Part shown: positions 1 through 64,000 of the stretch, piece after piece
How the letters are laid out: each line of letters starts with the position of its first letter
Position numbering within the stretch: position 1 is the first letter of the stretch
NCBI RefSeq assembly: GCF_025666195.1
Contig: NZ_CP102592.1
Location: 868,001 to 932,000 of the forward strand
Source of the DNA: Xanthomonas sp. CFBP 8443
GTDB taxonomy: Bacteria > Pseudomonadota > Gammaproteobacteria > Xanthomonadales > Xanthomonadaceae
Reading direction: 5' to 3'
Length of the DNA stretch: 64,000 nucleotides
The notes under the pieces: model-generated
What the model was told of the DNA's origin: nothing
Seen by the model: only the letters and a program-made list of their open reading frames with translations
Databases searched by the model: none
Made by a program: the position numbers and the translations under genes

Positions 1-19
1 GGTAGCTGGTAAGCGCGCC

Positions 20-145
20 GGGACTCGGGACTCGGGACTCGGGACTCGCGAAAGCGGGCTCCAGTTCCGAGAAACGAGATCCGGAAAAGTAGAAACGATT
101 CGTGAGCGGGCTTTTCCGAGTCCCGCGTCCCGAGTCCCGAGTCCC
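20..145. repeat. Paired heptamer array A upstream of atpG
   Basis: Four perfect head-to-tail copies of GGGACTC occupy 20-47. Four copies of the complement (GAGTCCC, one variant GCGTCCC) occupy 118-145. The two arms are therefore inverted and could pair across a loop of about 70 bases. The right arm ends 12 bases before the atpG start codon. The same arrangement recurs before atpC and before the ABC ATPase gene, so it is a dispersed family rather than a local slippage product. Whether it acts as RNA structure, processing site or passive repeat is not known. Confidence 0.85.
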
Positions 146-157
146 GACGAGAAGAAA

Positions 158-1021
158 ATGGCAGGCGGACGCGAAATCAAAACCAAGATCAAGAGCGTGC
201 AGAACACCCGCAAGGTGACGCGCGCGCTCGAGATGGTCTCGGCCTCCAAGATCCGCAAGGCGCAGGATCGGATGAAGACCTCGCGCCCGTACGCGCAGGC
301 GATGAAGCAGGTGATCGGCCATCTGGCGCAGGCCAGCACCGATTACACGCATCCGTTCCTGGTGCAGCGCGATGCGGTCAAGCGCGTCGGCTACATCGTG
401 ATCTCCTCCGATCGCGGCCTGGCTGGCGGCCTCAACAACAACCTGTTCCGCAAGATGCTGGGCGAAGTGCGCCAGTGGCAGGACAAGGGCGCCGGCATCG
501 ACGTGGTCACCATCGGCCAGAAGGCCTCGGTGTTCTTCCGCCGGCTCAAGGTCGACATGGTCGGCAGCGTCAGCCACCTCGGCGACGTGCCGCAGCTGGA
601 GCAGCTGATCGGCGTGATCAAGGTGATGCTGGATGCGTTCACCGAGGGCAAGGTCGACCGCGTCTACCTGGTCTACAACCGCTTCGTGAACACGATGACG
701 CAGAAGGCCAGCTTCGATCAGCTGCTACCGCTGCCGGCGGCGGAGAATCAGGTCGCGCACCACGACTGGGACTACCTGTACGAACCCGATGCCGCGACCG
801 TGCTCGAGCACGTGATGACGCGCTACATCGAGTCGCTGGTGTACCAGGCGGTGCTGGAGAACGTGGCCTCCGAGCATGCCGCGCGCATGGTCGCGATGAA
901 GGCCGCCAGCGACAACGCCAACAAGCTGATCAGCACCTTGCAGCTGATCTACAACAAGGCGCGGCAGGCGGCGATCACCCAGGAAATTTCCGAGATCGTG
1001 GGCGGCGCGGCCGCTGTGTGA
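158..1021 (+). CDS. atpG: F1 ATP synthase gamma subunit
   Basis: This is the rotating central stalk of F1, which couples proton flow through Fo to ATP synthesis at the beta subunits on the cytoplasmic face of the inner membrane. The 287-residue length is normal. The N-terminal helix ([20 protein letters not shown]) and the C-terminal helix ending [15 protein letters not shown] are family hallmarks and form the coiled-coil axle. The start at 158 is preceded by a purine-rich stretch (gacgagaagaaa) just after heptamer array A. The gene belongs to the atp operon, whose upstream members lie outside the window. Unusually, the next gene is a lipoprotein rather than atpD. Confidence 0.98.
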
Positions 1022-1114
1022 GGTTCGTCGGACTCGCCGTTGCGCACGGCGCTTCCGTTGTTGGAGCAACACGTTTCGCGCATCGGTCGCCACCTAAACT
1101 ACCAAGGAAATGGA

Positions 1115-1492
1115 ATGAACAAGGTTTTGCTCTCGCTCGCGCTGTGTGCAACCCTGGCTGCATGTAAGAAGGAAGAGGCCGCCCCCGCCGCTGACACCGC
1201 GACTCCGGCTCCGGCTGCCGAGACCGCCGCTCCGGCTACTCCGGCAACCGATGCCGCTGCTGCCGCCCCGGTCGCCGCCGGTCTTCCGAAAGAATGCGAA
1301 GACTATCTGGCCCGTGCGAAGGCGTGCTTCGCCAAGTCCGGCGGCAACGGCGCCGCTGCCGCGTTCCAGCAGGCGATCGACCAGTCCAAGGCACAGTGGG
1401 ACTCGATGGCCGACAAGAGCGGTCTGCCGGCGGCGTGCAAGCAGGCCAGCGACCAGTTCACGCAAACCGCTACGATGCTCAAGTGCGAGTGA
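1115..1492 (+). CDS. Small cysteine-rich lipoprotein inside the atp operon (DUF5339-like)
   Basis: The product is a 125-residue predicted lipoprotein. A signal peptide ends in a lipobox, LAAC, with Cys17 as the lipidation site, followed by KKEE and an Ala/Pro/Thr-rich linker of about 35 residues. The C-terminal domain looks like a helical hairpin with four cysteines, in a C-X9-C then C-X15-C arrangement, able to form two disulfides in the periplasm. It resembles the small periplasmic DUF5339 proteins, but this is a judgement by eye. ATG 1115 was chosen because the signal peptide starts there and AAGGAAATGG precedes it. It lies 93 bp after atpG and 113 bp before atpD on the same strand, so co-transcription is likely. 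A role in ATP synthase function is not shown. Confidence 0.8.
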   Translation: MNKVLLSLALCATLAACKKEEAAPAADTATPAPAAETAAPATPATDAAAAAPVAAGLPKECEDYLARAKACFAKSGGNGAAAAFQQAIDQSKAQWDSMADKSGLPAACKQASDQFTQTATMLKCE

Positions 1493-1503
1493 TGCGGTAA
1501 ATC

Positions 1504-1533
1504 GGATTCCCGGCCGGTAGCCTGGCCGGGAAT
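1504..1533 (+). terminator. Strong hairpin between the lipoprotein gene and atpD
   Basis: An 11-bp perfect stem (GATTCCCGGCC / GGCCGGGAATC) with an 8-base loop sits 11 bases after the lipoprotein stop codon. It is followed by TCTCCC rather than a clean T-run, so it may be a weak terminator or an mRNA-stabilising or processing hairpin. In either case it separates the lipoprotein from atpD and could set their relative expression. Confidence 0.5.
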
Positions 1534-1593
1534 CTCTCCCGGATGTTGCGGAAAGCCACCCGGTTTTCCAGAACACCCGAAAAACTTCGATAA

Positions 1594-3024
<1,431 letters not shown>

Positions 3025-3029
3025 CAGCC

Positions 3030-3149
3030 GGGATTCGGCATTCGGGATTAGGGATACGCAAAGGCGGGCATCGCGGTTGGTGGATTCGAATGGAGAGGGA
3101 AGGCGGTGCGATCGCCCTGACCAATCCCGAATCCCCCATCCCCAATCCC
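3030..3149. repeat. Paired heptamer array B between atpD and atpC
   Basis: Four degenerate units (GGGATTC, GGCATTC, GGGATTA, GGGATAC) fill 3030-3057. Four complementary units (CAATCCC, GAATCCC, CCATCCC, CAATCCC) fill 3122-3149. This is the A/T variant of array A (GGGATTC rather than GGGACTC) with the same inverted layout and a loop of about 64 bases. It starts 6 bases after the atpD stop and ends 22 bases before the atpC start, filling nearly the whole gap. Confidence 0.8.
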
Positions 3150-3171
3150 GCCTCGCGCCAGCGAGGTAACC

Positions 3172-3594
3172 ATGAGCACCATCCGTTGCGACATCGTCAG
3201 CGCCGAGCACGAGATCTACCACGGTGAAGCGACCCTGGTGGTCGCCACCGGCGAGCTGGGCGAGCTGGGCATCGCGCCCAAGCACGCGCCGCTGATCACC
3301 CGGCTCAAGCCCGGCAAGGTGGTGGTCACCACCGCCAGCGGCGAGCAGCTGGATTTCGCCATTTCCGGCGGCATCCTCGAGGTGCAGCCGCAGGTGGTGA
3401 CCATCCTGGCCGACACCGCGATCCGCGCGCAGGACATCGACGAGGCGTCGGTGCGCAAGGCCAAGGAAGACGCCGAGCGCATGCTGGCCAACCGTGGCGA
3501 AGGCATCGATGTGGCCGAGGCGCAGGCCAAGCTGGCGGAAGTCACCGCGCAGCTGCAGGCGCTGGAGCGCCTGCGCAAGAACCTCAAGCACTGA
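3172..3594 (+). CDS. atpC: F1 ATP synthase epsilon subunit
   Basis: Regulatory subunit at the base of the central stalk; it binds gamma and c-ring and restrains ATP hydrolysis. The 140-residue length is typical. Residues 1-85 form the beta-sandwich ([36 protein letters not shown]), and the remainder is the helical C-terminal domain. A ribosome site (gcgaggtaacc) precedes ATG 3172. It is the last atp gene: an intrinsic terminator follows 48 bases after the stop. Confidence 0.97.
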
Positions 3595-3642
3595 GCGACA
3601 GCGCACGCGCCGCCTGGCGGCCGCGCGCGAACGCGACGAAGA

Positions 3643-3666
3643 CGCCGGCTGCTGCCGGCGTTTTTC
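3643..3666 (+). terminator. Intrinsic terminator of the atp operon
   Basis: A perfect 7-bp GC stem, CGCCGGC (3643-3649) and GCCGGCG (3654-3660), with a four-base loop is followed at once by TTTTT (3661-3665). This is the textbook rho-independent form, directed rightward, and it ends the atp transcript. Confidence 0.9.
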
Positions 3667-4100
3667 GTTTGTGAGGCGCGCCGATCCATGCGGTGCGTCG
3701 CCATCGCGCAGCCCGCAAGCGCTGTGCATCTGCCGCCTGCGCCAAGCCTGCGCCGTCGTGTTCGCGGCCTGGCCATCTTCCTGATGATCCTGATCAACAC
3801 CGGGCGCCGGCACAGACGCAATGGCAGTCGACGCCATACAGCCAGCCCTGCATCGCCCGCACCGAGGCCGGGCGCGATGGATTGATTCGTAGCTGGTGTC
3901 CTGGCCGATTGACCGGCCGAAAGGCAATGCCGCGGCGGCGTCGCATCGACGCGTGCAGCGCCGGCTTTATCGCCGCTGACTCGACTGCACACTCGCATCA
4001 CAATCGCGGCGCCGTGCAACGAAACTGTCCCATCGTCTTGGGCAAGATGGCCGCCAGTCTGCGGATCCTCCCCCACGCAGACGCCTTCTGGAGAGCCACG
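3667..4100. other. Intergenic stretch with no convincing gene
   Basis: This is about 430 bases between the atp terminator and the chorismate mutase gene. Short open frames exist, but none has a ribosome site, signal peptide or recognisable composition. The last 100 bases presumably hold the chorismate mutase promoter, although no clear promoter motif stands out. Confidence 0.5.
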
Positions 4101-4673
4101 ATGACCGCTTCCGTTCCCGCCGTCCTCGCCCGCGCGCTGACCGCGCTATTGGCCGGCGCCGCCCTGATGGGCTGCGCGATGCCCGCGCGCAGCGCCACGC
4201 CGCTCGAGCCGCTGCTCGACCGGATCGTCGAGCGCAACGCGATCGGCGACCAGGTCGCGCTGAGCAAGTGGGACAGCGGCAAGCCGGTGCTTGATGCAGC
4301 GCGCGAGGCCGCGGTGCTGGCCAGCGCGCGCGCGCAGGCGCAAGCGCACGGCGTGGATGCGGACGACGCGGCGCGCTTCTTCGGCATGCAGATCGAATCC
4401 AACAAGCTGGTGCAATACCAGTTGCTGGCGCGGTGGCGGCTGCGCGGCCGTGCGCCCGACCAGCCGCGCCCGGACCTGGCGGCGCTGCGCGCGCGCCTGG
4501 ACCAGCTGCAGGGCGAGATGCTGGACGCCCTGCAGGCCAGTGCCGCGGCGCGGCAGGCGCCGGATTGTCCGGCCGCGACCGCGCGCGCGGCCGAGGCCCA
4601 TGCGTTGCGCTGGCAGTTGGACCAGGTCCACCGCACCGCGCTGGTGCGCAGCCTGGGCGATTTCTGCCGCTGA
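4101..4673 (+). CDS. Periplasmic (secreted) chorismate mutase, AroQ gamma type
   Basis: Converts chorismate to prephenate, on the route to phenylalanine and tyrosine. The 190-residue product starts with a signal peptide (ALTALLAGAALMGCAMPARSA), so the enzyme acts outside the cytoplasm. The mature part has the all-helical AroQ fold: PLLDRIVERNAIGDQVALSKW supplies the active-site Arg and Lys region, and FFGMQIESNKLVQYQLLARW is the second conserved helix. Two late cysteines (in APDCPA and DFCR) could form a disulfide, as in exported gamma-class enzymes. ATG 4101 is preceded by TGGAGAG. There is no operon partner; the gene stands alone. Exported chorismate mutases have been discussed as host-interaction factors, but nothing in this sequence shows such a role. 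Confidence 0.88.
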   Translation: MTASVPAVLARALTALLAGAALMGCAMPARSATPLEPLLDRIVERNAIGDQVALSKWDSGKPVLDAAREAAVLASARAQAQAHGVDADDAARFFGMQIESNKLVQYQLLARWRLRGRAPDQPRPDLAALRARLDQLQGEMLDALQASAAARQAPDCPAATARAAEAHALRWQLDQVHRTALVRSLGDFCR

Positions 4674-4760
4674 GCGGGGCGAGCCGCATCCGATTGCATG
4701 CAACTGCGGTCTGCGTCGCTGAGCGCGCGCAGCTTGCGCCGTTCGCAGCCGGGTTCATCC

Positions 4761-4828
4761 TGTAGGAGCGGCTTCAGCCGCGACGGGCTTTACCGGTAGG
4801 GCCTGTCGCGGCTGAAGCCGCTCCTACG
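4761..4828. repeat. REP-like double hairpin, copy R1 (GGCTTCAGCC type)
   Basis: Inverted arms of 23 bases (4762-4784 and 4805-4827) read GTAGGAGCGGCTTCAGCCGCGAC and its complement. Each arm is itself a small hairpin (GCGGCT-TC-AGCCGC). It lies between convergent genes (chorismate mutase and the GtrA-like gene), where it could also serve as a bidirectional transcription barrier. Confidence 0.9.
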
Positions 4829-4864
4829 GGGATCCCGGCAGGCCGAGGCCAGCGCCCAGCGGAG

Positions 4865-5248
4865 CTAGCGATACACCAGATGCCGTCCGATGAAGAACGA
4901 CAGCACCGCCAGCAGGCCTTCGACCACCGGTTTGGCCAGCCAGGCCAGGCGCAGGCCCAGCGCATCCACGCACAGCGACACCAGCCAGGTGCTGAGCAGG
5001 GTCAGCGCGATCCACATCGCCAGGAACCGGCCGAAGCGCTGCCAGCCCAGGCGCGCGCCGTCGCCGTTGGCGAAGGTGATGCGGCCGTTGAGCCAGAAGC
5101 CGATCACGGCGCCGCACACGCGGCCGAGCACGTTGGCCGGGACCGTCGGCATGCCGGCGGCGGTCGCCGCGACGAACACGCTCCAGTCGATCAGCAGTTG
5201 CAGCAATCCGATCAGCACGAACTGACTGCTCTGGCGCAGCAGACTCAT
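4865..5248 (-). CDS. GtrA-like small integral membrane protein
   Basis: A 127-residue protein made almost entirely of four hydrophobic segments (about 8-28, 38-58, 72-95 and 101-121) with short charged loops. This is the size and pattern of the GtrA family, whose members are thought to assist polyprenyl-linked sugar translocation across the inner membrane. FVLIGLLQLLIDWSVF, NVLGRVCGAVIGFWLNGRITF and SFFIGRHLVYR match the family layout. No glycosyltransferase sits next to it, so the substrate cannot be inferred. It diverges from glmU. Confidence 0.82.
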   Translation of the reverse strand: MSLLRQSSQFVLIGLLQLLIDWSVFVAATAAGMPTVPANVLGRVCGAVIGFWLNGRITFANGDGARLGWQRFGRFLAMWIALTLLSTWLVSLCVDALGLRLAWLAKPVVEGLLAVLSFFIGRHLVYR

Positions 5249-5390
5249 GGAAGCCCTGGGTTGGAATCAAGCGCGCATGCTAGCGTCTGCCGCGCGGATG
5301 TAAATGCCGCGGCGTCGCGATCGCGCGCGGTTGCGGCACGCATCCGCGGCTGGCTCTAAAATCCTCCTTTACCCGGAACGGAACCTCCCC

Positions 5391-6755
5391 ATGAGCCTGC
5401 CCCTGCACGTCGTGATCCTTGCCGCCGGTGCGGGCAAGCGGATGAAGTCCGCCAAGCCCAAGGTGCTGCAACCGATCGCCGGCCGGCCGATGCTGGCCCA
5501 CGTGATCGAGACCGCCCGCCACCTGCAGCCGGCGGCGATCCACATCGTCTACGGCCACGGCGGCGATGCGGTGCGCGCCGCCTTCGCCGACCAGCCGGAC
5601 CTGCTGTGGGCCGAGCAGGCGCAGCAGCTGGGCACCGGGCATGCGGTGCAGCAGGCGATGGCCGCGGTGCCCGATGCGGCCACCGTGCTGGTGCTGTACG
5701 GCGACGTGCCGCTGATCCGCGCCGATACCCTGTTGCGCCTGCTGCACTCGCCGGGGCGGCTGGCGGTGCTGGTGGCCGAGCCCGAGGATCCCAGCGGCTA
5801 CGGGCGCATCGTGCGCGACGCGGCAGGCAAGGTCGCCGCGATCGTCGAGCACAAGGATGCCGACGACGAGCAGCGCCACATCCGCGCCATCAACACCGGC
5901 ATCGTCACCGCCGAATCCACCGCGCTCAAGCGCTGGCTGGCGCAGCTGCGCAGCGACAACGCGCAGGGCGAGTACTACCTCACCGACGTGTTCGCCGCCG
6001 CCGCCGCCGAATTCACCCCGGCGGAGATGGTGCTGGTGGCCGACCCGACCGAGGCCGAAGGCGCCAACGACCCGTGGCAGCTGGCGCAGCTGGAACGCGC
6101 CTGGCAGCTGCGCGCCGCGCGTGCGCTGTGCGCGCAGGGCGCGCACGTGCTCGACCCCAACCGCCTGGACCAGCGCGGCCGCGTGCGCGTGGGCCGCGAC
6201 GTGTGCATCGACGTGAACGTGGTGCTGGAGGGCGAGGTGGAACTGGGCGACGGGGTCAGCATCGGCCCGTTCGTGCGGCTGAAGGACGTGGTGCTGGGGC
6301 CGGGCACCGAAGTGCGCGCGCACTGCGACCTGGAAGGCGTGGTCACCGAGGGCGCGGTGCAGATCGGCCCGTTCGCGCGGTTGCGGCCCGGCACCGTGCT
6401 GGCCGACGGCGTGCACATCGGCAACTTCGTCGAGACCAAGAAGGTGGTGCTCGGCGTCGGCAGCAAGGCCAACCATCTGAGCTATCTCGGCGATGCGACG
6501 ATCGGCAGCGGGGTCAACGTCGGCGCCGGCGTGATCACCTGCAACTACGACGGCGTGAACAAGTGGCAGACGACCATCGGCGACGACGTCTTCGTCGGCT
6601 CCAACAGCGCGCTGGTGGCGCCGCTGACCATCGGCAGCGGCGCCACCATCGGCGCCGGTTCGGTGATCACCCGCGATGCGCCGCCCGGCCAGCTCACCGT
6701 GGCGCGGGTGCGCCAGAGCACGCACGAAGACTGGAAGCGGCCGAAGAAGAAATAG
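5391..6755 (+). CDS. glmU: Bifunctional N-acetylglucosamine-1-phosphate uridyltransferase / glucosamine-1-phosphate acetyltransferase
   Basis: Makes UDP-GlcNAc, the precursor of peptidoglycan and LPS, in two steps: acetylation of glucosamine-1-phosphate, then uridylylation. At 454 residues it matches the family. The N-terminal pyrophosphorylase domain has [18 protein letters not shown] near residues 10-27. The C-terminal left-handed beta helix shows repeated I-G-x-x hexapeptides ([35 protein letters not shown]). ATG 5391 is used because the protein starts directly with the nucleotide-binding strand. Its pathway partner glmS lies about 13.5 kb downstream in this window. Confidence 0.98.
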
Positions 6756-6863
6756 CCGGCCGCGCAGCGTGACCGGCTTCGCAACCGCAGCGGCGGCGCC
6801 GCGCTAAGGTGGCGCAGCTGGCAACACACGGTGCCGGCGTGCGACGACCCTGGGAGGTGTTCG

Positions 6864-7823
6864 ATGCAGGCACGAAACGCGCGGTGGTGGATGCTGGCGC
6901 TGTTGCTGATCACGGCGGGTGCCGTGCAGGCGCAGACCTTTCGTCTGTACCTGGCGCCGGACGGCGACGACACCGCGGCCGGGACCAGCGCGGCGACCGC
7001 GCTGCAGACCCTGGCCACGGCGCAACAGCGGCTGCAGGCGAAGTCGCCGCAGACGGAAGTGGAGATCGTGGTCGCGCCCGGCACCTATGTCGGCCAGTCG
7101 GTCCGCTGGACGTTCCGCAACGGCGCGCCGTTGCGCATCGTCGCCGCGGCCGGCGCCGCGACGATGCCGCGCTTCGACGGCGCTGGCGGCGGCACCTGGT
7201 TCACCCTGCGCGGCGGCGGCAACCAGCGCACCCAGCTGCAGTTCGTCGGCCTGGAGGTCAGCGACTACTGGATGGCGATGGACCTGGGCAGCAGCAACGC
7301 GGCGGCCGATGGCAACAGCGGCAACGAGATCCGCGGCATGCGCTTCACCCGCATCGGCGGCATCCACGGCCAGGGCAGTCCGGCGTATTCGTACGCGGCG
7401 ATCCGGCTGCAGAACTCCCGCGACAACCTGATCGTCGGCAACCAGTTCAACGCGATCGAGAACAGCAAGGAAACCTCCGGCTACATCCATGCGCTGTACC
7501 TGGCGCGGCATTCGACCGGCAATGTGGTGAAGGACAACACCTTCACCGACGTCAACGGCGACGTGGTGCGCACCCGCGATGCGTCCGACGCCACCGAGGT
7601 GCGCGGCAACCGCTTCGTGCGCGCCGGCAAGTACGCCGCGTTCTCCGACTGGTTCGACCTGGACCAGGGCGAATGCCCGTCGCAGGGCGGGCGCTTCATC
7701 GACAACACGGTCGGCGCCGGTTACTACGGCGCGATTCCGGCCACCGCCACCACCGGCGCCGACGACGCCTGCGGCGCGCTCAGCACGCCGCGCATCGCCG
7801 AGAGCGGCACGATTCGCGAGTGA
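6864..7823 (+). CDS. Secreted right-handed parallel beta-helix protein
   Basis: A 319-residue product with a clear signal peptide (MLALLLITAGAVQA, cleavage after about residue 25) and a ladder of short beta-strand repeats containing N-x-I/F-x motifs (GNEIRGMRFTRIGGI, DNLIVGNQFNAIEN, GNVVKDNTFTDVNGD, ATEVRGNRFVRAGKY). That pattern is typical of pectate-lyase-like helices. The opening FRLYLAPDGDDTAAGTSAATALQTLATAQ resembles the capping region of DUF1565-type proteins. No catalytic residues could be assigned, so a polysaccharide substrate is only a guess. The start follows a good ribosome site (GGGAGGTG). The C-terminus (TTGADDACGALSTPRIAESGTIRE) is repeated twice downstream. Confidence 0.8.
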   Translation: MQARNARWWMLALLLITAGAVQAQTFRLYLAPDGDDTAAGTSAATALQTLATAQQRLQAKSPQTEVEIVVAPGTYVGQSVRWTFRNGAPLRIVAAAGAATMPRFDGAGGGTWFTLRGGGNQRTQLQFVGLEVSDYWMAMDLGSSNAAADGNSGNEIRGMRFTRIGGIHGQGSPAYSYAAIRLQNSRDNLIVGNQFNAIENSKETSGYIHALYLARHSTGNVVKDNTFTDVNGDVVRTRDASDATEVRGNRFVRAGKYAAFSDWFDLDQGECPSQGGRFIDNTVGAGYYGAIPATATTGADDACGALSTPRIAESGTIRE

Positions 7824-7874
7824 GATGAGCAGCGCGGGCCTTCGTGTCTGTGCTGGACGCTTGCGGGACAGACT

Positions 7875-7940
7875 GTGGGAGCGACTTCAGTCGCGACGGG
7901 CTCTACCGGGAAAGCCTGTCGCGACTGAAGTCGCTCCCAC
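7875..7940. repeat. REP-like double hairpin, copy R2 (GACTTCAGTC type)
   Basis: Arms GTGGGAGCGACTTCAGTCGCGAC (7875-7897) and its complement (7918-7940). Compared with R1 the core GG/CC pair is A/T, changed on both sides so pairing is kept. It is part of the 255-bp duplicated unit. Confidence 0.9.
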
Positions 7941-7973
7941 AGGGACACCATCGAGTGACGTCGCCTGCATCGA

Positions 7974-8078
7974 ATGCGCTTGCTCGATGTCAGCGGCAGC
8001 TGCACCACTGGCGCCGACGACGCCTGCGGCGCGCTCAGCACGCCGCGCATCTCCGAGAGCGGCACGATTCGCGAGTGA
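7974..8078 (+). pseudogene. C-terminal remnant 1 of a beta-helix paralogue
   Basis: An open frame of 34 codons reads MRLLDVSGSC followed by the TTGADDAC...ESGTIRE terminus of the upstream beta-helix protein and a stop. No ribosome site or signal peptide is present. The residues before the shared part (SGSC) differ from the intact gene, suggesting descent from a paralogue rather than a copy of the intact gene. Confidence 0.55.
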
Positions 8079-8129
8079 GGTTGGGCAGCGCGGCCTTCGT
8101 GTCTGTGCTGGACGCTTGCGGGACAGACT

Positions 8130-8195
8130 GTGCGAGCGACTTCAGTCGCGACGGGCTCTACCGGGAAAGCCTGTCGCGACTGAAGTCGCTCCCAC
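8130..8195. repeat. REP-like double hairpin, copy R3 (GACTTCAGTC type)
   Basis: Duplicate of R2 displaced by 255 bases. The left arm begins GTGCGAGCGAC, one mismatch from R2, while the right arm is unchanged. It is embedded in the tandem duplication. Confidence 0.88.
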
Positions 8196-8228
8196 AGGGA
8201 CACCATCGAGTGACATCGCCTGCATCGA

Positions 8229-8333
8229 ATGCGCTTGCTCGATGCCAGCGGCAGCTGCACCACCGGCGCCGATGATGCCTGCGGCGCGCTCAGCACGCCG
8301 CGCATCGCCGAGAGCGGCACCGTGCGCGATTGA
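8229..8333 (+). pseudogene. C-terminal remnant 2 of a beta-helix paralogue
   Basis: Same structure as the remnant 255 bases upstream: MRLLDASGSC then the shared terminus ending ESGTVRD and a stop codon. The ending GTVRD (rather than GTIRE) and the end of similarity right after the stop suggest this copy is closest to the original 3' end of a deleted neighbouring paralogue. It is unlikely to be expressed as a protein. Confidence 0.55.
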
Positions 8334-8361
8334 GCGTGCCGCAGAGAGTGCGCACCACCCT

Positions 8362-8425
8362 GTAGGAGCGGCTTCAGCCGCGACGCACTCCAGTTAGTGC
8401 CTGTCGCGGCTGAAGCCGCTCTTAC
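8362..8425. repeat. REP-like double hairpin, copy R4 (GGCTTCAGCC type)
   Basis: Arms GTAGGAGCGGCTTCAGCCGCGAC (8362-8384) and GTCGCGGCTGAAGCCGCTCTTAC (8403-8425; one mismatch near the end). It ends 17 bases beyond the histidine-kinase stop codon and lies between convergent genes. Confidence 0.9.
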
Positions 8426-8441
8426 AGAAGAGCGCGAGGCG

Positions 8442-9794
8442 TTAACTTGCAGACGCCAGCGGCAGCTGCACCGCCACGCACAGTCCGCCTTCGTCGCGGT
8501 TCTGCAGCGACAGGCGGCCGCCGTGCGCCTCGATGATCTCGCGGGTCAGCGCCAGGCCCAGGCCGGTGCCGTTGCGCTTGGTCGAATAGAACGGCATCAG
8601 CGCGTTCTGCAGCACCGCCTCGTTCATGCCGCTGCCGCGGTCCAGCACCTCGATGCGCAGCCACTCCGGCCGGGTGGAGACGCGGATGCGCACGCTGTCG
8701 GCCGGCGGCAGGCCTTCGGGGCTGGATTCGTGCGCGTTCTTGACCAGGTTGAGCAAGGCCTGCTGCAGCTGCGCCGGATCGACCCGGCTGTGCAGGTCGG
8801 GCGCCTCCAGCTCCAGCGCGAACGGAATCTGCTGCTGCAATCCGCCGAGGAACTGCGCCCAGTGCACGGTCTGCAACTGCGGCTGCGGCAGCTTGGCGAA
8901 GCGCGCGTAGCCGCGGATGAAGCCTTCCAGGTGCCGCGCGCGCTCCTCGATGGTGCCGAAGACTTCCTCCAGCCGCTCCACCTTCTGCCGCCGCACCAGT
9001 TCGGCGCCCGAATGGGCCAGCGAGGCGATCGGCGCCAGCGAATTGTTCAATTCGTGGCTGATGACCCGGATCACCTTCTTCCAGGTATGCACTTCCTGGC
9101 GGCGCAGTTCGGCGGTGAGCAGTCGGATCAGCAGCAGTTCGTGCGGGCGGCCGTTGAGGCGGAAGCGGCGCCGCGACAGATGGTAGACCTGCTCCTCTTC
9201 CGGATCCTCGTCGTCGTCGATGGTGAACAGGCTGTCGCCGCCGCGCGCCACGGCCTCGCGCAGCGCCGGCGGCATGCCCAGCAGCAGGTCGTCCAGGCGC
9301 TGGCCTTCCAGTTTCCAGCCGCCGTGCAGCAGCTTGCGCGCGGCCAGGTTGGAGAACACCACGCGGCGCAGGCCGTCGCCGCCGTTGGAGGTCAGCAGCA
9401 TCGCCACCGGCGTGTTCTGCACCATGGTGTCGAGCATCAGTTCGCGTTGCGCCAGGCCCTGGCGTTGCTCGCGCAGGATCTCGCCCAGCTGCCGGTGCGC
9501 GGCGACCATCTCGCCCAGTTCGTCGTCGCCGCGCCAGTGCACGCCGAAGTTGTATTCGCCGTCGCGGTAGCTGCTGACGGTGCCGGCCAGGGCGCGGAAC
9601 AGCGAGCGCATCGGCGCGGTGGCGCGGCGCAGCGTCCACCACATCAGCGCCAACAGCAGCAGCGCCGACAGCGTCACCACTTCCCAGCCACGGTCCATCC
9701 AGTACGCCAGCAGCCACGGCGTCGCCGCGGCCAGCGCCAGCACCGGCAGCAGGCGCAGGAACAGGCCGGCGGTGAAGGAGCGGCGCAATTTCAT
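8442..9794 (-). CDS. NtrY-like membrane sensor histidine kinase
   Basis: A 450-residue kinase expected to phosphorylate the response regulator encoded just upstream. Two adjacent membrane helices (about 10-30 and 38-56) bracket almost no periplasmic loop. They are followed by a HAMP-like linker, a PAS-like region (about 115-225), the dimerisation box VISHELNNSL with phospho-acceptor His247, and the ATPase domain (LLNLVKNAHESS, DRGSGM, FYSTKRNGTGLGLALTREI). With so little periplasmic sequence it probably senses something in the membrane or the cytoplasm, like NtrY-type kinases. Its start overlaps the regulator stop by 4 bases, showing translational coupling. It is the last gene of the ABC operon. 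Confidence 0.92.
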   Translation of the reverse strand: MKLRRSFTAGLFLRLLPVLALAAATPWLLAYWMDRGWEVVTLSALLLLALMWWTLRRATAPMRSLFRALAGTVSSYRDGEYNFGVHWRGDDELGEMVAAHRQLGEILREQRQGLAQRELMLDTMVQNTPVAMLLTSNGGDGLRRVVFSNLAARKLLHGGWKLEGQRLDDLLLGMPPALREAVARGGDSLFTIDDDEDPEEEQVYHLSRRRFRLNGRPHELLLIRLLTAELRRQEVHTWKKVIRVISHELNNSLAPIASLAHSGAELVRRQKVERLEEVFGTIEERARHLEGFIRGYARFAKLPQPQLQTVHWAQFLGGLQQQIPFALELEAPDLHSRVDPAQLQQALLNLVKNAHESSPEGLPPADSVRIRVSTRPEWLRIEVLDRGSGMNEAVLQNALMPFYSTKRNGTGLGLALTREIIEAHGGRLSLQNRDEGGLCVAVQLPLASAS

Positions 9795-11128
9795 TCGCGC
9801 GGGATTCCGTAGCGGTCCATGCGCCGGTACAGCGCCTGCCGGCTCATGCCCAGTTCGTTCGCGGCTTGGGCGATGACGCCGTTGGCGCGGCCCAGCACCG
9901 CGACGATGCGCTCGCGGTCCGGCTCGGCGCCGGCGGCGGGGCGCTGCGGCGCCGGCTTGGGCAGGTTGAGGTCGGCGGCGTCGATCTGGCGGCCGCCGGC
10001 CAGCAGCTCGGCACGCTGGATCACGTTGCGCAGCTCGCGCACGTTGCCTGGCCAGGCATGCCGCTGCAGCGCCTGCGCCGCGCCGGCCGACAGCGGCTTG
10101 GCGCCGGACAGGAAGTGCTCGGCCAGCGGCAGGATGTCGCCGGGGCGGTCGGCCAGCGCCGGCAGCGACAGCTCCACCGCGTTGAGCCGGTAGTACAGAT
10201 CCTCGCGGAACGCGCCGTCGCGGATCATCGTGGTCAGGTCGGCGTTGGTGGCGCTGATCACCCGCACCTTGACCTGGCGCTCGCGGTTGGAACCCAGCCG
10301 TTCGAAGCGCCCGGTCTCCAGCACGCGCAGCAGTTTCATCTGCCCGGCCAGCGACAGGTTGCCGATCTCGTCCAGGAACAGGGTGCCGCCATCGGCGGCT
10401 TCGAACTTGCCTTCGCGGACCTTGTTGGCGCCGGTGTAGGCGCCGGCTTCGGCGCCGAACAGTTCGGCCTCGATCAGTTCGGCCGGAATCGCGCCGCAGT
10501 TCAGCGCCACGAACGGGCCCTGCCGCATCGGCGAATTGGCCTGGATGATCTCTGCGATCTTTTCCTTGCCGCTGCCGTTGGGGCCGGTGATCAGCACCGG
10601 CAGTTCCGAGCGCGCGACCTGGCAGGCCAGGGCGATGGCGCGCTCGCTGGCCGGGTCGGCGAACACTGCGCCGCGCAGTTCGTAGCGCTGCGCCAGCTGC
10701 TGGCGATGGCGGCGTTCGCCGTCGCGGCGCCGTTCCAGTTCGCGCCGCGCCTCGGACAGCTCCAGCAGGTTGTTGACCGTGGTCAGCAGCTTGCGGTCGT
10801 CCCAGGGCTTGGCCAGGTAGTCGGCGGCGCCGGCCTTGACCAGTTCCACCGCGCTGCTGAGCTGGGTCCAGGCGGTAAGCAGGATCACCGGCAGGTCCGG
10901 GTGGCGCGCGCGGATCGCATCGAACAGCGCCACGCCTTCCTCGCCCGAGGTGGTGTCGGCGGTGAAGTTCATGTCCTGCAGCACCAGATCGATGTCGCCC
11001 TCGGCCAGGCGCTGCAGTCCGGCGTCCGGGCTGTCCGCGTGCACCGTGTCGATGTCGTGCAGGGAGAACAGCACCTCGAGCGCGGTGGCGACGGCGGGGT
11101 TGTCGTCGATGATCAGGATGCAGGGCAT
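9791..11128 (-). CDS. NtrC-family sigma-54-dependent response regulator
   Basis: A 445-residue activator with three domains: receiver (1-120, acidic pocket IIDDNP, phospho-acceptor Asp52, Lys in AKPWDD), AAA+ sigma-54 activation domain (about 150-370), and a Fis-type helix-turn-helix (VIAQAANELGMSRQALYRRM). The Walker A is GPNGSGKE and the sigma-54 contact loop is GAYTGA (229-234), a conservative variant of GAFTGA. ATG 11128 starts directly at the receiver domain. The gene sits between the five permease genes and its kinase. A sigma-54 promoter and inverted repeats at the head of the operon (19966-20068) are the obvious targets, implying autoregulation. Confidence 0.93.
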   Translation of the reverse strand: MPCILIIDDNPAVATALEVLFSLHDIDTVHADSPDAGLQRLAEGDIDLVLQDMNFTADTTSGEEGVALFDAIRARHPDLPVILLTAWTQLSSAVELVKAGAADYLAKPWDDRKLLTTVNNLLELSEARRELERRRDGERRHRQQLAQRYELRGAVFADPASERAIALACQVARSELPVLITGPNGSGKEKIAEIIQANSPMRQGPFVALNCGAIPAELIEAELFGAEAGAYTGANKVREGKFEAADGGTLFLDEIGNLSLAGQMKLLRVLETGRFERLGSNRERQVKVRVISATNADLTTMIRDGAFREDLYYRLNAVELSLPALADRPGDILPLAEHFLSGAKPLSAGAAQALQRHAWPGNVRELRNVIQRAELLAGGRQIDAADLNLPKPAPQRPAAGAEPDRERIVAVLGRANGVIAQAANELGMSRQALYRRMDRYGIPRE

Positions 11129-11285
11129 CGGGAGCCTTGTCGGATGGCCGGGGCGGAACCGGCGGATGCGGGACGAGGCGGCATCATCGCAGCCCCGGCG
11201 TGGCTTGTCGTGTGCGTGATGGGCGGCAGGCAGCCGACCTGTGGCGCCGCGGGCAAGTGCGGTGTCGTCGCCGCGATCGCGCGCA

Positions 11286-12458
11286 TCACCGGTACGCCGC
11301 AGGCGACAGCCGCGCGGCGCGTGCGGCCGGGCCGCGCATCGCCAGCCAGCCGCCACCGAGCAACAGCAGCGCGATGGCCAGCGGATACAGGGGCGGCGGC
11401 GACAGCGCCGAAAACTCGAGCAGGACGCGGCGCAGCAGCGCAGCGATGGCCACGCCCATGGCGATGCCCAGGCCGCACAGCAACAGGTTCTCGCGGCGCA
11501 GATGGGTACGGATCTGTGCCGCGCGCGCGCCAAGCGCGCGCCGCAGCGCGATCTGCCGGTAGCGCTGGCTCACCATCGCCTCGCTGATGGCGTAGACCGT
11601 CGCGAGCGTGCCGAACAGCCACAGCGCCGCGCCCGCGGCGAGCAGCATCAGCCGATGGCGATGCAGGCGCAGTCGCTGCAGGCGCAGCTCGCCGGCGCTG
11701 CTCAGTTCGTGCAGCCGCCCCGGCGCGATCCGCTCCGCGTCTGCCGCCAGCCGCGCGCGGACCCGGGCCGGGTCGCCGGGCGCGACCCGCAGCACGTACA
11801 GCGCGTTGCTGCGATCGTGCAGGCGCAACGGCAGGATGGCGCTGTCCTCGCCGCCCTCGCCAGGCGTGCGCAGCTGCTCGACGATGCCGATCACCCGCGC
11901 CGGCGGTTTGCCGCCCAGATGCACCATCTGTCCGAGCGCGTCGCCATTCGGGAACAGCCGAGCCGCCAGCGGCCGGGTCAGGATCACCCGCTGCGCGAGG
12001 TTCAGCGCAGAGGGCGATGCGAGATCGCGATACTCGTCGCTGCTGAAGTCGCGACCGCGCTGCAGGCGCAGGCCCAGCGCCGCCAGCAGTCCGGGATCGC
12101 CGAGGTAGGTGCTGGCCTGGAACTGCCCGCCAGCACCGTCGGCACGTGGTCCCATCAGGGTGTCCCAGCGCTCGGGCCCGAACGGCAACTGGTTGATTGC
12201 CGCGACGTGCAACACGCCGGGCACGGCGCGCAAGGCCGCCGCCTCGCGCTGCGCCGCCGCGGCGGATACCCGGCCGCCGAGTCGCAGCGTCAGCAGATGC
12301 GCGTCGTCGTCAATGCCGCTGGTCGCCTGCATGCGCGCATGCGCCTGGTTGGCCAGCGTGCCCAGGGCGAGCAGCACCGGGTAGCTGATCGCCATCTGCA
12401 GCACGATCAGCGTCGCCAGCAGCGTGTGCCGGCGCAGCGAGACCAGGAAGCGATCCAT
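11286..12458 (-). CDS. FtsX/MacB-like ABC permease (type B, third and most divergent copy)
   Basis: A 390-residue permease: one N-terminal helix (about 12-35), a large extracytoplasmic MacB-type domain (about 40-265), then three helices near the end carrying the FtsX signature (QRYRQIALRRALGARAAQIRTHL). Its N-terminus (SLRRHTLLATLIVLQMAISYPVLL) aligns by eye with the two 408-residue type-B permeases upstream but is clearly more diverged, and the exported domain is shorter. It ends 157 bases before the regulator gene. MacB-type permeases do not transport through a classic channel; they transmit ATPase motion to periplasmic partners. Confidence 0.88.
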   Translation of the reverse strand: MDRFLVSLRRHTLLATLIVLQMAISYPVLLALGTLANQAHARMQATSGIDDDAHLLTLRLGGRVSAAAAQREAAALRAVPGVLHVAAINQLPFGPERWDTLMGPRADGAGGQFQASTYLGDPGLLAALGLRLQRGRDFSSDEYRDLASPSALNLAQRVILTRPLAARLFPNGDALGQMVHLGGKPPARVIGIVEQLRTPGEGGEDSAILPLRLHDRSNALYVLRVAPGDPARVRARLAADAERIAPGRLHELSSAGELRLQRLRLHRHRLMLLAAGAALWLFGTLATVYAISEAMVSQRYRQIALRRALGARAAQIRTHLRRENLLLCGLGIAMGVAIAALLRRVLLEFSALSPPPLYPLAIALLLLGGGWLAMRGPAARAARLSPAAYR

Positions 12459-12473
12459 GGCCAGCGTCGTCCG

Positions 12474-13700
12474 TCACGCACTGCGCGTGGCGACCGCCGG
12501 CGGCACGCGGGTGGCGCGCCGCGCCGGGCCGAGCACCGCGAGCTGGCCGAGCAGCCACAGCGCCAGCGCGCCGACCGGCAGGTACCACAGCGGCAGCCGT
12601 TCCAGTTCGTAGGCGCTCATCAGGTACAGGTTGGCGGCGTAGGCGAGCAACATGCCCAGCACGATGCCGACGCTGGCGAGCAGGAAATTCTCCAGCTGGA
12701 AGTAGCGCAGCACCTGGCCGCGGGTGGCGCCGAGCGCGCGGCGCACGCCGATCTGCTTGGTGCGCTGCTGCACCCAGAAACTGGCCAGGCCGACGATGCC
12801 CAGCGCGGTGATCAGCAGCAACATCACGCACACGCCGGCCAGCAGCCAGGCCATCGCACGGTCGTTGCGGTAGTAGGTCGCGCGCGCCTGCTCCAGCGAG
12901 ACGCTGCTCTTGTCGCGGATCATGCGCCGCGGGCCGTGCGCCAGCAGCAGCTTGCGCGCCTGCCGCTGCACCGCCTCGCGCTGCGCCGGATCGTCCACGC
13001 GCAGCACGTAGGTGCCGCGGGTGTAGGCCATGTTCACCGGGAACAGCATGGTGCTCTCGTAGTCGGTGGCCGAGCCGTAGTCGCGCGGCTGGACCAGGCG
13101 CTCGACCACGCCCACCACCCGCTGCTGGCCGTACACGTAGATCGATTTGCCGATCGCCGATTGTCCGGGGAACAGGCGCTGGGCCAGGGCTTGGCTCAGG
13201 ATCACCGAGGGAACGACGGCATCGTCGTTGGGGTCCATCAAGCGCGCGTGGTCGAGGAATTCGTCGGCGTTGAAGCCGCGGCCGGCGACCAGCTTCAGCC
13301 CCAGCGTGTCCAGCAGCTGCGCATCGCCGAAGTAGTTGGTGGCGCTCAGGGTGGCGCGTTGCTGGTCCGGGCCGAGCGAGATGCCGCTGGCGCCGATCGA
13401 GCTGCCGAACAACGGCTGGTTGATGACGCTGGCATTGCGCACGCCGGGAATGCGCCGCAGCGCATCCAGGTCCTCGCGGGTGAGCGCGGCGGCATCGCCG
13501 CTGCCGAGCACGCTGCCGACCTTGACGTAGACCAGGTGCGCTTCCGCCACGCCGGTCGGGCGCTGCATGTTGTGCAGGCGCGTGCCGATCAGGAACAGCG
13601 CATTGCATACCACGGCGCAGCTGAAGGCGATCTCCAGCACGATGAGCAGTGCGGCGATCTTGTGCTTGCGCAGGCTGGAGAGGATGGGGCGGATAGGCAC
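12474..13700 (-). CDS. FtsX/MacB-like ABC permease (type B, second copy)
   Basis: 408 residues with MacB topology: helix 1 near residues 15-38 (AALLIVLEIAFSCAVVCNALFLIG), an exported domain to about residue 280, then three terminal helices around the FtsX block (QQRTKQIGVRRALGATRGQVLRYFQLENFLLA). It is nearly identical in length and layout to the type-B permease at 15089-16315, and the two share the QRTKQIG.RRALGATRGQ.LRYFQ.ENFLLAS stretch, so they are tandem duplicates. The gene lies 37 bases after the preceding permease gene and 15 bases before the next. Confidence 0.9.
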   Translation of the reverse strand: MPIRPILSSLRKHKIAALLIVLEIAFSCAVVCNALFLIGTRLHNMQRPTGVAEAHLVYVKVGSVLGSGDAAALTREDLDALRRIPGVRNASVINQPLFGSSIGASGISLGPDQQRATLSATNYFGDAQLLDTLGLKLVAGRGFNADEFLDHARLMDPNDDAVVPSVILSQALAQRLFPGQSAIGKSIYVYGQQRVVGVVERLVQPRDYGSATDYESTMLFPVNMAYTRGTYVLRVDDPAQREAVQRQARKLLLAHGPRRMIRDKSSVSLEQARATYYRNDRAMAWLLAGVCVMLLLITALGIVGLASFWVQQRTKQIGVRRALGATRGQVLRYFQLENFLLASVGIVLGMLLAYAANLYLMSAYELERLPLWYLPVGALALWLLGQLAVLGPARRATRVPPAVATRSA

Positions 13701-13737
13701 GGGGGCGTTCCTGGCAGGAAGGGGGACGCGTAGCGCG

Positions 13738-15039
13738 TCACTGCGACTTGAGTTGCATGGCGGTCTGCACGCGCATGGCCTGCCATGCAGGCAATGCGCC
13801 GGCCAGCAGGCTGCTTCCCAACGTCAACGCCAGTGCGACGAACAGCATGCTGCCGTCCATGTGCGCCAGTGCGGCATAGTCGGCCGGTTGCCGGCGCACC
13901 AGCCACAGGCCGAGCCAGGCCAGCAGCAGGCCGGCCATGCCGCCCGCCGCGCCGATCATTGCCGCTTCCACCAGGTGCTGGGCGAAGATCGCCCGGCGCG
14001 ATGCGCCGAGCGCCCGCCGCACCCCGATCTCGCCGCCCTGGCGCAGGAATTTGGCCAGCATCAGGCCGACGGTGTTGAGCAGGCAGATGCCCAGGAACAC
14101 CAGCGCCAGCCACAGTTGCAGGCGCACGTCGGCCGGTACCGCATGGTTGCGGTCCAGCCATGCCATCACGTCGCTCAGGCGCACGTCGGCGGGGTGGGTG
14201 AAGCGGCCGCCATCGTGTTGCTGGCGCGCGTAGCCGTCCAGGTAATCGCGGTAGGCGGCGCGCTTGCCGGCGTCGGCGAGTTCCACCCAGTACTGGATCC
14301 ACGTGCAGGGCGCGTTCTCGCTGTCTTGGCCATCGCCGCTGCTGCCCCAGCACTCCATGGTGCCGCTCGCTCCCATCTGCAGGTCGCGCGAGGTCGAGAA
14401 CGGGACGAAGATGTCCTCGCTGTCGCCGTATTCGGTGTTGGTCAGGTCGTAGAAGCGCGGGTTCATGCTCCAGTCCTCGGTAACGCCGACGACGCGCAGC
14501 ATGTTTTCGCCGACCTGCAGGTCGCGCCCGGTGCTGTCCACGTCGCCGAACAATTGCTCGTTGAGCTTGCGCGAGAGCACCGCCACGCGCGCGCGCCGCG
14601 TGTCGTCCTCGGCGGTCCAGGCGTGGCCGTAGCGCATCGGGACCGCGAACATCGGGAAGAAGTCGGACGAGGTGAAGCGTGCTTCGACGTGGGACGGCGT
14701 CTGTTCGGCCTTGACCGGCACCACGTTCACGCCGCCGGCGGACATCATCGCCTGGCGATCGCCGCGCTTGTCGCGCAACAGCGCTTCGGCGTCGCGGCGG
14801 GTCAGCTGCAGCGGCTCCTCGCCGGCCGGCTCGTACTTGTCGTCCGGATAGACGTTCATCTCCACGTAGAAAAGTTGCGCGCTCTTGCCCGGGATCGGAT
14901 CGGCGGCCAGCACGTGGAACACGGTCAGCGTGGTCATCGAGGCGCCGATGCCGACCGCGATGGCGAGCACCATCAACGCGGTCAGCAACCGGTTGCGACG
15001 AAAGCTGTGCAGCGCCAGTTTGCAGTAGTAGCCGAACAT
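13738..15039 (-). CDS. FtsX/MacB-like ABC permease (type A, second copy)
   Basis: 433 residues. The start ATG at 15039 was chosen over an upstream in-frame one because MFGYYCKLALHSFRRN matches the start of the other type-A permease (MFGYYFRLALHSFRRN). Helix 1 is about 20-42, the exported domain runs to about 300, and three C-terminal helices contain GEIGVRRALGASRRAIFAQHLVEAAMIG. Type-A proteins probably pair with type-B proteins as a heterodimer on one ATPase dimer; this is inferred from the A-B-A-B gene order. Confidence 0.9.
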   Translation of the reverse strand: MFGYYCKLALHSFRRNRLLTALMVLAIAVGIGASMTTLTVFHVLAADPIPGKSAQLFYVEMNVYPDDKYEPAGEEPLQLTRRDAEALLRDKRGDRQAMMSAGGVNVVPVKAEQTPSHVEARFTSSDFFPMFAVPMRYGHAWTAEDDTRRARVAVLSRKLNEQLFGDVDSTGRDLQVGENMLRVVGVTEDWSMNPRFYDLTNTEYGDSEDIFVPFSTSRDLQMGASGTMECWGSSGDGQDSENAPCTWIQYWVELADAGKRAAYRDYLDGYARQQHDGGRFTHPADVRLSDVMAWLDRNHAVPADVRLQLWLALVFLGICLLNTVGLMLAKFLRQGGEIGVRRALGASRRAIFAQHLVEAAMIGAAGGMAGLLLAWLGLWLVRRQPADYAALAHMDGSMLFVALALTLGSSLLAGALPAWQAMRVQTAMQLKSQ

Positions 15040-15088
15040 CGGGAGTCCTGAAAAAAAGGGCCGGCATGACGCCGGCCAAGGGGACACG

Positions 15089-16315
15089 TCAAGCGCTGCG
15101 CGTGGCGACGGCCGGCGGCACCGCCGCGGCGCGCCGCGCCGGTGCGAACACCGCGATCTGGCCGAGCAGCCACAGGGTCAGCGCGCCGAACGGCAGGTAG
15201 TACAGCGGCAGCCGCGGCAGTTCGTACTTGCCCATCAGCCACTGGTTGATCGCGTACGCCAGCAGCATGCCGAGCACGATGCCGGTGCTGGCCAGCAGGA
15301 AGTTCTCGGTCTGGAAGTAGCGCAGGATCTGCCCGCGGGTGGCGCCGAGCGCGCGGCGGATGCCGATCTGCTTGGTGCGCTGCTGCACCCAGAAGCTGGC
15401 CAGGCCGACGATGCCCAGCGCGGTCACGATCAGCAGCGCGATGCACACCGCGCCGAGCAACCACACCATCGCGCGGTCGCCCTGGAAGTATTCGTCGCGT
15501 ATCTCGGCATAGGTCTGCTGTTTCAGCACCAGGCGGCTGTTGTCCACCTTCATCAGCGCCGCGGTCGCCGAGGCCAGCACTTCCTGGCGCCGCGCCGGAT
15601 CGGTGACGCGCAGCACGTACAGGCCATCGGTGTAGCTCAGGCGCAGCGGCAGCAGCATCGCGTAGTCGATTTCGGCCAGGCCGTTGCCCGCGTTCGGCCG
15701 CGCCAGCGTCTCGACGATGCCGACGACGCGTGCGGCCACTGGCCCGGTATAGACGGTCTTGCCCAGGGCGTTCTGCCCGGGGAACATCTTTTCCGCGGTG
15801 GCGCGATTGAGAATGATGGCGGTGCCCTTCTTCTGCACTTCCTTGTCGGTTTGTGCGGTTTCCAGATCCAGGTATTCGTCGGGCGTGAAATCGCGCCCTG
15901 CCGCCAGCCGCAGGCCCAGGGTCTGCAGCGTGCCTTCCTCGGCCATGTACTGCGCGGCATTGAGGGTGGACCGCTCCTGGTCCGGGGTCAGCGACAGGCT
16001 GGTGTTCCAGGAGTAACGGACGAACGGCACCTGGTTGAGCACGGTCGCGTTGCGCACGCCCGGCACCGCGCGCAACGCGGCCAGGTCCTCGCGGGTGCGC
16101 GCGGCGGCGTTGACCTGCTGGCCGATGCCGCCCAGCGAGACCGTCACCAGTTCCGATTCGGCGATGCCGCTGGGCCGGTGCAGGGTTTCTATGCGGTTGC
16201 CGATCAGGAACAGCGCGTTGCACACGATCGCGCAGGCCAGCGCGATCTCAAGCACGATCAGCGCGGCGGCGGTCTTGTGCCGGCGCAGGGTGGAGAGGAT
16301 GGGGCGGATGTCCAT
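15089..16315 (-). CDS. FtsX/MacB-like ABC permease (type B, first copy)
   Basis: 408 residues, beginning MDIRPILSTLRRHKTAAALIVLEIAL. ATG 16315 is preferred over a longer open frame because the protein then aligns with its paralogue MPIRPILSSLRKHK. It has one N-terminal helix, a MacB-type exported domain, and terminal helices with the FtsX block. It follows the first type-A permease by 64 bases. The high similarity to the copy at 12474-13700, especially in the C-terminal third, indicates a duplicated A-B gene pair. Confidence 0.9.
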   Translation of the reverse strand: MDIRPILSTLRRHKTAAALIVLEIALACAIVCNALFLIGNRIETLHRPSGIAESELVTVSLGGIGQQVNAAARTREDLAALRAVPGVRNATVLNQVPFVRYSWNTSLSLTPDQERSTLNAAQYMAEEGTLQTLGLRLAAGRDFTPDEYLDLETAQTDKEVQKKGTAIILNRATAEKMFPGQNALGKTVYTGPVAARVVGIVETLARPNAGNGLAEIDYAMLLPLRLSYTDGLYVLRVTDPARRQEVLASATAALMKVDNSRLVLKQQTYAEIRDEYFQGDRAMVWLLGAVCIALLIVTALGIVGLASFWVQQRTKQIGIRRALGATRGQILRYFQTENFLLASTGIVLGMLLAYAINQWLMGKYELPRLPLYYLPFGALTLWLLGQIAVFAPARRAAAVPPAVATRSA

Positions 16316-16379
16316 GGCGATAACCTTGTGAGGGACCTTCGTTGGCGGTCTGCCCGCCGCCGTGCGGCGGGCGTGGTGG

Positions 16380-17678
16380 TCAGGACGATTTGAGCTGCAG
16401 TGCCGGCGCGACCTGAATCGCACGCCAGGAGGGCAGCAGGCCCGCCAGCAGGCTGGCGACCAGGGCCAGGGCGAAGGTCAGTGCCAGCATCGTGGGATCC
16501 AGATGAGCCAGCTTGGCGTAGCCGGTGGGCTGCTGGCGGACCGCCCATAGCCCGAGCACGGCCAGGCCGAGTCCGGCGATGCCGCCGGCCAAGCCGATGG
16601 TGCCGGCCTCCACCAGGCACTGCGCGAAGATCGCGCGGCGCGAGGCGCCCAGCGCGCGGCGCACGCCGATTTCGCCGCTGCGGCGCAGGAACTTCGCCAG
16701 CAGCAGGCCGACGGTGTTGAGCAGGCACACCAGCAGGAAGCCCATCGCCAGCCACAGCTGCAGGCGCACGTCGCCCGGCACCACTTCGTTGTGGTCCAGC
16801 CACTGCATCACGTTGCGCAGGCGCACATTGTTCGGCCGCTCGAAGCGGCCGGCGGCACGCTGCTGGTTGGAATAGTTCTCCAGGTAGGCCTTGTAGTCGG
16901 CGACCTGCGTCCGATTTTCCAGTTCCGCCCAATACTGGACCCAGATGCAGGGGGCGTTGAGTCCAGTCGGCTCGCCATTGCTGTCGCCGAAGCAGTTCAT
17001 GCTGCCGTTGCGGTCCATCTTCAGGTCCATCGCCACCGAGAACGGCAGGTAGACCTGCTCGTCCGAGCCATAGGTGTTGGTGATGTCGTAGAAGCGCGGA
17101 TTGGGGTCCCACGTATCCAGCACGCCGACGATGCGGAAGGTGTTCTGGTCCATGCGCAGTTCGCGGCCGACGCTGTCGGCGCCGTTGTACAGCTTCTCGT
17201 TGAGCTTCTTGCTGATGACCGCCACGCGCTCGTGGCGCTCGTCTTCCGTGCCGGTCCAGCCGCGGCCGTACAGGAACGGCGTATCGAACATCGGGAAGAA
17301 GTCCGCCGAGGTGAAGCGCACTTCCGACTTGAACGGTTTCAGGCCGCTCTTGAGCGGTTCGATCGCCGCCCCGCCTCCGCTCATCATCGCCTGCCGCTTC
17401 GCCCGCTTTTCGCGCAGCAGCGCTTCGGCGTCGAAGCGCGTGATCTGGAAGTCCGGCTCCTCGCCGGGCTGGTAGCCGGCCTTGGGCCGAGGATCCACCT
17501 GCACGTAGAACAGCCGATCGCTCTTCTGCGGGATCGGGTCGCCGGAGAGCACGTAGAACACGGTCAGCGTGGTCATGCTGGCGCCGATGCCCAGCGCGAT
17601 GGCCAGCACCATCAGGGCGGTGAGGATCTTGTTGCGGCGGAAGCTGTGCAAGGCGAGGCGGAAGTAGTAGCCGAACAT
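16380..17678 (-). CDS. FtsX/MacB-like ABC permease (type A, first copy)
   Basis: 432 residues: helix 1 (ILTALMVLAIALGIGASM, about 18-38), a large exported domain rich in aromatic and charged residues, then three helices bearing GEIGVRRALGASRRAIFAQCLVEAGTIGLAGG. It is the first permease after the ATPase gene (81-base gap). The exported domain is the part most likely to meet the substrate or the adaptor. Similarity to the copy at 13738-15039 runs along the whole protein. Confidence 0.9.
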   Translation of the reverse strand: MFGYYFRLALHSFRRNKILTALMVLAIALGIGASMTTLTVFYVLSGDPIPQKSDRLFYVQVDPRPKAGYQPGEEPDFQITRFDAEALLREKRAKRQAMMSGGGAAIEPLKSGLKPFKSEVRFTSADFFPMFDTPFLYGRGWTGTEDERHERVAVISKKLNEKLYNGADSVGRELRMDQNTFRIVGVLDTWDPNPRFYDITNTYGSDEQVYLPFSVAMDLKMDRNGSMNCFGDSNGEPTGLNAPCIWVQYWAELENRTQVADYKAYLENYSNQQRAAGRFERPNNVRLRNVMQWLDHNEVVPGDVRLQLWLAMGFLLVCLLNTVGLLLAKFLRRSGEIGVRRALGASRRAIFAQCLVEAGTIGLAGGIAGLGLAVLGLWAVRQQPTGYAKLAHLDPTMLALTFALALVASLLAGLLPSWRAIQVAPALQLKSS

Positions 17679-17759
17679 GGGTGGCTCCGGGCGGGCGCTG
17701 CGGGTGGCGACGATGGGTGGGATGGCGATGGCGCGCAGCGCCGGGCCGGGTGGGTTCGC

Positions 17760-18482
17760 TCAGCGCGCGACGTTGGGGATGGTGCCGATCGCCGCATGCG
17801 CCAGCACCGGTTCGCGCTGCAGGTCGGTGGCCTGGCCATCGACGATGTGCACGTTGCGCTGCGCGCGCGCGGCCAGTTCCGGGTCGTGGGTGACCATGAC
17901 GATGGTCGAGCCCTGCGCGTTGATCTCTTCCAGCAGTTCCATCACCCCGCGCGCCATCTGCGAGTCCAGGTTGCCGGTCGGTTCGTCGGCCAGCAGCAGG
18001 CGCGGGCTGCCGGCCAGCGCGCGCGCGATCGCCGCACGCTGTTGCTGGCCGCCGGACAGTTCGGACGGGTAGTGCTTCATCCGCGAGCCGAGCCCGACCC
18101 GGCCCAGCGCGTCCTCGATGCGCTGCTTGCGTTCGGCTGCGGCCATGCCGCGGTAGCGCAGCGGCACATCGACGTTGTCGAACAGGTTGAGGTCGGGGAT
18201 CAGGTTGAAGCCCTGGAAGATGAAACCGATCTTCTGGTTGCGCATGCGCGAGCGCGCGTCGTCGTTGAGGTTGCTGACGTCCTGCCCATCGAGCACGTAC
18301 TGGCCGCTGGTGAAGGTCTCCAGCAGCCCGGCGATGTTGAGGAAGGTGGTCTTGCCGGAGCCGGACGGCCCGGTGACGGCGACGAATTCGCCTTCGCGCA
18401 CATGCAGGTCCAGCGAGCGCAACGCGTGCGTTTCGACCTGTTCGGTGCGGAAGACCTTGGAGACGGAGCGCATTTCGAGCAT
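17760..18482 (-). CDS. MacB/LolD-type ABC transporter ATPase
   Basis: 240 residues with all ABC motifs: Walker A GPSGSGKTT (38-46), Q-loop in KIGFIFQGFNLIPDLN, signature LSGGQQQR, Walker B RLLLADEPTGNLD, and the H-loop VTHDPE. The GFNLIP and ADEPTGNLDS wording is characteristic of the MacB/LolD/FtsE group (type VII ABC systems). It is the only ATPase in the operon and so must serve all five permeases. Heptamer array C separates it from the adaptor gene upstream, which could change the ratio of the two products. Confidence 0.95.
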   Translation of the reverse strand: MLEMRSVSKVFRTEQVETHALRSLDLHVREGEFVAVTGPSGSGKTTFLNIAGLLETFTSGQYVLDGQDVSNLNDDARSRMRNQKIGFIFQGFNLIPDLNLFDNVDVPLRYRGMAAAERKQRIEDALGRVGLGSRMKHYPSELSGGQQQRAAIARALAGSPRLLLADEPTGNLDSQMARGVMELLEEINAQGSTIVMVTHDPELAARAQRNVHIVDGQATDLQREPVLAHAAIGTIPNVAR

Positions 18483-18519
18483 GAGGTGGTTCCTTCGCTA
18501 GGAGTGATGTTGTGGTGCC

Positions 18520-18653
18520 GGGACTGGGGACTGGGGACTCGGGACTCGGGACTCGAAAAGCTCACGCTTCGTTACCCGTCTCCCCGCCGAAATTCAGTTG
18601 TTCTGCATCTTGCGTTTGCTTTTCCGAGTCCCCGGTCCCGAGTCCCGAGTCCC
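18520..18653. repeat. Paired heptamer array C between adaptor and ATPase genes
   Basis: Five units (GGGACTG twice, GGGACTC three times) fill 18520-18554, and four complementary units (GAGTCCC, CGGTCCC, GAGTCCC, GAGTCCC) fill 18626-18653. It has the same layout as array A, and the inner flanks are also shared (GCGAAAGC or GAAAAGC on one side, GCTTTTCCGAGTCCC on the other). It sits inside the operon, 4 bases beyond the adaptor stop codon. Confidence 0.85.
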
Positions 18654-18657
18654 GGCT

Positions 18658-19929
18658 TCAATGCACCGTCACCTGCGGCGCCTCGCCGAACAGGTCGCTG
18701 CCGGAGACGACGACGCGGTCGCCGGGCTGCAGGCCCGAACGCACCTCGACCTCGCCCAGGCTGGTGACGCCCAGTTCCACCGGGCGGCGGATCGCCGCGC
18801 TGCCGTCCATCACGTAGGCGTAGCGGCCGCCGGATTGTTCGACGAACGGGCCGCGCTCGAGCTTGAGCACGTTCTTGCGGGTATCCAGCAGCACCCGCGC
18901 GCTCATGCGCTGGCTCTGGCGCAGGCCGGGCGGCTGCTTGTCGGTGAAGCGGATGCGCGCGTTGACCTCGCCGTTGACCACTTCCGGCGACACCGCCGAG
19001 ATCGCACCGGCGAACGGTTCGCCGGCGCCGCTGGTCAGCTGCGCCGGCATGCCGATCGCCAGGTCGCGGGCGAAGCTTTCCGGCACCTTGATCTCCAGTT
19101 CGAACTTGGACAGATCCACCACGCTCAGCACCGGTGCGTTGGCGGCGACGTTGGTGTGCTGGGACACCTGCACCTGGCCGACCTGGCCGTCGAACGGCGA
19201 GCGCAGCGTCAGCAGCTCCACCTGCCGCTTCACCTCGGTCACCACCGCGCGCTGGCGCTCGGCCAGCAGGCGCTTGTTGCGCGCGTCCAGGCCGGCGCCT
19301 TGGGTCTGCAGGCCGGAATCCTTCTGCGCATGGCTCATCGCGATGTCGGCCTTCTTCAGCGAATCCTGCGCCTTGGCCAGTTCCACCGCCGGCACCGCAC
19401 CGCCGTCGTAGCCGCGTTGGTAGCGTTCCAGGTCGCGGCTGGCGGCTTGCCGCTCGATCTGCGCCTGGTCGACCAGCTTGCTGGCGTTGGCGCGCGCCAG
19501 TACCGCATCCAGGTCGGCGCGACCGGCCTCGGCTTCCAGGCCGGCCAGCGTGGCCTCTTCCTGGGCGAGCTTGCTGCGCAGTTCGGGGCTGTCGATCTCG
19601 GCCAGCTCCTGGCCCTGCTTGACCACGTCGCCGGCGACCACCTTCAGGCTCACGGTGCCGCCGGAGATCGCGTAAAGGGTCGGGCTGTTGGCGGCGATCA
19701 GGCGCCCGTCGGCGGAGATGTCGCGGACCAGGTCGCCGCGGCTGACCGTGGCGATGCGCACGCGTTGCGCATCGAACGAGCGGCTGCCGGCGATCCAGCC
19801 GCGCGCGGCGAAGGCGATGCCGAGCAGCACCGCCAGGCCGACCAGCGCAGGCCAGAACCAGCGGCGCCAGGCGGCGGCGGAGCGGGGGCGGGCGAGAACC
19901 TGGTCCTGGGCGGAAGTGTCGCGAATCAT
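18658..19929 (-). CDS. HlyD/MacA-type periplasmic adaptor protein
   Basis: 423 residues with a cytoplasmic N-terminus, one membrane helix (about 24-45), then the adaptor fold: a biotinyl-lipoyl-like strand pair (VRDISADGRLIAANSPTLYAISGG and LRSPFDGQVGQVQVSQHTNV) bracketing a long coiled coil (about 110-230), followed by beta-barrel and membrane-proximal domains (FELEIKVPESFARDLAIGMPAQL). Such adaptors link inner-membrane MacB-type complexes to a TolC-like outer-membrane channel; no channel gene lies in this window. It is the first gene of the operon, with its predicted transcription start only about 27 bases upstream. Confidence 0.92.
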   Translation of the reverse strand: MIRDTSAQDQVLARPRSAAAWRRWFWPALVGLAVLLGIAFAARGWIAGSRSFDAQRVRIATVSRGDLVRDISADGRLIAANSPTLYAISGGTVSLKVVAGDVVKQGQELAEIDSPELRSKLAQEEATLAGLEAEAGRADLDAVLARANASKLVDQAQIERQAASRDLERYQRGYDGGAVPAVELAKAQDSLKKADIAMSHAQKDSGLQTQGAGLDARNKRLLAERQRAVVTEVKRQVELLTLRSPFDGQVGQVQVSQHTNVAANAPVLSVVDLSKFELEIKVPESFARDLAIGMPAQLTSGAGEPFAGAISAVSPEVVNGEVNARIRFTDKQPPGLRQSQRMSARVLLDTRKNVLKLERGPFVEQSGGRYAYVMDGSAAIRRPVELGVTSLGEVEVRSGLQPGDRVVVSGSDLFGEAPQVTVH

Positions 19930-19965
19930 CGGGTCGGGTCGGCGCAGTGGAGATGAACGAATTCA

Positions 19966-19983
19966 AAGCATGCTGCGTGCCAA
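19966..19983 (-). promoter_or_regulatory. Sigma-54 (RpoN) promoter of the ABC/two-component operon
   Basis: The reverse strand reads TTGGCACGCAGCATGCTT, close to the consensus YTGGCACGNNNNTTGCW. The invariant GG (19981-19980) and GC (19969-19968) are exactly 10 bases apart. The predicted start of transcription is near 19956, about 27 bases before the adaptor start codon. The operon itself encodes an NtrC-type activator, which supports the reading. Confidence 0.8.
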
Positions 19984-20019
19984 TCGCAAATGCTTGAAAG
20001 ATAGTATTTTTATGTGGGA

Positions 20020-20068
20020 CGGACGGCTGTCCGGGTGTCCGCGGACACGTTCGCGGACACCGTGTCCG
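20020..20068. promoter_or_regulatory. Cluster of three inverted repeats, likely activator binding sites
   Basis: Three dyads built from GGAC/GTCC half-sites lie side by side: CGGACGGCTGTCCG (20020-20033), the perfect palindrome GTGTCCGCGGACAC (20035-20048), and CGGACACCGTGTCCG (20054-20068). They lie roughly 65-110 bases upstream of the predicted sigma-54 start, the usual place for NtrC-type enhancer sites. The bound protein is inferred to be the operon's own response regulator. Confidence 0.7.
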
Positions 20069-20225
20069 GTGCGATCGAGCAGGCTGTGGCGCGATTAGAA
20101 GGCCAAGGCTGCTCAATAGGACCGCGCTTGGACAGGGCGTGGCCTGTTCCGGTCGCGCGGTGAGGTCCTGTGGGACATTCAGCGGACATCGCTAGAATGG
20201 CGATCTTTCGGCGAAGGGTGCGGCT

Positions 20226-22058
<1,833 letters not shown>

Positions 22059-22227
22059 GTGCGACGTGTGTCGCTAGGCCGGCCTGCGTGCCTTCGCATG
22101 CCGGCTGGCGCAGCGCATGGATATCGCTGTTACATCGCTGGTTTCAGAAGTGCCGTGCGGCGCGGTCGATGCCGGCACGGTCGCGTCGGCGCGCTGCGGC
22201 ACGACTGCCTCCGCGTAACCGATTCGG

Positions 22228-23358
22228 CTACCCGGCCACGCTGTTGAAGAACGCGACCAGGCCCTGGGGCGCATCGGCGTCGAAGAACATCGCGAGATTC
22301 TGCGCGGACTCTTCGGCAAAGGCCGCGCTGCGCGGGAACATCTCGCTTTCGTACGCGGCGAGCGCGGCTTCGATCGCGCCAGGATTGGCGACGATGGCCT
22401 TGCCAAGTTCGGCGCCGTCGTGGAGCGCCAGGTTGGCGCCTTCGCCGGCGAACGGCGACATCAGGTGCGCCGCATCGCCGAGCAATGTCACCCCGGGCGT
22501 GCGTTCCCAGCGGTGCCCGATCGGCAGCGCATGGATCGGGCGCAGCACGGGAGCGGTGTCGCCGTCGGTGATGAGTGCCGTCAGCGCAGGCGCCCAGCCG
22601 GCGAATTCTGCGGCGACGCGGGCCAGCGCGGTCGCCGGGTCGGCGAAGTTCAGGCGCGCGAACCACTCCTCCGGCCTGTTCAGCGACACGTAGGTCTGCA
22701 GCGTGCCATCGGCATGGCGGTGGGCGAGGATACCCTTGCCCGGCGCGACCGCCATCAGCGTGCCGCCGCCGATCGCCTGCGCGCTGGCCGGGTGGCGGAT
22801 GTCGCCGTCGAACAGGCAGGTCTCGACGAACGAGGTGCCGGCGTAGGCGGGCACCGCGTGGGACAGCAGCGGGCGCACCCGCGACCAGGCGCCGTCCGCA
22901 CCCACGAGCAGAGCGGTGGTCACTGTCGCACCGTCGGCCAAGCGCAGCAGGTGCCGCCCGCCGGGGAGCGGAGCCGCCATGGCCAGCTTGCGTCCCCAAT
23001 GGATGGTGCCCGCGGGAAGCGAGTCGAGCAGGAGCCGGCGCAGGTTTCCGCGGTCCACCTCTGGCCTGCCGCCGCTGCCCATGTCGGGCCTGTCGATCAG
23101 GACGGTGCCTTGGCTGTCGACGACCCGCTTCGCATCCGCGCCGGGAAGCACGAGACCCAGGAACGCGTCGTAGAGACCCGCGGCCTTGAGCGCGCGCTGG
23201 CCGTTGTAGGTGTGGATATCGAGCAGGCCGCCTTGCGGGCGGGCATCCGCCGAGGCCTCGGCTTCGAAGATCGTCGCGGCGATGCCATGCACGTGCAGCA
23301 CGCGGGCGAGCATGAGCCCGCCGAGTCCGGCGCCGATGATCGCGATGGGGGTGTGCAT
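22228..23358 (-). CDS. TetX-like FAD-dependent monooxygenase
   Basis: 376 residues of the PHBH-fold flavin monooxygenase group: dinucleotide-binding [19 protein letters not shown] at the N-terminus, the middle FAD/NADPH segment around [21 protein letters not shown], and the second FAD motif [22 protein letters not shown]. The GDAAHLMxPFxGxGxN wording is typical of TetX and relatives, which hydroxylate aromatic or polycyclic compounds, including tetracyclines; substrate here is unknown. ATG 23358 starts at the FAD-binding strand. The gene diverges from a TetR regulator, and two palindromes in the shared promoter region suggest repression lifted by the enzyme's substrate. Confidence 0.85.
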
Positions 23359-23405
23359 CTGAATCCTTGGTCGAGTGGGCGCGCCGGGGCGGGTGCGCGT
23401 ACGTA

Positions 23406-23440
23406 TGGAACGTCGTTCCACATATTGGAATGGCGTTCCA
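23406..23440. promoter_or_regulatory. Twin palindromic operators in the TetR/monooxygenase promoter region
   Basis: Two 15-bp dyads, TGGAACGTCGTTCCA (23406-23420) and TGGAATGGCGTTCCA (23426-23440), have centres exactly 20 bases apart (two helical turns). They lie between the divergent start codons (23358 and 23459). The half-site TGGAACG / CGTTCCA is shared. The TetR-type regulator next door is the obvious ligand. Confidence 0.8.
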
Positions 23441-23458
23441 TCCGTGTCAACATGGGGC

Positions 23459-24184
23459 ATGGCCAAGACAATGCGCGGCACCCCGCGACGCGAGGAATCG
23501 CTCTCGCGCGAACAGATCGTGGACGCGTCGATCGCGCTGCTGGACAGCGGCGGCGAGGGCGGCCTGACCTTCCGCGCGCTGTCCGAACGGCTCGCCACCG
23601 GCCCCGGTGCGCTGTATTGGCACGTCGCCGACAAGCGCGATCTGCTGACCGCCGCCTGCGACGCCATCGTCGCGCGCACCTTGCACGCGCCCTCCGCCGA
23701 CGCCACGCCGGAGGCGGCGATCCGCGCGCTGGCGCTGGGCATGTTCGACGCGATCGATGCGCATCCGTGGATGGGGTCGGCGCTCACCGGCGCACCCGGC
23801 GAGTTGCCGATCGTGCGCATCGTCGAACGCATCGGCCAGCAGGTGCGTGCGCTCGGCGTGCCGGACCACGAGCAGTGGGCGGCGGTCTCCGCGTTGTTGA
23901 GCTATGTGCTCGGCGTTGCCGGGCAGAACGCGGCCAACACGCAGCGCGCGCGCGTGCGCGGCATCGTCAGATCCGATTTCCTGGATGCGGTGGCGAATGC
24001 GTGGTCGCGGCTGGATGCGGACACGTACCCGTTCGTGCGCGGCATGGCCGTACAACTGCGCACGCATGACGACCGGGTGGATTTCCTGGCCGGCATCGAC
24101 CTGATCCTGCATGGTCTGGCAGGGCGCGCGCAGGCGCAGCCGGCCGCCGTACCGGCCCGCAAGATCGCCACCAAGAAGAAGTAG
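23459..24184 (+). CDS. TetR-family transcriptional repressor (TetR_C-type ligand domain)
   Basis: 241 residues. The N-terminal DNA-binding domain reads [49 protein letters not shown], with the classic helix-turn-helix ending in [10 protein letters not shown]. The rest is a helical ligand-binding and dimerisation domain similar in style to TetR and its close relatives (YWHV and [18 protein letters not shown]). A Lys-rich tail (KIATKKK) ends the protein. ATG 23459 was chosen because it places the domain about 15 residues in and leaves both operators upstream. It probably represses itself and the monooxygenase. Confidence 0.88.
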
Positions 24185-24504
24185 CGGGGTCGGCGTCGCG
24201 TCACGGTGCCGGCATGGCGCGTGTAGCGGAGCGGTGCTGGTCAACATGCTGGCGCCATGTGACATTGTTTTGCGGTCGCGAGCCTCTTCGGTGCCGGATC
24301 GCCGCTGGTTGTCGGTGCATGTCGCACCGGTTCCACGCACGCATGTCGGTGATTGCCGCGTTGCGCGGCATCCGCGTAGCAGGCTTCCGTGGTTCGCCGC
24401 GCACCCACGCACGCCGGATTGGCAGCCGCCGCGGCCGGCTGCCAACGCAGTGGCCCAGCTTATGCATAAGCTTTCGCGAGGGTTCCCACCACGCAGGAGG
24501 ACGT

Positions 24505-24978
24505 ATGTACGAGTCTTTCAGACAGGGGGCGCCGGCCGAACTGTGGCAGGCGCTGGTGCACGAGGCAGGGCAGCGGCTGGGCCGTCCGCTGGACGAGTCG
24601 CGCGAGAGCTATCTGGTGTTCGTGCTGCTGCGCTACCAGGCCGACGGGCATCTGCTGTCGCGCACCCAGGCGCTGGCCTGGCTGCATGCGCAGGAGCAGG
24701 TCGGGCGCGCCCGCGCCGACGCGCTGCGCGAGGTCGGCGACGGATGCCTGCTGATCGCCGGGCTGTTTCCCGGCGTGGCCGCGCGGCGCCGGGTCAGCGT
24801 CGACTACTTCATCGACCTGGGCCGTGGCGCCTACTACGAGGTCGCCGAAACCCGCGCCAGCGATGCCGGATTGTTCGGGCAACTGGCGCGCAGCTATCAG
24901 GAACTGGTGCGCACGCTGGGCGCGTTGCGGCCGCCGCGCGAGTGGCGGATCGGGGAGGGCGGTTCGCTGCGCGCCTGA
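24505..24978 (+). CDS. Conserved-looking protein of unknown function
   Basis: 157 residues, soluble, with no signal peptide or cysteine-rich motif. ATG 24505 follows a strong ribosome site (AGGAGG, five bases upstream). Composition is helix-rich and acidic-basic mixed (AELWQALVHEAGQRLGRPL, SYLVFVLLRYQADGHLLSRT, DYFIDLGRGAYYEVAETRA). I do not recognise the family. It stands alone between the TetR gene and a REP-like element; the 320 bases upstream hold nothing identifiable besides its presumed promoter. Confidence 0.72.
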   Translation: MYESFRQGAPAELWQALVHEAGQRLGRPLDESRESYLVFVLLRYQADGHLLSRTQALAWLHAQEQVGRARADALREVGDGCLLIAGLFPGVAARRRVSVDYFIDLGRGAYYEVAETRASDAGLFGQLARSYQELVRTLGALRPPREWRIGEGGSLRA

Positions 24979-25100
24979 AGGGCGGCGCCACTGCTTGCCG
25001 CATAGGTAGCCTTGGCGGTTGAACCCCGCTCGGCATGGCGCTGCGCTCAATGGTGGTTTGCGGCGCGATGACAGCGATGCGAACGCCTGCGCTGATCCAT

Positions 25101-25166
25101 GTGGGAGCGACTTCAGTCGCGACGGGCTTTACCGGTAATGCCCGTCGCGACTGAAGTCGCTCCCAC
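25101..25166. repeat. REP-like double hairpin, copy R5 (GACTTCAGTC type)
   Basis: Arms GTGGGAGCGACTTCAGTCGCGAC (25101-25123) and its perfect complement (25144-25166). It lies between convergent genes (the unknown gene and copB). Confidence 0.9.
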
Positions 25167-25235
25167 AGTGGTGCTTTCTTGCAGTGTTTCGCTGACGTTG
25201 GGAGGGTGCCGAACCGGAATGCTCGCTCTGCAGCC

Positions 25236-26525
25236 TCAGAACCAGACCCGCACGCCCGCCACCACACGCGTGTCGCGTGCGGCCTCTCCCGCCTCGCGCC
25301 GATAGTCCGCGGTCGCACCGAAGGCGCGCTCGTGGACCACGCCGAGATACGGCGCAAAGCGGCGGCTGATCTCGTAGCGCAGGCGCAATCCGGCTTCCAG
25401 CGTGGACAGGCCGCTGCCGACGCCGTGTGCGCGATCGTCGGCGAACGCCGCCTCCGCTTCCAGCCGCGGCTGCAGGATCCAGCGATTGCTCAGCAGCACG
25501 TCGTATTCGCCTTCCAGGCGGGCGCTGGCGCTGCCGCCTTCGCCGACGTACAGCGTGGCGGCGACTTCGAACTTGTACGGCGCCATACCCTGCACGCCGA
25601 ACGCGGCCGAGGTGCGCGCGTCGCCCGGGGCGAAATCCTGTTTGACTCCGACCAGCAGATCCCACCAGGGCGACACCGCGTGGCCATACAGCGCCTCCAG
25701 GTCCGCCGCTTCGGTGCGGCCGCCGCTGCGCTCGCCTTCGCTGCGCAGCCACAGCCGATCGATGTCGCCGCCATACCAGGCGCTGGCCTCCCAGGCCTGG
25801 CCGCCGCCGTGGTCGGCGTCCCAGCCTTCCAGTCGATCGAACAGCAGGTAGCCGGTGCGCGCCGAGCCGTGCTGCATGGTGTGTGCGCGCAGGGTCGGGA
25901 ATGCCGCGGCGCGGTCGGCGTCGGTGAGCGGCGGGATCGGCTCGCGCGGCAGGGCCGCAGCGGGCGCACCCGTGCAGGTGCATGCCGCGGCTGGCGGCGT
26001 TGCAGCCGCCGCTGCGGCAGCGGCGTGCGGCCTCCGGGCGTGGTCGGCAGGGTCGTGCATGGCGTGATCGGCGTGCGGCGTGCTTGGCGTGCCGTGCTCC
26101 ATCGTGGCGTGGTCCATGCCCATGTGCTGCATGCCCGCGGCGTTCGGCATGGCGTGGGCGCCATGCGCTGCGTGGTCCATGCCCACGTGCCGCACGCCGC
26201 CATCGCTCGCCGTCGGGGTGACCGGCGCAGCGTCGGTGTGTGCGACATGGTCCATCGCGGCATGGTCCATGCCGGCATGGGCCATCGCTGCGTCAGCGTT
26301 GCCGGCGGCAGCGGGCGGCGGCGGGGTGTGCATGAGTGTCCGGTCGTCGGGTGGCGGGCACTCGCACGATGCAGACGCAGGCGCAGCGGCGGCTGTGGGA
26401 GCGGCCGCGGCCGGGTCGGCATCGCTTGCAGTGGCATGCAGATGCTGGGCATGCGCAGCGCCATGCGCGAACAGCAGCGCCAGACCGATGGCCTGCGCGA
26501 GCGTGGCGAGCGGTGCGGCGTTCAT
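25236..26525 (-). CDS. copB: Outer-membrane copper resistance protein CopB
   Basis: 429 residues. After a signal peptide (IGLALLFAHGAAHA) comes a long exported segment of about 150 residues, very rich in His and Met (MDHAAMDH, MQHMGMDHATMEH), that should bind copper. From about residue 200 a CopB-type beta-barrel follows (YLLFDRLEGWD, GGQAWEASAWYGGDIDRLWLRSEGER, YGHAVSPWWDLLVGVKQDF) and ends in VWF, a typical outer-membrane insertion signal. The ATG overlaps the copA stop by 4 bases, so the two are translationally coupled. An additional Cys cluster (SCECPP, CTCTG) in the linker may add copper sites. Confidence 0.92.
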   Translation of the reverse strand: MNAAPLATLAQAIGLALLFAHGAAHAQHLHATASDADPAAAAPTAAAAPASASCECPPPDDRTLMHTPPPPAAAGNADAAMAHAGMDHAAMDHVAHTDAAPVTPTASDGGVRHVGMDHAAHGAHAMPNAAGMQHMGMDHATMEHGTPSTPHADHAMHDPADHARRPHAAAAAAAATPPAAACTCTGAPAAALPREPIPPLTDADRAAAFPTLRAHTMQHGSARTGYLLFDRLEGWDADHGGGQAWEASAWYGGDIDRLWLRSEGERSGGRTEAADLEALYGHAVSPWWDLLVGVKQDFAPGDARTSAAFGVQGMAPYKFEVAATLYVGEGGSASARLEGEYDVLLSNRWILQPRLEAEAAFADDRAHGVGSGLSTLEAGLRLRYEISRRFAPYLGVVHERAFGATADYRREAGEAARDTRVVAGVRVWF

Positions 26526-28345
26526 GCGTCCACCCGCACTTCGCGCATCATGCCGCCGTCCATGTGGTACAGCAGATGGCAGTGGTAGGCCCAGCGGCCC
26601 AGCGCATCGGCGCGCACGCGGTAGCTGCGGCGCGTGCCGGGCGGCATGTCCACGGTGTGCTTGCGCACCTGGAACCGGCCTGCGGCGTCCTCCACGTCGC
26701 TCCACATGCCGTGCAGGTGGATCGGGTGCTGCATCATCGTGTCGTTGACCAGCACGATGCGCAGGCGCTCGCCGTAGTTCAGCCGCAGCGGCTCGGCGCT
26801 GGCGAACGGGATGCCGTCGAACGACCAGGCGAACTTCTCCATGTTGCCGGTCAGGTGCAGTTCGATCTCGCGCCCCGGCTCGCGGCCGTCGGGGTCCTCG
26901 AACAGGCTGTGCAGGTCGGCGTAGGTCAATACGCGGCGGCCGTTGCCGCGCAGGCCGATGCCCGGGTCGTCCAGTTTCGGCGCGGTGGCGGAGGACTGCA
27001 TGTCCACCAGCGGATTGCTTCGCTCGCTGACCGGGTGCGCGGGCGGGGTGCTGGCGCCGGCGGCCGCATGAGCGCCGTGGTCCATCGCGGCATGCTCCAT
27101 GCCGGCCATGCCCATGCTGGCGCCGCTACCGTCCTGTATGCCTTGCATCGGCGCGCCGCCGCCGTGGTCCATGCCGGCATGTCCGCCCATGTCGTGGCCC
27201 ATGTCCTGCATGCGCAGCAGCGGCCGCGGATCGTTCGCCGGCACCGGCGCCTGCAGTCCCTGGCGCACCGCCAGGGTGCCGCGCGCGTAGCCGGTGCGGC
27301 CCATGTCCTGGGCGAACACCGTGTAGGCGTCCTGGCCGCTGGGCTCGACCAGCACGTCGTAGGTTTCGGCGGCAGCGATGCGCAGTTCGTCCACGCTCAC
27401 CGGGTGCACGTACTGGCCGTCGGCGGCGACCACGGTCATCTTCAGCCCGGGAATGCGCACGTCGAAGTAGGTCATGCTGGAGGCGTTGATCAGGCGCAGC
27501 AGGATCTTTTCGCCGGGACGGAATTCGCCGGTCCAGTTGCCGTCCGGGGCGACGCCGTTGAGCAGGTAGGTGTAGGTGTTGGCGTTGACGTCGGACAGAT
27601 CGCTCGGGGTCATCCGCATGCGGCCCCACATGCCGCGATCGGCGAGGGTGGCGCGCAGTCCGTCTTCGCGCGCGTCGCGCAGGAAGTCGGCGACGGTGCG
27701 CTGGTAGGTGTTGTCGTAGGACGGCATCTTCTTCAGCCGCCGGAACAGCGCCGCCGGGTCCAGGTCGGTCCAGTCCGACAGCAGCAGCACGTGCTCGCGG
27801 TCGTAGCGGTACGGCGGCGGCTGCAGCGGATCGATGACGATGGCGCCGTACAGGCCGGCCTGCTCCTGGTGCAGCGAATGGCTGTGGTACCAGTAGGTGC
27901 CGGACTGGCGCAGGGTGAAACGGTAGCGGTAGGTCTCGCCGGGGTAGATGCCGTCGAAACTCATGCCGGGCACGCCGTCCATGTTGGCCGGCAGCAGGAT
28001 GCCGTGCCAGTGCACGGAGGTCTGCGCCTGCCCGGGCAGGCGGTTGGCGACGCGCACATCGACCGTGTCGCCTTCGCGCCAGCGCAGGATCGGCGCGGGC
28101 ACGCTGCCGTTGACGGTGATGGCCGGGCGCTCGCGTCCGGTGAAGTTGACCCGTGCGCTGCCGATGCTCAGGTCGAAATCGGTGCCGTGCAGCTGGTAGG
28201 GCACGGCGCCGTTGCGGGCCAGCGCCGCGGCCTGCGCCGGGCGCAGCGACAGGCCGCCGAGGCCGGCGGCAGCGCCCAGTGCCAGACCGGTGACGAAACG
28301 GCGCCGCGACGGCAGGGCCGGCAGGCCGGAGGAAGGTGATTTCAT
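26522..28345 (-). CDS. copA: Periplasmic multicopper oxidase CopA (copper resistance)
   Basis: 607 residues; oxidises Cu(I) to the less toxic Cu(II) and sequesters copper in the periplasm. A twin-arginine signal (PSRRRFVTG, residues 12-20) shows export in folded form. Three cupredoxin domains carry the copper ligands: SVHWHGI, YWYHSH, HPIHLHGMW, and HCHLLYHMDGGM at the C-terminus. A Met/His-rich insert near residues 370-425 (MQDMGHDMGGHAGMDHGG, MGMAGMEHAAMDHG) is typical of PcoA/CopA and offers extra Cu(I) sites. It is the middle gene of copL-copA-copB. Confidence 0.96.
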   Translation of the reverse strand: MKSPSSGLPALPSRRRFVTGLALGAAAGLGGLSLRPAQAAALARNGAVPYQLHGTDFDLSIGSARVNFTGRERPAITVNGSVPAPILRWREGDTVDVRVANRLPGQAQTSVHWHGILLPANMDGVPGMSFDGIYPGETYRYRFTLRQSGTYWYHSHSLHQEQAGLYGAIVIDPLQPPPYRYDREHVLLLSDWTDLDPAALFRRLKKMPSYDNTYQRTVADFLRDAREDGLRATLADRGMWGRMRMTPSDLSDVNANTYTYLLNGVAPDGNWTGEFRPGEKILLRLINASSMTYFDVRIPGLKMTVVAADGQYVHPVSVDELRIAAAETYDVLVEPSGQDAYTVFAQDMGRTGYARGTLAVRQGLQAPVPANDPRPLLRMQDMGHDMGGHAGMDHGGGAPMQGIQDGSGASMGMAGMEHAAMDHGAHAAAGASTPPAHPVSERSNPLVDMQSSATAPKLDDPGIGLRGNGRRVLTYADLHSLFEDPDGREPGREIELHLTGNMEKFAWSFDGIPFASAEPLRLNYGERLRIVLVNDTMMQHPIHLHGMWSDVEDAAGRFQVRKHTVDMPPGTRRSYRVRADALGRWAYHCHLLYHMDGGMMREVRVDA

Positions 28346-28456
28346 GATGCAAGCCTCGATGCGATGCGCGACCGCCTGAGCGGTGCATGCGCGGAAACGA
28401 CGGCGCGCGGAAGCGCGGCCGCAGTGGCGCCACCCGGAAGGGCGGCAGCGTCGCGA

Positions 28457-28891
28457 TCAGGCGCTGGGAGGTCGCTCCAGCCGCGGCAGGCCCGGCGCGC
28501 CGCGGCCATCCTGATGGTCGCCTGGAAACCCGCCCTGCGCGGCGACGGGCAGGGCCGACGGCAGCGCGATCAGCGCCGGCAACGGCTGCGCATGCGGGCA
28601 CTGGCAGCCTGCCGCGGTGCCGCAGCAGCCGTGCTTGCCGGCCTTGTCGTGGCAATCGTCGCCGTGCTCGTCGGCCTGCGGCGGCATGCCCTCATGACAG
28701 GGCATCGTCGCGCGGGCGACCTGCACGGCCTGCATGTGCTTGCCGGCGTGCGCATGCGCCATGGCATGGTCCGCGCCTGGCGCCGCGTCGGCCGTGCCGT
28801 GTACCCCCGGCATCGCCACGGCACTGCCGGCGCCATTGAGCAACAGGCTCAGGCACAGCAGCAGGCGGGTCAGCAGGGCGAAGATCGGCAC
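28457..28891 (-). CDS. copL: CopL-like small copper-responsive exported protein
   Basis: 144 residues if started at the GTG at 28891, which begins right at a signal peptide (PIFALLTRLLLCLSLLLNGAGSAVA). The mature part is rich in His, Met and Cys (HAHAGKHMQA, CHEGMPPQADEHGDDCHDKAGKHGCCG, CQCPH), fitting metal binding. Its position directly upstream of copA and its size match CopL of Xanthomonas, which is needed for copper-induced expression of copAB. The GTG start lacks a strong ribosome site, so the exact start is uncertain. It ends 111 bases before copA. Confidence 0.8.
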   Translation of the reverse strand: MPIFALLTRLLLCLSLLLNGAGSAVAMPGVHGTADAAPGADHAMAHAHAGKHMQAVQVARATMPCHEGMPPQADEHGDDCHDKAGKHGCCGTAAGCQCPHAQPLPALIALPSALPVAAQGGFPGDHQDGRGAPGLPRLERPPSA

Positions 28892-28985
28892 GGAACACGA
28901 AAGGCGCGCGGAGGATGCCCAGAGAATACTGGAGTGATCGCTGCGGGCAAGCGCCGGCGCGCGCTGGCCGCTCGCTACGGCCGCA

Positions 28986-29005
28986 CCCTGGAGCCGGGTC
29001 CAGGG
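28986..29005. promoter_or_regulatory. Second CueR-type dyad, upstream of copL
   Basis: CCCTGGA-N6-TCCAGGG, a 20-bp dyad with the same half-sites and spacing as the one at the MerR promoter (29102-29121). It lies about 95 bases upstream of the copL start. No convincing -35/-10 pair with MerR spacing could be fitted around it on either strand, so its function as a promoter element is inferred from the match alone. Confidence 0.55.
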
Positions 29006-29097
29006 CGCGCCTGCACTCCGGCAAACGCTTGGCGGACCTGGATTTCGTTGCAGCGTGAGCGGCCAATGAACGACGTGCGCGCCACGCCGACAATGGC

Positions 29098-29129
29098 TTG
29101 ACCCTGGACCGACGTCCAGGGAGTAGCTT
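29098..29129 (+). promoter_or_regulatory. MerR-type promoter/operator of the copper regulator gene
   Basis: A -35 box TTGACC (29098-29103) and a -10-like box TAGCTT (29124-29129) are 20 bases apart, the stretched spacing typical of MerR-activated promoters. The dyad CCCTGGA-N6-TCCAGGG (29102-29121) fills the spacer. Transcription would start around 29136, at the start codon itself, predicting a leaderless mRNA. Confidence 0.7.
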
Positions 29130-29135
29130 GGACGC

Positions 29136-29579
29136 ATGAAACCGGTTGCCACTCCGTCCCACTTCACCATCGGCGCGCTCGCGCGCCAGGCCGACGTCGC
29201 CATCGACACGGTCCGTTACTACGAGCGCCAGGGCCTGCTGCCGGCGCCGCCGCGGCGCGCGTCCGGCTACCGCGACTACGATGCCGCCGCGGTGGAGCGG
29301 GTGCGCTTCATCCGCCGCGCCAAGGAGCTGGGATTTTCGCTGGAGGAGATCGGCGACCTGCTCGCGCTGCAGGACGACCGCGTGCATGGCGTGCAGGGCA
29401 TCAGGCAGCGCGCAAACGAGCGCCTGCACGAACTGGACCGGCGCATCGCGCAACTGACCGAGATGCGCAACGCGCTGGCCGCACTGGTGGAGGAATGCCC
29501 GGGCAGCGGCGAACCCGAGCGTTGCCCGATCCTCAGCGACATCCGCGGCGACGCGGCGCCAGGCAAGGTGCAGCCGTGA
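29136..29579 (+). CDS. MerR-family copper-responsive regulator (CueR-like)
   Basis: 147 residues. The N-terminal winged helix starts FTIGALARQADVAIDTVRYYERQGLLP, the standard MerR opening. A dimerisation helix (about 82-118) follows, then a metal-binding loop with Cys121 and Cys130 (EECPGSGEPERCPI), close to the two-cysteine loop of CueR. Monovalent copper, silver or gold is therefore the likely signal. The stop overlaps the Cu-ATPase GTG start by 4 bases, so regulator and pump are one translational unit. It probably controls its own operon and perhaps copLAB through the two matched dyads. Confidence 0.9.
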   Translation: MKPVATPSHFTIGALARQADVAIDTVRYYERQGLLPAPPRRASGYRDYDAAAVERVRFIRRAKELGFSLEEIGDLLALQDDRVHGVQGIRQRANERLHELDRRIAQLTEMRNALAALVEECPGSGEPERCPILSDIRGDAAPGKVQP

Positions 29580-32029
29580 ACACCGCAGTCGCCGGCACCG
29601 CCACGCTGAGCCTGCCGGTACAGGGCATGAGCTGCGCGTCGTGCGCCGTGGGCCTGGAGCAGGCGCTCAACCAGTTGCCCGGGGTCAGCGCCCAGGCCAA
29701 CTTCGCCACCGCGCGCGTGCGCCTGGACTACGACCCGCAGCAGGTGGATGCGCAGACCCTGCTGCAGCGCATCGGCCAGGCCGGCTATGCGGTGCCGACA
29801 CAGACCGCGACGCTGGAACTGAGCGGCATGAGCTGCGCGTCCTGCGCCGCTTCGATCGAAGCGGTACTGGCGAAGACGCCCGGGGTGATCGCCGGCACGG
29901 TCAACCTGGCCTCGGCGCGCGCGCGCGTGGAGTACGTGGCCGGCGTGGTCGAGCCGGTCGACCTGATCGCGCGGATCGGCCAGGCCGGCTTCGGCGCCAG
30001 CGCGGTGCGCGAGCTGGACCAGGCGCAGATGGCCGCGCGCGAACAGGCCGAGCGCCGCGCCTGGCAGCGCGAGCTGGGCCTGTTCGCTGCGTCGGTGCTG
30101 CTGACCTTGCCGTTGTTCGCGCAGATGTTCGGCATGTTCGACCTCTCCGGTATCGACCATGCCCTCGGCGGCCAGCATGCCGAGCCGTTGCCGCGTTGGC
30201 TGCAGCTGCTGCTGGCCACGCCGGTGCAGTTCTGGATCGGCGCGCGCTTCTACCGCGCCGGGTTCGCGGCCTTGCGCAACGGCCGTGCCAACATGGACGT
30301 GCTGGTCGCGCTCGGCACCAGCATGGCCTATCTGTACAGTGCCGCGGTCACCCTGTTCGGCCTGGCCGGGCAGCACGTGTACTTCGAGGCCAGCGCCTCG
30401 ATCATCACCCTGATCCTGCTCGGGCGCCTGCTCGAGGCGCGCGCCAGGCGCAGGACCTCCTCGGCGATCCGCGCCTTGCTCGACCTCAAGCCGAAGACCG
30501 CTAGGGTCGAGCGCGATGGCGCGATCGTGGAAATCGATGCCGCCGCGCTGGTCGTCGGCGACGTGTTCGTGGTCGCCGCCGGCGAGCGCGTGCCGGTGGA
30601 CGGCGAGGTGCTCGACGGCCGCTCCAGCGTGGACGAGGCGATGCTGTCGGGCGAGGCGATGCCGGTGGCCAAGGAGCCGGGCAGCCGCCTGTTCGCGGCC
30701 ACCGTGAACCAGTTCGGCATGCTGCGCGCGCGCGCCACCGGCGTCGGCGCCGATACCCTGCTGGCGCAGATCGTGCGCATGGTCGACGCGGCGCAGGGCT
30801 CCAAGGCGCCGGTGCAGCATCTGGTCGACCGCATCGCCGGGATCTTCGTGCCGGCGGTGATCGCGATCGCCGCGCTGACCCTGGCCGCGACCTGGGCGCT
30901 GAGCGGCAGCTTCGCCACCGCGCTGGTGCATGCGGTGGCGGTGCTGGTGATCGCCTGCCCGTGCGCGCTGGGCCTGGCCACGCCGACCGCGATCATGGTC
31001 GGCACCGGCGTGGGCGCCAGGGCCGGCATCCTGATCCGCAACGCCGAGGTGCTTGAGCGCGCGCGCACGCTGACCACGCTGGTGGTGGACAAGACCGGCA
31101 CCCTGACCGAAGGCCGGCCGCAGGTGATCGCGACCGGCGTGGCGGAGGGCGGCGACGCCACCGCACTGCTGCGCCTGGCTGCGGCGCTGGAGACTGGGTC
31201 GGCGCACCCGCTGGCGCAGGCGATCGTGCGCCGTGCCGCCGACGACGGCGTGCGCGGGCCGGCGCCTGCGCCGCGGCTGGAGGCGGTGGAGACGCTGCCC
31301 GGCAAGGGCGTGCGCGGCCGCGTCGATGCGCGCGAGGTGGCGCTGGGCTCGCTGGCGTGGATCCAGGAACTGGCCGTGCAGGCGCCGGACGCGGCCCTGC
31401 TGCAGCGCGCGGACGCGGCGCAGTCGCGCGGACAGAGCGTGGTCGCCGTGGCGGTAGACGGCCAGTTTGCTGGCTACATCGCCATCGCCGATCCGTTGCG
31501 CGACGGTGTAGCCGCAGCGGTCGCCCGGCTCAAGGCGCGCGGCATCGACGTGGCGATGCTGACCGGCGACAACCGCCATGTCGCGCGGGCGGTGGCCGCG
31601 CAGGTCGGCATCCAGCGGGTGCTGGCCGAAGTGCTGCCGCAGCACAAGGCCGAGGAAGTGCGGCGCCTGCAGGCCGAGCGCGGCGCGCACGTGGGCATGG
31701 TCGGCGATGGCATCAACGACGCGCCGGCGCTGGCCGCGGCCGACGTCAGCTTCGCGATCGGCGCCGGCTCGGACATCGCGGTGGAAGCGGCCGACGTGGT
31801 GCTGGTGCACGGCGACTTGGACGACGTGGCCACCGCCATCGACCTGTCCGCGGCGACCTTGCGCAAGATCCGCCAGAACCTGTTCTTCGCTTTCGTCTAC
31901 AACGTGCTCGGCATCCCGTTGGCGGCGTTCGGCCTGCTCAATCCGGTGATCGCCGGCGCGGCGATGGCGCTGAGTTCGGTCTCGGTGCTGGCCAATTCCC
32001 TGCTGCTGAACCGCTGGCGGCCGCGGTGA
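29576..32029 (+). CDS. Cu(+)-exporting P1B-type ATPase
   Basis: 817 residues; pumps cytoplasmic Cu(I) across the inner membrane. Two N-terminal HMA domains carry GMSCASC (Cys20/Cys23 and Cys87/Cys90). Eight membrane segments follow, including the transport motif CPCALGLATPTA in helix 6. The actuator has MLSGEAMPV, the phosphorylation site is DKTGTLTEG, the nucleotide domain has GSAHPLAQAI (SEHPL variant) and the hinge reads GDGINDAPAL. The GTG start at 29576 overlaps the regulator stop codon. It is called CopA or CopF in different organisms, so no symbol is given to avoid confusion with the multicopper oxidase. Confidence 0.96.
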   Translation: MNTAVAGTATLSLPVQGMSCASCAVGLEQALNQLPGVSAQANFATARVRLDYDPQQVDAQTLLQRIGQAGYAVPTQTATLELSGMSCASCAASIEAVLAKTPGVIAGTVNLASARARVEYVAGVVEPVDLIARIGQAGFGASAVRELDQAQMAAREQAERRAWQRELGLFAASVLLTLPLFAQMFGMFDLSGIDHALGGQHAEPLPRWLQLLLATPVQFWIGARFYRAGFAALRNGRANMDVLVALGTSMAYLYSAAVTLFGLAGQHVYFEASASIITLILLGRLLEARARRRTSSAIRALLDLKPKTARVERDGAIVEIDAAALVVGDVFVVAAGERVPVDGEVLDGRSSVDEAMLSGEAMPVAKEPGSRLFAATVNQFGMLRARATGVGADTLLAQIVRMVDAAQGSKAPVQHLVDRIAGIFVPAVIAIAALTLAATWALSGSFATALVHAVAVLVIACPCALGLATPTAIMVGTGVGARAGILIRNAEVLERARTLTTLVVDKTGTLTEGRPQVIATGVAEGGDATALLRLAAALETGSAHPLAQAIVRRAADDGVRGPAPAPRLEAVETLPGKGVRGRVDAREVALGSLAWIQELAVQAPDAALLQRADAAQSRGQSVVAVAVDGQFAGYIAIADPLRDGVAAAVARLKARGIDVAMLTGDNRHVARAVAAQVGIQRVLAEVLPQHKAEEVRRLQAERGAHVGMVGDGINDAPALAAADVSFAIGAGSDIAVEAADVVLVHGDLDDVATAIDLSAATLRKIRQNLFFAFVYNVLGIPLAAFGLLNPVIAGAAMALSSVSVLANSLLLNRWRPR

Positions 32030-32074
32030 ACGCGGCGCCGCGGTGACAACGCCACTCCGAACGAGGACACTGCA

Positions 32075-32287
32075 ATGCGTCATCTCCAACTCACAGTCCA
32101 GGGCATGACCTGCGGCGGCTGCGCGGCACGGCTGAAACGGGTGCTGGAGGCCAGCGCCGGGGTCGCCGCTGCGCAGATCGTGCTGGACGGCGGGCGTGTG
32201 GATGTCGACTACGACGACGCCCGCATCGACCCGGCGGCGATCGAGCGCGCCATCGCCGACGCCGGCTTCGGTGTCGCGGCGCGCTGA
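32075..32287 (+). CDS. HMA-domain copper chaperone (CopZ-like)
   Basis: A 70-residue single heavy-metal-associated domain: VQGMTCGGCAARLKRVLEASAGV with the CxxC copper site, then the beta-alpha-beta pattern ending AIADAGFGVAAR. Such chaperones carry Cu(I) to the ATPase and the regulator. It lies 45 bases after the ATPase gene on the same strand, so it is probably the third gene of the regulator-pump-chaperone operon. Confidence 0.92.
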   Translation: MRHLQLTVQGMTCGGCAARLKRVLEASAGVAAAQIVLDGGRVDVDYDDARIDPAAIERAIADAGFGVAAR

Positions 32288-32440
32288 GCGGCGGCGTGAG
32301 CGCCGCTCAGCCGGTCGCGACCACGCCCACGAAACGCCACGCCACCAAGTGAACGTCGCCGCGCGGCGCCGCTGCGGCGCGACCCAAGGACATCGGCAGG
32401 CGTGTATCGTGGGCACGATTTTTCCGCCCTGCGCACCGCC

Positions 32441-33544
32441 ATGACCCCTCGCGATTGGGTGGCCAACGCCATCCAGAAGATCGAAGCCGATTTCAACCGC
32501 TCGGCCGACACCCACCTGATCCCGCTGGACCTGCCCGGTTTCCCCGGCATCGACCTGTATTTCAAGGACGAATCCAGCCATCCCACCGGCAGCCTCAAGC
32601 ACCGCCTGGCGCGCTCGCTGTTCCTGTACGCGCTGGCCAACGGCTGGCTGCGCGAGGGGCGCCCGGTGATCGAGGCCTCCAGCGGCTCCACCGCGGTATC
32701 CGAAGCCTATTTCGCGCGCCTGCTGGGCTTGCCGTTCATCGCGGTGATGCCGGCCACGACCTCGCCGGAGAAGATCGCCGCGATCGAGTTCCAGGGCGGA
32801 CGCTGCCACCTGGTCGAGCGCGCCTGCGACTTGCACGCCGATTCGGTGCAGTTGGCGCGCGAAAGCGGCGGCCATTTCATGGACCAGTTCCTGTACGCCG
32901 AGCGCGCCACCGACTGGCGCGCCAACAACAACATCGCCGAGTCGATCTTCCGGCAGATGCAGGAAGAACCGCATCCGGTGCCCGAATGGATCGTGTGCAG
33001 CCCCGGCACCGGCGGCACCGCCGCCACGCTCGGCCGCTACGTGCGCTACCGCCGCCATGCCACCCGCATCCTGTGCGCCGATCCGGAGGTGTCGATGTTC
33101 TTCGACGGCTACCGCGAGGCGCTGGCCGGACGCGATTATGCCGGCCTGACCAGTACCGGCGGTTCGCGCATCGAGGGCATCGGCCGTCCGCGGGTGGAAT
33201 CCAGCTTCATTCCCAGCTGCGTCGATGCGATGGTCAAGGTGCCCGATGCGCTGAGCCTGGCGGCGATGCGCTACGTCAGCGCGCGCCTGGGGCGGCGCGT
33301 GGGCGGCTCCACCGGCACCAATTTCGTCGGCGTGCTGCAGGCCGCCACGCAGATGCGCGAGCAGGGCCGCAGCGGCTCCATCGTCACCATCCTGTGCGAC
33401 AGCGGCGAGCGCTACGGGCACAGCTACTACCAGCCGGACTGGTACCGCCAGCACGGCATCGACGTGGAGCAGGCCGACGCGCAGCTGGCCGCGGCGGTGG
33501 CCGGCGCCGGACTGCCGCCGCTGGCTTGCGCCGCGCTGTCCTGA
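32441..33544 (+). CDS. PLP-dependent cysteine synthase/desulfhydrase family enzyme
   Basis: 367 residues of the fold-type II PLP family. The lysine region reads [28 protein letters not shown], differing from the NPxGSxKDR wording of ordinary Cys[27 protein letters not shown] binds substrate, and [12 protein letters not shown] binds the PLP phosphate. The SLKHR wording recalls Cds1-type cysteine desulfhydrases, which release sulfide, but activity cannot be read from sequence alone. ATG 32441 was chosen; an in-frame GTG at 32402 would add 13 residues. It follows the copper operon by 153 bases on the same strand. Confidence 0.82.
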
Positions 33545-33605
33545 TCGCCATATCCCGATGATGGCCGGCAGTGCCGGCCCTTCCCCCGCTACCGAGAGTC
33601 CCGCG

Positions 33606-35630
33606 ATGACCAACCCCCTGCTCGATTTTTCCGGCCTGCCGCGCTTCGATGCGATCCAGCCCGAGCACGTCGGCCCGGCGATCGATGCGCTGCTGGCCGA
33701 GGCCGAGGCGGCGGTCGCCCAGGCCGAGCGGGTCGCACCGCTGCGCTGGGACAGCTTCGTGGCGCCGCTGGACGACGCCACCGAGCGCCTGTGGCGCGCC
33801 TGGGGCCAGGTCAACCACCTGCAGGGCGTGGTCAACACGCCGGCGCTGCGCGAGGCCTACAACGCCAACCTGCCCAAGGTGACGCGTTTCTCCAGCGCGC
33901 TGGGGCAGAACCTGGCGCTGTTCGCGCAGTACCGCGCGCTGGCCGCCACGCCCGAGGCCGCCGGCTACGACGCCGCGCGGCGCAAGGTGCTGGACAACGC
34001 GCTGCGCGATTTCCGCCTGGGCGGCGCCGAACTGGGCGATGCCGACAAGCAGCGTTTCGCCGCGATCCAGGAAGAACTGTCGGCGCTGTCGGCGAAGTTT
34101 TCGCAGAACGTGCTCGACGCCACCGATGCGTGGTCGCTGCTGGTCGACGACCGCGCGCGCCTGGCCGGCCTGCCCGAGGACGTGGTCGCCGCGGCGCGCG
34201 CGGCCGCCGACAAGGACGGCCAGCCCGGCTGGAAGCTGACCCTGCAGATGCCGTGCTACCTGCCGGTGCAGATGTATGCCGACGATCGCGCGCTGCGCGA
34301 GACCCTGTACCGCGCCAACGCGATCCGCGCCTCGGAGTTCGGCGACCCGGCGCTGGACAACAGCGCGGCGATCGAGCGCATCCTGGCGCTGCGCGGCGAG
34401 TTGGCCGGCCTGCTCGGCTTCGCCAGCTACGCCGAGTATTCGCTGGCGACCAAGATGGCGCGCAGCCCCGACGAGGTGCTGGGCTTCCTGCGCGACCTCG
34501 CCGCGCGCGCCAAGCCGTACGCGCAGCGCGACCGCGCCGAACTGGAAGCCTACGCCCGCGAGCACCTGGGCCTGGACGAGCTGCAGGCCTGGGACCTGGC
34601 CTACGCCAGCGAAAAGCTCAAGCAGGCGCGCTACAGCTTCTCCGAGCAGGAAGTGAAGCAGTACTTCACCGAGCCGAAGGTGCTGGACGGCCTGTTCGGC
34701 GTCATCAACGACCTGTACGGCCTGCAGGTGCAAGCGGACAGCGCGCCGGTGTGGCATCCGGACGTGCGCTTCTTCCGCGTCAGCGACGCACAGGGCCGCC
34801 TGGTCGGGCAGTTCTATCTGGACCTGTACGCGCGCGAGGGCAAGCGCGGCGGCGCCTGGATGGACGATTGCCGCAACCGCCGCGACCGCGCCGACGGCGT
34901 GCAGACGCCGCTGGTGTACCTGGTGTGCAACTTCGGCCGCGGCGGCGACGGCAAGCCGGCCACCTTCACCCACAACGAAGTCACCACCCTGTTCCACGAA
35001 ATGGGCCACGGCCTGCACCAGTTGCTGACCCAGGTCGGCGAGCTCGGCGTGGCCGGCATCAACGGCGTGGAATGGGACGCGGTGGAACTGCCCAGCCAGT
35101 TCATGGAGAACTTCTGCTGGGAATGGCCGCGCCTGCAGGCGATGACCGCGCACGTGGACAGCGGGCAGCCGCTGCCGCGCGCGCTGTTCGACAAGATGCT
35201 CGCGGCGAAGAACTACCAGAGCGGCATGTTCACCGTGCGCCAGCTGGAATTCGCGCTGTTCGACATGCAGTTGCATCACAGCTTCGACGCCGCCGGCGAC
35301 AGCATGCTGCAACTGCTCGAGCGCGTGCGCGACGAGGTGGCGGTGAACCGGCCGCCGGCATGGAACCGCTTCCCGCACCAGTTCAGCCACATCTTCGCCG
35401 GCGGCTACGGCGCCGGCTACTACAGCTACAAGTGGGCCGAAGTGCTCAGCGCTGACGCCTATGCCGCGTTCGAGGAGGCGCCGGACCAGTTGGCCGCCAC
35501 CGGTGCGCGGTTCTTGCAGCAGATCCTGGCGCGCGGCGGTAGCCGTCCGGCGCTGGAGAACTTCACCGCGTTCCGCGGCCGCGCGCCGGAGCTGGATGCC
35601 TTGCTGCGGCACAGCGGCATGGCCGGCTGA
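33606..35630 (+). CDS. prlC: M3-family oligopeptidase A-like metallopeptidase
   Basis: 674 residues, a cytoplasmic zinc peptidase that degrades short peptides, including signal-peptide fragments. The zinc site TLFHEMGHGLHQLL is clear, with the downstream Glu in the GVEWDAVELPSQFMENF block. The C-terminal HQFSHIFAGGYGAGYYSYKWAE is diagnostic for the oligopeptidase A/Dcp group. ATG 33606 opens MTNPLLDFSGLPRFDAIQPEHV, the typical start. An upstream in-frame ATG at 33558 would add 16 unlikely residues. Confidence 0.95.
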   Translation: MTNPLLDFSGLPRFDAIQPEHVGPAIDALLAEAEAAVAQAERVAPLRWDSFVAPLDDATERLWRAWGQVNHLQGVVNTPALREAYNANLPKVTRFSSALGQNLALFAQYRALAATPEAAGYDAARRKVLDNALRDFRLGGAELGDADKQRFAAIQEELSALSAKFSQNVLDATDAWSLLVDDRARLAGLPEDVVAAARAAADKDGQPGWKLTLQMPCYLPVQMYADDRALRETLYRANAIRASEFGDPALDNSAAIERILALRGELAGLLGFASYAEYSLATKMARSPDEVLGFLRDLAARAKPYAQRDRAELEAYAREHLGLDELQAWDLAYASEKLKQARYSFSEQEVKQYFTEPKVLDGLFGVINDLYGLQVQADSAPVWHPDVRFFRVSDAQGRLVGQFYLDLYAREGKRGGAWMDDCRNRRDRADGVQTPLVYLVCNFGRGGDGKPATFTHNEVTTLFHEMGHGLHQLLTQVGELGVAGINGVEWDAVELPSQFMENFCWEWPRLQAMTAHVDSGQPLPRALFDKMLAAKNYQSGMFTVRQLEFALFDMQLHHSFDAAGDSMLQLLERVRDEVAVNRPPAWNRFPHQFSHIFAGGYGAGYYSYKWAEVLSADAYAAFEEAPDQLAATGARFLQQILARGGSRPALENFTAFRGRAPELDALLRHSGMAG

Positions 35631-35944
35631 TCGCCCGCCACCGCGCCGCTATCCATGCGGCGCGATGGCAATGTGCCGAATGCGCTGGCGCACGCATCCG
35701 CCTTTCGCGCGCAGCAATTCGCCGATCCGTCTGGGTGCGCACGCGCCACATGTGCGCGTGGTGGCTGATGGCAGCAGTTTCTTCCTTGTCTTCCGGCCGG
35801 CATGCGCCTAGTTGCACCGTGGCCCGAGCGGGTTAACAGGTCCTTAGCGCGTCGGCGTGCTAGAACATTGCCGAACACGATGGCTCTCACGAGCCCATGG
35901 AAGAAACCCCGGCCACGGGGCCGGCCAGGCACAGGAGGTTGGGC

Positions 35945-36802
35945 ATGAAACGCTGCATCTGGATCGCACCGCTGTTGCTGGCCGCCGTCGCGCCGGTGCT
36001 GGCGCAGAGCAACGGCGGGTTCGCCCGCAGCGCCGCCAATCTGCGCGCAGGCCCGGCCAACGACTATCCGCGCGTCGCCACGGTGGTGGGCGGCGACAGC
36101 ATCACCGTCTACGGATGCGTCAACGATTTTTCGTGGTGCGATGTGCGCTGGCGCGAGGCGCGCGGATGGCTGCCGGCCGGCGTGGTCGAGTTCGACGCGC
36201 GCGACGGTGTCTTCGCTCCGGCCATCGGGTTCGCCCTCGATCCCTATTGGGATGCGCACTACCGTGGCCGGCCCTGGGCGCGCGACCGCGCACGCTGGCG
36301 ACAGCAAGCGCAGGCGTCGCCCTCTGCGCCGGCGCCGATGCCCGAGGCGCTCAAGCGTCAGCTGATCCCGCAACGTATCGCCGACACGCTCGGCTACCAG
36401 CCGGCGCCGCCCGCCGTGGAGGCGCCGATGCAGTCGCAATGGGTGCCGCCGGGCGAGCGCATGTACCAGGCGCCGCCGCCGGATGCGCTCAACCCCAAGC
36501 GCAACAAGGAACTGGCCGAGCAGCAGCGGCGCGATGAAGACGAGCGGCGTTGGCGCGAGTCCGTGCACCAGTCGACCGAGCCCCCGCAATCCTCGCCGTC
36601 CGCCTCGCCATGGTGGCCGCCGAAGCCGGAGACCGTGGTGCTGGCGGCGCAGCACACGCCGCCGCCGGCACCACCGCCACCGCCACCGAAGCCCGCTTCG
36701 CCACCGCCCGCGCCACCGCCATCCGCGCCGCCGCCCAGGAAAGAGCGGATCAAGGACGAGGACGAGAGCAAGCGCCGCGACGGCAAGCAACTGGAACGTT
36801 GA
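35945..36802 (+). CDS. Exported SH3b-domain protein with proline-rich tail
   Basis: 285 residues: a signal peptide (APLLLAAVAPVLA), a bacterial SH3 domain (about 22-90: RSAANLRAGPANDYPRVATVVGGDSITVYGCVNDFSWCDVRW) containing a cysteine pair, then a charged, low-complexity region and a strongly proline-rich stretch (PPPPPPKPASPPPAPPPSAPPP) before a basic tail (KERIKDEDESKRRDGKQLER). SH3b domains often bind peptidoglycan or cell-wall peptides. The ribosome site AGGAGG is 8 bases before ATG 35945. It stands alone; the 314 bases upstream hold no other gene. Confidence 0.8.
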   Translation: MKRCIWIAPLLLAAVAPVLAQSNGGFARSAANLRAGPANDYPRVATVVGGDSITVYGCVNDFSWCDVRWREARGWLPAGVVEFDARDGVFAPAIGFALDPYWDAHYRGRPWARDRARWRQQAQASPSAPAPMPEALKRQLIPQRIADTLGYQPAPPAVEAPMQSQWVPPGERMYQAPPPDALNPKRNKELAEQQRRDEDERRWRESVHQSTEPPQSSPSASPWWPPKPETVVLAAQHTPPPAPPPPPPKPASPPPAPPPSAPPPRKERIKDEDESKRRDGKQLER

Positions 36803-36856
36803 CGTCGCCGGCGGTCGGCGGCAGGACACGCCTGCCGCTGCCGTGCGCAGCCCCGC

Positions 36857-38065
36857 TCAGCGCTTGCCGAACACCAGCGCGGCGTTGGTGCCGCCGAAGC
36901 CGAAGCTGTTGGACATCACCGTGCGCAGGTTCGCCTCGCGGCTCTCGCGCACGATCGGGAAACCCTCGGCGCGCGGATCCAGCGCGTCGATGTTGGCCGA
37001 GCCGGCGATGAAACCGTCGCGCATCATCAGCAGGCAGTAGATCGCCTCGTGCACGCTGGCCGCGCCCAGCGAATGCCCGGACAGCGCCTTGGTCGAGGAC
37101 AGCGGCGGCACCGCGTCGCCGAACACCTCGCGCACCGCGCCCAGTTCGGTGACGTCGCCCAGCGGCGTGGAGGTGCCGTGCGTGTTGAGGTAGTCGATCG
37201 GCGCGTCCACGCCCTGCATCGCCATCTGCATGCAGCGCACCGCGCCCTCGCCGGACGGGGCGACCATGTCGGCGCCGTCGGAGGTCACGCCGTAGCCGAG
37301 CAGTTCGGCATGGATGCGCGCGCCGCGCGCCACCGCGCGCTCGTAGTCTTCCAGCACCAGCATGCCGCCGCCGCCGGCGATGACGAAGCCGTCGCGCTCG
37401 GCGTCGTACGGACGCGAGGCCACCGCCGGGCGGTCGTTGAAGCCGCTGGACAGCGCGCCCATCGCATCGAACATCAGGCTCATGGTCCAGTCCAGTTCCT
37501 CGCCGCCGCCGGCGAACATCACGTCCTGCTGGCCGTGGCGGATCAGGTCCGCGGCCGCGCCGATGCAGTGCGCCGAGGTCGCGCAGGCCGCCGACAGCGA
37601 ATAGCTCACGCCCTTGATCTTGAACGCGGTGGCCAGGCTGGCCGAGACTGCCGAGCACATGGTGCGCGGCACCATGTACGGGCCGACCTTGCGCACGCCG
37701 CGGTTGCGCAGCAGGTCCGCCGCTTCCACCTGCCAGTGGCTGGAGCCGCCGCCGGAACCGGCGATCAGGCCGGTGCGCACGTCGCTGACCACGGCCTCGT
37801 CCAGGCCCGCGTCGGCGATCGCGTCGCGCAACGCCAGGTAGGCGTACGCCGACGCATCGCCCATGAAGCGCTTGAGCTTGCGGTCGATCAGCGCCTCCAG
37901 GTCCAGCTGCACGTCGCCGGCGACCTGGCTGCGCAGGCCGTGTTCGGCGGCCTCGGGATTGGCGCGGATGCCGGCGCGGCTGTCGCGCAGCGCGCGCGAC
38001 ACCGTATCCAGGTCGTTGCCCAGGCATGAGGTGATGCCCATGCCGGTGATCGCGACGCGGCGCAT
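36857..38065 (-). CDS. fabB: 3-oxoacyl-ACP synthase I
   Basis: 402 residues; condenses malonyl-ACP with acyl-ACP and is essential for elongating the unsaturated branch begun by FabA. The catalytic triad is present: Cys161 in [14 protein letters not shown], His in [12 protein letters not shown], and His in [15 protein letters not shown]. The C-terminal [17 protein letters not shown] is standard. The ATG shares one base with the fabA stop (TGATG), so the two are translationally coupled in a fabA-fabB operon. Confidence 0.96.
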
Positions 38066-38580
38066 CAGAACGCCTCCGTCGAGGTGAACAGGCCCACGCG
38101 CAGATCCTTGGCGGTGTAGATCTCGCGGCCATCGACCGACATGCGCGCGTCGGCCACCGCCATCACCAGCTTGCGATTGATGACCCGGCTGATGTCCAGT
38201 TCGTAGACGACCTGCTTGGCGCTCGGCAGCACCTGCCCGGTGAACTTCACTTCGCCCACGCCCAGCGCGCGGCCGCGGCCCGGTGCGCCGATCCAGGTCA
38301 GAAAGAAGCCGGTCAGTTGCCACATCGCATCCAGGCCCAGGCAGCCGGGCATCACCGGGTCACCGATGAAGTGGCAGCCGAAGAACCACAGGTCCGGGCG
38401 CACGTCGAGTTCGGCGCGGACCGTGCCCTTGCCGTGCGCGCCGCCGGCATCGTCGATGTGGGTGATGCGGTCGAACATCAGCATCGGATCGTTGGGCAGG
38501 CGTCCAGCCTCGGCGCCGAACAGCTCGCCGCGGGCGCTGGCGAGAAGTTGTTCGCGTGAATACGAAGTGAGGCGGCTCAT
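38065..38580 (-). CDS. fabA: 3-hydroxydecanoyl-ACP dehydratase/isomerase
   Basis: 171 residues, exactly the usual FabA length when started at ATG 38580 ([22 protein letters not shown]). It introduces the cis double bond at the C10 stage of fatty-acid synthesis. The active-site histidine lies in [28 protein letters not shown], and the catalytic Asp is in the same block (GLDAMWQ). It is the first gene of fabAB and diverges from dinB. No clear FabR-type operator was found in the shared 207-base region. Confidence 0.96.
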
Positions 38581-38787
38581 GAGCAGAAATTCCCAGGGCA
38601 GACGGTCGAGGCGCGCAAGCGTGCACGAGGTGCGCGCTTTCAATCAAACGTTTTATCCGTACGCACGCGTAGCGTAGACAGTGCTGCAATGCGGCGCGCT
38701 GAGCGAAATCAAGGCATGCGTTCTCGGCGTATGCGCGAGCCTGGCTTATCATGCGGCTACCGTTCGCTGGCGTAGGGTGCAGGGCCG

Positions 38788-39849
38788 ATGCGCAAGATCA
38801 TTCACGTCGACATGGATGCGTTCTACGCGTCCGTGGAGCAGCGTGACGATCCCGCATTGCGCGGCAAACCGGTGGTGGTGGCCTGGCGCGGCATGCGCTC
38901 GGTGGTCTGCGCCGCGTCCTACGAAGCGCGCGTGTTCGGGATCCGCTCGGCGATGCCGGCGCTGCGCGCCGAGCGGCTGTGCCCGGACGCGATCTTCGTG
39001 CCGCCGGATTTCGCGCGCTACAAGGCGGTGTCGCGGCAGGTGCGCGAGATCTTCCAACGCCACACCGACCTGATCGAGCCGCTGTCGCTGGACGAAGCCT
39101 ATCTCGACGTCACCGTGCCCAAGGGCGAGCTGGCCACCGCCACCGAGATCGCGCAGACCATCCGCGCGCAGATCCGCGAGGAAACCCAGCTGACCGCGTC
39201 GGCCGGCATCGCGCCGAACAAGTTCCTGGCCAAGATCGCCTCGGACTGGCGCAAGCCCGACGGCCAGTTCGTGGTCCGCCCGCATCGCGTCGACGCGTTT
39301 CTGACCCCGCTGCCGGTGAGCAAGGTGCCGGGCGTGGGCAAGGTGATGCAGGCCAAGCTGGCGGCGCTGGGCATCGTCACCGTCGGCGACCTGCGCACGC
39401 ATGCCGAAGCGGAACTGGAGGCGCACTTCGGCAGCTTCGGGCGGCGCCTGTACCAGCGTGCGCGCGGCATCGACGAGCGGCCGGTGGAGTCGGACCAGCC
39501 GGTACAGTCGATCTCTTCCGAAGACACCTTCGCCGAAGACCTGGCACTGGACGCGCTGGAGCCGGCGATCCGCCAGCTGGCGGAGAAGACCTGGAACGCG
39601 ACCCGTCGCACCGAGCGCGTCGCGCGCACCGTGGTGCTGAAGCTGAAGACCGCGCAGTTCCGCATCCTGACCCGCAGCTTCACCCCGGAGCAGCCGCCGG
39701 ACTCGCTGCAGGCGCTGACCGACATCGCACTGGCCTTGCGCCAGCGCGTCGAGCTGCCCGCGTCCACGCGTTACCGCCTGGTCGGCGTGGGGCTGGCCGG
39801 CTTCCACGAAGCCGAGCCGGTGCAGACGCAAGGACAGCTGTTCCGCTGA
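38788..39849 (+). CDS. dinB: DNA polymerase IV (Y-family)
   Basis: 353 residues; translesion and stress-induced DNA synthesis. The N-terminus IIHVDMDAFYASVEQRDDP gives catalytic Asp8 and steric-gate Tyr13. The second acidic pair is in SLDEAYLDVT. The helix-hairpin-helix thumb is VSKVPGVGKVMQAKLAALGI, followed by the little finger. The C-terminal QGQLF is a beta-clamp binding motif, so the protein should work at the replication fork. No LexA box was recognised upstream. Confidence 0.96.
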   Translation: MRKIIHVDMDAFYASVEQRDDPALRGKPVVVAWRGMRSVVCAASYEARVFGIRSAMPALRAERLCPDAIFVPPDFARYKAVSRQVREIFQRHTDLIEPLSLDEAYLDVTVPKGELATATEIAQTIRAQIREETQLTASAGIAPNKFLAKIASDWRKPDGQFVVRPHRVDAFLTPLPVSKVPGVGKVMQAKLAALGIVTVGDLRTHAEAELEAHFGSFGRRLYQRARGIDERPVESDQPVQSISSEDTFAEDLALDALEPAIRQLAEKTWNATRRTERVARTVVLKLKTAQFRILTRSFTPEQPPDSLQALTDIALALRQRVELPASTRYRLVGVGLAGFHEAEPVQTQGQLFR

Positions 39850-39900
39850 ACCGTGCAGCCATGCGCGCGGCCGTGTTCGCGCCGCGCGCGGGCGCCTCGC

Positions 39901-40842
39901 TCACGGCCAGCGCATTTCGCCCTTGGCCACCTTCGCGCTCAGCTGCAGCGCCTCCACGCCGCCCAGCTGCGGATAGCGGCGCTGCATCGCCGCGACCAGC
40001 GCGGCCGCATCCTTGGCCTTGGCGGTTTCCTCGTCGAAGGCGCGGATGTAGTCGGCGGTGAAGCGCACCGCGGCCAGGTCCTGCGCCGCGCCCGGCACGA
40101 AGTGCCCGGGAATCACCCGCTGCGGCTGCAGCGCCTGGATCCGTTGCAGCGTGGCCAGCCACTGCGCATGCGATGCCGGGGTCTGCGTATCGGCCATCCA
40201 CACGTGTTCGCCGGCCACCACCGGGATTCCGCCGAGCACGGTCCGGATCGAGGGAATCCACACGAACGTGCGGTCCGGGGTCGCCCCGTCCAGGCCGACG
40301 ATCTGCAGCTCGCGGCCTTCCAGCAGCAGGCGGTCGCTGTGCAGCGGCTGCGGCAGCACGATGCGCTGCGGCGCGTCGGCACCGAGCTTGGGTCCCCACA
40401 CCTGCAGCTTCTGCGCCTGGGTCTGGCGGATGTGCGCGACCGTCGCCGGGCTGGCCAGCACCTTGGCCTGCGGGAACGCCTGGGTGAGCACGTCCAGGCC
40501 GAAGTAGTAGTCCGGATCGCCGTGGCTGATGTAGATCGTGGTCAGGCGCTTACCGGAGCCGCGGATCTGCGCGACGAGGGCGCGCGCATCGGCCGCGGAG
40601 AACTGCGCGTCGACCAGGAGCACGTCCTTGGCGCCGCTCACCAGCACCGAGGCGACGCCGAAGATCGCGTTCGCGTCCGGATGGTAGACCTGCACCTGCA
40701 ACGGCGCGGCGGCCGGCTGCTTCGCGGTGGCAGCTGCGGCCTGGGCGGGGGTGCCGGTTGCGGCGTGCGCCGCGCCATTGCCGGCGATGCCGAGGGCAAG
40801 GATCAGCGCGGCGCCGAGGCGCGACAACGAAAAGGAAGACAT
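39901..40842 (-). CDS. Exported metallo-beta-lactamase-fold protein with altered metal motif
   Basis: 313 residues with a signal peptide (LGAALILALGIAGNGAAHA). The fold is clear from ASVLVSGAKDVLLVDAQFS, TTIYISHGDPDYYFGLDVL, the substrate-side VAGEHVWMAD and RVIPGHFVPG. The usual HxHxDH zinc motif is replaced by H-G-D-P-D-Y, keeping only the first His and one Asp, so metal binding and activity may differ from classical lactamase-fold hydrolases. ATG 40842 follows GGAG. It is followed leftward by dinB (convergent) and shares its strand with the NmrA-like reductase gene, 142 bases upstream. Confidence 0.85.
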   Translation of the reverse strand: MSSFSLSRLGAALILALGIAGNGAAHAATGTPAQAAAATAKQPAAAPLQVQVYHPDANAIFGVASVLVSGAKDVLLVDAQFSAADARALVAQIRGSGKRLTTIYISHGDPDYYFGLDVLTQAFPQAKVLASPATVAHIRQTQAQKLQVWGPKLGADAPQRIVLPQPLHSDRLLLEGRELQIVGLDGATPDRTFVWIPSIRTVLGGIPVVAGEHVWMADTQTPASHAQWLATLQRIQALQPQRVIPGHFVPGAAQDLAAVRFTADYIRAFDEETAKAKDAAALVAAMQRRYPQLGGVEALQLSAKVAKGEMRWP

Positions 40843-40984
40843 GCGGAACTCCATCGGGAAAGGCGACGCCATGCATCGGCATGGCGTGCGGATCGGCCGC
40901 GCCCGTATGCGGTCGCGGCGCGGAACGGGCGGCCGCGCGCGGCGCCATCGGCACGCCGCCGCGCAGTGCGCCGGGCGTCGCTGC

Positions 40985-41620
40985 TCAGTACGCGGCGGTG
41001 GCGACCTGGCGCAGGTACTGCGGGCGTTCGATTTCGTCGACGAAGGCGCTGGCGTAGTCGGCGTAGCTGATCGCGCTGTGGCCGTGCACATCGTTGAGCA
41101 ATGCCGTGGCCTGGGTGCGCACGCCGCCGCGCTTGGCGCCGGGGCCGATTTCCGCGGCCGGGGCGTAGAAGGTCCAGTCCAGATCGGCGGCCGCCTGGAA
41201 GCGCTGCAGGGCGGCGCGGTGCGCCAGCGCATAGGGCTTGTAGGCATCGGGGAAGTTCGGCGTGTCCACCAGTTGCACGCCCGGCGCCACTTCCAGGCTG
41301 CCGGCGCCACCGACCGCCAGCAGGCGCGGCACGCCGGCGCTGCGGGCGACCTCGATCAGGGTCTGGGCCACGCCGGGAATCGTGTCGGCCGCCTCGGCAC
41401 CGGGGCCGTAGGCGCTGGCCAGTACGTCGTGGCCGCGCACCGCGGCGACGAGGGCGGCGCGGTCGTCCAGCGACGCGACCACGATGTTGGCGCCGTCCAG
41501 TTCCGGCGGCAGCGGCTGCGCGCGGCGGACCAGGGCGGTGACCGCATGGCCGCGGCGCAAGGCGTCCTGGGCGATATGGCGGCCGATATTGCCGGTGGCG
41601 CCGATCAGGGCGATGTGCAT
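40985..41620 (-). CDS. NmrA/atypical SDR-type NAD(P)-binding reductase
   Basis: 211 residues with a Rossmann fold: MHIALIGATGNIGRHIAQDALRRGH gives the GATGNIG dinucleotide motif, and RLLAVGGAGSLEVAPG and ALQRFQAAADLDWTFYAPAAEIGPG follow as in NmrA-like and NAD(P)H-binding epimerase-like proteins. Such enzymes often act as quinone or redox sensors rather than classical dehydrogenases. ATG 41620 starts at the first beta strand. The gene is divergent from a LysR regulator. Confidence 0.85.
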   Translation of the reverse strand: MHIALIGATGNIGRHIAQDALRRGHAVTALVRRAQPLPPELDGANIVVASLDDRAALVAAVRGHDVLASAYGPGAEAADTIPGVAQTLIEVARSAGVPRLLAVGGAGSLEVAPGVQLVDTPNFPDAYKPYALAHRAALQRFQAAADLDWTFYAPAAEIGPGAKRGGVRTQATALLNDVHGHSAISYADYASAFVDEIERPQYLRQVATAAY

Positions 41621-41668
41621 CGAGGTGCTCCAGAGAGGGACGGGATGTGCACAGCGTAGCCATGGCAA

Positions 41669-41691
41669 TTAGCGCGATAAACCGCGTATAA
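41669..41691. promoter_or_regulatory. Imperfect dyad in the LysR/reductase divergent promoter
   Basis: TTAGCGCG-N6-CGCGTATAA forms an imperfect inverted repeat 30 bases upstream of the LysR start and about 50 upstream of the reductase start. This is the expected place for a LysR-type site, but the sequence match is modest. Confidence 0.3.
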
Positions 41692-41720
41692 GTCGATTCT
41701 TTGTTGCATGGAACGGGCAA

Positions 41721-42623
41721 ATGGACCGTCTGACCGCGATTGCGGTGTTCGTCGAGGTCGCCGAGCGCGGCAGTCTCACCGGCGCCGCCGAGGCGCTGGA
41801 CCTGTCGCGGGCGATGGTCTCGCGCCATCTGGCCGAGCTGGAGCGCTGGCTGGGCGCCCGCCTGCTGCACCGGACCACGCGACGGGTGACCCTGACCGGT
41901 GCCGGCGAGACCGCGCTGGCGCGGTTCCGGCCGATGCTGGCGATCGGCGCATCGCTGCGCGACGAGTTGGCCAGCGACGACCCGGAGCCGCACGGACAGC
42001 TGCGCGTCACCGCCTCGGCCTCATTCGGGCAGGCGCATCTGGCCGCGGCGGCGGCCGAGTTCGTGACCCGCTACCCGCAGGCGCGGGTGGACATGCTGCT
42101 GGCCGATCGCACAGTCAACCTGGTCGAGGAGCGCATCGACCTGGCGGTGCGCATCTCCAATCGCGTCGATCCGGGACTGATCGCGCGGCGCCTGAGCGTA
42201 TGCCGCTCGGTGCTGTGCGCGGCGCCGGCCTACCTGCAGCGGCACGGCGCGCCGCTGAGCGCCGCCGACCTGGCCGCGCACAACTGCCTGGGCCATCACT
42301 ACGTGGGCAAGCACGAATGGCCGCTGCGCTATCGCGGCGAACGGGTGTCGGTGCCGGTGAGCGGCAACTTCACCGCCAACGAGGCCACCGTGCTGCTGGA
42401 GGCGGTGCGGATCGGCGCCGGCATCGCGATGCTGCCCACCTACCAGGCCGCAGCGCTGCTGCGCAGCGGCGAACTGCGGCGCGTCTTGCCCGACCACGAA
42501 CTCGACACCATGGACATCTTCGGCGTGTATGCGTCGCGCCGGCAGCAGCCGGCGATCGTGCGCGTGTTCCTGGATTTCCTGGTCGCGCGTTTCGGCGAAG
42601 TGCCGTACTGGGATCGCGACTGA
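41721..42623 (+). CDS. LysR-family transcriptional regulator
   Basis: 300 residues: N-terminal winged helix (LTAIAVFVEVAERGSLTGAAEALDLSRAMVSRHLAELERWLGARLLHRTTRRVTLTGAG) and a periplasmic-binding-protein-like effector domain (GQLRVTASASFGQAHLAAAAAEFVTRYPQ, DLAVRISNRVDPGLIARRL). The latter wording is close to the CrgA/AphB-like group. Its neighbours across the divergent promoter (NmrA-like reductase, then the MBL protein) are the likely targets. The ATG at 41721 is standard for the family (MDRLTAIAVFVEV). Confidence 0.92.
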   Translation: MDRLTAIAVFVEVAERGSLTGAAEALDLSRAMVSRHLAELERWLGARLLHRTTRRVTLTGAGETALARFRPMLAIGASLRDELASDDPEPHGQLRVTASASFGQAHLAAAAAEFVTRYPQARVDMLLADRTVNLVEERIDLAVRISNRVDPGLIARRLSVCRSVLCAAPAYLQRHGAPLSAADLAAHNCLGHHYVGKHEWPLRYRGERVSVPVSGNFTANEATVLLEAVRIGAGIAMLPTYQAAALLRSGELRRVLPDHELDTMDIFGVYASRRQQPAIVRVFLDFLVARFGEVPYWDRD

Positions 42624-42668
42624 GCGCGGCGCCTACAATGGGCGCTGCGCTTCGCACCGAGGAACGAG

Positions 42669-43322
42669 ATGACATTTCCGTTTGCGCTGGTGGTATTCGA
42701 TCTGGATGGCACGCTGGTGGACAGCGGCGCCGATATCGCCGAAGCGCTCAATCGCACGCTCGCCGACTTCGGCCTGGCGCGCGTGCCCGACGCCACCGTG
42801 CTCGGCTGGATCGGCGAGGGCGTGCGCAAGCTGGTCGAGGCCGCGTGGCGGCATGCGCACGACGCCACGCCGATCGACGCGGTGATGCCGACCTTCATGC
42901 GCCACTACGAGGAGTGCCTGCTGCGCAGCCCGCGCCTGTATCCGGGCGCGGCCGAGGCGCTGGCGCAGTTGCGCACGCGCGGCGTGACGCTGGCGCTGTG
43001 CACCAACAAACCGTCCGCGTTCGTGCCGCCGCTGCTGCGCCATCTCGGCGTGGCCGACGCGTTCGCCGCGACGCTCGGCGGGGACAGCCTGCCCGAGCGC
43101 AAGCCGAGCCCGCTGCCGCTGCTGCACCTGGCGCAGCGCTTCGCGCAGCCGCCGGCCCGTTGCCTGATGGTCGGCGATTCCGGCACCGACCTGCAGGCCG
43201 CGCACGCCGCCGGCATGCCCGCCGCGCTGGTGCGCTACGGCTATCCGCGCGACCTGGACCTGGCCAGCGCGGAGGTGGTGCTGCTGATGGACGACATGCG
43301 CGAGTTGCTGACGCTGGGGTAG
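42669..43322 (+). CDS. gph: Phosphoglycolate phosphatase (HAD superfamily)
   Basis: 217 residues. HAD motif I is FDLDGTLVDSG (Asp11/Asp13), motif II is CTNKPSAF, motif III the Lys in ERKPSPLPLLH, and motif IV GDSGTDLQAAHAAGM. The cap domain lies between motifs I and II. This layout fits phosphoglycolate phosphatase, which removes 2-phosphoglycolate formed during DNA repair. The start ATG is preceded by GAGGAACGAG. Confidence 0.9.
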   Translation: MTFPFALVVFDLDGTLVDSGADIAEALNRTLADFGLARVPDATVLGWIGEGVRKLVEAAWRHAHDATPIDAVMPTFMRHYEECLLRSPRLYPGAAEALAQLRTRGVTLALCTNKPSAFVPPLLRHLGVADAFAATLGGDSLPERKPSPLPLLHLAQRFAQPPARCLMVGDSGTDLQAAHAAGMPAALVRYGYPRDLDLASAEVVLLMDDMRELLTLG

Positions 43323-43368
43323 CCGCCGGCGATCGCTGCGCGCGCGCGCGCTCGGCCTTGCGGACCGA

Positions 43369-43824
43369 TCAAGCCGACAGCCGGTACTCCAGCACTTCAT
43401 CGCCCAGGTCATCGATCTCGCCGGTGGGACGCCAGCCCACGTGCCGATAGAAACCGTGCGAACGCACCGCCGGGTCGGCCGCGCAGCCGAGGAACAGCCG
43501 CGCGAAGCCCCATGCGCGGAAATCCTCGACCATCCGCGCCAACAATGCCTTGCCGAGGCCCTTGTCCTCCCATGCGGGCAGCAGCGCCAGCACGATGATT
43601 TCGCCGCTGTCGCGATCGCCGAAGCAGTAGCCGACCATGCGGCCTCCCGCCTCGGCCACATGTCCGGGGAAACTGCCGTTGGCGATACCGGCCTGCCAGC
43701 TGTCCACGGTGATGCCCAGCGCGGCCAGCTGTTCGGCCGAGAACGCGTTCTCACGGGTCCGGCCGCGCAGGTCGATGCAGTCTGCCGCGTCGGCGGGCAC
43801 GGCGGCGCGATAAGAGATGTGCAT
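43369..43824 (-). CDS. GNAT-family N-acetyltransferase
   Basis: 151 residues with the Gcn5-related acetyltransferase fold. The acetyl-CoA site is in LALLPAWEDKGLGKALLARMVEDFRAWG (the Q/RxxGxG/A-type loop here reads DKGLGKA). Strand 1 (SYRAAVPADAADCIDLR) and the C-terminal FYRHVGWRPTGEI complete the pattern. The substrate cannot be inferred. It is convergent with gph. Confidence 0.85.
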   Translation of the reverse strand: MHISYRAAVPADAADCIDLRGRTRENAFSAEQLAALGITVDSWQAGIANGSFPGHVAEAGGRMVGYCFGDRDSGEIIVLALLPAWEDKGLGKALLARMVEDFRAWGFARLFLGCAADPAVRSHGFYRHVGWRPTGEIDDLGDEVLEYRLSA

Positions 43825-43948
43825 GGGTGATCCCGGAATTGACTGGCTACGCCGGTCATTATCCAGGGCGCGCGCGGCATGTCGCGGGAACAGGCGACGA
43901 TGCGCGAAAGCGCTGCTTTGACGAAGCAGCCATGCGCGTTCGGATCCT

Positions 43949-44013
43949 GCAGGAGCGGCTTCAGCCGCGACGCTTTACCGGTAGAGCCCGGTCGCGGCTG
44001 AAGCCGCTCCTAC
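43949..44013. repeat. REP-like double hairpin, copy R6 (GGCTTCAGCC type)
   Basis: Arms GCAGGAGCGGCTTCAGCCGCGAC (43949-43971; one base differs from consensus) and GTCGCGGCTGAAGCCGCTCCTAC (43991-44013). It lies between the GNAT gene and the 3' end of btuB. Confidence 0.9.
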
Positions 44014-44097
44014 AAGGGCTGCAGCGTCGATGTCGATGCCGCCGCGCTTTTCACAGTCGTAGCAAGCGCTGCGCCGTGCGGCGCAGCGCGTCGTTCC

Positions 44098-45969
44098 TCA
44101 GTGCGCCGCCGGCGCGTAGCGCAGCGTCACCGCGTACTCGCGGCCCGGCTGGTTGTACCAGTTGATGGTCTGGTAGTCGCGATCGAACACGTTGCTGGCC
44201 TTGGCCTGCAGCGTCCAGTCCGGCGCGAACGCGTATTCCACGCGCAGGTCGACGGTGCCGTAGCCGGCCAGGCGCACGCTGTTGGCCGCGTCGTCGTAGC
44301 GGTGGCCGCTGCCGAACGCGGTCACCCCGAGCTTGACCGGGCCGAAGCCGCGGTCCACGTCCAGCCGCGCGGTGTTCTGCGCGCGCCGCGCCAGCCAGTT
44401 GTCGCGGTTGCCGCCGTCGCTGCGGTTGCGCGGATCGGTGTGGCTGAGCTGCGCCGACAGTTCCCAGCCGGCCAGCGTCGCATAGCCGGTCAGCTCGGCG
44501 CCGCGGATCCGCGCTTCGTCCACGTTGACCGGCAGGAAGCTGACGGCGTCGTAGGAGATCAGGTCGTCGACGCGGGTCTCGTAGACGTTGAAGGTCCAGT
44601 TCCAGGTGTCGGCGTACTGCGCCACGCCCAGGTTGCCGCTCTTGGACTTCTCCGGCTTCAGTTCCGGATTGCCGGAGAACGGGTAGTACAGGTCGTTGAA
44701 GGTCGGCGCCTTGAAGCCGGTGCCGAGGCTGGCGGTGAGCTTGAAGCCGCCGTCCAGCGCCAGGCCCCAGCCGAGGCTGCCGGTGGTGTGCTGGCCGAAC
44801 TGCTCGTTGTCGTCGCTGCGCACGCTGGCCTGCACCTGCTGCGCGCCGAAGCGGCCCTGGTACTCGGCGAACACGCCGGTGTTGTCGCGCTGGTCGACGT
44901 CGAAGGCGGTGCTGCCGGTGACTTCCTCGCGCTGCCAGTCGGCGCCGGCGCTGAGCAGGTGGCCCTCGGCCAGGCCGAAGTCGCCCTGCAGCGAGGCGGT
45001 GTCGCGGCGGCTGTCGAAGGTGCTGACGAAGCTGCGCGTGTCGCTGCCGGCGGCGTGGTAGTAGCTGTCGGCCTGGTCGGTGTTGCGGCCGAGCTGCGCG
45101 GCCACGTGCACGCGCTCGGACGGGGTCCAGTCGAGCTTGCCGCCGAACACCTGCTGGGTGTTGTCAGCCTCGTTGCCGGCAAACAGCGCATCGCCGTCGT
45201 ATTCGTTGCGGCTGTCGATGTTCAGCGCCTGGCCTTCGATGCGCAGGGTGTCGCTCAGCGCATAGCCGGCGCGCGCGCTCAGCGAGGTGTTGCGGTAGCC
45301 GTCGCGGTCCGGCTCGTCGATGAAGCAGCCGGCGAACAGGGTGGCCGAACCGTTGCAGGCGTTGATGCCGTCGGTGTTCTGGTAGCCGCCCTGCACCGAC
45401 AGCCAGCCGCGCTCGCCGCGGTTGCTGAAGCCGGCGCTGGCCTGGCGCAGGCCATTGCTGCCGGCGCCCAGGCTCAGGTTCTGCTGCAGGCCCTGGCCGC
45501 CGCGGCGGGTGAAGATCTGGATCACCCCGCCGATCGCATCGGAGCCGTACAGGCTCGAGCGCGGGCCGCGCACGACCTCGATGCGCTCGATCTGGCTCAG
45601 CGGCAGGTCCTGGAACGCGGCCAGGCCGGCGCTGGCCGAGCCGATGCGCACGCCGTCCACCAGCACCAGCACGTGGTCCGATTCGCTGCCGCGCAGGCTC
45701 AGCGTGGTCAGCTTGCCCAGCCCGCCCTGGTTGGACACGCCGATGCCGGCGCGGCCCTGCAGCAGTTGCGCCAGCGATGTGGCCTGGCTGCGCTCGATCT
45801 CGGCGCGGTCGATCACCTGCGCCGGGACCACGCTGTCCTCGACCGAGATCTGGGTGCGGGTGGCGGTGACCAGGACCTGGTCCAGGTCGGTGGCGGCATC
45901 GGCGGCGAGCGCCAGCGAGGGCAGGGACAGGGCGGACGCGATCGCGACCGAAAGCAGGCGGAACGACAT
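44098..45969 (-). CDS. btuB: TonB-dependent vitamin B12 outer-membrane receptor
   Basis: 623 residues. Signal peptide to about residue 23 (ALSLPSLALA), TonB box near DQVLVTATRT, plug domain (IERSQATSLAQLLQGRAGIGVSNQGG, LRGSESDHVLVLVDGVRIGSAS, IERIEVVRGPRSSLYGSDAIGGVI), then a 22-strand barrel ending GREYAVTLRYAPAAH. ATG 45969 starts the signal peptide. The upstream cobalamin riboswitch (46088-46270) identifies the substrate class firmly. Confidence 0.94.
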   Translation of the reverse strand: MSFRLLSVAIASALSLPSLALAADAATDLDQVLVTATRTQISVEDSVVPAQVIDRAEIERSQATSLAQLLQGRAGIGVSNQGGLGKLTTLSLRGSESDHVLVLVDGVRIGSASAGLAAFQDLPLSQIERIEVVRGPRSSLYGSDAIGGVIQIFTRRGGQGLQQNLSLGAGSNGLRQASAGFSNRGERGWLSVQGGYQNTDGINACNGSATLFAGCFIDEPDRDGYRNTSLSARAGYALSDTLRIEGQALNIDSRNEYDGDALFAGNEADNTQQVFGGKLDWTPSERVHVAAQLGRNTDQADSYYHAAGSDTRSFVSTFDSRRDTASLQGDFGLAEGHLLSAGADWQREEVTGSTAFDVDQRDNTGVFAEYQGRFGAQQVQASVRSDDNEQFGQHTTGSLGWGLALDGGFKLTASLGTGFKAPTFNDLYYPFSGNPELKPEKSKSGNLGVAQYADTWNWTFNVYETRVDDLISYDAVSFLPVNVDEARIRGAELTGYATLAGWELSAQLSHTDPRNRSDGGNRDNWLARRAQNTARLDVDRGFGPVKLGVTAFGSGHRYDDAANSVRLAGYGTVDLRVEYAFAPDWTLQAKASNVFDRDYQTINWYNQPGREYAVTLRYAPAAH

Positions 45970-46087
45970 GGGGCAACTCCGGCGCGCGGTTGCGCGCTGT
46001 GACGGCGAAGGAGTCGCGAACGGAAGGTGCAAGCGGACGGCGCCAGACGCGGCGCGGCACGCCGCGACGCCCTCCGCATCGCAACCA

Positions 46088-46270
46088 GTGGACTGCAAGG
46101 CCGGTCTCCGGGCTGGCGATCTGGGAGTCGGAACTCCCGGCTGGCGACGCCTTCCCATGCGGTTTGCACAGTGGCGCAGGTCGTCAGCTTGGATCGCTTA
46201 CCGTTGCGGGGGCAGCGCCGGCCTTGTCGCAAGACGCACCGGCTTCCCGTTTCAACCTGCAGGCCGGGGC
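46088..46270 (-). ncRNA. Cobalamin riboswitch controlling btuB
   Basis: On the reverse strand, in order: GAAACGGGAAGCCGGTGCG (near 46262-46240), GCTGCCCCCGCAACGGTAAGC (near 46220-46197), and the B12 box GCCAGCCCGGAGACCGGCCTT (46117-46097). These match the conserved cobalamin-riboswitch elements in the right order and spacing. The element ends about 120 bases before the btuB start codon. High cobalamin should switch expression off. Confidence 0.93.
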
Positions 46271-46326
46271 CGGCAGGTCACCTTGAAGCGGCGCGATTGT
46301 ACGCGATCGGCGGCGTGGCGCGCGGA

Positions 46327-46770
46327 TCAGTCGGCGTCGCGCTCGCCGGCGTGGCCGTCGTCGTCGCGTCCGCGGTCGCGCTCGGCGTCGTAGGCATGGC
46401 CGCCGGACGCGTCGTCGGCGTAGTCCGCATACGGCGTATCGCTATGGTCGCCGTCGCGGTCGAAATGGGTGGTCGCCACCGGTCCGGCCACCGGCAGGCC
46501 GCGTTGCGCCGGAAGCGCCGCCGCCGCCGTGTCCAGCTCGGCCAGCAACTGCGTGCGCCGTGCCTCGGGCAGTTCCTGCCAGTGGCAGCCGGTCAGCGCG
46601 CCCTCCAGCGAGTACAGCAGGTTGAGGCTGGGCTTGAAGCCGGCGCGCTTGACCTTCAGGAATGCGCCCACTGCGCCGGCCGCCGCCAAGTCCTCCTGCG
46701 TGCGCAGGCCGACCTGGCGCAGCCAGGCCGCGCTCTTGGGGCCGATGTTGCGCAGCTTCTCGGTGCTCAT
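46327..46770 (-). CDS. TfoX C-terminal-domain protein with Asp/His-rich tail
   Basis: 147 residues. Residues 1-90 (KLRNIGPKSAAWLRQVGLRTQEDL, NLLYSLEGALTGCHWQELPE) are a clear TfoX/Sxy C-terminal domain, a helix-hairpin-helix-like fold; the N-terminal domain of full Sxy is absent. The last 50 residues are disordered-looking and rich in Asp, His, Gly and Arg (HFDRDGDHSDTPYADYADD, RDRGRDDDGHAGERDAD). Its ATG overlaps the stop of the methionine sulfoxide reductase gene by 4 bases, so the two are coupled. Confidence 0.85.
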   Translation of the reverse strand: MSTEKLRNIGPKSAAWLRQVGLRTQEDLAAAGAVGAFLKVKRAGFKPSLNLLYSLEGALTGCHWQELPEARRTQLLAELDTAAAALPAQRGLPVAGPVATTHFDRDGDHSDTPYADYADDASGGHAYDAERDRGRDDDGHAGERDAD

Positions 46771-47249
46771 CGCAGCGCGTCGACGAAGACCTGGGCGAGC
46801 GCCTCCAGGCCGTGCTGGTCGTCGGCATCGAAGCGCGCCAGGTCCGGGCTGTCCAGGTCGAACACGCCGATCAGTTCGCCGTCGCGCAGCAGCGGCACCA
46901 CCAGCTCCGAGCGCGACGCCGCATCGCAGGCGATATGCCCGGGGAAGGCCTCGACGTCGTCGATGCGCTGGGTCTGGCCGCTGCTGGCGGCGGCGCCGCA
47001 CACGCCCTTGTGCAGCGGGATGCGCACGCACGCGGGCAGGCCCTGGAACGGCCCGACCACCAGTTCCTTGCCGTCGTACAGGTAGAAGCCGACCCAGTTC
47101 AACCGCGGCAGCGCGTGGTACACCAGCGCCGCCAGGTTGGCGGCATTGGCGATGCGGTCGGGTTCGCCGCTGACCAGGGAGCGGGCCTGGGCGAGCAACT
47201 GGGCGTACTGTTCCGGCTTGCTGCCGGTGAGCGAAGAGGAAGCGAACAT
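46767..47249 (-). CDS. msrC: Free methionine-(R)-sulfoxide reductase (GAF domain)
   Basis: 160 residues, a single GAF domain: LNWVGFYLYDGKELVVGPFQG, LPACVRIPLHKGVCGAAA, HIACDAASRSELVVPL and GVFDLDSPDLARFDADD. The three redox cysteines Cys74, Cys84 and Cys108 keep the exact 10- and 24-residue spacing of the E. coli enzyme. It repairs free oxidised methionine. It is the first gene of a two-gene unit with the TfoX-like gene. Confidence 0.93.
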   Translation of the reverse strand: MFASSSLTGSKPEQYAQLLAQARSLVSGEPDRIANAANLAALVYHALPRLNWVGFYLYDGKELVVGPFQGLPACVRIPLHKGVCGAAASSGQTQRIDDVEAFPGHIACDAASRSELVVPLLRDGELIGVFDLDSPDLARFDADDQHGLEALAQVFVDALR

Positions 47250-47505
47250 CGCACGAGTCTAGCAGCGGCCGGTGGCGGCCTGGGCGGCGGAGACGGCCGA
47301 CGCAAGGGAGAGCGGACGCGTGCCTGGATGGGCCGAGCCGTCGCTGGCAGCGATCGACCTGCGCCCCACGTGTTCCTTGGCGCATGCATCGGCGCGATGG
47401 CCCCTTTGCGCACGGGCAGATCGCCGATGACGCTGACGCGGCGGCACGGCGCCGGCTATCCTGCGCGGCCGCGCCGCATGTGGCGGCCCCGAGGATCCTG
47501 CGACG

Positions 47506-48198
47506 ATGCGCTTCCCCGCCTTCTACGTCACCGGCACCGATACCGGCATCGGCAAGACCGTCGCCAGCACCGCGCTGCTGCATGCGCTGCGCGCGCGCGG
47601 GCAGGTGGCGGTGGGCATGAAGCCGGTCGCCAGCGGCTGCGAACGCGGCGCGGACGGCTGGCGCAACGAGGATGCGCTGGCGCTGCAGGCGGCCAGCGCG
47701 CCGCGGCCGGACTACGCGGACCTCAATCCCTATGCCTTGCCGCTGCCGCTGGCGCCGGAACTGGCCGCCGCCGAGGCCGGCGTGCGCGTGGAGCTGGAAC
47801 CGATCGCGGCGGCCTTCGCGCGTCTGCGCGCGCAGGCCGACGTGGTGGTGGTGGAAGGCGTCGGCGGCTGGGCGGCGCCGCTGTCGGCGACGCTGGACCA
47901 GGCCGACCTGGCGCGCGCGCTGGCCTTGCCGGTGCTGCTGGTGGTCGGGCTGCGCCTGGGCTGCCTCAACCACGCCCGGCTCAGCGCCGCGGCGATCGCC
48001 GCCGACGGCCTGCGCTGCATCGGCTGGATCGGCAACGAGATCGATCCGGCGATGGAACGCATCGACGCCAATATGCAGATGCTGCAGGAGCGCTTGCCGA
48101 TGCCCTGCTGGGGGCGGCTGCCGTACCGGCCGCAACCGGATCCGGCCGCGCTGGCGGCGCAGCTGCACCCATGGCCGGGCGAGCAGACGGCGGGCTGA
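47506..48198 (+). CDS. bioD: Dethiobiotin synthetase
   Basis: 230 residues; closes the ureido ring of dethiobiotin with CO2 and ATP. The P-loop FYVTGTDTGIGKTVAS, the Lys in MKPVASGC, and VVVEGVGGWAAPL are family signatures. It stands apart from other bio genes in this window, divergent from msrC. No BirA-type operator was recognised in the 256-base promoter region. Confidence 0.95.
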   Translation: MRFPAFYVTGTDTGIGKTVASTALLHALRARGQVAVGMKPVASGCERGADGWRNEDALALQAASAPRPDYADLNPYALPLPLAPELAAAEAGVRVELEPIAAAFARLRAQADVVVVEGVGGWAAPLSATLDQADLARALALPVLLVVGLRLGCLNHARLSAAAIAADGLRCIGWIGNEIDPAMERIDANMQMLQERLPMPCWGRLPYRPQPDPAALAAQLHPWPGEQTAG

Positions 48199-48343
48199 TT
48201 CGGTGCCTGGCCGCGAGCGCGCGCAGCGCAGGAATGGCGGCCGTGAGGAGGGTTTCTTGTGGAGGAGGGGATTTCAGCCCCAACGGACCGAAAAGTCGGG
48301 CTGAGACATCCGCAAGAAGCACAGGAATGCCTGGCAGTTGCGA

Positions 48344-48371
48344 AAATCCCGAGTCCCGAGTCCCGAGTCCC
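48344..48371. repeat. Half array D of the GAGTCCC heptamer
   Basis: AAATCCC followed by three perfect GAGTCCC units (48351-48371). No matching inverted arm was seen nearby. It lies immediately upstream of the phasin terminator hairpin on the genome map. Confidence 0.75.
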
Positions 48372-48374
48372 GGC

Positions 48375-48416
48375 CATAAAAAAGACCCGGTAGAGGGAGG
48401 GATCTACCGGGTCTTG
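48375..48416 (-). terminator. Intrinsic terminator of the phasin gene
   Basis: A 13-bp perfect stem, AAGACCCGGTAGA (48382-48394) and TCTACCGGGTCTT (48403-48415), with an 8-base loop. On the reverse strand it is followed by a T-run (TTTTTTATGG), so it terminates leftward transcription from the phasin gene. Confidence 0.9.
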
Positions 48417-48493
48417 GCTGCACGGGGGGAGGGACCCGCGCGTACCACTGGTCAGTCCTGCGGCTGTGCCGCAGCGGACTTGTCTGGTCTTGC

Positions 48494-48865
48494 TTATTTG
48501 GTCTTGGCCTTCGGCGCGGCCTGATCGGTGGCCGCCTCGAACTGGTTCTTGGCCAGCTGGCCGATGGCTTCGGAGGTCTTCAGGCCCAGGCCGAACACTT
48601 CCTGGTTGGCCGTGGCCAGCCGCTCGAAGTTGTCGCGGGCGATCTGCAGGCCCTTCGGCCACAGCGACTGCACGCTGCCGATGTCGCGCGCTTCGGTGAG
48701 CTCGCCGAGGAAGCCGGTGGTCGCGGCGACGTTCTTCTCGAAGGTCTTCAGCTGCACGCCGAACACGCTCTCGGCGCTTTCCAGCGCCAGGCGGTTGGCC
48801 CGCGCGGCGGCGGCGGCGAACTGCTGGGTGTAGCTGCTGAACTGATCATTGAACTGAGCGGACAT
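48494..48865 (-). CDS. Phasin-family granule-associated protein
   Basis: 123 residues, almost wholly helical and amphipathic, with the phasin pattern (FSSYTQQFAAAAARANRLALESAESVFGVQLKTFEKNVAATTGFLGEL, NQEVFGLGLKTSEAIGQLAKN) and an Ala/Lys-rich tail (QAAPKAKTK). Phasins coat polyhydroxyalkanoate granules; some relatives have other roles. ATG 48865 was chosen over the adjacent ATG 48868 because GGAG then lies at optimal spacing. No PHA synthase gene is in the window. Confidence 0.88.
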   Translation of the reverse strand: MSAQFNDQFSSYTQQFAAAAARANRLALESAESVFGVQLKTFEKNVAATTGFLGELTEARDIGSVQSLWPKGLQIARDNFERLATANQEVFGLGLKTSEAIGQLAKNQFEAATDQAAPKAKTK

Positions 48866-49116
48866 CATGCAACTCCAGGGAATGCCGATTGCTGTTGCAG
48901 TGCAACATACGCGCATTCTGCTGCAATGCAACAAAATTTTCTGAAGCCGCTCAGGCTTCGTTCAAAGTGGCTTTCGGATCAATAGGTTGGAGGCGATCTG
49001 CCTAGCGCCGACCTGGCCTGCGGACGCATTGGGCGGACGCCAGCTGCGCCTACGCGGGCACCCGGGAACAGGGCCGTCCATCCGCAATGGGTCAGTTGCC
49101 GTCATGCCGCCCTTGC

Positions 49117-49144
49117 CAATCCCCAATCCCGAATCCCGAATCCC
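49117..49144. repeat. Half array E of the GAATCCC heptamer
   Basis: Four units: CAATCCC, CAATCCC, GAATCCC, GAATCCC. This is the A/T subtype also seen between atpD and atpC. It lies 5 bases downstream of the queD stop codon, with no inverted partner arm nearby. Confidence 0.75.
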
Positions 49145-49148
49145 TGCC

Positions 49149-49508
49149 TCAAGCAGGACCGCGATACCGGCAGCCGGACGTGCAGGTCTCGTGGATCACC
49201 ACCTCGCTCAACAGCGGCAATGCCGGCTTGAGCCGCTCCCAGATCCACACCGCCAGGCGTTCGCTGGTCGGGTTCTCCAGGCCCTCGATATCGTTGAGGT
49301 AGTGGTGGTCGAGCTGGTCGTAGATCGGGCCGAACGCCGCCTTGATGTCGCCGAAGTCCATGACCCAGCCGGTGTCGGCGCCAGGCTCGCCGCTGACGTG
49401 CAGCTCGACCCGGAACGAATGTCCGTGCAGCCGCGCGCACTTGTGGCCGGGCGGGACGTTGGGCAGGCGGTGCGCCGCTTCGAGGGTGAAGACTTTGAAG
49501 ATATCCAT
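49149..49508 (-). CDS. queD: 6-carboxytetrahydropterin synthase
   Basis: 119 residues; second step of queuosine (7-deazaguanine) biosynthesis. Zinc ligands His13, His28 and His30 ([17 protein letters not shown]) and catalytic Cys24 are in place. DWxDxGDIK-type [11 protein letters not shown] and [18 protein letters not shown] follow, and [10 protein letters not shown] ends the protein. ATG 49508 gives the usual length. Confidence 0.94.
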
Positions 49509-49668
49509 GCGCGGCATTGTAAAGCCAGCCATGGCGGGCGCCGGCGCACGTGGATGCCGGTTCGGTGCCGGCGCATGTCACGCAACGACATATTCGTATG
49601 CAGTTATGTGATTTTCGTTAATCCGGCGGCGATGGCTCACTGGTGCGCCCCCACCCACGGACGTCCAC

Positions 49669-52305
49669 GTGAAGCCGCACACGCCCCACCTGCTCGCATT
49701 GAGCCTTGCGAGCGTCCTGCTCGTCCCCGTCGCCGCTGCCCAATCGCGCACCGATGACACCGGAAAGACCCTGGCCACGGTCAGCGTGACCGGTTCCAAC
49801 ATCAAGCGCAGCGACAGCGAAGGTCCCAATCCGGTGCAGGTGATCGACCGGCAGCAGCTGGAGCAATCCGGCAAGGTCACCGTCGCCGATGCGCTGCGCT
49901 CGATCTCCGCCAACACCGGCAACGCCAGCAACGAGACCACCAACAACGGTTGGGCGTCCGGCTCGGCCGGCATCGGCCTGCGCGGGCTGTCGCAGAAGAA
50001 CACGCTGGTGCTGCTCAACGGCCGGCGCCTGGCCAACTACGGCTTCCCCGCCAACGGCCTGGGCGATACCTTCGTCAACCTCAACGCATTGCCGCTGGTG
50101 GCGGTGGAGCGCATCGAAGTGCTCAAGGACGGCGCCTCGGCGGTATACGGCTCGGACGCGGTGGCCGGTGTGGTCAACATCATCACCCGCCAGGATTTCC
50201 AGGGCGCCGAGCTCGGCCTCAGCGGCGGCACCGCGGACCAGGGCGGGCTGGACACGCAGCGCGCCAAGTTCGTCGGCGGCATCGGCGATCTGGACCGCGA
50301 CGGCTACAACATCCTCTTCAGCGTCGACGCCTACAACCGCGACCGGCTGGACCAGGACCAGCGCGAACTGACCCGTTCGGGCATCTACAGCGACCTGCCC
50401 GGCGGGCGCTGGAACGGCTGGTCGGCCAAGGGCGCGCGCTATCTGGTCGGCGGCCGCTCGGTGCCGATGCTCGACGCCCAGGGCAATTGCCCCGACGGCA
50501 CGGTGCTGACCGCCAGCGCGCCGATCGACGGCCTGGCCGGCGATACCTGCGCGTTCAACCAGGCGCCCTACACCACGCTGATTCCCTCGACCAAGCGCTA
50601 CCAGGCCTACACCAACGCCACCTTCCGGCTCGGCGACACCCTCGAAGCGTTCGGCGAGGCGCTATACAGCGAGGTCAAGGGCGTCTCGATCTTCGGCTCC
50701 AGTCCGTACTTCACCCTGGAGGGCGGGCGCTTCGCGCTGAACGCCAGCACCGGGTTGGCCGAGCCGGTGTCCAACCTGCTGCCGGCGTCCAGCCCGTACA
50801 ACCCCTACGGCGTGGCGGTGCCGATCGAGTACACGTTCTTCGACCTGGGCCAGACGGTCAAGACCAACCGCTCGCAGTCCTACCGCTTCCTGGGCGGGGT
50901 GAGGGGCTCGACCGCGCGCTGGGAATGGGAGGCGGCCGCCTTCGCCGCGCGCAGCACCGAACACGAGACGGTGTCCGGCGGCTTCGCCAACCGCTGGAGC
51001 CTGGCCCAGGCGCTGGCCGACGGCAGCTACGACCTGCTCGATCCGGCGGCCACGCCGCAGGCGGTGATCGACGGCATCAATCTCAGCACCCTGCGTCCCG
51101 CACGCTCGACCCTGCGCGGCGTCGACGCCAAGCTGTCCGGCAACCTGTTCGAGCTGCCGGCCGGCAGTGTCGGTTTCGCCGCCGGCGCCGAATGGCGGCA
51201 GGAGGAGCTGGTCTCGCGCAATCCCTGGCAGATCGACGCCGGCCTGCAGATCCGCCCGGCGATCGCCGAGGTGGACGGCAAGCGCGAGGTGTCGGCGCTG
51301 TACGCCGAGGTCAACGTGCCGCTGCTGCAGTCGCTGGAGCTGCAACTGGCCGGGCGCGGCGACCACTACAGCGATTTCGGCGATGCGTTCTCGCCCAAGG
51401 TCAGCCTGCGCTGGCAGCCGATCGACGCGCTGCTGGTGCGCGCGGCGGCCTCGCGCGGCTTCCGCGCGCCGTCGCTGTCGGAGAACGCCGCCAGCACCAA
51501 CATCTCCTACGGCTCGGTGGTCGATCCCTACGATCCGGACGTGCCCGGCTCGCGGCAGAACCCGACCTTCTTCACCGTCGGCAACACCGACCTGGATCCG
51601 GAGCGCACGCGCAGCTACAACCTGGGCGTGGTGCTGTCGCCATGGGCCGATACCAGCCTCAGCGTGGACTGGTACAAGATCGAACTGGAGCACCTGATCG
51701 GCACCGGCAACACCACCACCGTGGTGCAGAACAACGATCCGGCCGACGTGGTCCGCGACGCGCGCGGCAAGCTGGTCGCGGTCTACAACCGCTACCAAAA
51801 CCTGAGCGAACTGAGCACCTCGGGCATCGACGTGGAACTGCGCCAGCGCTGGCGCAGCGACGGGTTCGGTACGTTCGGGCTGAGCAGCGCCTACACCCAT
51901 GTGCGCGACTACCGCCGCCCGACCGTGGTCGGCGGCCCGCTCGAGGACTACGCCGGCAGCAATCTGGGCCCCTCGCTGCCGCGCAACAAGGCGACCACCA
52001 CGCTGGACTGGGCCCTGGGCGACATCAACGCGGCGCTGACTTGGTACTACACCGGCGGCTACGACCAGAAGGCCAGCGCCGCGGCCAGCGCGGTGCAGTC
52101 GCGGGTCGACCACTACGACCAGTTCGATCTGTACCTGGGCTACAGCGGCATCGACCGGCTCACGCTGTACGCCAAGATCGAGAACCTGGCCGACGAGGAG
52201 CCGCCGTACGACGCGTCGTTCCCCGGTATCCGCGCGCCCTACGACTTCACCCAGTACGACCTGCGCGGTCGCTATTTCACCGTCGGTTTCGACTACCGTT
52301 TCTGA
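49669..52305 (+). CDS. TonB-dependent outer-membrane receptor
   Basis: 878 residues starting at GTG 49669, directly at a signal peptide (LLALSLASVLLVPVAAAQS). The TonB-box-like LATVSVTGSNIKRSD precedes the plug domain (VADALRSISANTGNAS, GLRGLSQKNTLVLLNGRRLANYG, VERIEVLKDGASAVYGSDAVAGVVNIITR). A large barrel follows and ends FTVGFDYRF. The GSNIKR motif and DGASAVYGSDAVAGVVNI wording are typical of the Xanthomonas-type receptors for complex organic substrates. It is followed 32 bases later by an M28 exopeptidase, so a peptide or gamma-glutamyl substrate is a reasonable guess. An AT-richer promoter stretch lies at 49580-49620. Confidence 0.9.
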   Translation: MKPHTPHLLALSLASVLLVPVAAAQSRTDDTGKTLATVSVTGSNIKRSDSEGPNPVQVIDRQQLEQSGKVTVADALRSISANTGNASNETTNNGWASGSAGIGLRGLSQKNTLVLLNGRRLANYGFPANGLGDTFVNLNALPLVAVERIEVLKDGASAVYGSDAVAGVVNIITRQDFQGAELGLSGGTADQGGLDTQRAKFVGGIGDLDRDGYNILFSVDAYNRDRLDQDQRELTRSGIYSDLPGGRWNGWSAKGARYLVGGRSVPMLDAQGNCPDGTVLTASAPIDGLAGDTCAFNQAPYTTLIPSTKRYQAYTNATFRLGDTLEAFGEALYSEVKGVSIFGSSPYFTLEGGRFALNASTGLAEPVSNLLPASSPYNPYGVAVPIEYTFFDLGQTVKTNRSQSYRFLGGVRGSTARWEWEAAAFAARSTEHETVSGGFANRWSLAQALADGSYDLLDPAATPQAVIDGINLSTLRPARSTLRGVDAKLSGNLFELPAGSVGFAAGAEWRQEELVSRNPWQIDAGLQIRPAIAEVDGKREVSALYAEVNVPLLQSLELQLAGRGDHYSDFGDAFSPKVSLRWQPIDALLVRAAASRGFRAPSLSENAASTNISYGSVVDPYDPDVPGSRQNPTFFTVGNTDLDPERTRSYNLGVVLSPWADTSLSVDWYKIELEHLIGTGNTTTVVQNNDPADVVRDARGKLVAVYNRYQNLSELSTSGIDVELRQRWRSDGFGTFGLSSAYTHVRDYRRPTVVGGPLEDYAGSNLGPSLPRNKATTTLDWALGDINAALTWYYTGGYDQKASAAASAVQSRVDHYDQFDLYLGYSGIDRLTLYAKIENLADEEPPYDASFPGIRAPYDFTQYDLRGRYFTVGFDYRF

Positions 52306-52337
52306 GGTTGCCCATGCCACGTTCAAGGAGTGTTTTC

Positions 52338-54614
52338 ATGTCGCATCGTCGCCGCAGTGCCGGGCTGGTTCTGATTCTCGCTGCTTCCTCCGCACTCGCG
52401 CAGCCGGTGCCGCTGCCCGGCTACGATGCCGCCGCCGCGCAGGCGCAGCGCGCGCTGGAGGCGCGCTTTGACGCCGGGCTGCAAGACGCGGACTACCGCG
52501 GCTGGCTCAAGCAGTGGTCCTCGCGCCCCAACCAGGTCGGCGCGCCGCACAACCTGGAGAACGCGCGCGACCTGCAGGCGCGGCTGCGCAGCTACGGCTG
52601 GGACGCGCAAATCGAACAGTACGAGGTGCTGTGGCCGTCGCCCAGGAGCGCGGCGCTGGAACTGCTGGGCGCGCAGCCTTATGTGGCCCGGCTGAAGGAG
52701 CCGCCGCTGCCCGGCGACAGCACCTCGACGCAGACCCAGGACGTGTTGCCGCCATACGTGATCTACGGCGGCAACGGCGACGTCACCGCCGACCTGGTCT
52801 ACGTCAACTACGGCATCGCCGAGGACTACGAGGCGCTGGCGCGCAACGGCGTGGACGTGCGCGGCAAGATCGTCATCGCCCGCTACGGCAAGGGCTGGCG
52901 CGGACTCAAACCGCGCCTGGCGCAGGAGCACGGCGCGATCGGCGCGATCATCTATTCCGACCCGCGCGACGACGGCTACTTCCAGGACCTGCCGTACCCC
53001 GACGGCCCGGCCCGCAACCAGTGGAGCGTGCAACGCGGTTCGGTCGCCAACTTCGCGATCTACCCGGGCGATCCGCTGACCCCGGGGGTGGGCGCCACCG
53101 CCGGCGCCAAGCGCCTGCCGATCGAGCAGGCGCGCAGCGTGCTCAAGATCCCGACCCTGCCGATCAGCTGGGGCGACGCGCAACCGCTGCTGGCCGCGCT
53201 GCGCGGCCCGGTGGCGCCGGAAGACTGGCGCGGCGCGTTGCCGATCACCTACCGCATCGGCGGCGACGGCGGCGCGCGCGTGCATCTGAAGGTCGACGCC
53301 GATTGGGGCGGGCGCAAGACCCTGTACAACGTCATCGCCACGCTGCGCGGCAGCGAATACCCGGACCAATGGGTGGTGCGCGGCAACCATCGCGACGGCT
53401 GGGTGTTCGGCGCCGCCGATCCGCTGTCCGGCACCGCCGCGTTGTTGGCCGAAGCCAAGGCGATCGGCGAGCTCGCGCGGCAGGGCCAGCGGCCCAAGCG
53501 CACCCTGGTCTACGCCAGTTGGGACGGCGAGGAGGCCGGCCTGCTCGGCTCGACCGAATGGGCCGAGCAGCATGCCGACGAACTGCAGCGCAAGGCGGTG
53601 CTGTACGTGAACACCGATGGCAACGGTCGCGGCTTCCTCAACGCCGGCGGCAGCCATGCGCTGCAACGGTTGGTCAATGGCGTGGCCGAGGAATTGCGCG
53701 ATCCCGACAGCGGGGTCAGCGTACTCGAGCGGCAGCGTGCCCGCGCGCAGCTGGATGCGCTGGCGCCCGGCGCCAAGCCCGCGCAGAAGGACCTCGCCAA
53801 AAAGGCGGCGGCCGGCGCGGACCTGCCGCTCAAGGCGCTGGGCTCGGGCAGCGACTACAGCCCGTTCCTGCAGCATCTGGGCCTGGCGACGCTGGACCTG
53901 GGCTATGGCGGGCAGGGCGGGGGCGGCGGCGTCTACCACTCCCTCTACGACTCCTACGACTACTTCGCGCGCTTCATCGATCCCGAATTCCGCTATCTGC
54001 CGTTGTTGTCGCAAACGGTCGGCCGCACCGTGCTGCGGGTGGCCAACGCGCCGGTGCTGCCGCAGCGTTTCGGCGACTTCGCCGACGCGGTGGCCGGCTA
54101 TGCGAAGGAGCTGAAACAGCAGGCCGACAGCGACCGCGAGGCCGCGCAGACCCAGGCCGCGCTGCTGCGCAGCGGTGCCTACCGCGCCGCCGACAACCCC
54201 AATCGCCCGCTGCAGCCGCCAGCGGCCAAGCAGGCGGTGCCGGCGATCGATTTTGCCGCGCTGGACCAGGCCATCGCCCGCCTGCAGTCCAGCAGCCAAC
54301 GCTACGACGCGGCGCTGGCCGCGCGCAGCGGCGCGCTGGATGCCTCGACGCGGCGCCAGCTCAATACCTCCCTGCAGCAGATCGACCAACGCCTGTTGGC
54401 CGACGAAGGACTGCCGGGCCGTCCCTGGTACCGCAACCTGATCTATGCGCCGGGGCTGGCGACCGGCTACGAGGTCAAGACCCTGCCCGGCATTCGCGAG
54501 GCGCTGGAGGATCAGCGCTGGGACGATCTGCGCCGCTACGTCGTGCGCACCGCGGCGGTGCTGGATGCCTACCGCGCGCAGATCGACCGCAACACCGCGC
54601 TGATCGGCGGGTAG
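52338..54614 (+). CDS. Exported M28 metallopeptidase, glutamate-carboxypeptidase-II-like
   Basis: 758 residues with a signal peptide (AGLVLILAASSALA). It has the three-domain plan of GCPII/transferrin-receptor-like proteins: protease domain, an inserted PA domain (VYVNYGIAEDYEALARNGVDVRGKIVIARYGKG), and a C-terminal dimerisation domain. Zinc and catalytic groups are RGNHRDGWVFGAADPLSG, SWDGEEAGLLGSTEWAE, NTDGNGRGF and VYHSLYDSYD, all matching the active-enzyme pattern. ATG 52338 follows AAGGAG. It probably trims C-terminal acidic residues from peptides or folyl-type substrates in the periplasm, for uptake with the paired receptor. Confidence 0.9.
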   Translation: MSHRRRSAGLVLILAASSALAQPVPLPGYDAAAAQAQRALEARFDAGLQDADYRGWLKQWSSRPNQVGAPHNLENARDLQARLRSYGWDAQIEQYEVLWPSPRSAALELLGAQPYVARLKEPPLPGDSTSTQTQDVLPPYVIYGGNGDVTADLVYVNYGIAEDYEALARNGVDVRGKIVIARYGKGWRGLKPRLAQEHGAIGAIIYSDPRDDGYFQDLPYPDGPARNQWSVQRGSVANFAIYPGDPLTPGVGATAGAKRLPIEQARSVLKIPTLPISWGDAQPLLAALRGPVAPEDWRGALPITYRIGGDGGARVHLKVDADWGGRKTLYNVIATLRGSEYPDQWVVRGNHRDGWVFGAADPLSGTAALLAEAKAIGELARQGQRPKRTLVYASWDGEEAGLLGSTEWAEQHADELQRKAVLYVNTDGNGRGFLNAGGSHALQRLVNGVAEELRDPDSGVSVLERQRARAQLDALAPGAKPAQKDLAKKAAAGADLPLKALGSGSDYSPFLQHLGLATLDLGYGGQGGGGGVYHSLYDSYDYFARFIDPEFRYLPLLSQTVGRTVLRVANAPVLPQRFGDFADAVAGYAKELKQQADSDREAAQTQAALLRSGAYRAADNPNRPLQPPAAKQAVPAIDFAALDQAIARLQSSSQRYDAALAARSGALDASTRRQLNTSLQQIDQRLLADEGLPGRPWYRNLIYAPGLATGYEVKTLPGIREALEDQRWDDLRRYVVRTAAVLDAYRAQIDRNTALIGG

Positions 54615-54750
54615 GGATTCGCTCTGGGCTCTGTCGTTCGAGCATGGCGGAGCGGCGGGCGGCTGCAGATATCGTAGGCCGTGTCCGCCGCCGCTTCGCA
54701 ACGCGGTCGAGGTGGAAGGGCCCGCTGCTGCAAACCGACCTGCCGCAAAA

Positions 54751-54782
54751 CAGAAAAGGAGCGCATTTCGCGCTCCTTTCTG
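54751..54782. terminator. Bidirectional intrinsic terminator between the M28 and rhlE genes
   Basis: Arms CAGAAAAGGAGCGC (54751-54764) and GCGCTCCTTTCTG (54770-54782). Leftward the stem runs into CTTTTCTG and rightward into CTTTCTG, so it can stop transcription from both the peptidase gene and the convergent rhlE. Confidence 0.8.
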
Positions 54783-54876
54783 TGTGGCTTGCCGACGCTC
54801 GAAACCGTCGGCTTACCGGCAGCGGCCTGGTGGGCCGCTTGTGCCTGCTGCGATCCGCAACGCGGATCGCGCCGAC

Positions 54877-56235
54877 TCAGCGCGCAGCGCTGGGCTGGCC
54901 GCCGCTGCGACGGCGCTCGCCCTGGCGGCGTGCGCCACCCGGCTGGGTGCCGCCGGCCGGCTTGGCCCCGGCATGCGCGTGCGGGCGCGGCGCATCGCCG
55001 TGCGGGCGGCGCGCGTGGGTGCTCTTGCGCGGCGGACGTTGGCCGCCCGGACGCTCGTCGGCCGGATTGTTGTTGCCCCAGCGGATCGGCGTGGACGGCT
55101 CGAAGCCCGGCACGTCGCGGATGTCCATCTCGCGCTTGAGCATGCGCGAGATCGCGCGCAGCAGCTTGGCCTCGTCCTGCGCCACCAGCGACACCGCCTC
55201 GCCCTGCGAGCCGTTGCGGCCGGTGCGGCCGATCCGGTGCACGTAGTCCTCGGCGACCATCGGCAGGTCGTAGTTGATGACCTTCGGCAGCTGGTCGATG
55301 TCGATGCCGCGCGCGGCGATGTCGGTCGCCACCAACACGGTGATGCGACCGGCCTTGAAGTCGCTCAGCGCGCGCAGGCGCTGGCCCTGGCTCTTGTTGC
55401 CGTGGATCGCGGCGGTCTTCAGCCCGGACTTGTCCAGGAACATGGTCAGCTTGTCGGCGCCGTGCTTGGTGCGCGCGAACACCAGCGTCTGCATGCGCGA
55501 ATCGGCGGCCAGCAGGTGCAGCAGCAGCTCGCGCTTGCGGGTGCCATCGACCGGGTGCACGCGGTGGGTGATGGTGTCGGCGACGGTGTTGCTCGGCGTG
55601 GCCTGGATTTCCTGCGGGTCGTGCATGAACTCGCGGGCCAGCTGCTTGATGCCTTCCTCGAAGGTGGCCGAGAACAGCAGGGTCTGCCGGTTCTGCTTGG
55701 GCAGCTTGGCCAGGATGCGCTTGATCGAGGGCAGGAAGCCCATGTCGAGCATGCGGTCGGCCTCGTCCAGCACCAGGATCTCGATGCCCGACAGGTCCAC
55801 GCTGCGGCGCTCGAGGTGATCGAGCAGGCGGCCCGGGCAGGCGATCAGCAGGTCCACGCCGCGACGCAGCGCGTCGAGCTGGTTGCCCATGCCGACGCCG
55901 CCGTAGATGGTGGTGCTGGGGATGCGCAGGTACTTGCTGTAGCCGCGCAGGCTGTCGTGCACCTGGGTGGCCAGCTCGCGGGTCGGGGTCAGGATCAGCG
56001 CGCGCGGCTTGCGCGCGCCATTGCCCACCGGCTGCGGCGAGGTGCCCAGGTGCTGCAGCAGCGGCAGGCCGAACGCGGCGGTCTTGCCGGTGCCGGTCTG
56101 CGCGCCAGCCATCAGGTCGTGGCCGGCCAGCGCCAGCGGAATCGCCTGCAACTGGATCGGGGTGGGGGTTTCGTAGCCCTGCTCGGCCAACGCGCGCAGC
56201 AGGAAGGGCGCCAGGCCCAAGGATTCGAATGACAT
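54877..56235 (-). CDS. rhlE: DEAD-box ATP-dependent RNA helicase
   Basis: 452 residues with the complete DEAD-box set: Q motif ([17 protein letters not shown]), motif [12 protein letters not shown], Ia [64 protein letters not shown]. The basic, disordered C-terminal tail (about residue 385 onward, rich in Arg, Gly, Pro and His) fits RhlE. ATG 56235 starts at [16 protein letters not shown]. The leader is unusually long: no gene occupies the 370 bases up to the divergent neighbour. Confidence 0.95.
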
Positions 56236-56608
56236 CGAGAAAAGCTCCGGATAACGCGCCGTCGCCGGGACGTGCCCGGAGTGCAGACGCAAGTAGGGTG
56301 AGGCTCGGAGCGTTCCCGTGAACCGCGCTGCGAGAGGGTGGAACAACCCGGAGCAGACAGCGCTCGGGTTTGTCGGCACCACGAAAGGCGTCGGGCGGGG
56401 CGGGCGAGCGGATCGAACGATCCTGACCTCGCCGGCGGTCCCTGAGGGAAACGGACGGCCGCATGCAGACCTGGCCAGTCTACGCTGAATTGGCGCAATG
56501 CACAAAAGGCCGGGCGGTTTTCCGACGGCCGGCGGCTCTGTTTCAGTTGCAACCAATATTCGGTCTGGCCGTACAATCGTCCGATCGGCTCCCCAGCACT
56601 GGACGGAC
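56236..56608. other. Long divergent leader region between rhlE and the FAH gene
   Basis: 373 bases without a supported coding region. Part is likely the rhlE mRNA leader, which in RNA-helicase genes is often long and self-regulated. The last 100 bases before 56609 should hold the promoter for the fumarylacetoacetate hydrolase gene. No clear terminator or regulatory motif was recognised. Confidence 0.5.
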
Positions 56609-57598
56609 ATGAAGCTAGGTTCCCTGAAGGAAGGCGGTCGCGACGGCACCTTGATCGTCGTTTCCCGCGACCTGACCCGCGCGGTGCGCGCCACCGGCAT
56701 CGCTGCGACCCTGCAGCGCGCGCTGGAGGACTGGAGCAACCTGGCGCCGCGCCTGAACGCGCTGTCCGAGTCGCTCAACGACGGCAGCGCCGACGGCCAG
56801 TTCGACCTGGACATCGCCGCGCTGGCCGCGCCGCTGCCGCGCGCCTACGAGTTCCTGGACGGCAGCGCCTACCTGCCGCACGTGGAGCGGGTGCGCCGCG
56901 CGCGCGGCGCCGAGGTGCCGGAGAGCTTCTACAGCGATCCGCTGATGTACCAGGCGGTCAGCGCCGGCTTCTACGGCCCGCGCGACGCGGTCAAGGTGGT
57001 CAGCGAGGACTACGGCATCGACCTGGAGGCGGAGATCGTGGTGGTCACCGACGACGTGCCGATGGCGGTCGATGCGCAGCAGGCCGCAGGGCATATCCAG
57101 CTGATCGGGCTGGTCAACGACGTGTCGCTGCGCAACCTGATCCCGGCCGAACTGGCCAAGGGCTTCGGCTTCGTGCAGTCCAAGCCGCGCTCGGCGCTGT
57201 CGCCGGTGTTCGTGACCCCGGACGAACTGGGCGAGGCCTGGCGCGACAACAAGCTGCACCTGCCGCTGCTGACCCACATCAACGGCGCGTGGTTCGGCGC
57301 GCCGGAAGCCGGCGAGGACATGCAGTTCGACTTCGCGCAACTGGTCGCGCACGCGGCGAAGACGCGGCCGCTGGCCGCCGGCGCGGTGATCGGCTCGGGC
57401 ACCATCGCCAACCAGGACACCAGCCGCGGCGCCTCCTGCTTCGCCGAACAGCGCGTGGTCGAGACCTTGCGCGACGGCCAGCCGAGTACGCCGTTCATGA
57501 AGTTCGGTGACGTGGTGCGGATCGAGATGCTGGACCGTGACGGGGTGAGCATCTTCGGCGCGATCGAACAGCGCATCGAGCCCGCTTCCCGGCCCTGA
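56609..57598 (+). CDS. Fumarylacetoacetate hydrolase family protein
   Basis: 329 residues; cleaves fumarylacetoacetate to fumarate and acetoacetate in the last step of tyrosine/homogentisate breakdown. The FAH core shows [34 protein letters not shown] (metal-binding Glu in DLEAEIVVV), [32 protein letters not shown] and [27 protein letters not shown] 56609 starts [21 protein letters not shown], the usual opening. It is followed by maiA, the preceding step of the same pathway. Confidence 0.93.
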
Positions 57599-57688
57599 GC
57601 CGGCCGGCGGCGGCGCCGAGACGACCGGCGGCGCCGCTGCTACTGTGTCCACCGGTATCGTGATCGTCCGGACGGGGAGGGGCAGGGC

Positions 57689-58348
57689 GTGGAAGAGGCG
57701 TTGCAGCTGTACACCTACTGGCGTTCCAGCGCCGCCTATCGCGTGCGCATCGGCCTCAACCTGAAAGGGCTGGCCTACCAGGCGCTGCCGGTGCACCTGG
57801 TGCGCGACGGCGGCCAGCAGCATTCGCCGGAGTACGCGCGACTCAATCCGCAGGAGCTGGTGCCGACGCTGTGCCACGACGGCCAGCCGATCCGCCAGTC
57901 GCTGGCGATCCTGGAATACCTGGACGAACGCTGGCCGGAGCCGCCACTGCTGCCGGATGCGGCGATCGACCGCGCGCGGGTGCGCGGGCTCGCGCAACTG
58001 ATCGCCTGCGACGTCCATCCGCTCAACAACCTGCGCGTGGGCCGGTTCTTCGAGACCGTGTGGAGCGTGCCGCAGTCCGAGCGCGAGGAGTGGATGCTGC
58101 ACTGGATCGTGCTGGGCTTCGATGCGCTGGAGCAACTGCTCGCCGAGTCGCCCGACACCGGCACCTATTGCCATGGCGAGCAGCCGGGGCTGGCCGATTG
58201 CTGCCTGGTGCCGCAGGTCTTCAACGCGCGCCGCTTCGGCGTGGACATGCAGGTCTATCCGACCCTGGCGCGGATCGAGCAGGCCTGCCTGGCGCTGCCG
58301 GCGTTCGATGCGGCGCGCCCGGAGCGGCAGCCGGACGCGCAGGGCTGA
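57689..58348 (+). CDS. maiA: Maleylacetoacetate isomerase (zeta-class glutathione transferase)
   Basis: 219 residues; isomerises maleylacetoacetate to fumarylacetoacetate with glutathione as cofactor. The zeta-class signature SSAAYRVRIGLNLKGL lies at residues 12-28, and LNPQELVPTLCHDGQPIRQSLAILEYLDE is the glutathione site. The C-terminal domain carries HPLNNLRVGRFFE. The start is GTG at 57689, eight bases after GGGAGG. It is 90 bases downstream of the FAH gene and surely acts with it. A REP-like element follows. Confidence 0.93.
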   Translation: MEEALQLYTYWRSSAAYRVRIGLNLKGLAYQALPVHLVRDGGQQHSPEYARLNPQELVPTLCHDGQPIRQSLAILEYLDERWPEPPLLPDAAIDRARVRGLAQLIACDVHPLNNLRVGRFFETVWSVPQSEREEWMLHWIVLGFDALEQLLAESPDTGTYCHGEQPGLADCCLVPQVFNARRFGVDMQVYPTLARIEQACLALPAFDAARPERQPDAQG

Positions 58349-58365
58349 GGCCTGGCGTCTCGACC

Positions 58366-58435
58366 CTGGAGGCGCGGCTTCAGCGGCGACAGGGTCTTGC
58401 CGGATGATGCCTGTCGCGGCTGAAGCCGCTCCTAC
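58366..58435. repeat. REP-like double hairpin, copy R7 (GGCTTCAG type, left arm decayed)
   Basis: The right arm GTCGCGGCTGAAGCCGCTCCTAC (58413-58435) is perfect. The left arm (58366-58389) is diverged, reading CTGGAGGCGCGGCTTCAGCGGCGAC, with several mismatches. It sits between convergent genes maiA and pilU. It is the only copy with a clearly degenerate arm. Confidence 0.8.
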
Positions 58436-58455
58436 AAAGGCGCCGCCGCGTGCGC

Positions 58456-59604
58456 TCAACCGAAGCCGTGCGTGATCCGCGGCGAACTGGCGCCGCCGCC
58501 GGCAGCGGCGTCATAGTCCGCGTAGGGGTCGTGTTCGCCGCTGGAGCCCTCGGACAGGCGGAACTTCAGCGCCAGGCCGTCGCGCGAGTCGGCCGCGCGC
58601 AGCGCTTCCTCCTGCTCGATCTGGCCCTGCTTGACCATCCGGAACAGGCACTGGTCGAAGGTCTCCATGCCTTCCTCCAGCGACTCCTCCATCGCGGCCT
58701 TGATCTCGTGCACCTGGCCGCGGCGCAGCAGGTCGCGGATCATCGGCGTGTTCAGCAGCACCTCGGTGGCCGGGCGGCGGCGCTCGTTCTTGTCCTTGAC
58801 CAGGCGCTGCGAGACCACCGCGCGCAGGTTCAGCGCCAGGTTCATCAGCACGTTCTTGTGCGCGCTTTCCGGGAAGAAGTTGAGGATGCGCTCGATGGTC
58901 TGGTCGGCGTTGTTGGAGTGCAGCGTGGCCAGGCACAGGTGGCCGGTCTCGGCGAAGGCGATCGCCGCCTCCATCGTCGTCGCGTCCAGGATCTCGCCGA
59001 TCAGGATCACGTCCGGCGCCTCGCGCATCGCGTTCTTCAGCGCGTTGTGGAAGGCGTGGGTGTCCAGGCCGACCTCGCGCTGGTTGACGATCGACATCTT
59101 GTGCTTGTGCAGGTATTCGATCGGATCCTCGATGGTGAGGATGTGCCCGGTGGTGGTGCTGTTGCGGTGGTCGATCATCGACGCCAGCGAGGTGGACTTG
59201 CCGGAGCCGGTCGAGCCGACCACCAGGACCAGCCCGCGCGGGGTCATGATCACGTCCTTGAGCACCTGCGGCAGGTGCAGTTCCTCGATGCTGGGAATCT
59301 TGCTGCGGATCGCGCGGATGACCATGCCGACCTCGCCGCGCTGCTTGAACACGTTGACCCGGAAGCGGCCGGCGTCCTGCAGCGCGATGGCCATGTTCAG
59401 CTCCAGCTCGCGCTCGAACTGCGGCACCTGGCCCTCGTCCATCAGCGAATAGGCGATCTTCTTGACCATGCCCGGCGGCAGGCCGGTGGCGCCGAGCGGG
59501 TACAGCTTGCCTTCGATCTTGATATAGACCGGTGCTCCCGTGGTCAGGAACATGTCCGAGGCGTTCTTTTCGGTCATCAGCTTCAGGAAGTAGCCGATAT
59601 CCAT
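58456..59604 (-). CDS. pilU: Type IV pilus retraction ATPase PilU
   Basis: 382 residues, a secretion-type hexameric ATPase that powers pilus retraction alongside PilT. PAS-like N-terminal domain (DIGYFLKLMTEKNASDMFLTTGAPVYIKIEGKLYPL), Walker A GSTGSGKST, Asp box LTIEDPIEYLH, Walker B VILIGEILDATTMEAA, and His box ATLHSNNADQTIERI. The C-terminal extension (acidic, Gly/Ala-rich) distinguishes PilU from PilT. ATG 59604 was chosen; a TTG two codons upstream is also open. No pilT is seen in the window. Confidence 0.93.
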   Translation of the reverse strand: MDIGYFLKLMTEKNASDMFLTTGAPVYIKIEGKLYPLGATGLPPGMVKKIAYSLMDEGQVPQFERELELNMAIALQDAGRFRVNVFKQRGEVGMVIRAIRSKIPSIEELHLPQVLKDVIMTPRGLVLVVGSTGSGKSTSLASMIDHRNSTTTGHILTIEDPIEYLHKHKMSIVNQREVGLDTHAFHNALKNAMREAPDVILIGEILDATTMEAAIAFAETGHLCLATLHSNNADQTIERILNFFPESAHKNVLMNLALNLRAVVSQRLVKDKNERRRPATEVLLNTPMIRDLLRRGQVHEIKAAMEESLEEGMETFDQCLFRMVKQGQIEQEEALRAADSRDGLALKFRLSEGSSGEHDPYADYDAAAGGGASSPRITHGFG

Positions 59605-59703
59605 GCGCAATGGTTCCCCAACAATCCGCGGCTGCCCGTTGCAAGCGCGCCACAGGCTTCCGACAATGGCCGCGCTCGACGTCTCCGCCTACGGCCCCCC
59701 TTG

Positions 59704-60096
59704 ATGAAAACTAGCTTCGCACAAATCCGTTGCCCGCAGTACGTGATGGCGTGCGCATTGGCGCTGTTTGCCGCGCCCGCCGCGTTCGCCCAGGTCGCCT
59801 CGCCGGAGCTGCAGACCGCGCAGCAGGCGGTGCAGCGCGCGATCCAGGCCGACGCCGACCAGTACGCGCCGGACCTGATCGCCACGGCCCGCCAGGGCCT
59901 GGAACAGGCCCAGCAGGCGGCGCTGGACCGCCGCCAACGCAAGACCGCGCCGCAGCTGGCGCTGCGCGTGGCGGCCGATGCCGACCTGGCGCGGGTACGC
60001 AGCGAGGAGGCGGTGGCGAACGCGCAACTGCAGCAGCGCAAGGCCGAGGTGGCCGACCTGCAGCGCAGCTTGAACACCGGGGAGGGCCGTCCATGA
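59704..60096 (+). CDS. Exported DUF4398-type protein
   Basis: 130 residues: signal peptide (YVMACALALFAAPAAFA) followed by a helical, Gln/Ala-rich domain (ASPELQTAQQAVQRAIQADADQYAPDLIATARQGLEQAQQAAL) of the DUF4398 type. The stop overlaps the next gene's start by 4 bases. DUF4398 proteins are often found with OmpA-like partners in the periplasm, as here; precise function is unknown. Confidence 0.8.
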   Translation: MKTSFAQIRCPQYVMACALALFAAPAAFAQVASPELQTAQQAVQRAIQADADQYAPDLIATARQGLEQAQQAALDRRQRKTAPQLALRVAADADLARVRSEEAVANAQLQQRKAEVADLQRSLNTGEGRP

Positions 60097-60989
60097 GCCG
60101 TCGCCTGGGGATGGCCGGCCGCCTGGCCGCGCTGCTGTTGCTGGTCGCGCCGCTGGCGGCGTTCGCGGCCGAAGATCCGGAACTGGCGGTGCTGAACCAG
60201 CGCCTGGTCGCCTTGCAGGCCGATCCGCTGAGCGCCGACGTGGCCGCCTACGAGCGGCTGCAGGCGCAGCAGGCGGTCGCCGCGTTCGCCGCGGCCAAGC
60301 GCAAGGAGCAGGACGATGCGCGCTACCTCGCCGAGCGCCGCGTCGAGATCGCCGAGACCGCCGCGCGTGCGGCGCTGGCCCGGCGCCAGGTCGACCAGCT
60401 GGAGAGGACCCGCAGCGAGTTGCTGGTCGAAGCCAGCCGCCGCGAGGCCGCGCGGGCGCGCCAGGAAGCCGAGCGGCTGCGGGTGCAGGCGCAGATCCAG
60501 GCCGAGGAGGCCGAAAGCCTGCGCCAGGCGGCCGAGGCCGAACAGCTGGCGCGGCAGGATGCCGAGCAGGCGCTGACCAGCGTGGCCGGGCAGCAGACCG
60601 CCAAGCTCAGCGCCGCGCAGCAGAAGTCGGCCAAGCTGGCCCGCGAGGAGGCCGAACTGGTTGCCGGGGCCAAGCTGCCGGCGTCGCGCTTCGAGCCGCG
60701 CGGGGAGGTCTTCACCGTCGGCGGCGGCGCGTTCGCCGCGGGCAAGGCGGCGCTGACCGCCGATGCCGCCGGCCAGGCCAAGGCGCTGGCGCAGTACCTG
60801 CAGATCGGCGCCAAGGGCCGGGTGCGGATCGAGGCCTACGATGCCGACGCCGGCGTGGCGCAGAAGCGCGCCGACGCGCTGCGCGATGCGCTGGTCGGCG
60901 GCGGCGTGGCGGCGAGCCGGCTGCAGGCGGTCGGCAAGAAGGCGCCGGCCAGCAAGGCCCGCGCCGCCGAGGTGGTGATCGCACCCTGA
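60093..60989 (+). CDS. Exported OmpA-like protein with long coiled coil
   Basis: 298 residues. Signal peptide (RLAALLLLVAPLAAFA), then a long Ala/Glu/Gln/Arg helix (about 35-190) that should form a coiled coil (AFAAAKRKEQDDARYLAERRVEIAETAARAALARRQVDQ, RREAARARQEAERLRVQAQIQAEEAES), then an OmpA-like C-terminal domain (FEPRGEVFTVGGGAFAAGKAALTADAAGQAKALAQYLQ, RIEAYDADAGVAQKRADALRDALVGGGVAASRLQAVG). OmpA-like domains bind peptidoglycan. Coupling to the DUF4398 gene by ATGA overlap suggests a joint envelope role. Confidence 0.83.
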   Translation: MSRRLGMAGRLAALLLLVAPLAAFAAEDPELAVLNQRLVALQADPLSADVAAYERLQAQQAVAAFAAAKRKEQDDARYLAERRVEIAETAARAALARRQVDQLERTRSELLVEASRREAARARQEAERLRVQAQIQAEEAESLRQAAEAEQLARQDAEQALTSVAGQQTAKLSAAQQKSAKLAREEAELVAGAKLPASRFEPRGEVFTVGGGAFAAGKAALTADAAGQAKALAQYLQIGAKGRVRIEAYDADAGVAQKRADALRDALVGGGVAASRLQAVGKKAPASKARAAEVVIAP

Positions 60990-61270
60990 GCCGGGGTGGC
61001 CGCACCGGTGCCCTGGAACCGTTTTTAACGCGGTTTTTCCCTGGGCCTGAGCGGCGAGCAACTGAATGCGGAAAAGCGGGCTGGCGTCCCTTGTCGGATG
61101 CGGTGGGGAGGCGTAGGGTCGAACTCCCAGGTGGCATCTCGTCGCCTGGTTCCAACGGAGGCACCGGGCCGATGAAGCAGTGGCACGCACCGCAGCACGA
61201 CGTTCCAAGGGCCGCAGGCCCGGGCGTTGCGGTGGAGCGGCTGGCGGCCCGCGCGACTCCGCTCCCAGGC

Positions 61271-61307
61271 AACGCCCCGTGCCGTTCCGGCCGGGGCGTT
61301 CTTGTTT
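61271..61307 (+). terminator. Hairpin with weak T-tract upstream of the YdcH-like gene
   Basis: AACGCCCCG (61271-61279) and CGGGGCGTT (61292-61300) form a 9-bp stem, followed by CTTGTTT. It sits 30 bases before the YdcH-like start codon. It could end an upstream non-coding transcript or act as a leader hairpin. The 280 bases before it contain several inverted segments but no supported open frame. Confidence 0.5.
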
Positions 61308-61329
61308 CCAGCTGAAGGAGGCTATTCCT

Positions 61330-61554
61330 ATGTTCGAAGGGCAATCGCAGACCGAAATCGACGCGCTGATCAAATCCGATCCCGAGTTCAAGCAGCTGTA
61401 CCAGCGTCACAAGACCCTGGACAAGAAATGCATGGATGCCGAACTCGGCGTGCTGCCGATCGACGATCTCACCCTGTCCCAGATGAAGCGGGAAAAGCTC
61501 GCGGCCAAGGAAAAGCTGCTGCGGCTCTACGACGAGCAGCAGAAGCCGCACTGA
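61330..61554 (+). CDS. YdcH/DUF465-family small helical protein
   Basis: 74 residues, a helical-hairpin protein: DALIKSDPEFKQLYQRHKTLDKKCMDAELG and LTLSQMKREKLAAKEKLLRLYDEQQ match DUF465. Function is unknown in the family. The ribosome site AAGGAGG lies 10 bases before ATG 61330. It stands alone before cbs. Confidence 0.88.
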   Translation: MFEGQSQTEIDALIKSDPEFKQLYQRHKTLDKKCMDAELGVLPIDDLTLSQMKREKLAAKEKLLRLYDEQQKPH

Positions 61555-61755
61555 TCCACCCCTCCCACGACGCGTTCACTTGTCGCGGGCGGTGGCCGGC
61601 CTCCTCGTCGGCTCGCCACCGTCCGCGCCATCTCTTCCCGAAGCCGCGATCGCGGCTTTTTTCGTGCCGATTCCGCGTCCCGGTCTGACATTCCGGCGCA
61701 TACCGCGGATAATCACCGGTCCAGCCGCTATGTCGGCGCGATGCATCCGGACGCG

Positions 61756-63126
61756 ATGGCCATTCACTCTTCCGTACTCGACCTGATCGGCGACACCCCC
61801 ATCGTCAAGGCCAGCAAGCTCGACACCGGCGTGTGCGAGCTGTACCTGAAGCTGGAAAGCGCCAACCCCGGCGGCTCGATCAAGGACCGCATCGGCCTGT
61901 CGATGATCGAAGCGGCCGAGCGCCGCGGCGAACTCAAGCCCGGCGCGGTGCTGGTCGAGGGCACCGCCGGCAACACCGGCATCGGCCTGGCTCTGGTCGC
62001 CCAGCAGAAAGGCTACAAGCTGATCCTGGTGGTGCCGGACAAGATGAGCCGGGAGAAGATCTTCAACCTCAAGGCGATGGGCGCCGAAGTGGTGCTGACC
62101 CGCTCGGACGTGGCCAAGGGCCATCCCGAGTACTACCAGGACCTGGCCGCGCGCCTCGCCGCCGAGACCCCCGGGGCCTACTTCGTCAACCAGTTCGGCA
62201 ATCCCGACAACCCGGCCGCGCACGAGTTCGGCACTGGCCCGGAGATCCTGCGGCAGATGGACGGCAAGCTGGACGCGATCGTGTTCGGCTGCGGCAGCTC
62301 CGGCACCATGACCGGCCTGTCGCGCGCCTTCGCCGCCGCCTCGCCGCACACCGAACTGGTGCTGGCCGACCCGGTCGGCTCGATCCTGACCGAGTACATC
62401 GAGCAGGGCACGGTCAGCGAGAAGTCCGGCAGCTGGCTGGTGGAGGGCATCGGCGAGGACTTCCTGCCGGCCATCTCCGATTTCTCGCGGGTCAAGAAGG
62501 CCTATTCGATCAGCGACGCCGAGAGCTTCCACACCGCGCGCGAGCTGCTGGCCAAGGAGGGCATCCTCGGCGGCTCCTCGACCGGCACCCTGTTGGCCGC
62601 GGCGCTGAAGTACTGCCGCGCGCAGACCGAACCCAAGCGGGTGCTGGTGTTCGTCTGCGACACCGGCAACAAGTACCTGTCGAAGATGTACAACGACTAC
62701 TGGATGCTGGACAACGGCTTCCTGGAGCGCCCGCAGCACGGCGACCTGCGCGACCTGATCCTGCGCCCGTACAGCCAGCGCGACACCGTGGTGGTCGGTC
62801 CCAGCGACCTGCTGACCACCGCCTACCAGCGCATGAAGCTGTACGACGTGTCGCAGCTGCCGGTGATGGACGGCGACCAACTGGTGGGCATCGTCGACGA
62901 AAGCGACGTCTTGTTGCACGTCTACGGCGACGAGGCCCGCTTCCGCGACCCGGTCTCCACGGCCATGGTCAGCAAGCTCGACCGGCTCGACGTGAAATCG
63001 CCGATCGAGGCCCTGCTGCCGGTGTTCGACCGCGGCCAGGTCGCCATCGTGATGAACGACGGCGCCTTCCTCGGCCTGATCACCCGCATCGACCTGCTCA
63101 ACTACCTGCGCCGCCGCGTCCAGTGA
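61756..63126 (+). CDS. Cystathionine beta-synthase
   Basis: 456 residues. The catalytic part is a fold-type II PLP enzyme with the lysine in LESANPGGSIKDRIGL, the substrate loop EGTAGNTGIG, and the phosphate loop GCGSSGTMTG. From about residue 330 two CBS domains follow (YDVSQLPVMDGDQLVGIVDESDVLLHVYG and GQVAIVMNDGAFLGLITRIDLLNYL), as in regulated eukaryotic-type and bacterial CBS. It condenses homocysteine with serine. ATG 61756 is preferred; ATG 61741 is five codons upstream. The next gene is cystathionine gamma-synthase/lyase, so a transsulfuration unit is likely. Confidence 0.93.
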   Translation: MAIHSSVLDLIGDTPIVKASKLDTGVCELYLKLESANPGGSIKDRIGLSMIEAAERRGELKPGAVLVEGTAGNTGIGLALVAQQKGYKLILVVPDKMSREKIFNLKAMGAEVVLTRSDVAKGHPEYYQDLAARLAAETPGAYFVNQFGNPDNPAAHEFGTGPEILRQMDGKLDAIVFGCGSSGTMTGLSRAFAAASPHTELVLADPVGSILTEYIEQGTVSEKSGSWLVEGIGEDFLPAISDFSRVKKAYSISDAESFHTARELLAKEGILGGSSTGTLLAAALKYCRAQTEPKRVLVFVCDTGNKYLSKMYNDYWMLDNGFLERPQHGDLRDLILRPYSQRDTVVVGPSDLLTTAYQRMKLYDVSQLPVMDGDQLVGIVDESDVLLHVYGDEARFRDPVSTAMVSKLDRLDVKSPIEALLPVFDRGQVAIVMNDGAFLGLITRIDLLNYLRRRVQ

Positions 63127-63208
63127 CGGTGCCTCGTGGACGGCTCCCGGTACAGGGGGCCGTTCAGACCTCGCTGCTAGAATCACGCCCCTTCTCCGGG
63201 AACCCCTC

Positions 63209-64000
63209 ATGACGGACCACACGTCCAACCCCAATGGCGACGGCCCTGCGCTGTCGCTGGCGACCCTGGCGATCCATGGCGGCCAGCATCCGGACCCGTC
63301 CACGGGCGCGGTGATGCCGCCGATCTATGCGACCTCCACCTACGCCCAGTCCAGCCCCGGTGAACACCAGGGCTTCGAGTACTCGCGTACCCACAACCCG
63401 ACCCGCTTCGCCTACGAGCGCTGCGTCGCCGCGCTGGAAGGCGGCTCGCGCGGCTTCGCGTTCGCCTCCGGCATGGCCGCCACCTCCACGGTGATGGAGT
63501 TGCTGGACAGCGGCAGCCACGTGGTGGCGATGGACGACCTGTACGGCGGCAGCTACCGCCTGTTCGAGCGCGTGCGCAGGCGCACCGCCGCGCTGGACTT
63601 CAGCTTCGTCGACCTGACCGATCCGGCCGCGTTCGCAGCCGCGATCACGCCCAAGACCCGGATGGTGTGGATCGAAACCCCCACCAACCCGATGCTGAAG
63701 ATCGTCGACATCGCCGCGATCGCCGCGATCGCGCGCCAGCACGGCCTGCTGGTGGTGGTGGACAACACCTTCGCCTCGCCGATGCTGCAGCGCCCGCTGG
63801 AACTGGGCGCGGACATCGTCGTGCACTCGGCGACCAAGTACCTCAACGGCCACTCGGACATGGTCGGCGGCATCGCCGTGGTCGGCGCCAATGCCGAACT
63901 GGCCGAGCAGCTGGCGTTCCTGCAGAACTCGGTGGGCGGCGTACAGGGCCCGTTTGACAGCTTCCTGGCGCTGCGCGGACTCAAGACCCTGCCGCTGCGG
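63209..64000 (+). CDS. Cystathionine gamma-synthase/lyase, truncated by the window end
   Basis: 264 codons are present with no stop before the window ends. PLP-dependent Cys/Met metabolism family: LATLAIHGGQHPDPSTGAVMPPIYATSTY, YSRTHNPTRFAYERCVAALEGG, FASGMAATSTVMELL, WIETPTNPMLKIVDIAAIA, VVDNTFASPMLQRPLELGADIVVHSATKYLNGHSDMVGG with the PLP lysine in SATKYLNGH. Whether it is a synthase (MetB) or lyase (reverse pathway) cannot be told by eye; pairing with CBS favours the lyase. Start ATG 63209 lies 82 bases after cbs. Confidence 0.92.
   Translation, partial: MTDHTSNPNGDGPALSLATLAIHGGQHPDPSTGAVMPPIYATSTYAQSSPGEHQGFEYSRTHNPTRFAYERCVAALEGGSRGFAFASGMAATSTVMELLDSGSHVVAMDDLYGGSYRLFERVRRRTAALDFSFVDLTDPAAFAAAITPKTRMVWIETPTNPMLKIVDIAAIAAIARQHGLLVVVDNTFASPMLQRPLELGADIVVHSATKYLNGHSDMVGGIAVVGANAELAEQLAFLQNSVGGVQGPFDSFLALRGLKTLPLR

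Follow-up and report, generated by a model that had tools for sequence, protein, structure and literature searches.

How can a single ABC ATPase serve five permeases? This question is raised by an operon in the window, i.e., the stretch of 64,000 nucleotides from Xanthomonas sp. CFBP 8443 analysed here, in which one adaptor gene and one ATPase gene precede five permease genes and the genes of a two-component system. The answer that we favour, and consider reasonably probable, is a sigma-54-controlled type VII export operon with split-ADOP permeases, in which one motor, one adaptor and one sensor serve interchangeable A–B pairs.

Gene content and permease type

The nine-gene order from adaptor to kinase (Table 1), all on the minus strand, had been proposed in a first-pass annotation and is borne out by re-analysis of the open reading frames and Pfam domains. 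The intergenic gaps within the operon measure 15–175 nt, and the regulator and kinase genes overlap by 4 nt. Pfam matches over the cut-off were obtained for HlyD_3 (adaptor), ABC_tran (ATPase), Response_reg, Sigma54_activat and HTH_8 (regulator), HATPase_c (kinase, whose HisKA match stayed under its cut-off) and, in all five permeases, MacB_PCD and FtsX (PF12704 and PF02687), placing the latter in the MacB superfamily (type VII ABC). The adaptor scores 134 bits against TIGR01730 (cut-off 94.9), as expected of an RND/HlyD-type adaptor of a tripartite pump, and the ATPase contains the motifs typical of ABC ATPases (Walker A, signature, Walker B, H-loop). Divergent glmS, at more than 70% identity, accompanies the operon at 62 of the 98 loci; several other fetched stretches stop short of its position.

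Table 1. Features of the operon and its upstream region, with positions in the window.
Feature	Position	Strand	Description
Adaptor (membrane-fusion protein, periplasmic), first gene	18658..19929	-	423 aa; HlyD_3, HlyD_D23; TIGR01730 RND_mfp; one N-terminal TM
ABC ATPase, the operon's only one	17760..18482	-	240 aa; ABC_tran; top NCBIfam match DarD
Permease A1 (N-half of ADOP), gene 1 of cassette M3	16380..17678	-	432 aa; TIGR03434 positions 6-401
Permease B1 (C-half of ADOP), gene 2 of cassette M3	15089..16315	-	408 aa; TIGR03434 positions 411-801
Permease A2, gene 1 of cassette M4	13738..15039	-	433 aa; TIGR03434 positions 6-401
Permease B2, gene 2 of cassette M4	12474..13700	-	408 aa; GTG start; TIGR03434 positions 411-801
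Permease B3, B-type without partner	11286..12458	-	390 aa; TIGR03434 positions 411-797; coupling motif RRALGA present
NtrC-type response regulator (sigma-54 activator)	9791..11128	-	445 aa; Response_reg, Sigma54_activat, HTH_8
Histidine kinase	8442..9794	-	450 aa; HATPase_c; two predicted TM helices
glmS, divergent neighbour	20226..22058	+	ORF; conserved context, outside the system
Predicted sigma-54 promoter element TGGCACGCAGCATGCT	19967..19982	-	start 53 nt upstream of adaptor ATG; conserved
Enhancer-like palindrome GTGTCCGCGGACAC	20035..20048	-	12-base core matched exactly once in the genome, at this site
Second enhancer-like palindrome GGACACGGTGTCC	20055..20067	-	sequence pattern

The absence of an outer-membrane channel gene from the window, also noted at first, was confirmed, as none of the genome's 21 OEP (TolC-type) matches, corresponding to about 11 genes, lies inside it; the cognate channel is presumably encoded elsewhere in the genome. 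In genome G278, a TolC-type OEP gene stands inside the operon.

The A-type permeases match the N-terminal half and the B-type permeases the C-terminal half of the duplicated permease ADOP (TIGR03434), in the same A-then-B order, such that each A–B pair looks like one split permease. The scores (140–189 bits vs. a cut-off of 622) are those of halves only, so none of the five is a fused ADOP; fused ADOPs over the cut-off occur elsewhere in 13 of the 20 genomes of the genus. In contrast to ADOP permeases, which are "orphans" according to the family description, the split form is encoded in two genes, in an operon with ATPase, adaptor and regulators. Each of the five permeases shows four hydropathy peaks, and AlphaFold models of A1 and B1 both have MacB (5gko) as their top PDB match, with TM scores (query) of 0.67 and 0.66, respectively. 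The earlier description of permeases and ATPase as MacB-like thus stands for the fold, whereas by sequence the permeases are nearest to ADOP, and the ATPase most resembles the Dar type. When the five permeases are aligned, A1 and A2 are 60% identical, B1 and B2 57%, B3 and B1/B2 40/38%, and A and B types 25–29%. The two A–B pairs and the divergent third B had been explained by duplication of a pair and addition of a B; the arrangement is as described, but a recent duplication is ruled out, since the pairs are old paralogues (57–60% identical), each with orthologues in other species.

In the mechanism that we propose, A and B would be the two dissimilar 4-TM subunits of one transporter, presumably an exporter, and both would contribute a periplasmic domain. 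The single ATPase and the single adaptor, together with the channel presumably encoded elsewhere, would serve several A–B pairs in turn, and each pair would bring its own periplasmic domains and presumably its own substrates.

Cassettes and ATPase genes across genomes

A single A–B pair is the state of the operon in most of the family, and likely the ancestral one; a cassette array takes its place in Rhodanobacteraceae and in the genus of the window (early-branching Xanthomonas). Among the 92 complete loci, i.e., the 98 minus six (L068, L085, L167, L173, L181 and L182) in whose stretches a chassis gene is missing, 58 carry one pair and 34 carry arrays of 2–12 pairs, with the pair number of L015 (6, at a permease count of 13) assigned by hand. 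The operon holds 4–13 permeases in 19 of the 20 genomes of the genus and 24 in one relative, and the largest array, that of G278, has the structure adaptor-ATPase-12x(A-B)-regulator-kinase. The flanking chassis genes are 80–99% identical within the genus, and the cassettes between them have been gained, lost, moved and replaced. An ATPase and adaptor beside one permease only, which had been named as a finding against a shared motor, is therefore nearly the usual state, and sharing within the arrays is not refuted by it.

The tree, built from the genus and chosen representatives rather than a random sample, groups A1 with the single pair of a main-clade Xanthomonas (L040). The dS values of A2 and B2 are raised relative to some congeners and not to others, which we read as allelic replacement. 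To judge from their distances, A and B of one pair evolve together (Mantel r = 0.93, n = 197; maximum of 300 permutations, 0.14), with one incomplete A fragment, at the end of a stretch (L066/L015), entered twice and affecting one row of the table. When the genus's six types of cassette are compared, with groups entered by hand from clusters and with domain and segment borders set by hand from hydropathy, the coupling segment facing the ATPase is 77% (A) and 85% (B) identical, and the periplasmic domain is 39% (A) and 31% (B) identical. The conservation of the coupling segment is weaker evidence than it appears, since this segment is probably conserved throughout the MacB superfamily; its motif R-x-A-L/V/I-G-A is absent in 9 of 142 A proteins, including that of cassette M0, and in 8 of 160 B proteins. 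The periplasmic domains have diverged in sequence and would presumably differ in substrate.

A recombination signal at the cassette joints was rejected: the 3' ends of the B genes are similar by eye, but the codons of conserved residues agree no better there (identity 0.64) than overall (0.67). Large gaps were likewise rejected as decayed cassettes, as a search of 21 gaps gave one single weak permease match and several contain other genes.

In the 103 locus pieces from the 98 loci, the strand that carries the operon never has more than one ATPase gene from adaptor to kinase; on the opposite strand, a distant (29%) ABC ATPase lies between B and regulator in L042. The idea of a shared motor, put forward in the first-pass annotation, gains comparative support from this count, from the arrays and from the coupling segment, and we infer that the ATPase may be physically shared. 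These comparisons suggest a single engine driving a changeable set of exporters, in which the pairs would behave as cassettes. Between a front (adaptor, ATPase) and a back (regulator, kinase) that are both conserved, these would be duplicated, lost, relocated and exchanged.

Promoter, regulator and kinase

The predicted sigma-54 promoter has GG at −24, GC at −12 and near-consensus flanks, and a near-consensus site is found at the same place in 73 of 76 related loci vs. 14 of 3800 shuffled controls, so that the sigma-54 dependence suspected earlier is well supported. The window genome contains two sigma-54 genes. The palindrome is present upstream in 40 of the 76 loci and missing in 29, the relaxed pattern included. 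A wider regulon was rejected for the exact enhancer core, which occurs only at this locus and whose one-mismatch copies show little excess (33 vs. 25 in the reversed control). However, a looser pattern, TGTCCNNGGACA, has 15 genomic sites vs. 0 for its control, and given these sites the regulator may have targets beyond this operon.

The regulator is an NtrC-type activator, with a receiver, an AAA+ domain (Walker A GPNGSGKE) and a Fis HTH; its GAYTGA loop is of the GAFTGA type. Against the NtrC equivalog, it scores 341 bits, below the cut-off of 558.6. Identity with XibR was ruled out, because XibR is described as a protein of 433 aa unlinked to a sensor (PMC5130282), unlike the longer regulator of the operon with its adjoining kinase. 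Four of the 20 stretches at order level (L166, L170, L181 and L182) contain the regulator without transporter genes; L166 and L170 are excluded from the 98 loci.

Of 198 genomes of the family, 173 contain a strong match to the kinase. Hydropathy places its TM helices at residues 5–31 and 36–58 with nearly no periplasmic loop, and among the 70 kinases in the classes listed, 60 have two TM helices joined by a predicted loop no longer than 20 residues, which is the predicted architecture of an intramembrane-sensing kinase. Two earlier suggestions gain no support here. The kinase is not recognizably NtrY-like, as the best 25 of 79 matches include no NtrY model and the top one is AtoS at 91 of 646 bits. 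The second is that a specific envelope signal acts as inducer; a kinase with nearly no periplasmic loop would probably not detect a periplasmic ligand on its own. Instead, the kinase would sense within the membrane, perhaps via the transporters themselves, and would phosphorylate the regulator, which would then bind the palindromes and activate the whole operon, its own gene included.

Alternative explanations and known systems

If the pairs were chiefly ATP-driven receptors whose state the kinase reads in the membrane, as BceS reads BceAB, an extra cassette would be an extra input plus its own clearance for one regulator. We consider this unlikely, and equally so its full form, an expandable sensor–exporter antenna in which a dozen or more interchangeable pairs with one ATPase and adaptor report to one membrane-embedded kinase. 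The short-looped kinases are consistent with it, as is the location of regulator and kinase inside their own apparent target operon, the exact enhancer core occurring once in the window genome; moreover, sensing by BceS is described as requiring its transporter (PMC5985334). However, the regulator is NtrC-type, the permeases are 4-TM pairs vs. the 10-TM BceB, the kinase may carry a cytoplasmic sensory segment, and contact between kinase and permeases is conjecture. Were it true, one acquired A–B cassette would be a new detection-and-removal channel, gained without a new motor, promoter or regulator.

It is rather improbable that the extra pairs draw on other ATPases of the genome and have nothing but the operon in common. 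One ATPase of at least 75% identity is found in 27 of 30 genomes, including G009, G010, G012 and G228 (6 A-type genes each) and G278 (15), i.e., ATPases at this threshold are fewer than permease pairs, the gene count of a shared-ATPase system. The remaining three genomes have two such ATPases, and ATPases of 46–56% identity in many others could be seen as additional motors, but those of 50–55% adjoin their own fused ADOP in 4 of 5 inspected stretches (L192–L195). The window genome is one of the three: its second ATPase (77%) adjoins a stray A–B pair at 2732858-2736281. In G010, a stray pair has a dN/dS of about 0.05 and the adjoining ATPase is reduced to a 50-residue remnant; both stray pairs come from a non-exhaustive pick from a match list. 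Least probable, in our view, is neutral tandem duplication yielding redundant copies without separate roles. Permease dN/dS (0.10–0.47, vs. 0.04–0.19 for the chassis; three comparisons each) is below 1 in all comparisons made, and by these ratios the operon genes are, on average, under purifying selection. In addition, diverged cassettes keep their open reading frames and are common to several species, and between cassettes the periplasmic part is more diverged than the membrane part; in the comparison of B2 with L008, the membrane part changes faster. Neutrality would nonetheless accommodate the copy number differences among close relatives, the loss of everything from adaptor through regulator in one genus member (G004), and B3, whose dN/dS (0.36–0.47, three comparisons) is about 0.4, i.e., equally relaxed, in both domains.

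The favoured export operon resembles several known systems. Like LolCDE, which is among the structural matches of the A1 and B1 models, it has two unlike 4-TM subunits and one separate ATPase, whereas it differs in its adaptor and many pairs (TIGR02212 lolCE, 18–22 bits vs. 362). With MacAB–TolC it shares the periplasmic core and FtsX domains as well as the fold, but here the ATPase is a separate protein, the permeases form unlike pairs and several pairs occur per ATPase gene; scores are far below those of MacAB–TolC proper (NF007826, 30–54 bits for permeases and 222 for the ATPase vs. 966; MacA NF008606, 63 vs. 342). The darobactin exporter DarBCD (NF038008, NF038010, NF038007) likewise combines a separate ATPase, a large permease and an adaptor, yet all matches are under the cut-off (ATPase (DarD) 261/375, adaptor 52/450, permease B1 21/700 bits). 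In BceABS, a kinase without periplasmic domain also lies next to a MacB-superfamily transporter; however, the permease topology is different, and BceR is OmpR-type, in contrast to the NtrC/sigma-54 regulator here. The usual description of a MacB-superfamily exporter is a single permease dimer with one ATPase. In the open-access literature, we saw neither this operon described nor a case of numerous MacB-type permease pairs depending on a single ATPase, and the papers listed for ADOP were unrelated. A single ATPase that serves several permease systems is reported for MceG of Mycobacterium and FhuC of Staphylococcus (PMC9947336, PMC10147376), but those are importers, whereas the operon described here combines its ATPase and exporter-type pairs in a single array. 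SmaCDEF of Stenotrophomonas, the pump smlt1651-4 (PMC12189255), was rejected as the same system: its two published primers (PMC11356428) are unmatched, at up to 4 mismatches, in 9 Stenotrophomonas-group loci.

One ATPase and adaptor facing 1 to 12 pairs, a number that varies among close relatives, would amount to a modular export system whose range is set by the cassette. In addition, a motor provided in trans is a concrete way in which ADOP-type permeases located far away from every ATPase could obtain their power. As loci with one pair, with several pairs and without an ATPase form a natural series, both ideas are open to direct test.

The operon, its control region and its distribution

The nine genes form a tight operon, as the first-pass annotation had correctly read in number, order and strand: adaptor, ATPase, the MacB-superfamily permeases A1, B1, A2, B2 and B3, an NtrC-type regulator and a kinase (table). 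It is flanked by glmU on one side, with the atp genes farther out (named by reading translations), and by divergent glmS on the other. The ATPase carries the catalytic motifs, and all five permeases contain MacB periplasmic core and FtsX domains. In NCBIfam, A1 and A2 correspond to the first half of the ADOP duplicated permease and B1, B2 and B3 to the second half, the ADOP scores (140–189 bits) lying far above those of MacB (30–54) and lolCE (18–22). The AlphaFold models of A1 (pLDDT 81) and B1 (pLDDT 87) both have MacB as their top structural match, followed by a pneumococcal MacB-like pump and LolCDE and, lower still, BceAB and YbbAP. The kinase has two predicted transmembrane helices separated by few residues; just downstream of its gene, a tandem repeat duplicates the 3′-terminal part of a gene for a secreted beta-helix-like protein.

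A sigma-54 site, TGGCACGCAGCATGCT, stands upstream of the adaptor start, and the palindromes GTGTCCGCGGACAC and GGACACGGTGTCC lie ~50–85 bp farther upstream. Among 76 loci with an adaptor, such a site matches at least 10 of 12 positions at the same place in 73 and at least 11 of 12 in 65, vs. 14 and 0 of 3800 dinucleotide-block shuffles; it was not found at the other three (L028, L042 and L051). The palindrome GTGTCC-N0-5-GGACAC occurs in 40 of the same 76 loci, or 47 with a relaxed pattern (0 and 1 of 3800 shuffles), the misses being mostly in more distant genera. Its exact core occurs once in the window genome, at the operon, while the looser form TGTCCNNGGACA has 15 sites there vs. 0 for the reversed control, which are possible further targets of the regulator. 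This genome has two sigma-54 genes, and the window contains a second sigma-54-like site (table).

Named relatives point to the early-branching Xanthomonas, among them X. albilineans and X. bonasiae, as the window's genus; "Lysobacteraceae", the earlier assignment, therefore holds at the family level. A strong kinase match is present in 173/198 family genomes (50/54 genera), and in 35 of the 40 stretches sampled across the family, for the most part one from each genus, the chassis, i.e., the adaptor, ATPase, regulator and kinase flanking the permeases, encloses one A–B pair and no further genes, in the order adaptor, ATPase, A, B, regulator, kinase. This single-pair form is also found in main-clade Xanthomonas and many Stenotrophomonas. 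At the order level, 53 of 121 genomes have a strong regulator match, 34 of them outside the family; among 20 stretches fetched, 16 contain the transporter genes and four the regulator without them. A class-wide sample (n = 274) gave five matches, two outside the order, both single-pair. The operon also appears in records labelled Bacillus subtilis and Undibacterium (L118, L162), whose contigs are probably contaminated or misbinned.

Coordinates of the operon and related features
Feature	Location	Remarks
Nine-gene operon	window 19929 down to 8442, minus strand	
glmS	window 20226	
Tandem repeat	window 7748-8334	period 255, 2.3 copies, 94% matches
Beta-helix-like gene	window 6831-7823	identified by eye
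Second sigma-54-like site	window 30290, minus strand	TGGCACGGCCGTTGCG, one mismatch
Second ATPase-A-B set, window genome	G000:C1:2732858-2736281 (L188:7356-10782)	ATPase 77% identical; orthologous in G003 (L198)
OEP gene by second set	G000, 2739191-2740366	~3 kb from set
OEP (outer-membrane efflux channel) gene	L190:16547-17959 (G278)	between ATPase and first permease of 12-pair array
A-type fragment, Xanthomonas sp. XNM01	L136:7675-8364	230 residues, after A-B pair; outside 92-locus set
Interval between B and regulator	L042:2942-10203	7 kb; opposite-strand ABC ATPase, 29% identical to operon ATPase

Variation and movement of the permease cassettes

Within the genus, the operon carries 4–13 permeases in 19 of 20 genomes, the window's included; in the exception (G004), adaptor through regulator are gone and an N-truncated kinase is left beside glmS. 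The 92 complete loci divide into 58 with a single pair and 34 with several, a distribution that takes at least nine state changes on the chassis tree (built quickly with FastTree, and in which some branches are weak and long). The permeases run A-B-A-B, and an extra unpaired one, present at 16 of the 92 loci, is always B and never A (at least seven changes on this tree). Arrays in Rhodanobacteraceae reach 6, 7 and 12 pairs. The A-type fragment of strain XNM01 is probably a decayed second cassette.

The A and B trees sort into groups M0–M5 with nearly identical membership, so that the pair mostly moves as one unit. A and B pairwise distances correlate at 0.93 (197 pairs; permutations ≤0.14); the nearest neighbour is the very same for A and B in 118/197 pairs, and the nearest B-neighbour is among the five nearest by A in 174/197. 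Within the genus, M0 stands first in three genomes and second in two others; by the A tree, M1 occupies the first or second place in the genus and the last in L081. Thus, the cassettes move. Synonymous divergence of the window's A2–B2 is 0.33–0.52 vs. L006, L007, L008 and L011, where chassis genes have dS 0.12–0.20, and 0.17–0.27 vs. L020, L022 and L023. Since L006, L020 and L023 form one clade in the chassis tree, the pattern cuts across that tree, as expected if the A2–B2 cassette had been exchanged for the allele of a different lineage. For B3, dS is 0.26–0.36 in all comparisons.

Some arrays contain further genes, encoding OEP, DUF885, S33-type hydrolase, DUF4440, PDZ and ankyrin proteins. 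DUF885 proteins occur in five loci (L174, L177, L184, L037 and L038; two by Pfam, three by similarity), in a slot between the last B and the regulator that is the same in two distant families, and the S33-type hydrolase in two arrays (one checked). The OEP channel within the 12-pair array supports a tripartite pump, and the hydrolases give a hint, no more, of peptide substrates.

A proposed single ATPase for several permease pairs

The first-pass annotation proposed that one ATPase serves all five permeases, an interpretation strengthened by ATPase counts and by the conserved coupling segment. Between the adaptor and the kinase genes, none of 103 pieces (98 loci) carries a second ATPase on the strand of the operon; the long interval in L042 holds an opposite-strand ABC ATPase. 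A genome-wide count in 30 genomes gave a single ATPase above 75% identity in 27 and two in the other three, while A-type genes number three in the window genome, six each in G003, G009, G010, G012 and G228, eight in G267 and 15 in G278. Coupling segments are 77% (A) and 85% (B) identical between cassettes, vs. 39% and 31% for the periplasmic domains, a comparison made among the cassettes themselves; the usual coupling motif is absent from 9/142 A and 8/160 B, including the A of M0. For A1–B1, dN/dS is 0.14–0.30 in the periplasmic domain and 0.02–0.16 in the TM2-4 part; the contrast is smaller for A2–B2, once reversed (B2 vs. L008), and absent in B3, which looks to be under relaxed constraint. 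Overall, dN/dS spans 0.04–0.19 for chassis genes and 0.10–0.47 for permeases. From the counts and the conservation, we infer that several permease pairs may share the ATPase.

Stray A–B pairs also lie elsewhere in genomes of the genus, and eight were inspected. The window genome's own (L188) and its orthologue L198 each have an ATPase (77–78% identity), and this second ATPase counts against a shared motor; neither adaptor nor regulator was found beside the L188 set. Only an ATPase fragment adjoins the pairs in L197 and L199, and no significant ATPase match lies near those in L017, L018, L200 and L201, within the 13–17 kb fetched. A distant (27–28%) opposite-strand ABC ATPase is nearby in L188, L197 and L198. 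In L197, the G010 orthologue of L188, the ATPase just upstream of the pair is cut to ~50 residues, and the permeases are intact and conserved (dN/dS 0.04–0.05). Such a combination would follow from a motor supplied in trans, and also from a very recent loss of the ATPase.

Seen across genomes, this curious operon becomes a fixed chassis that carries a variable array of cassettes, and, on balance, we somewhat favour the reading that a single motor on this chassis serves the array.
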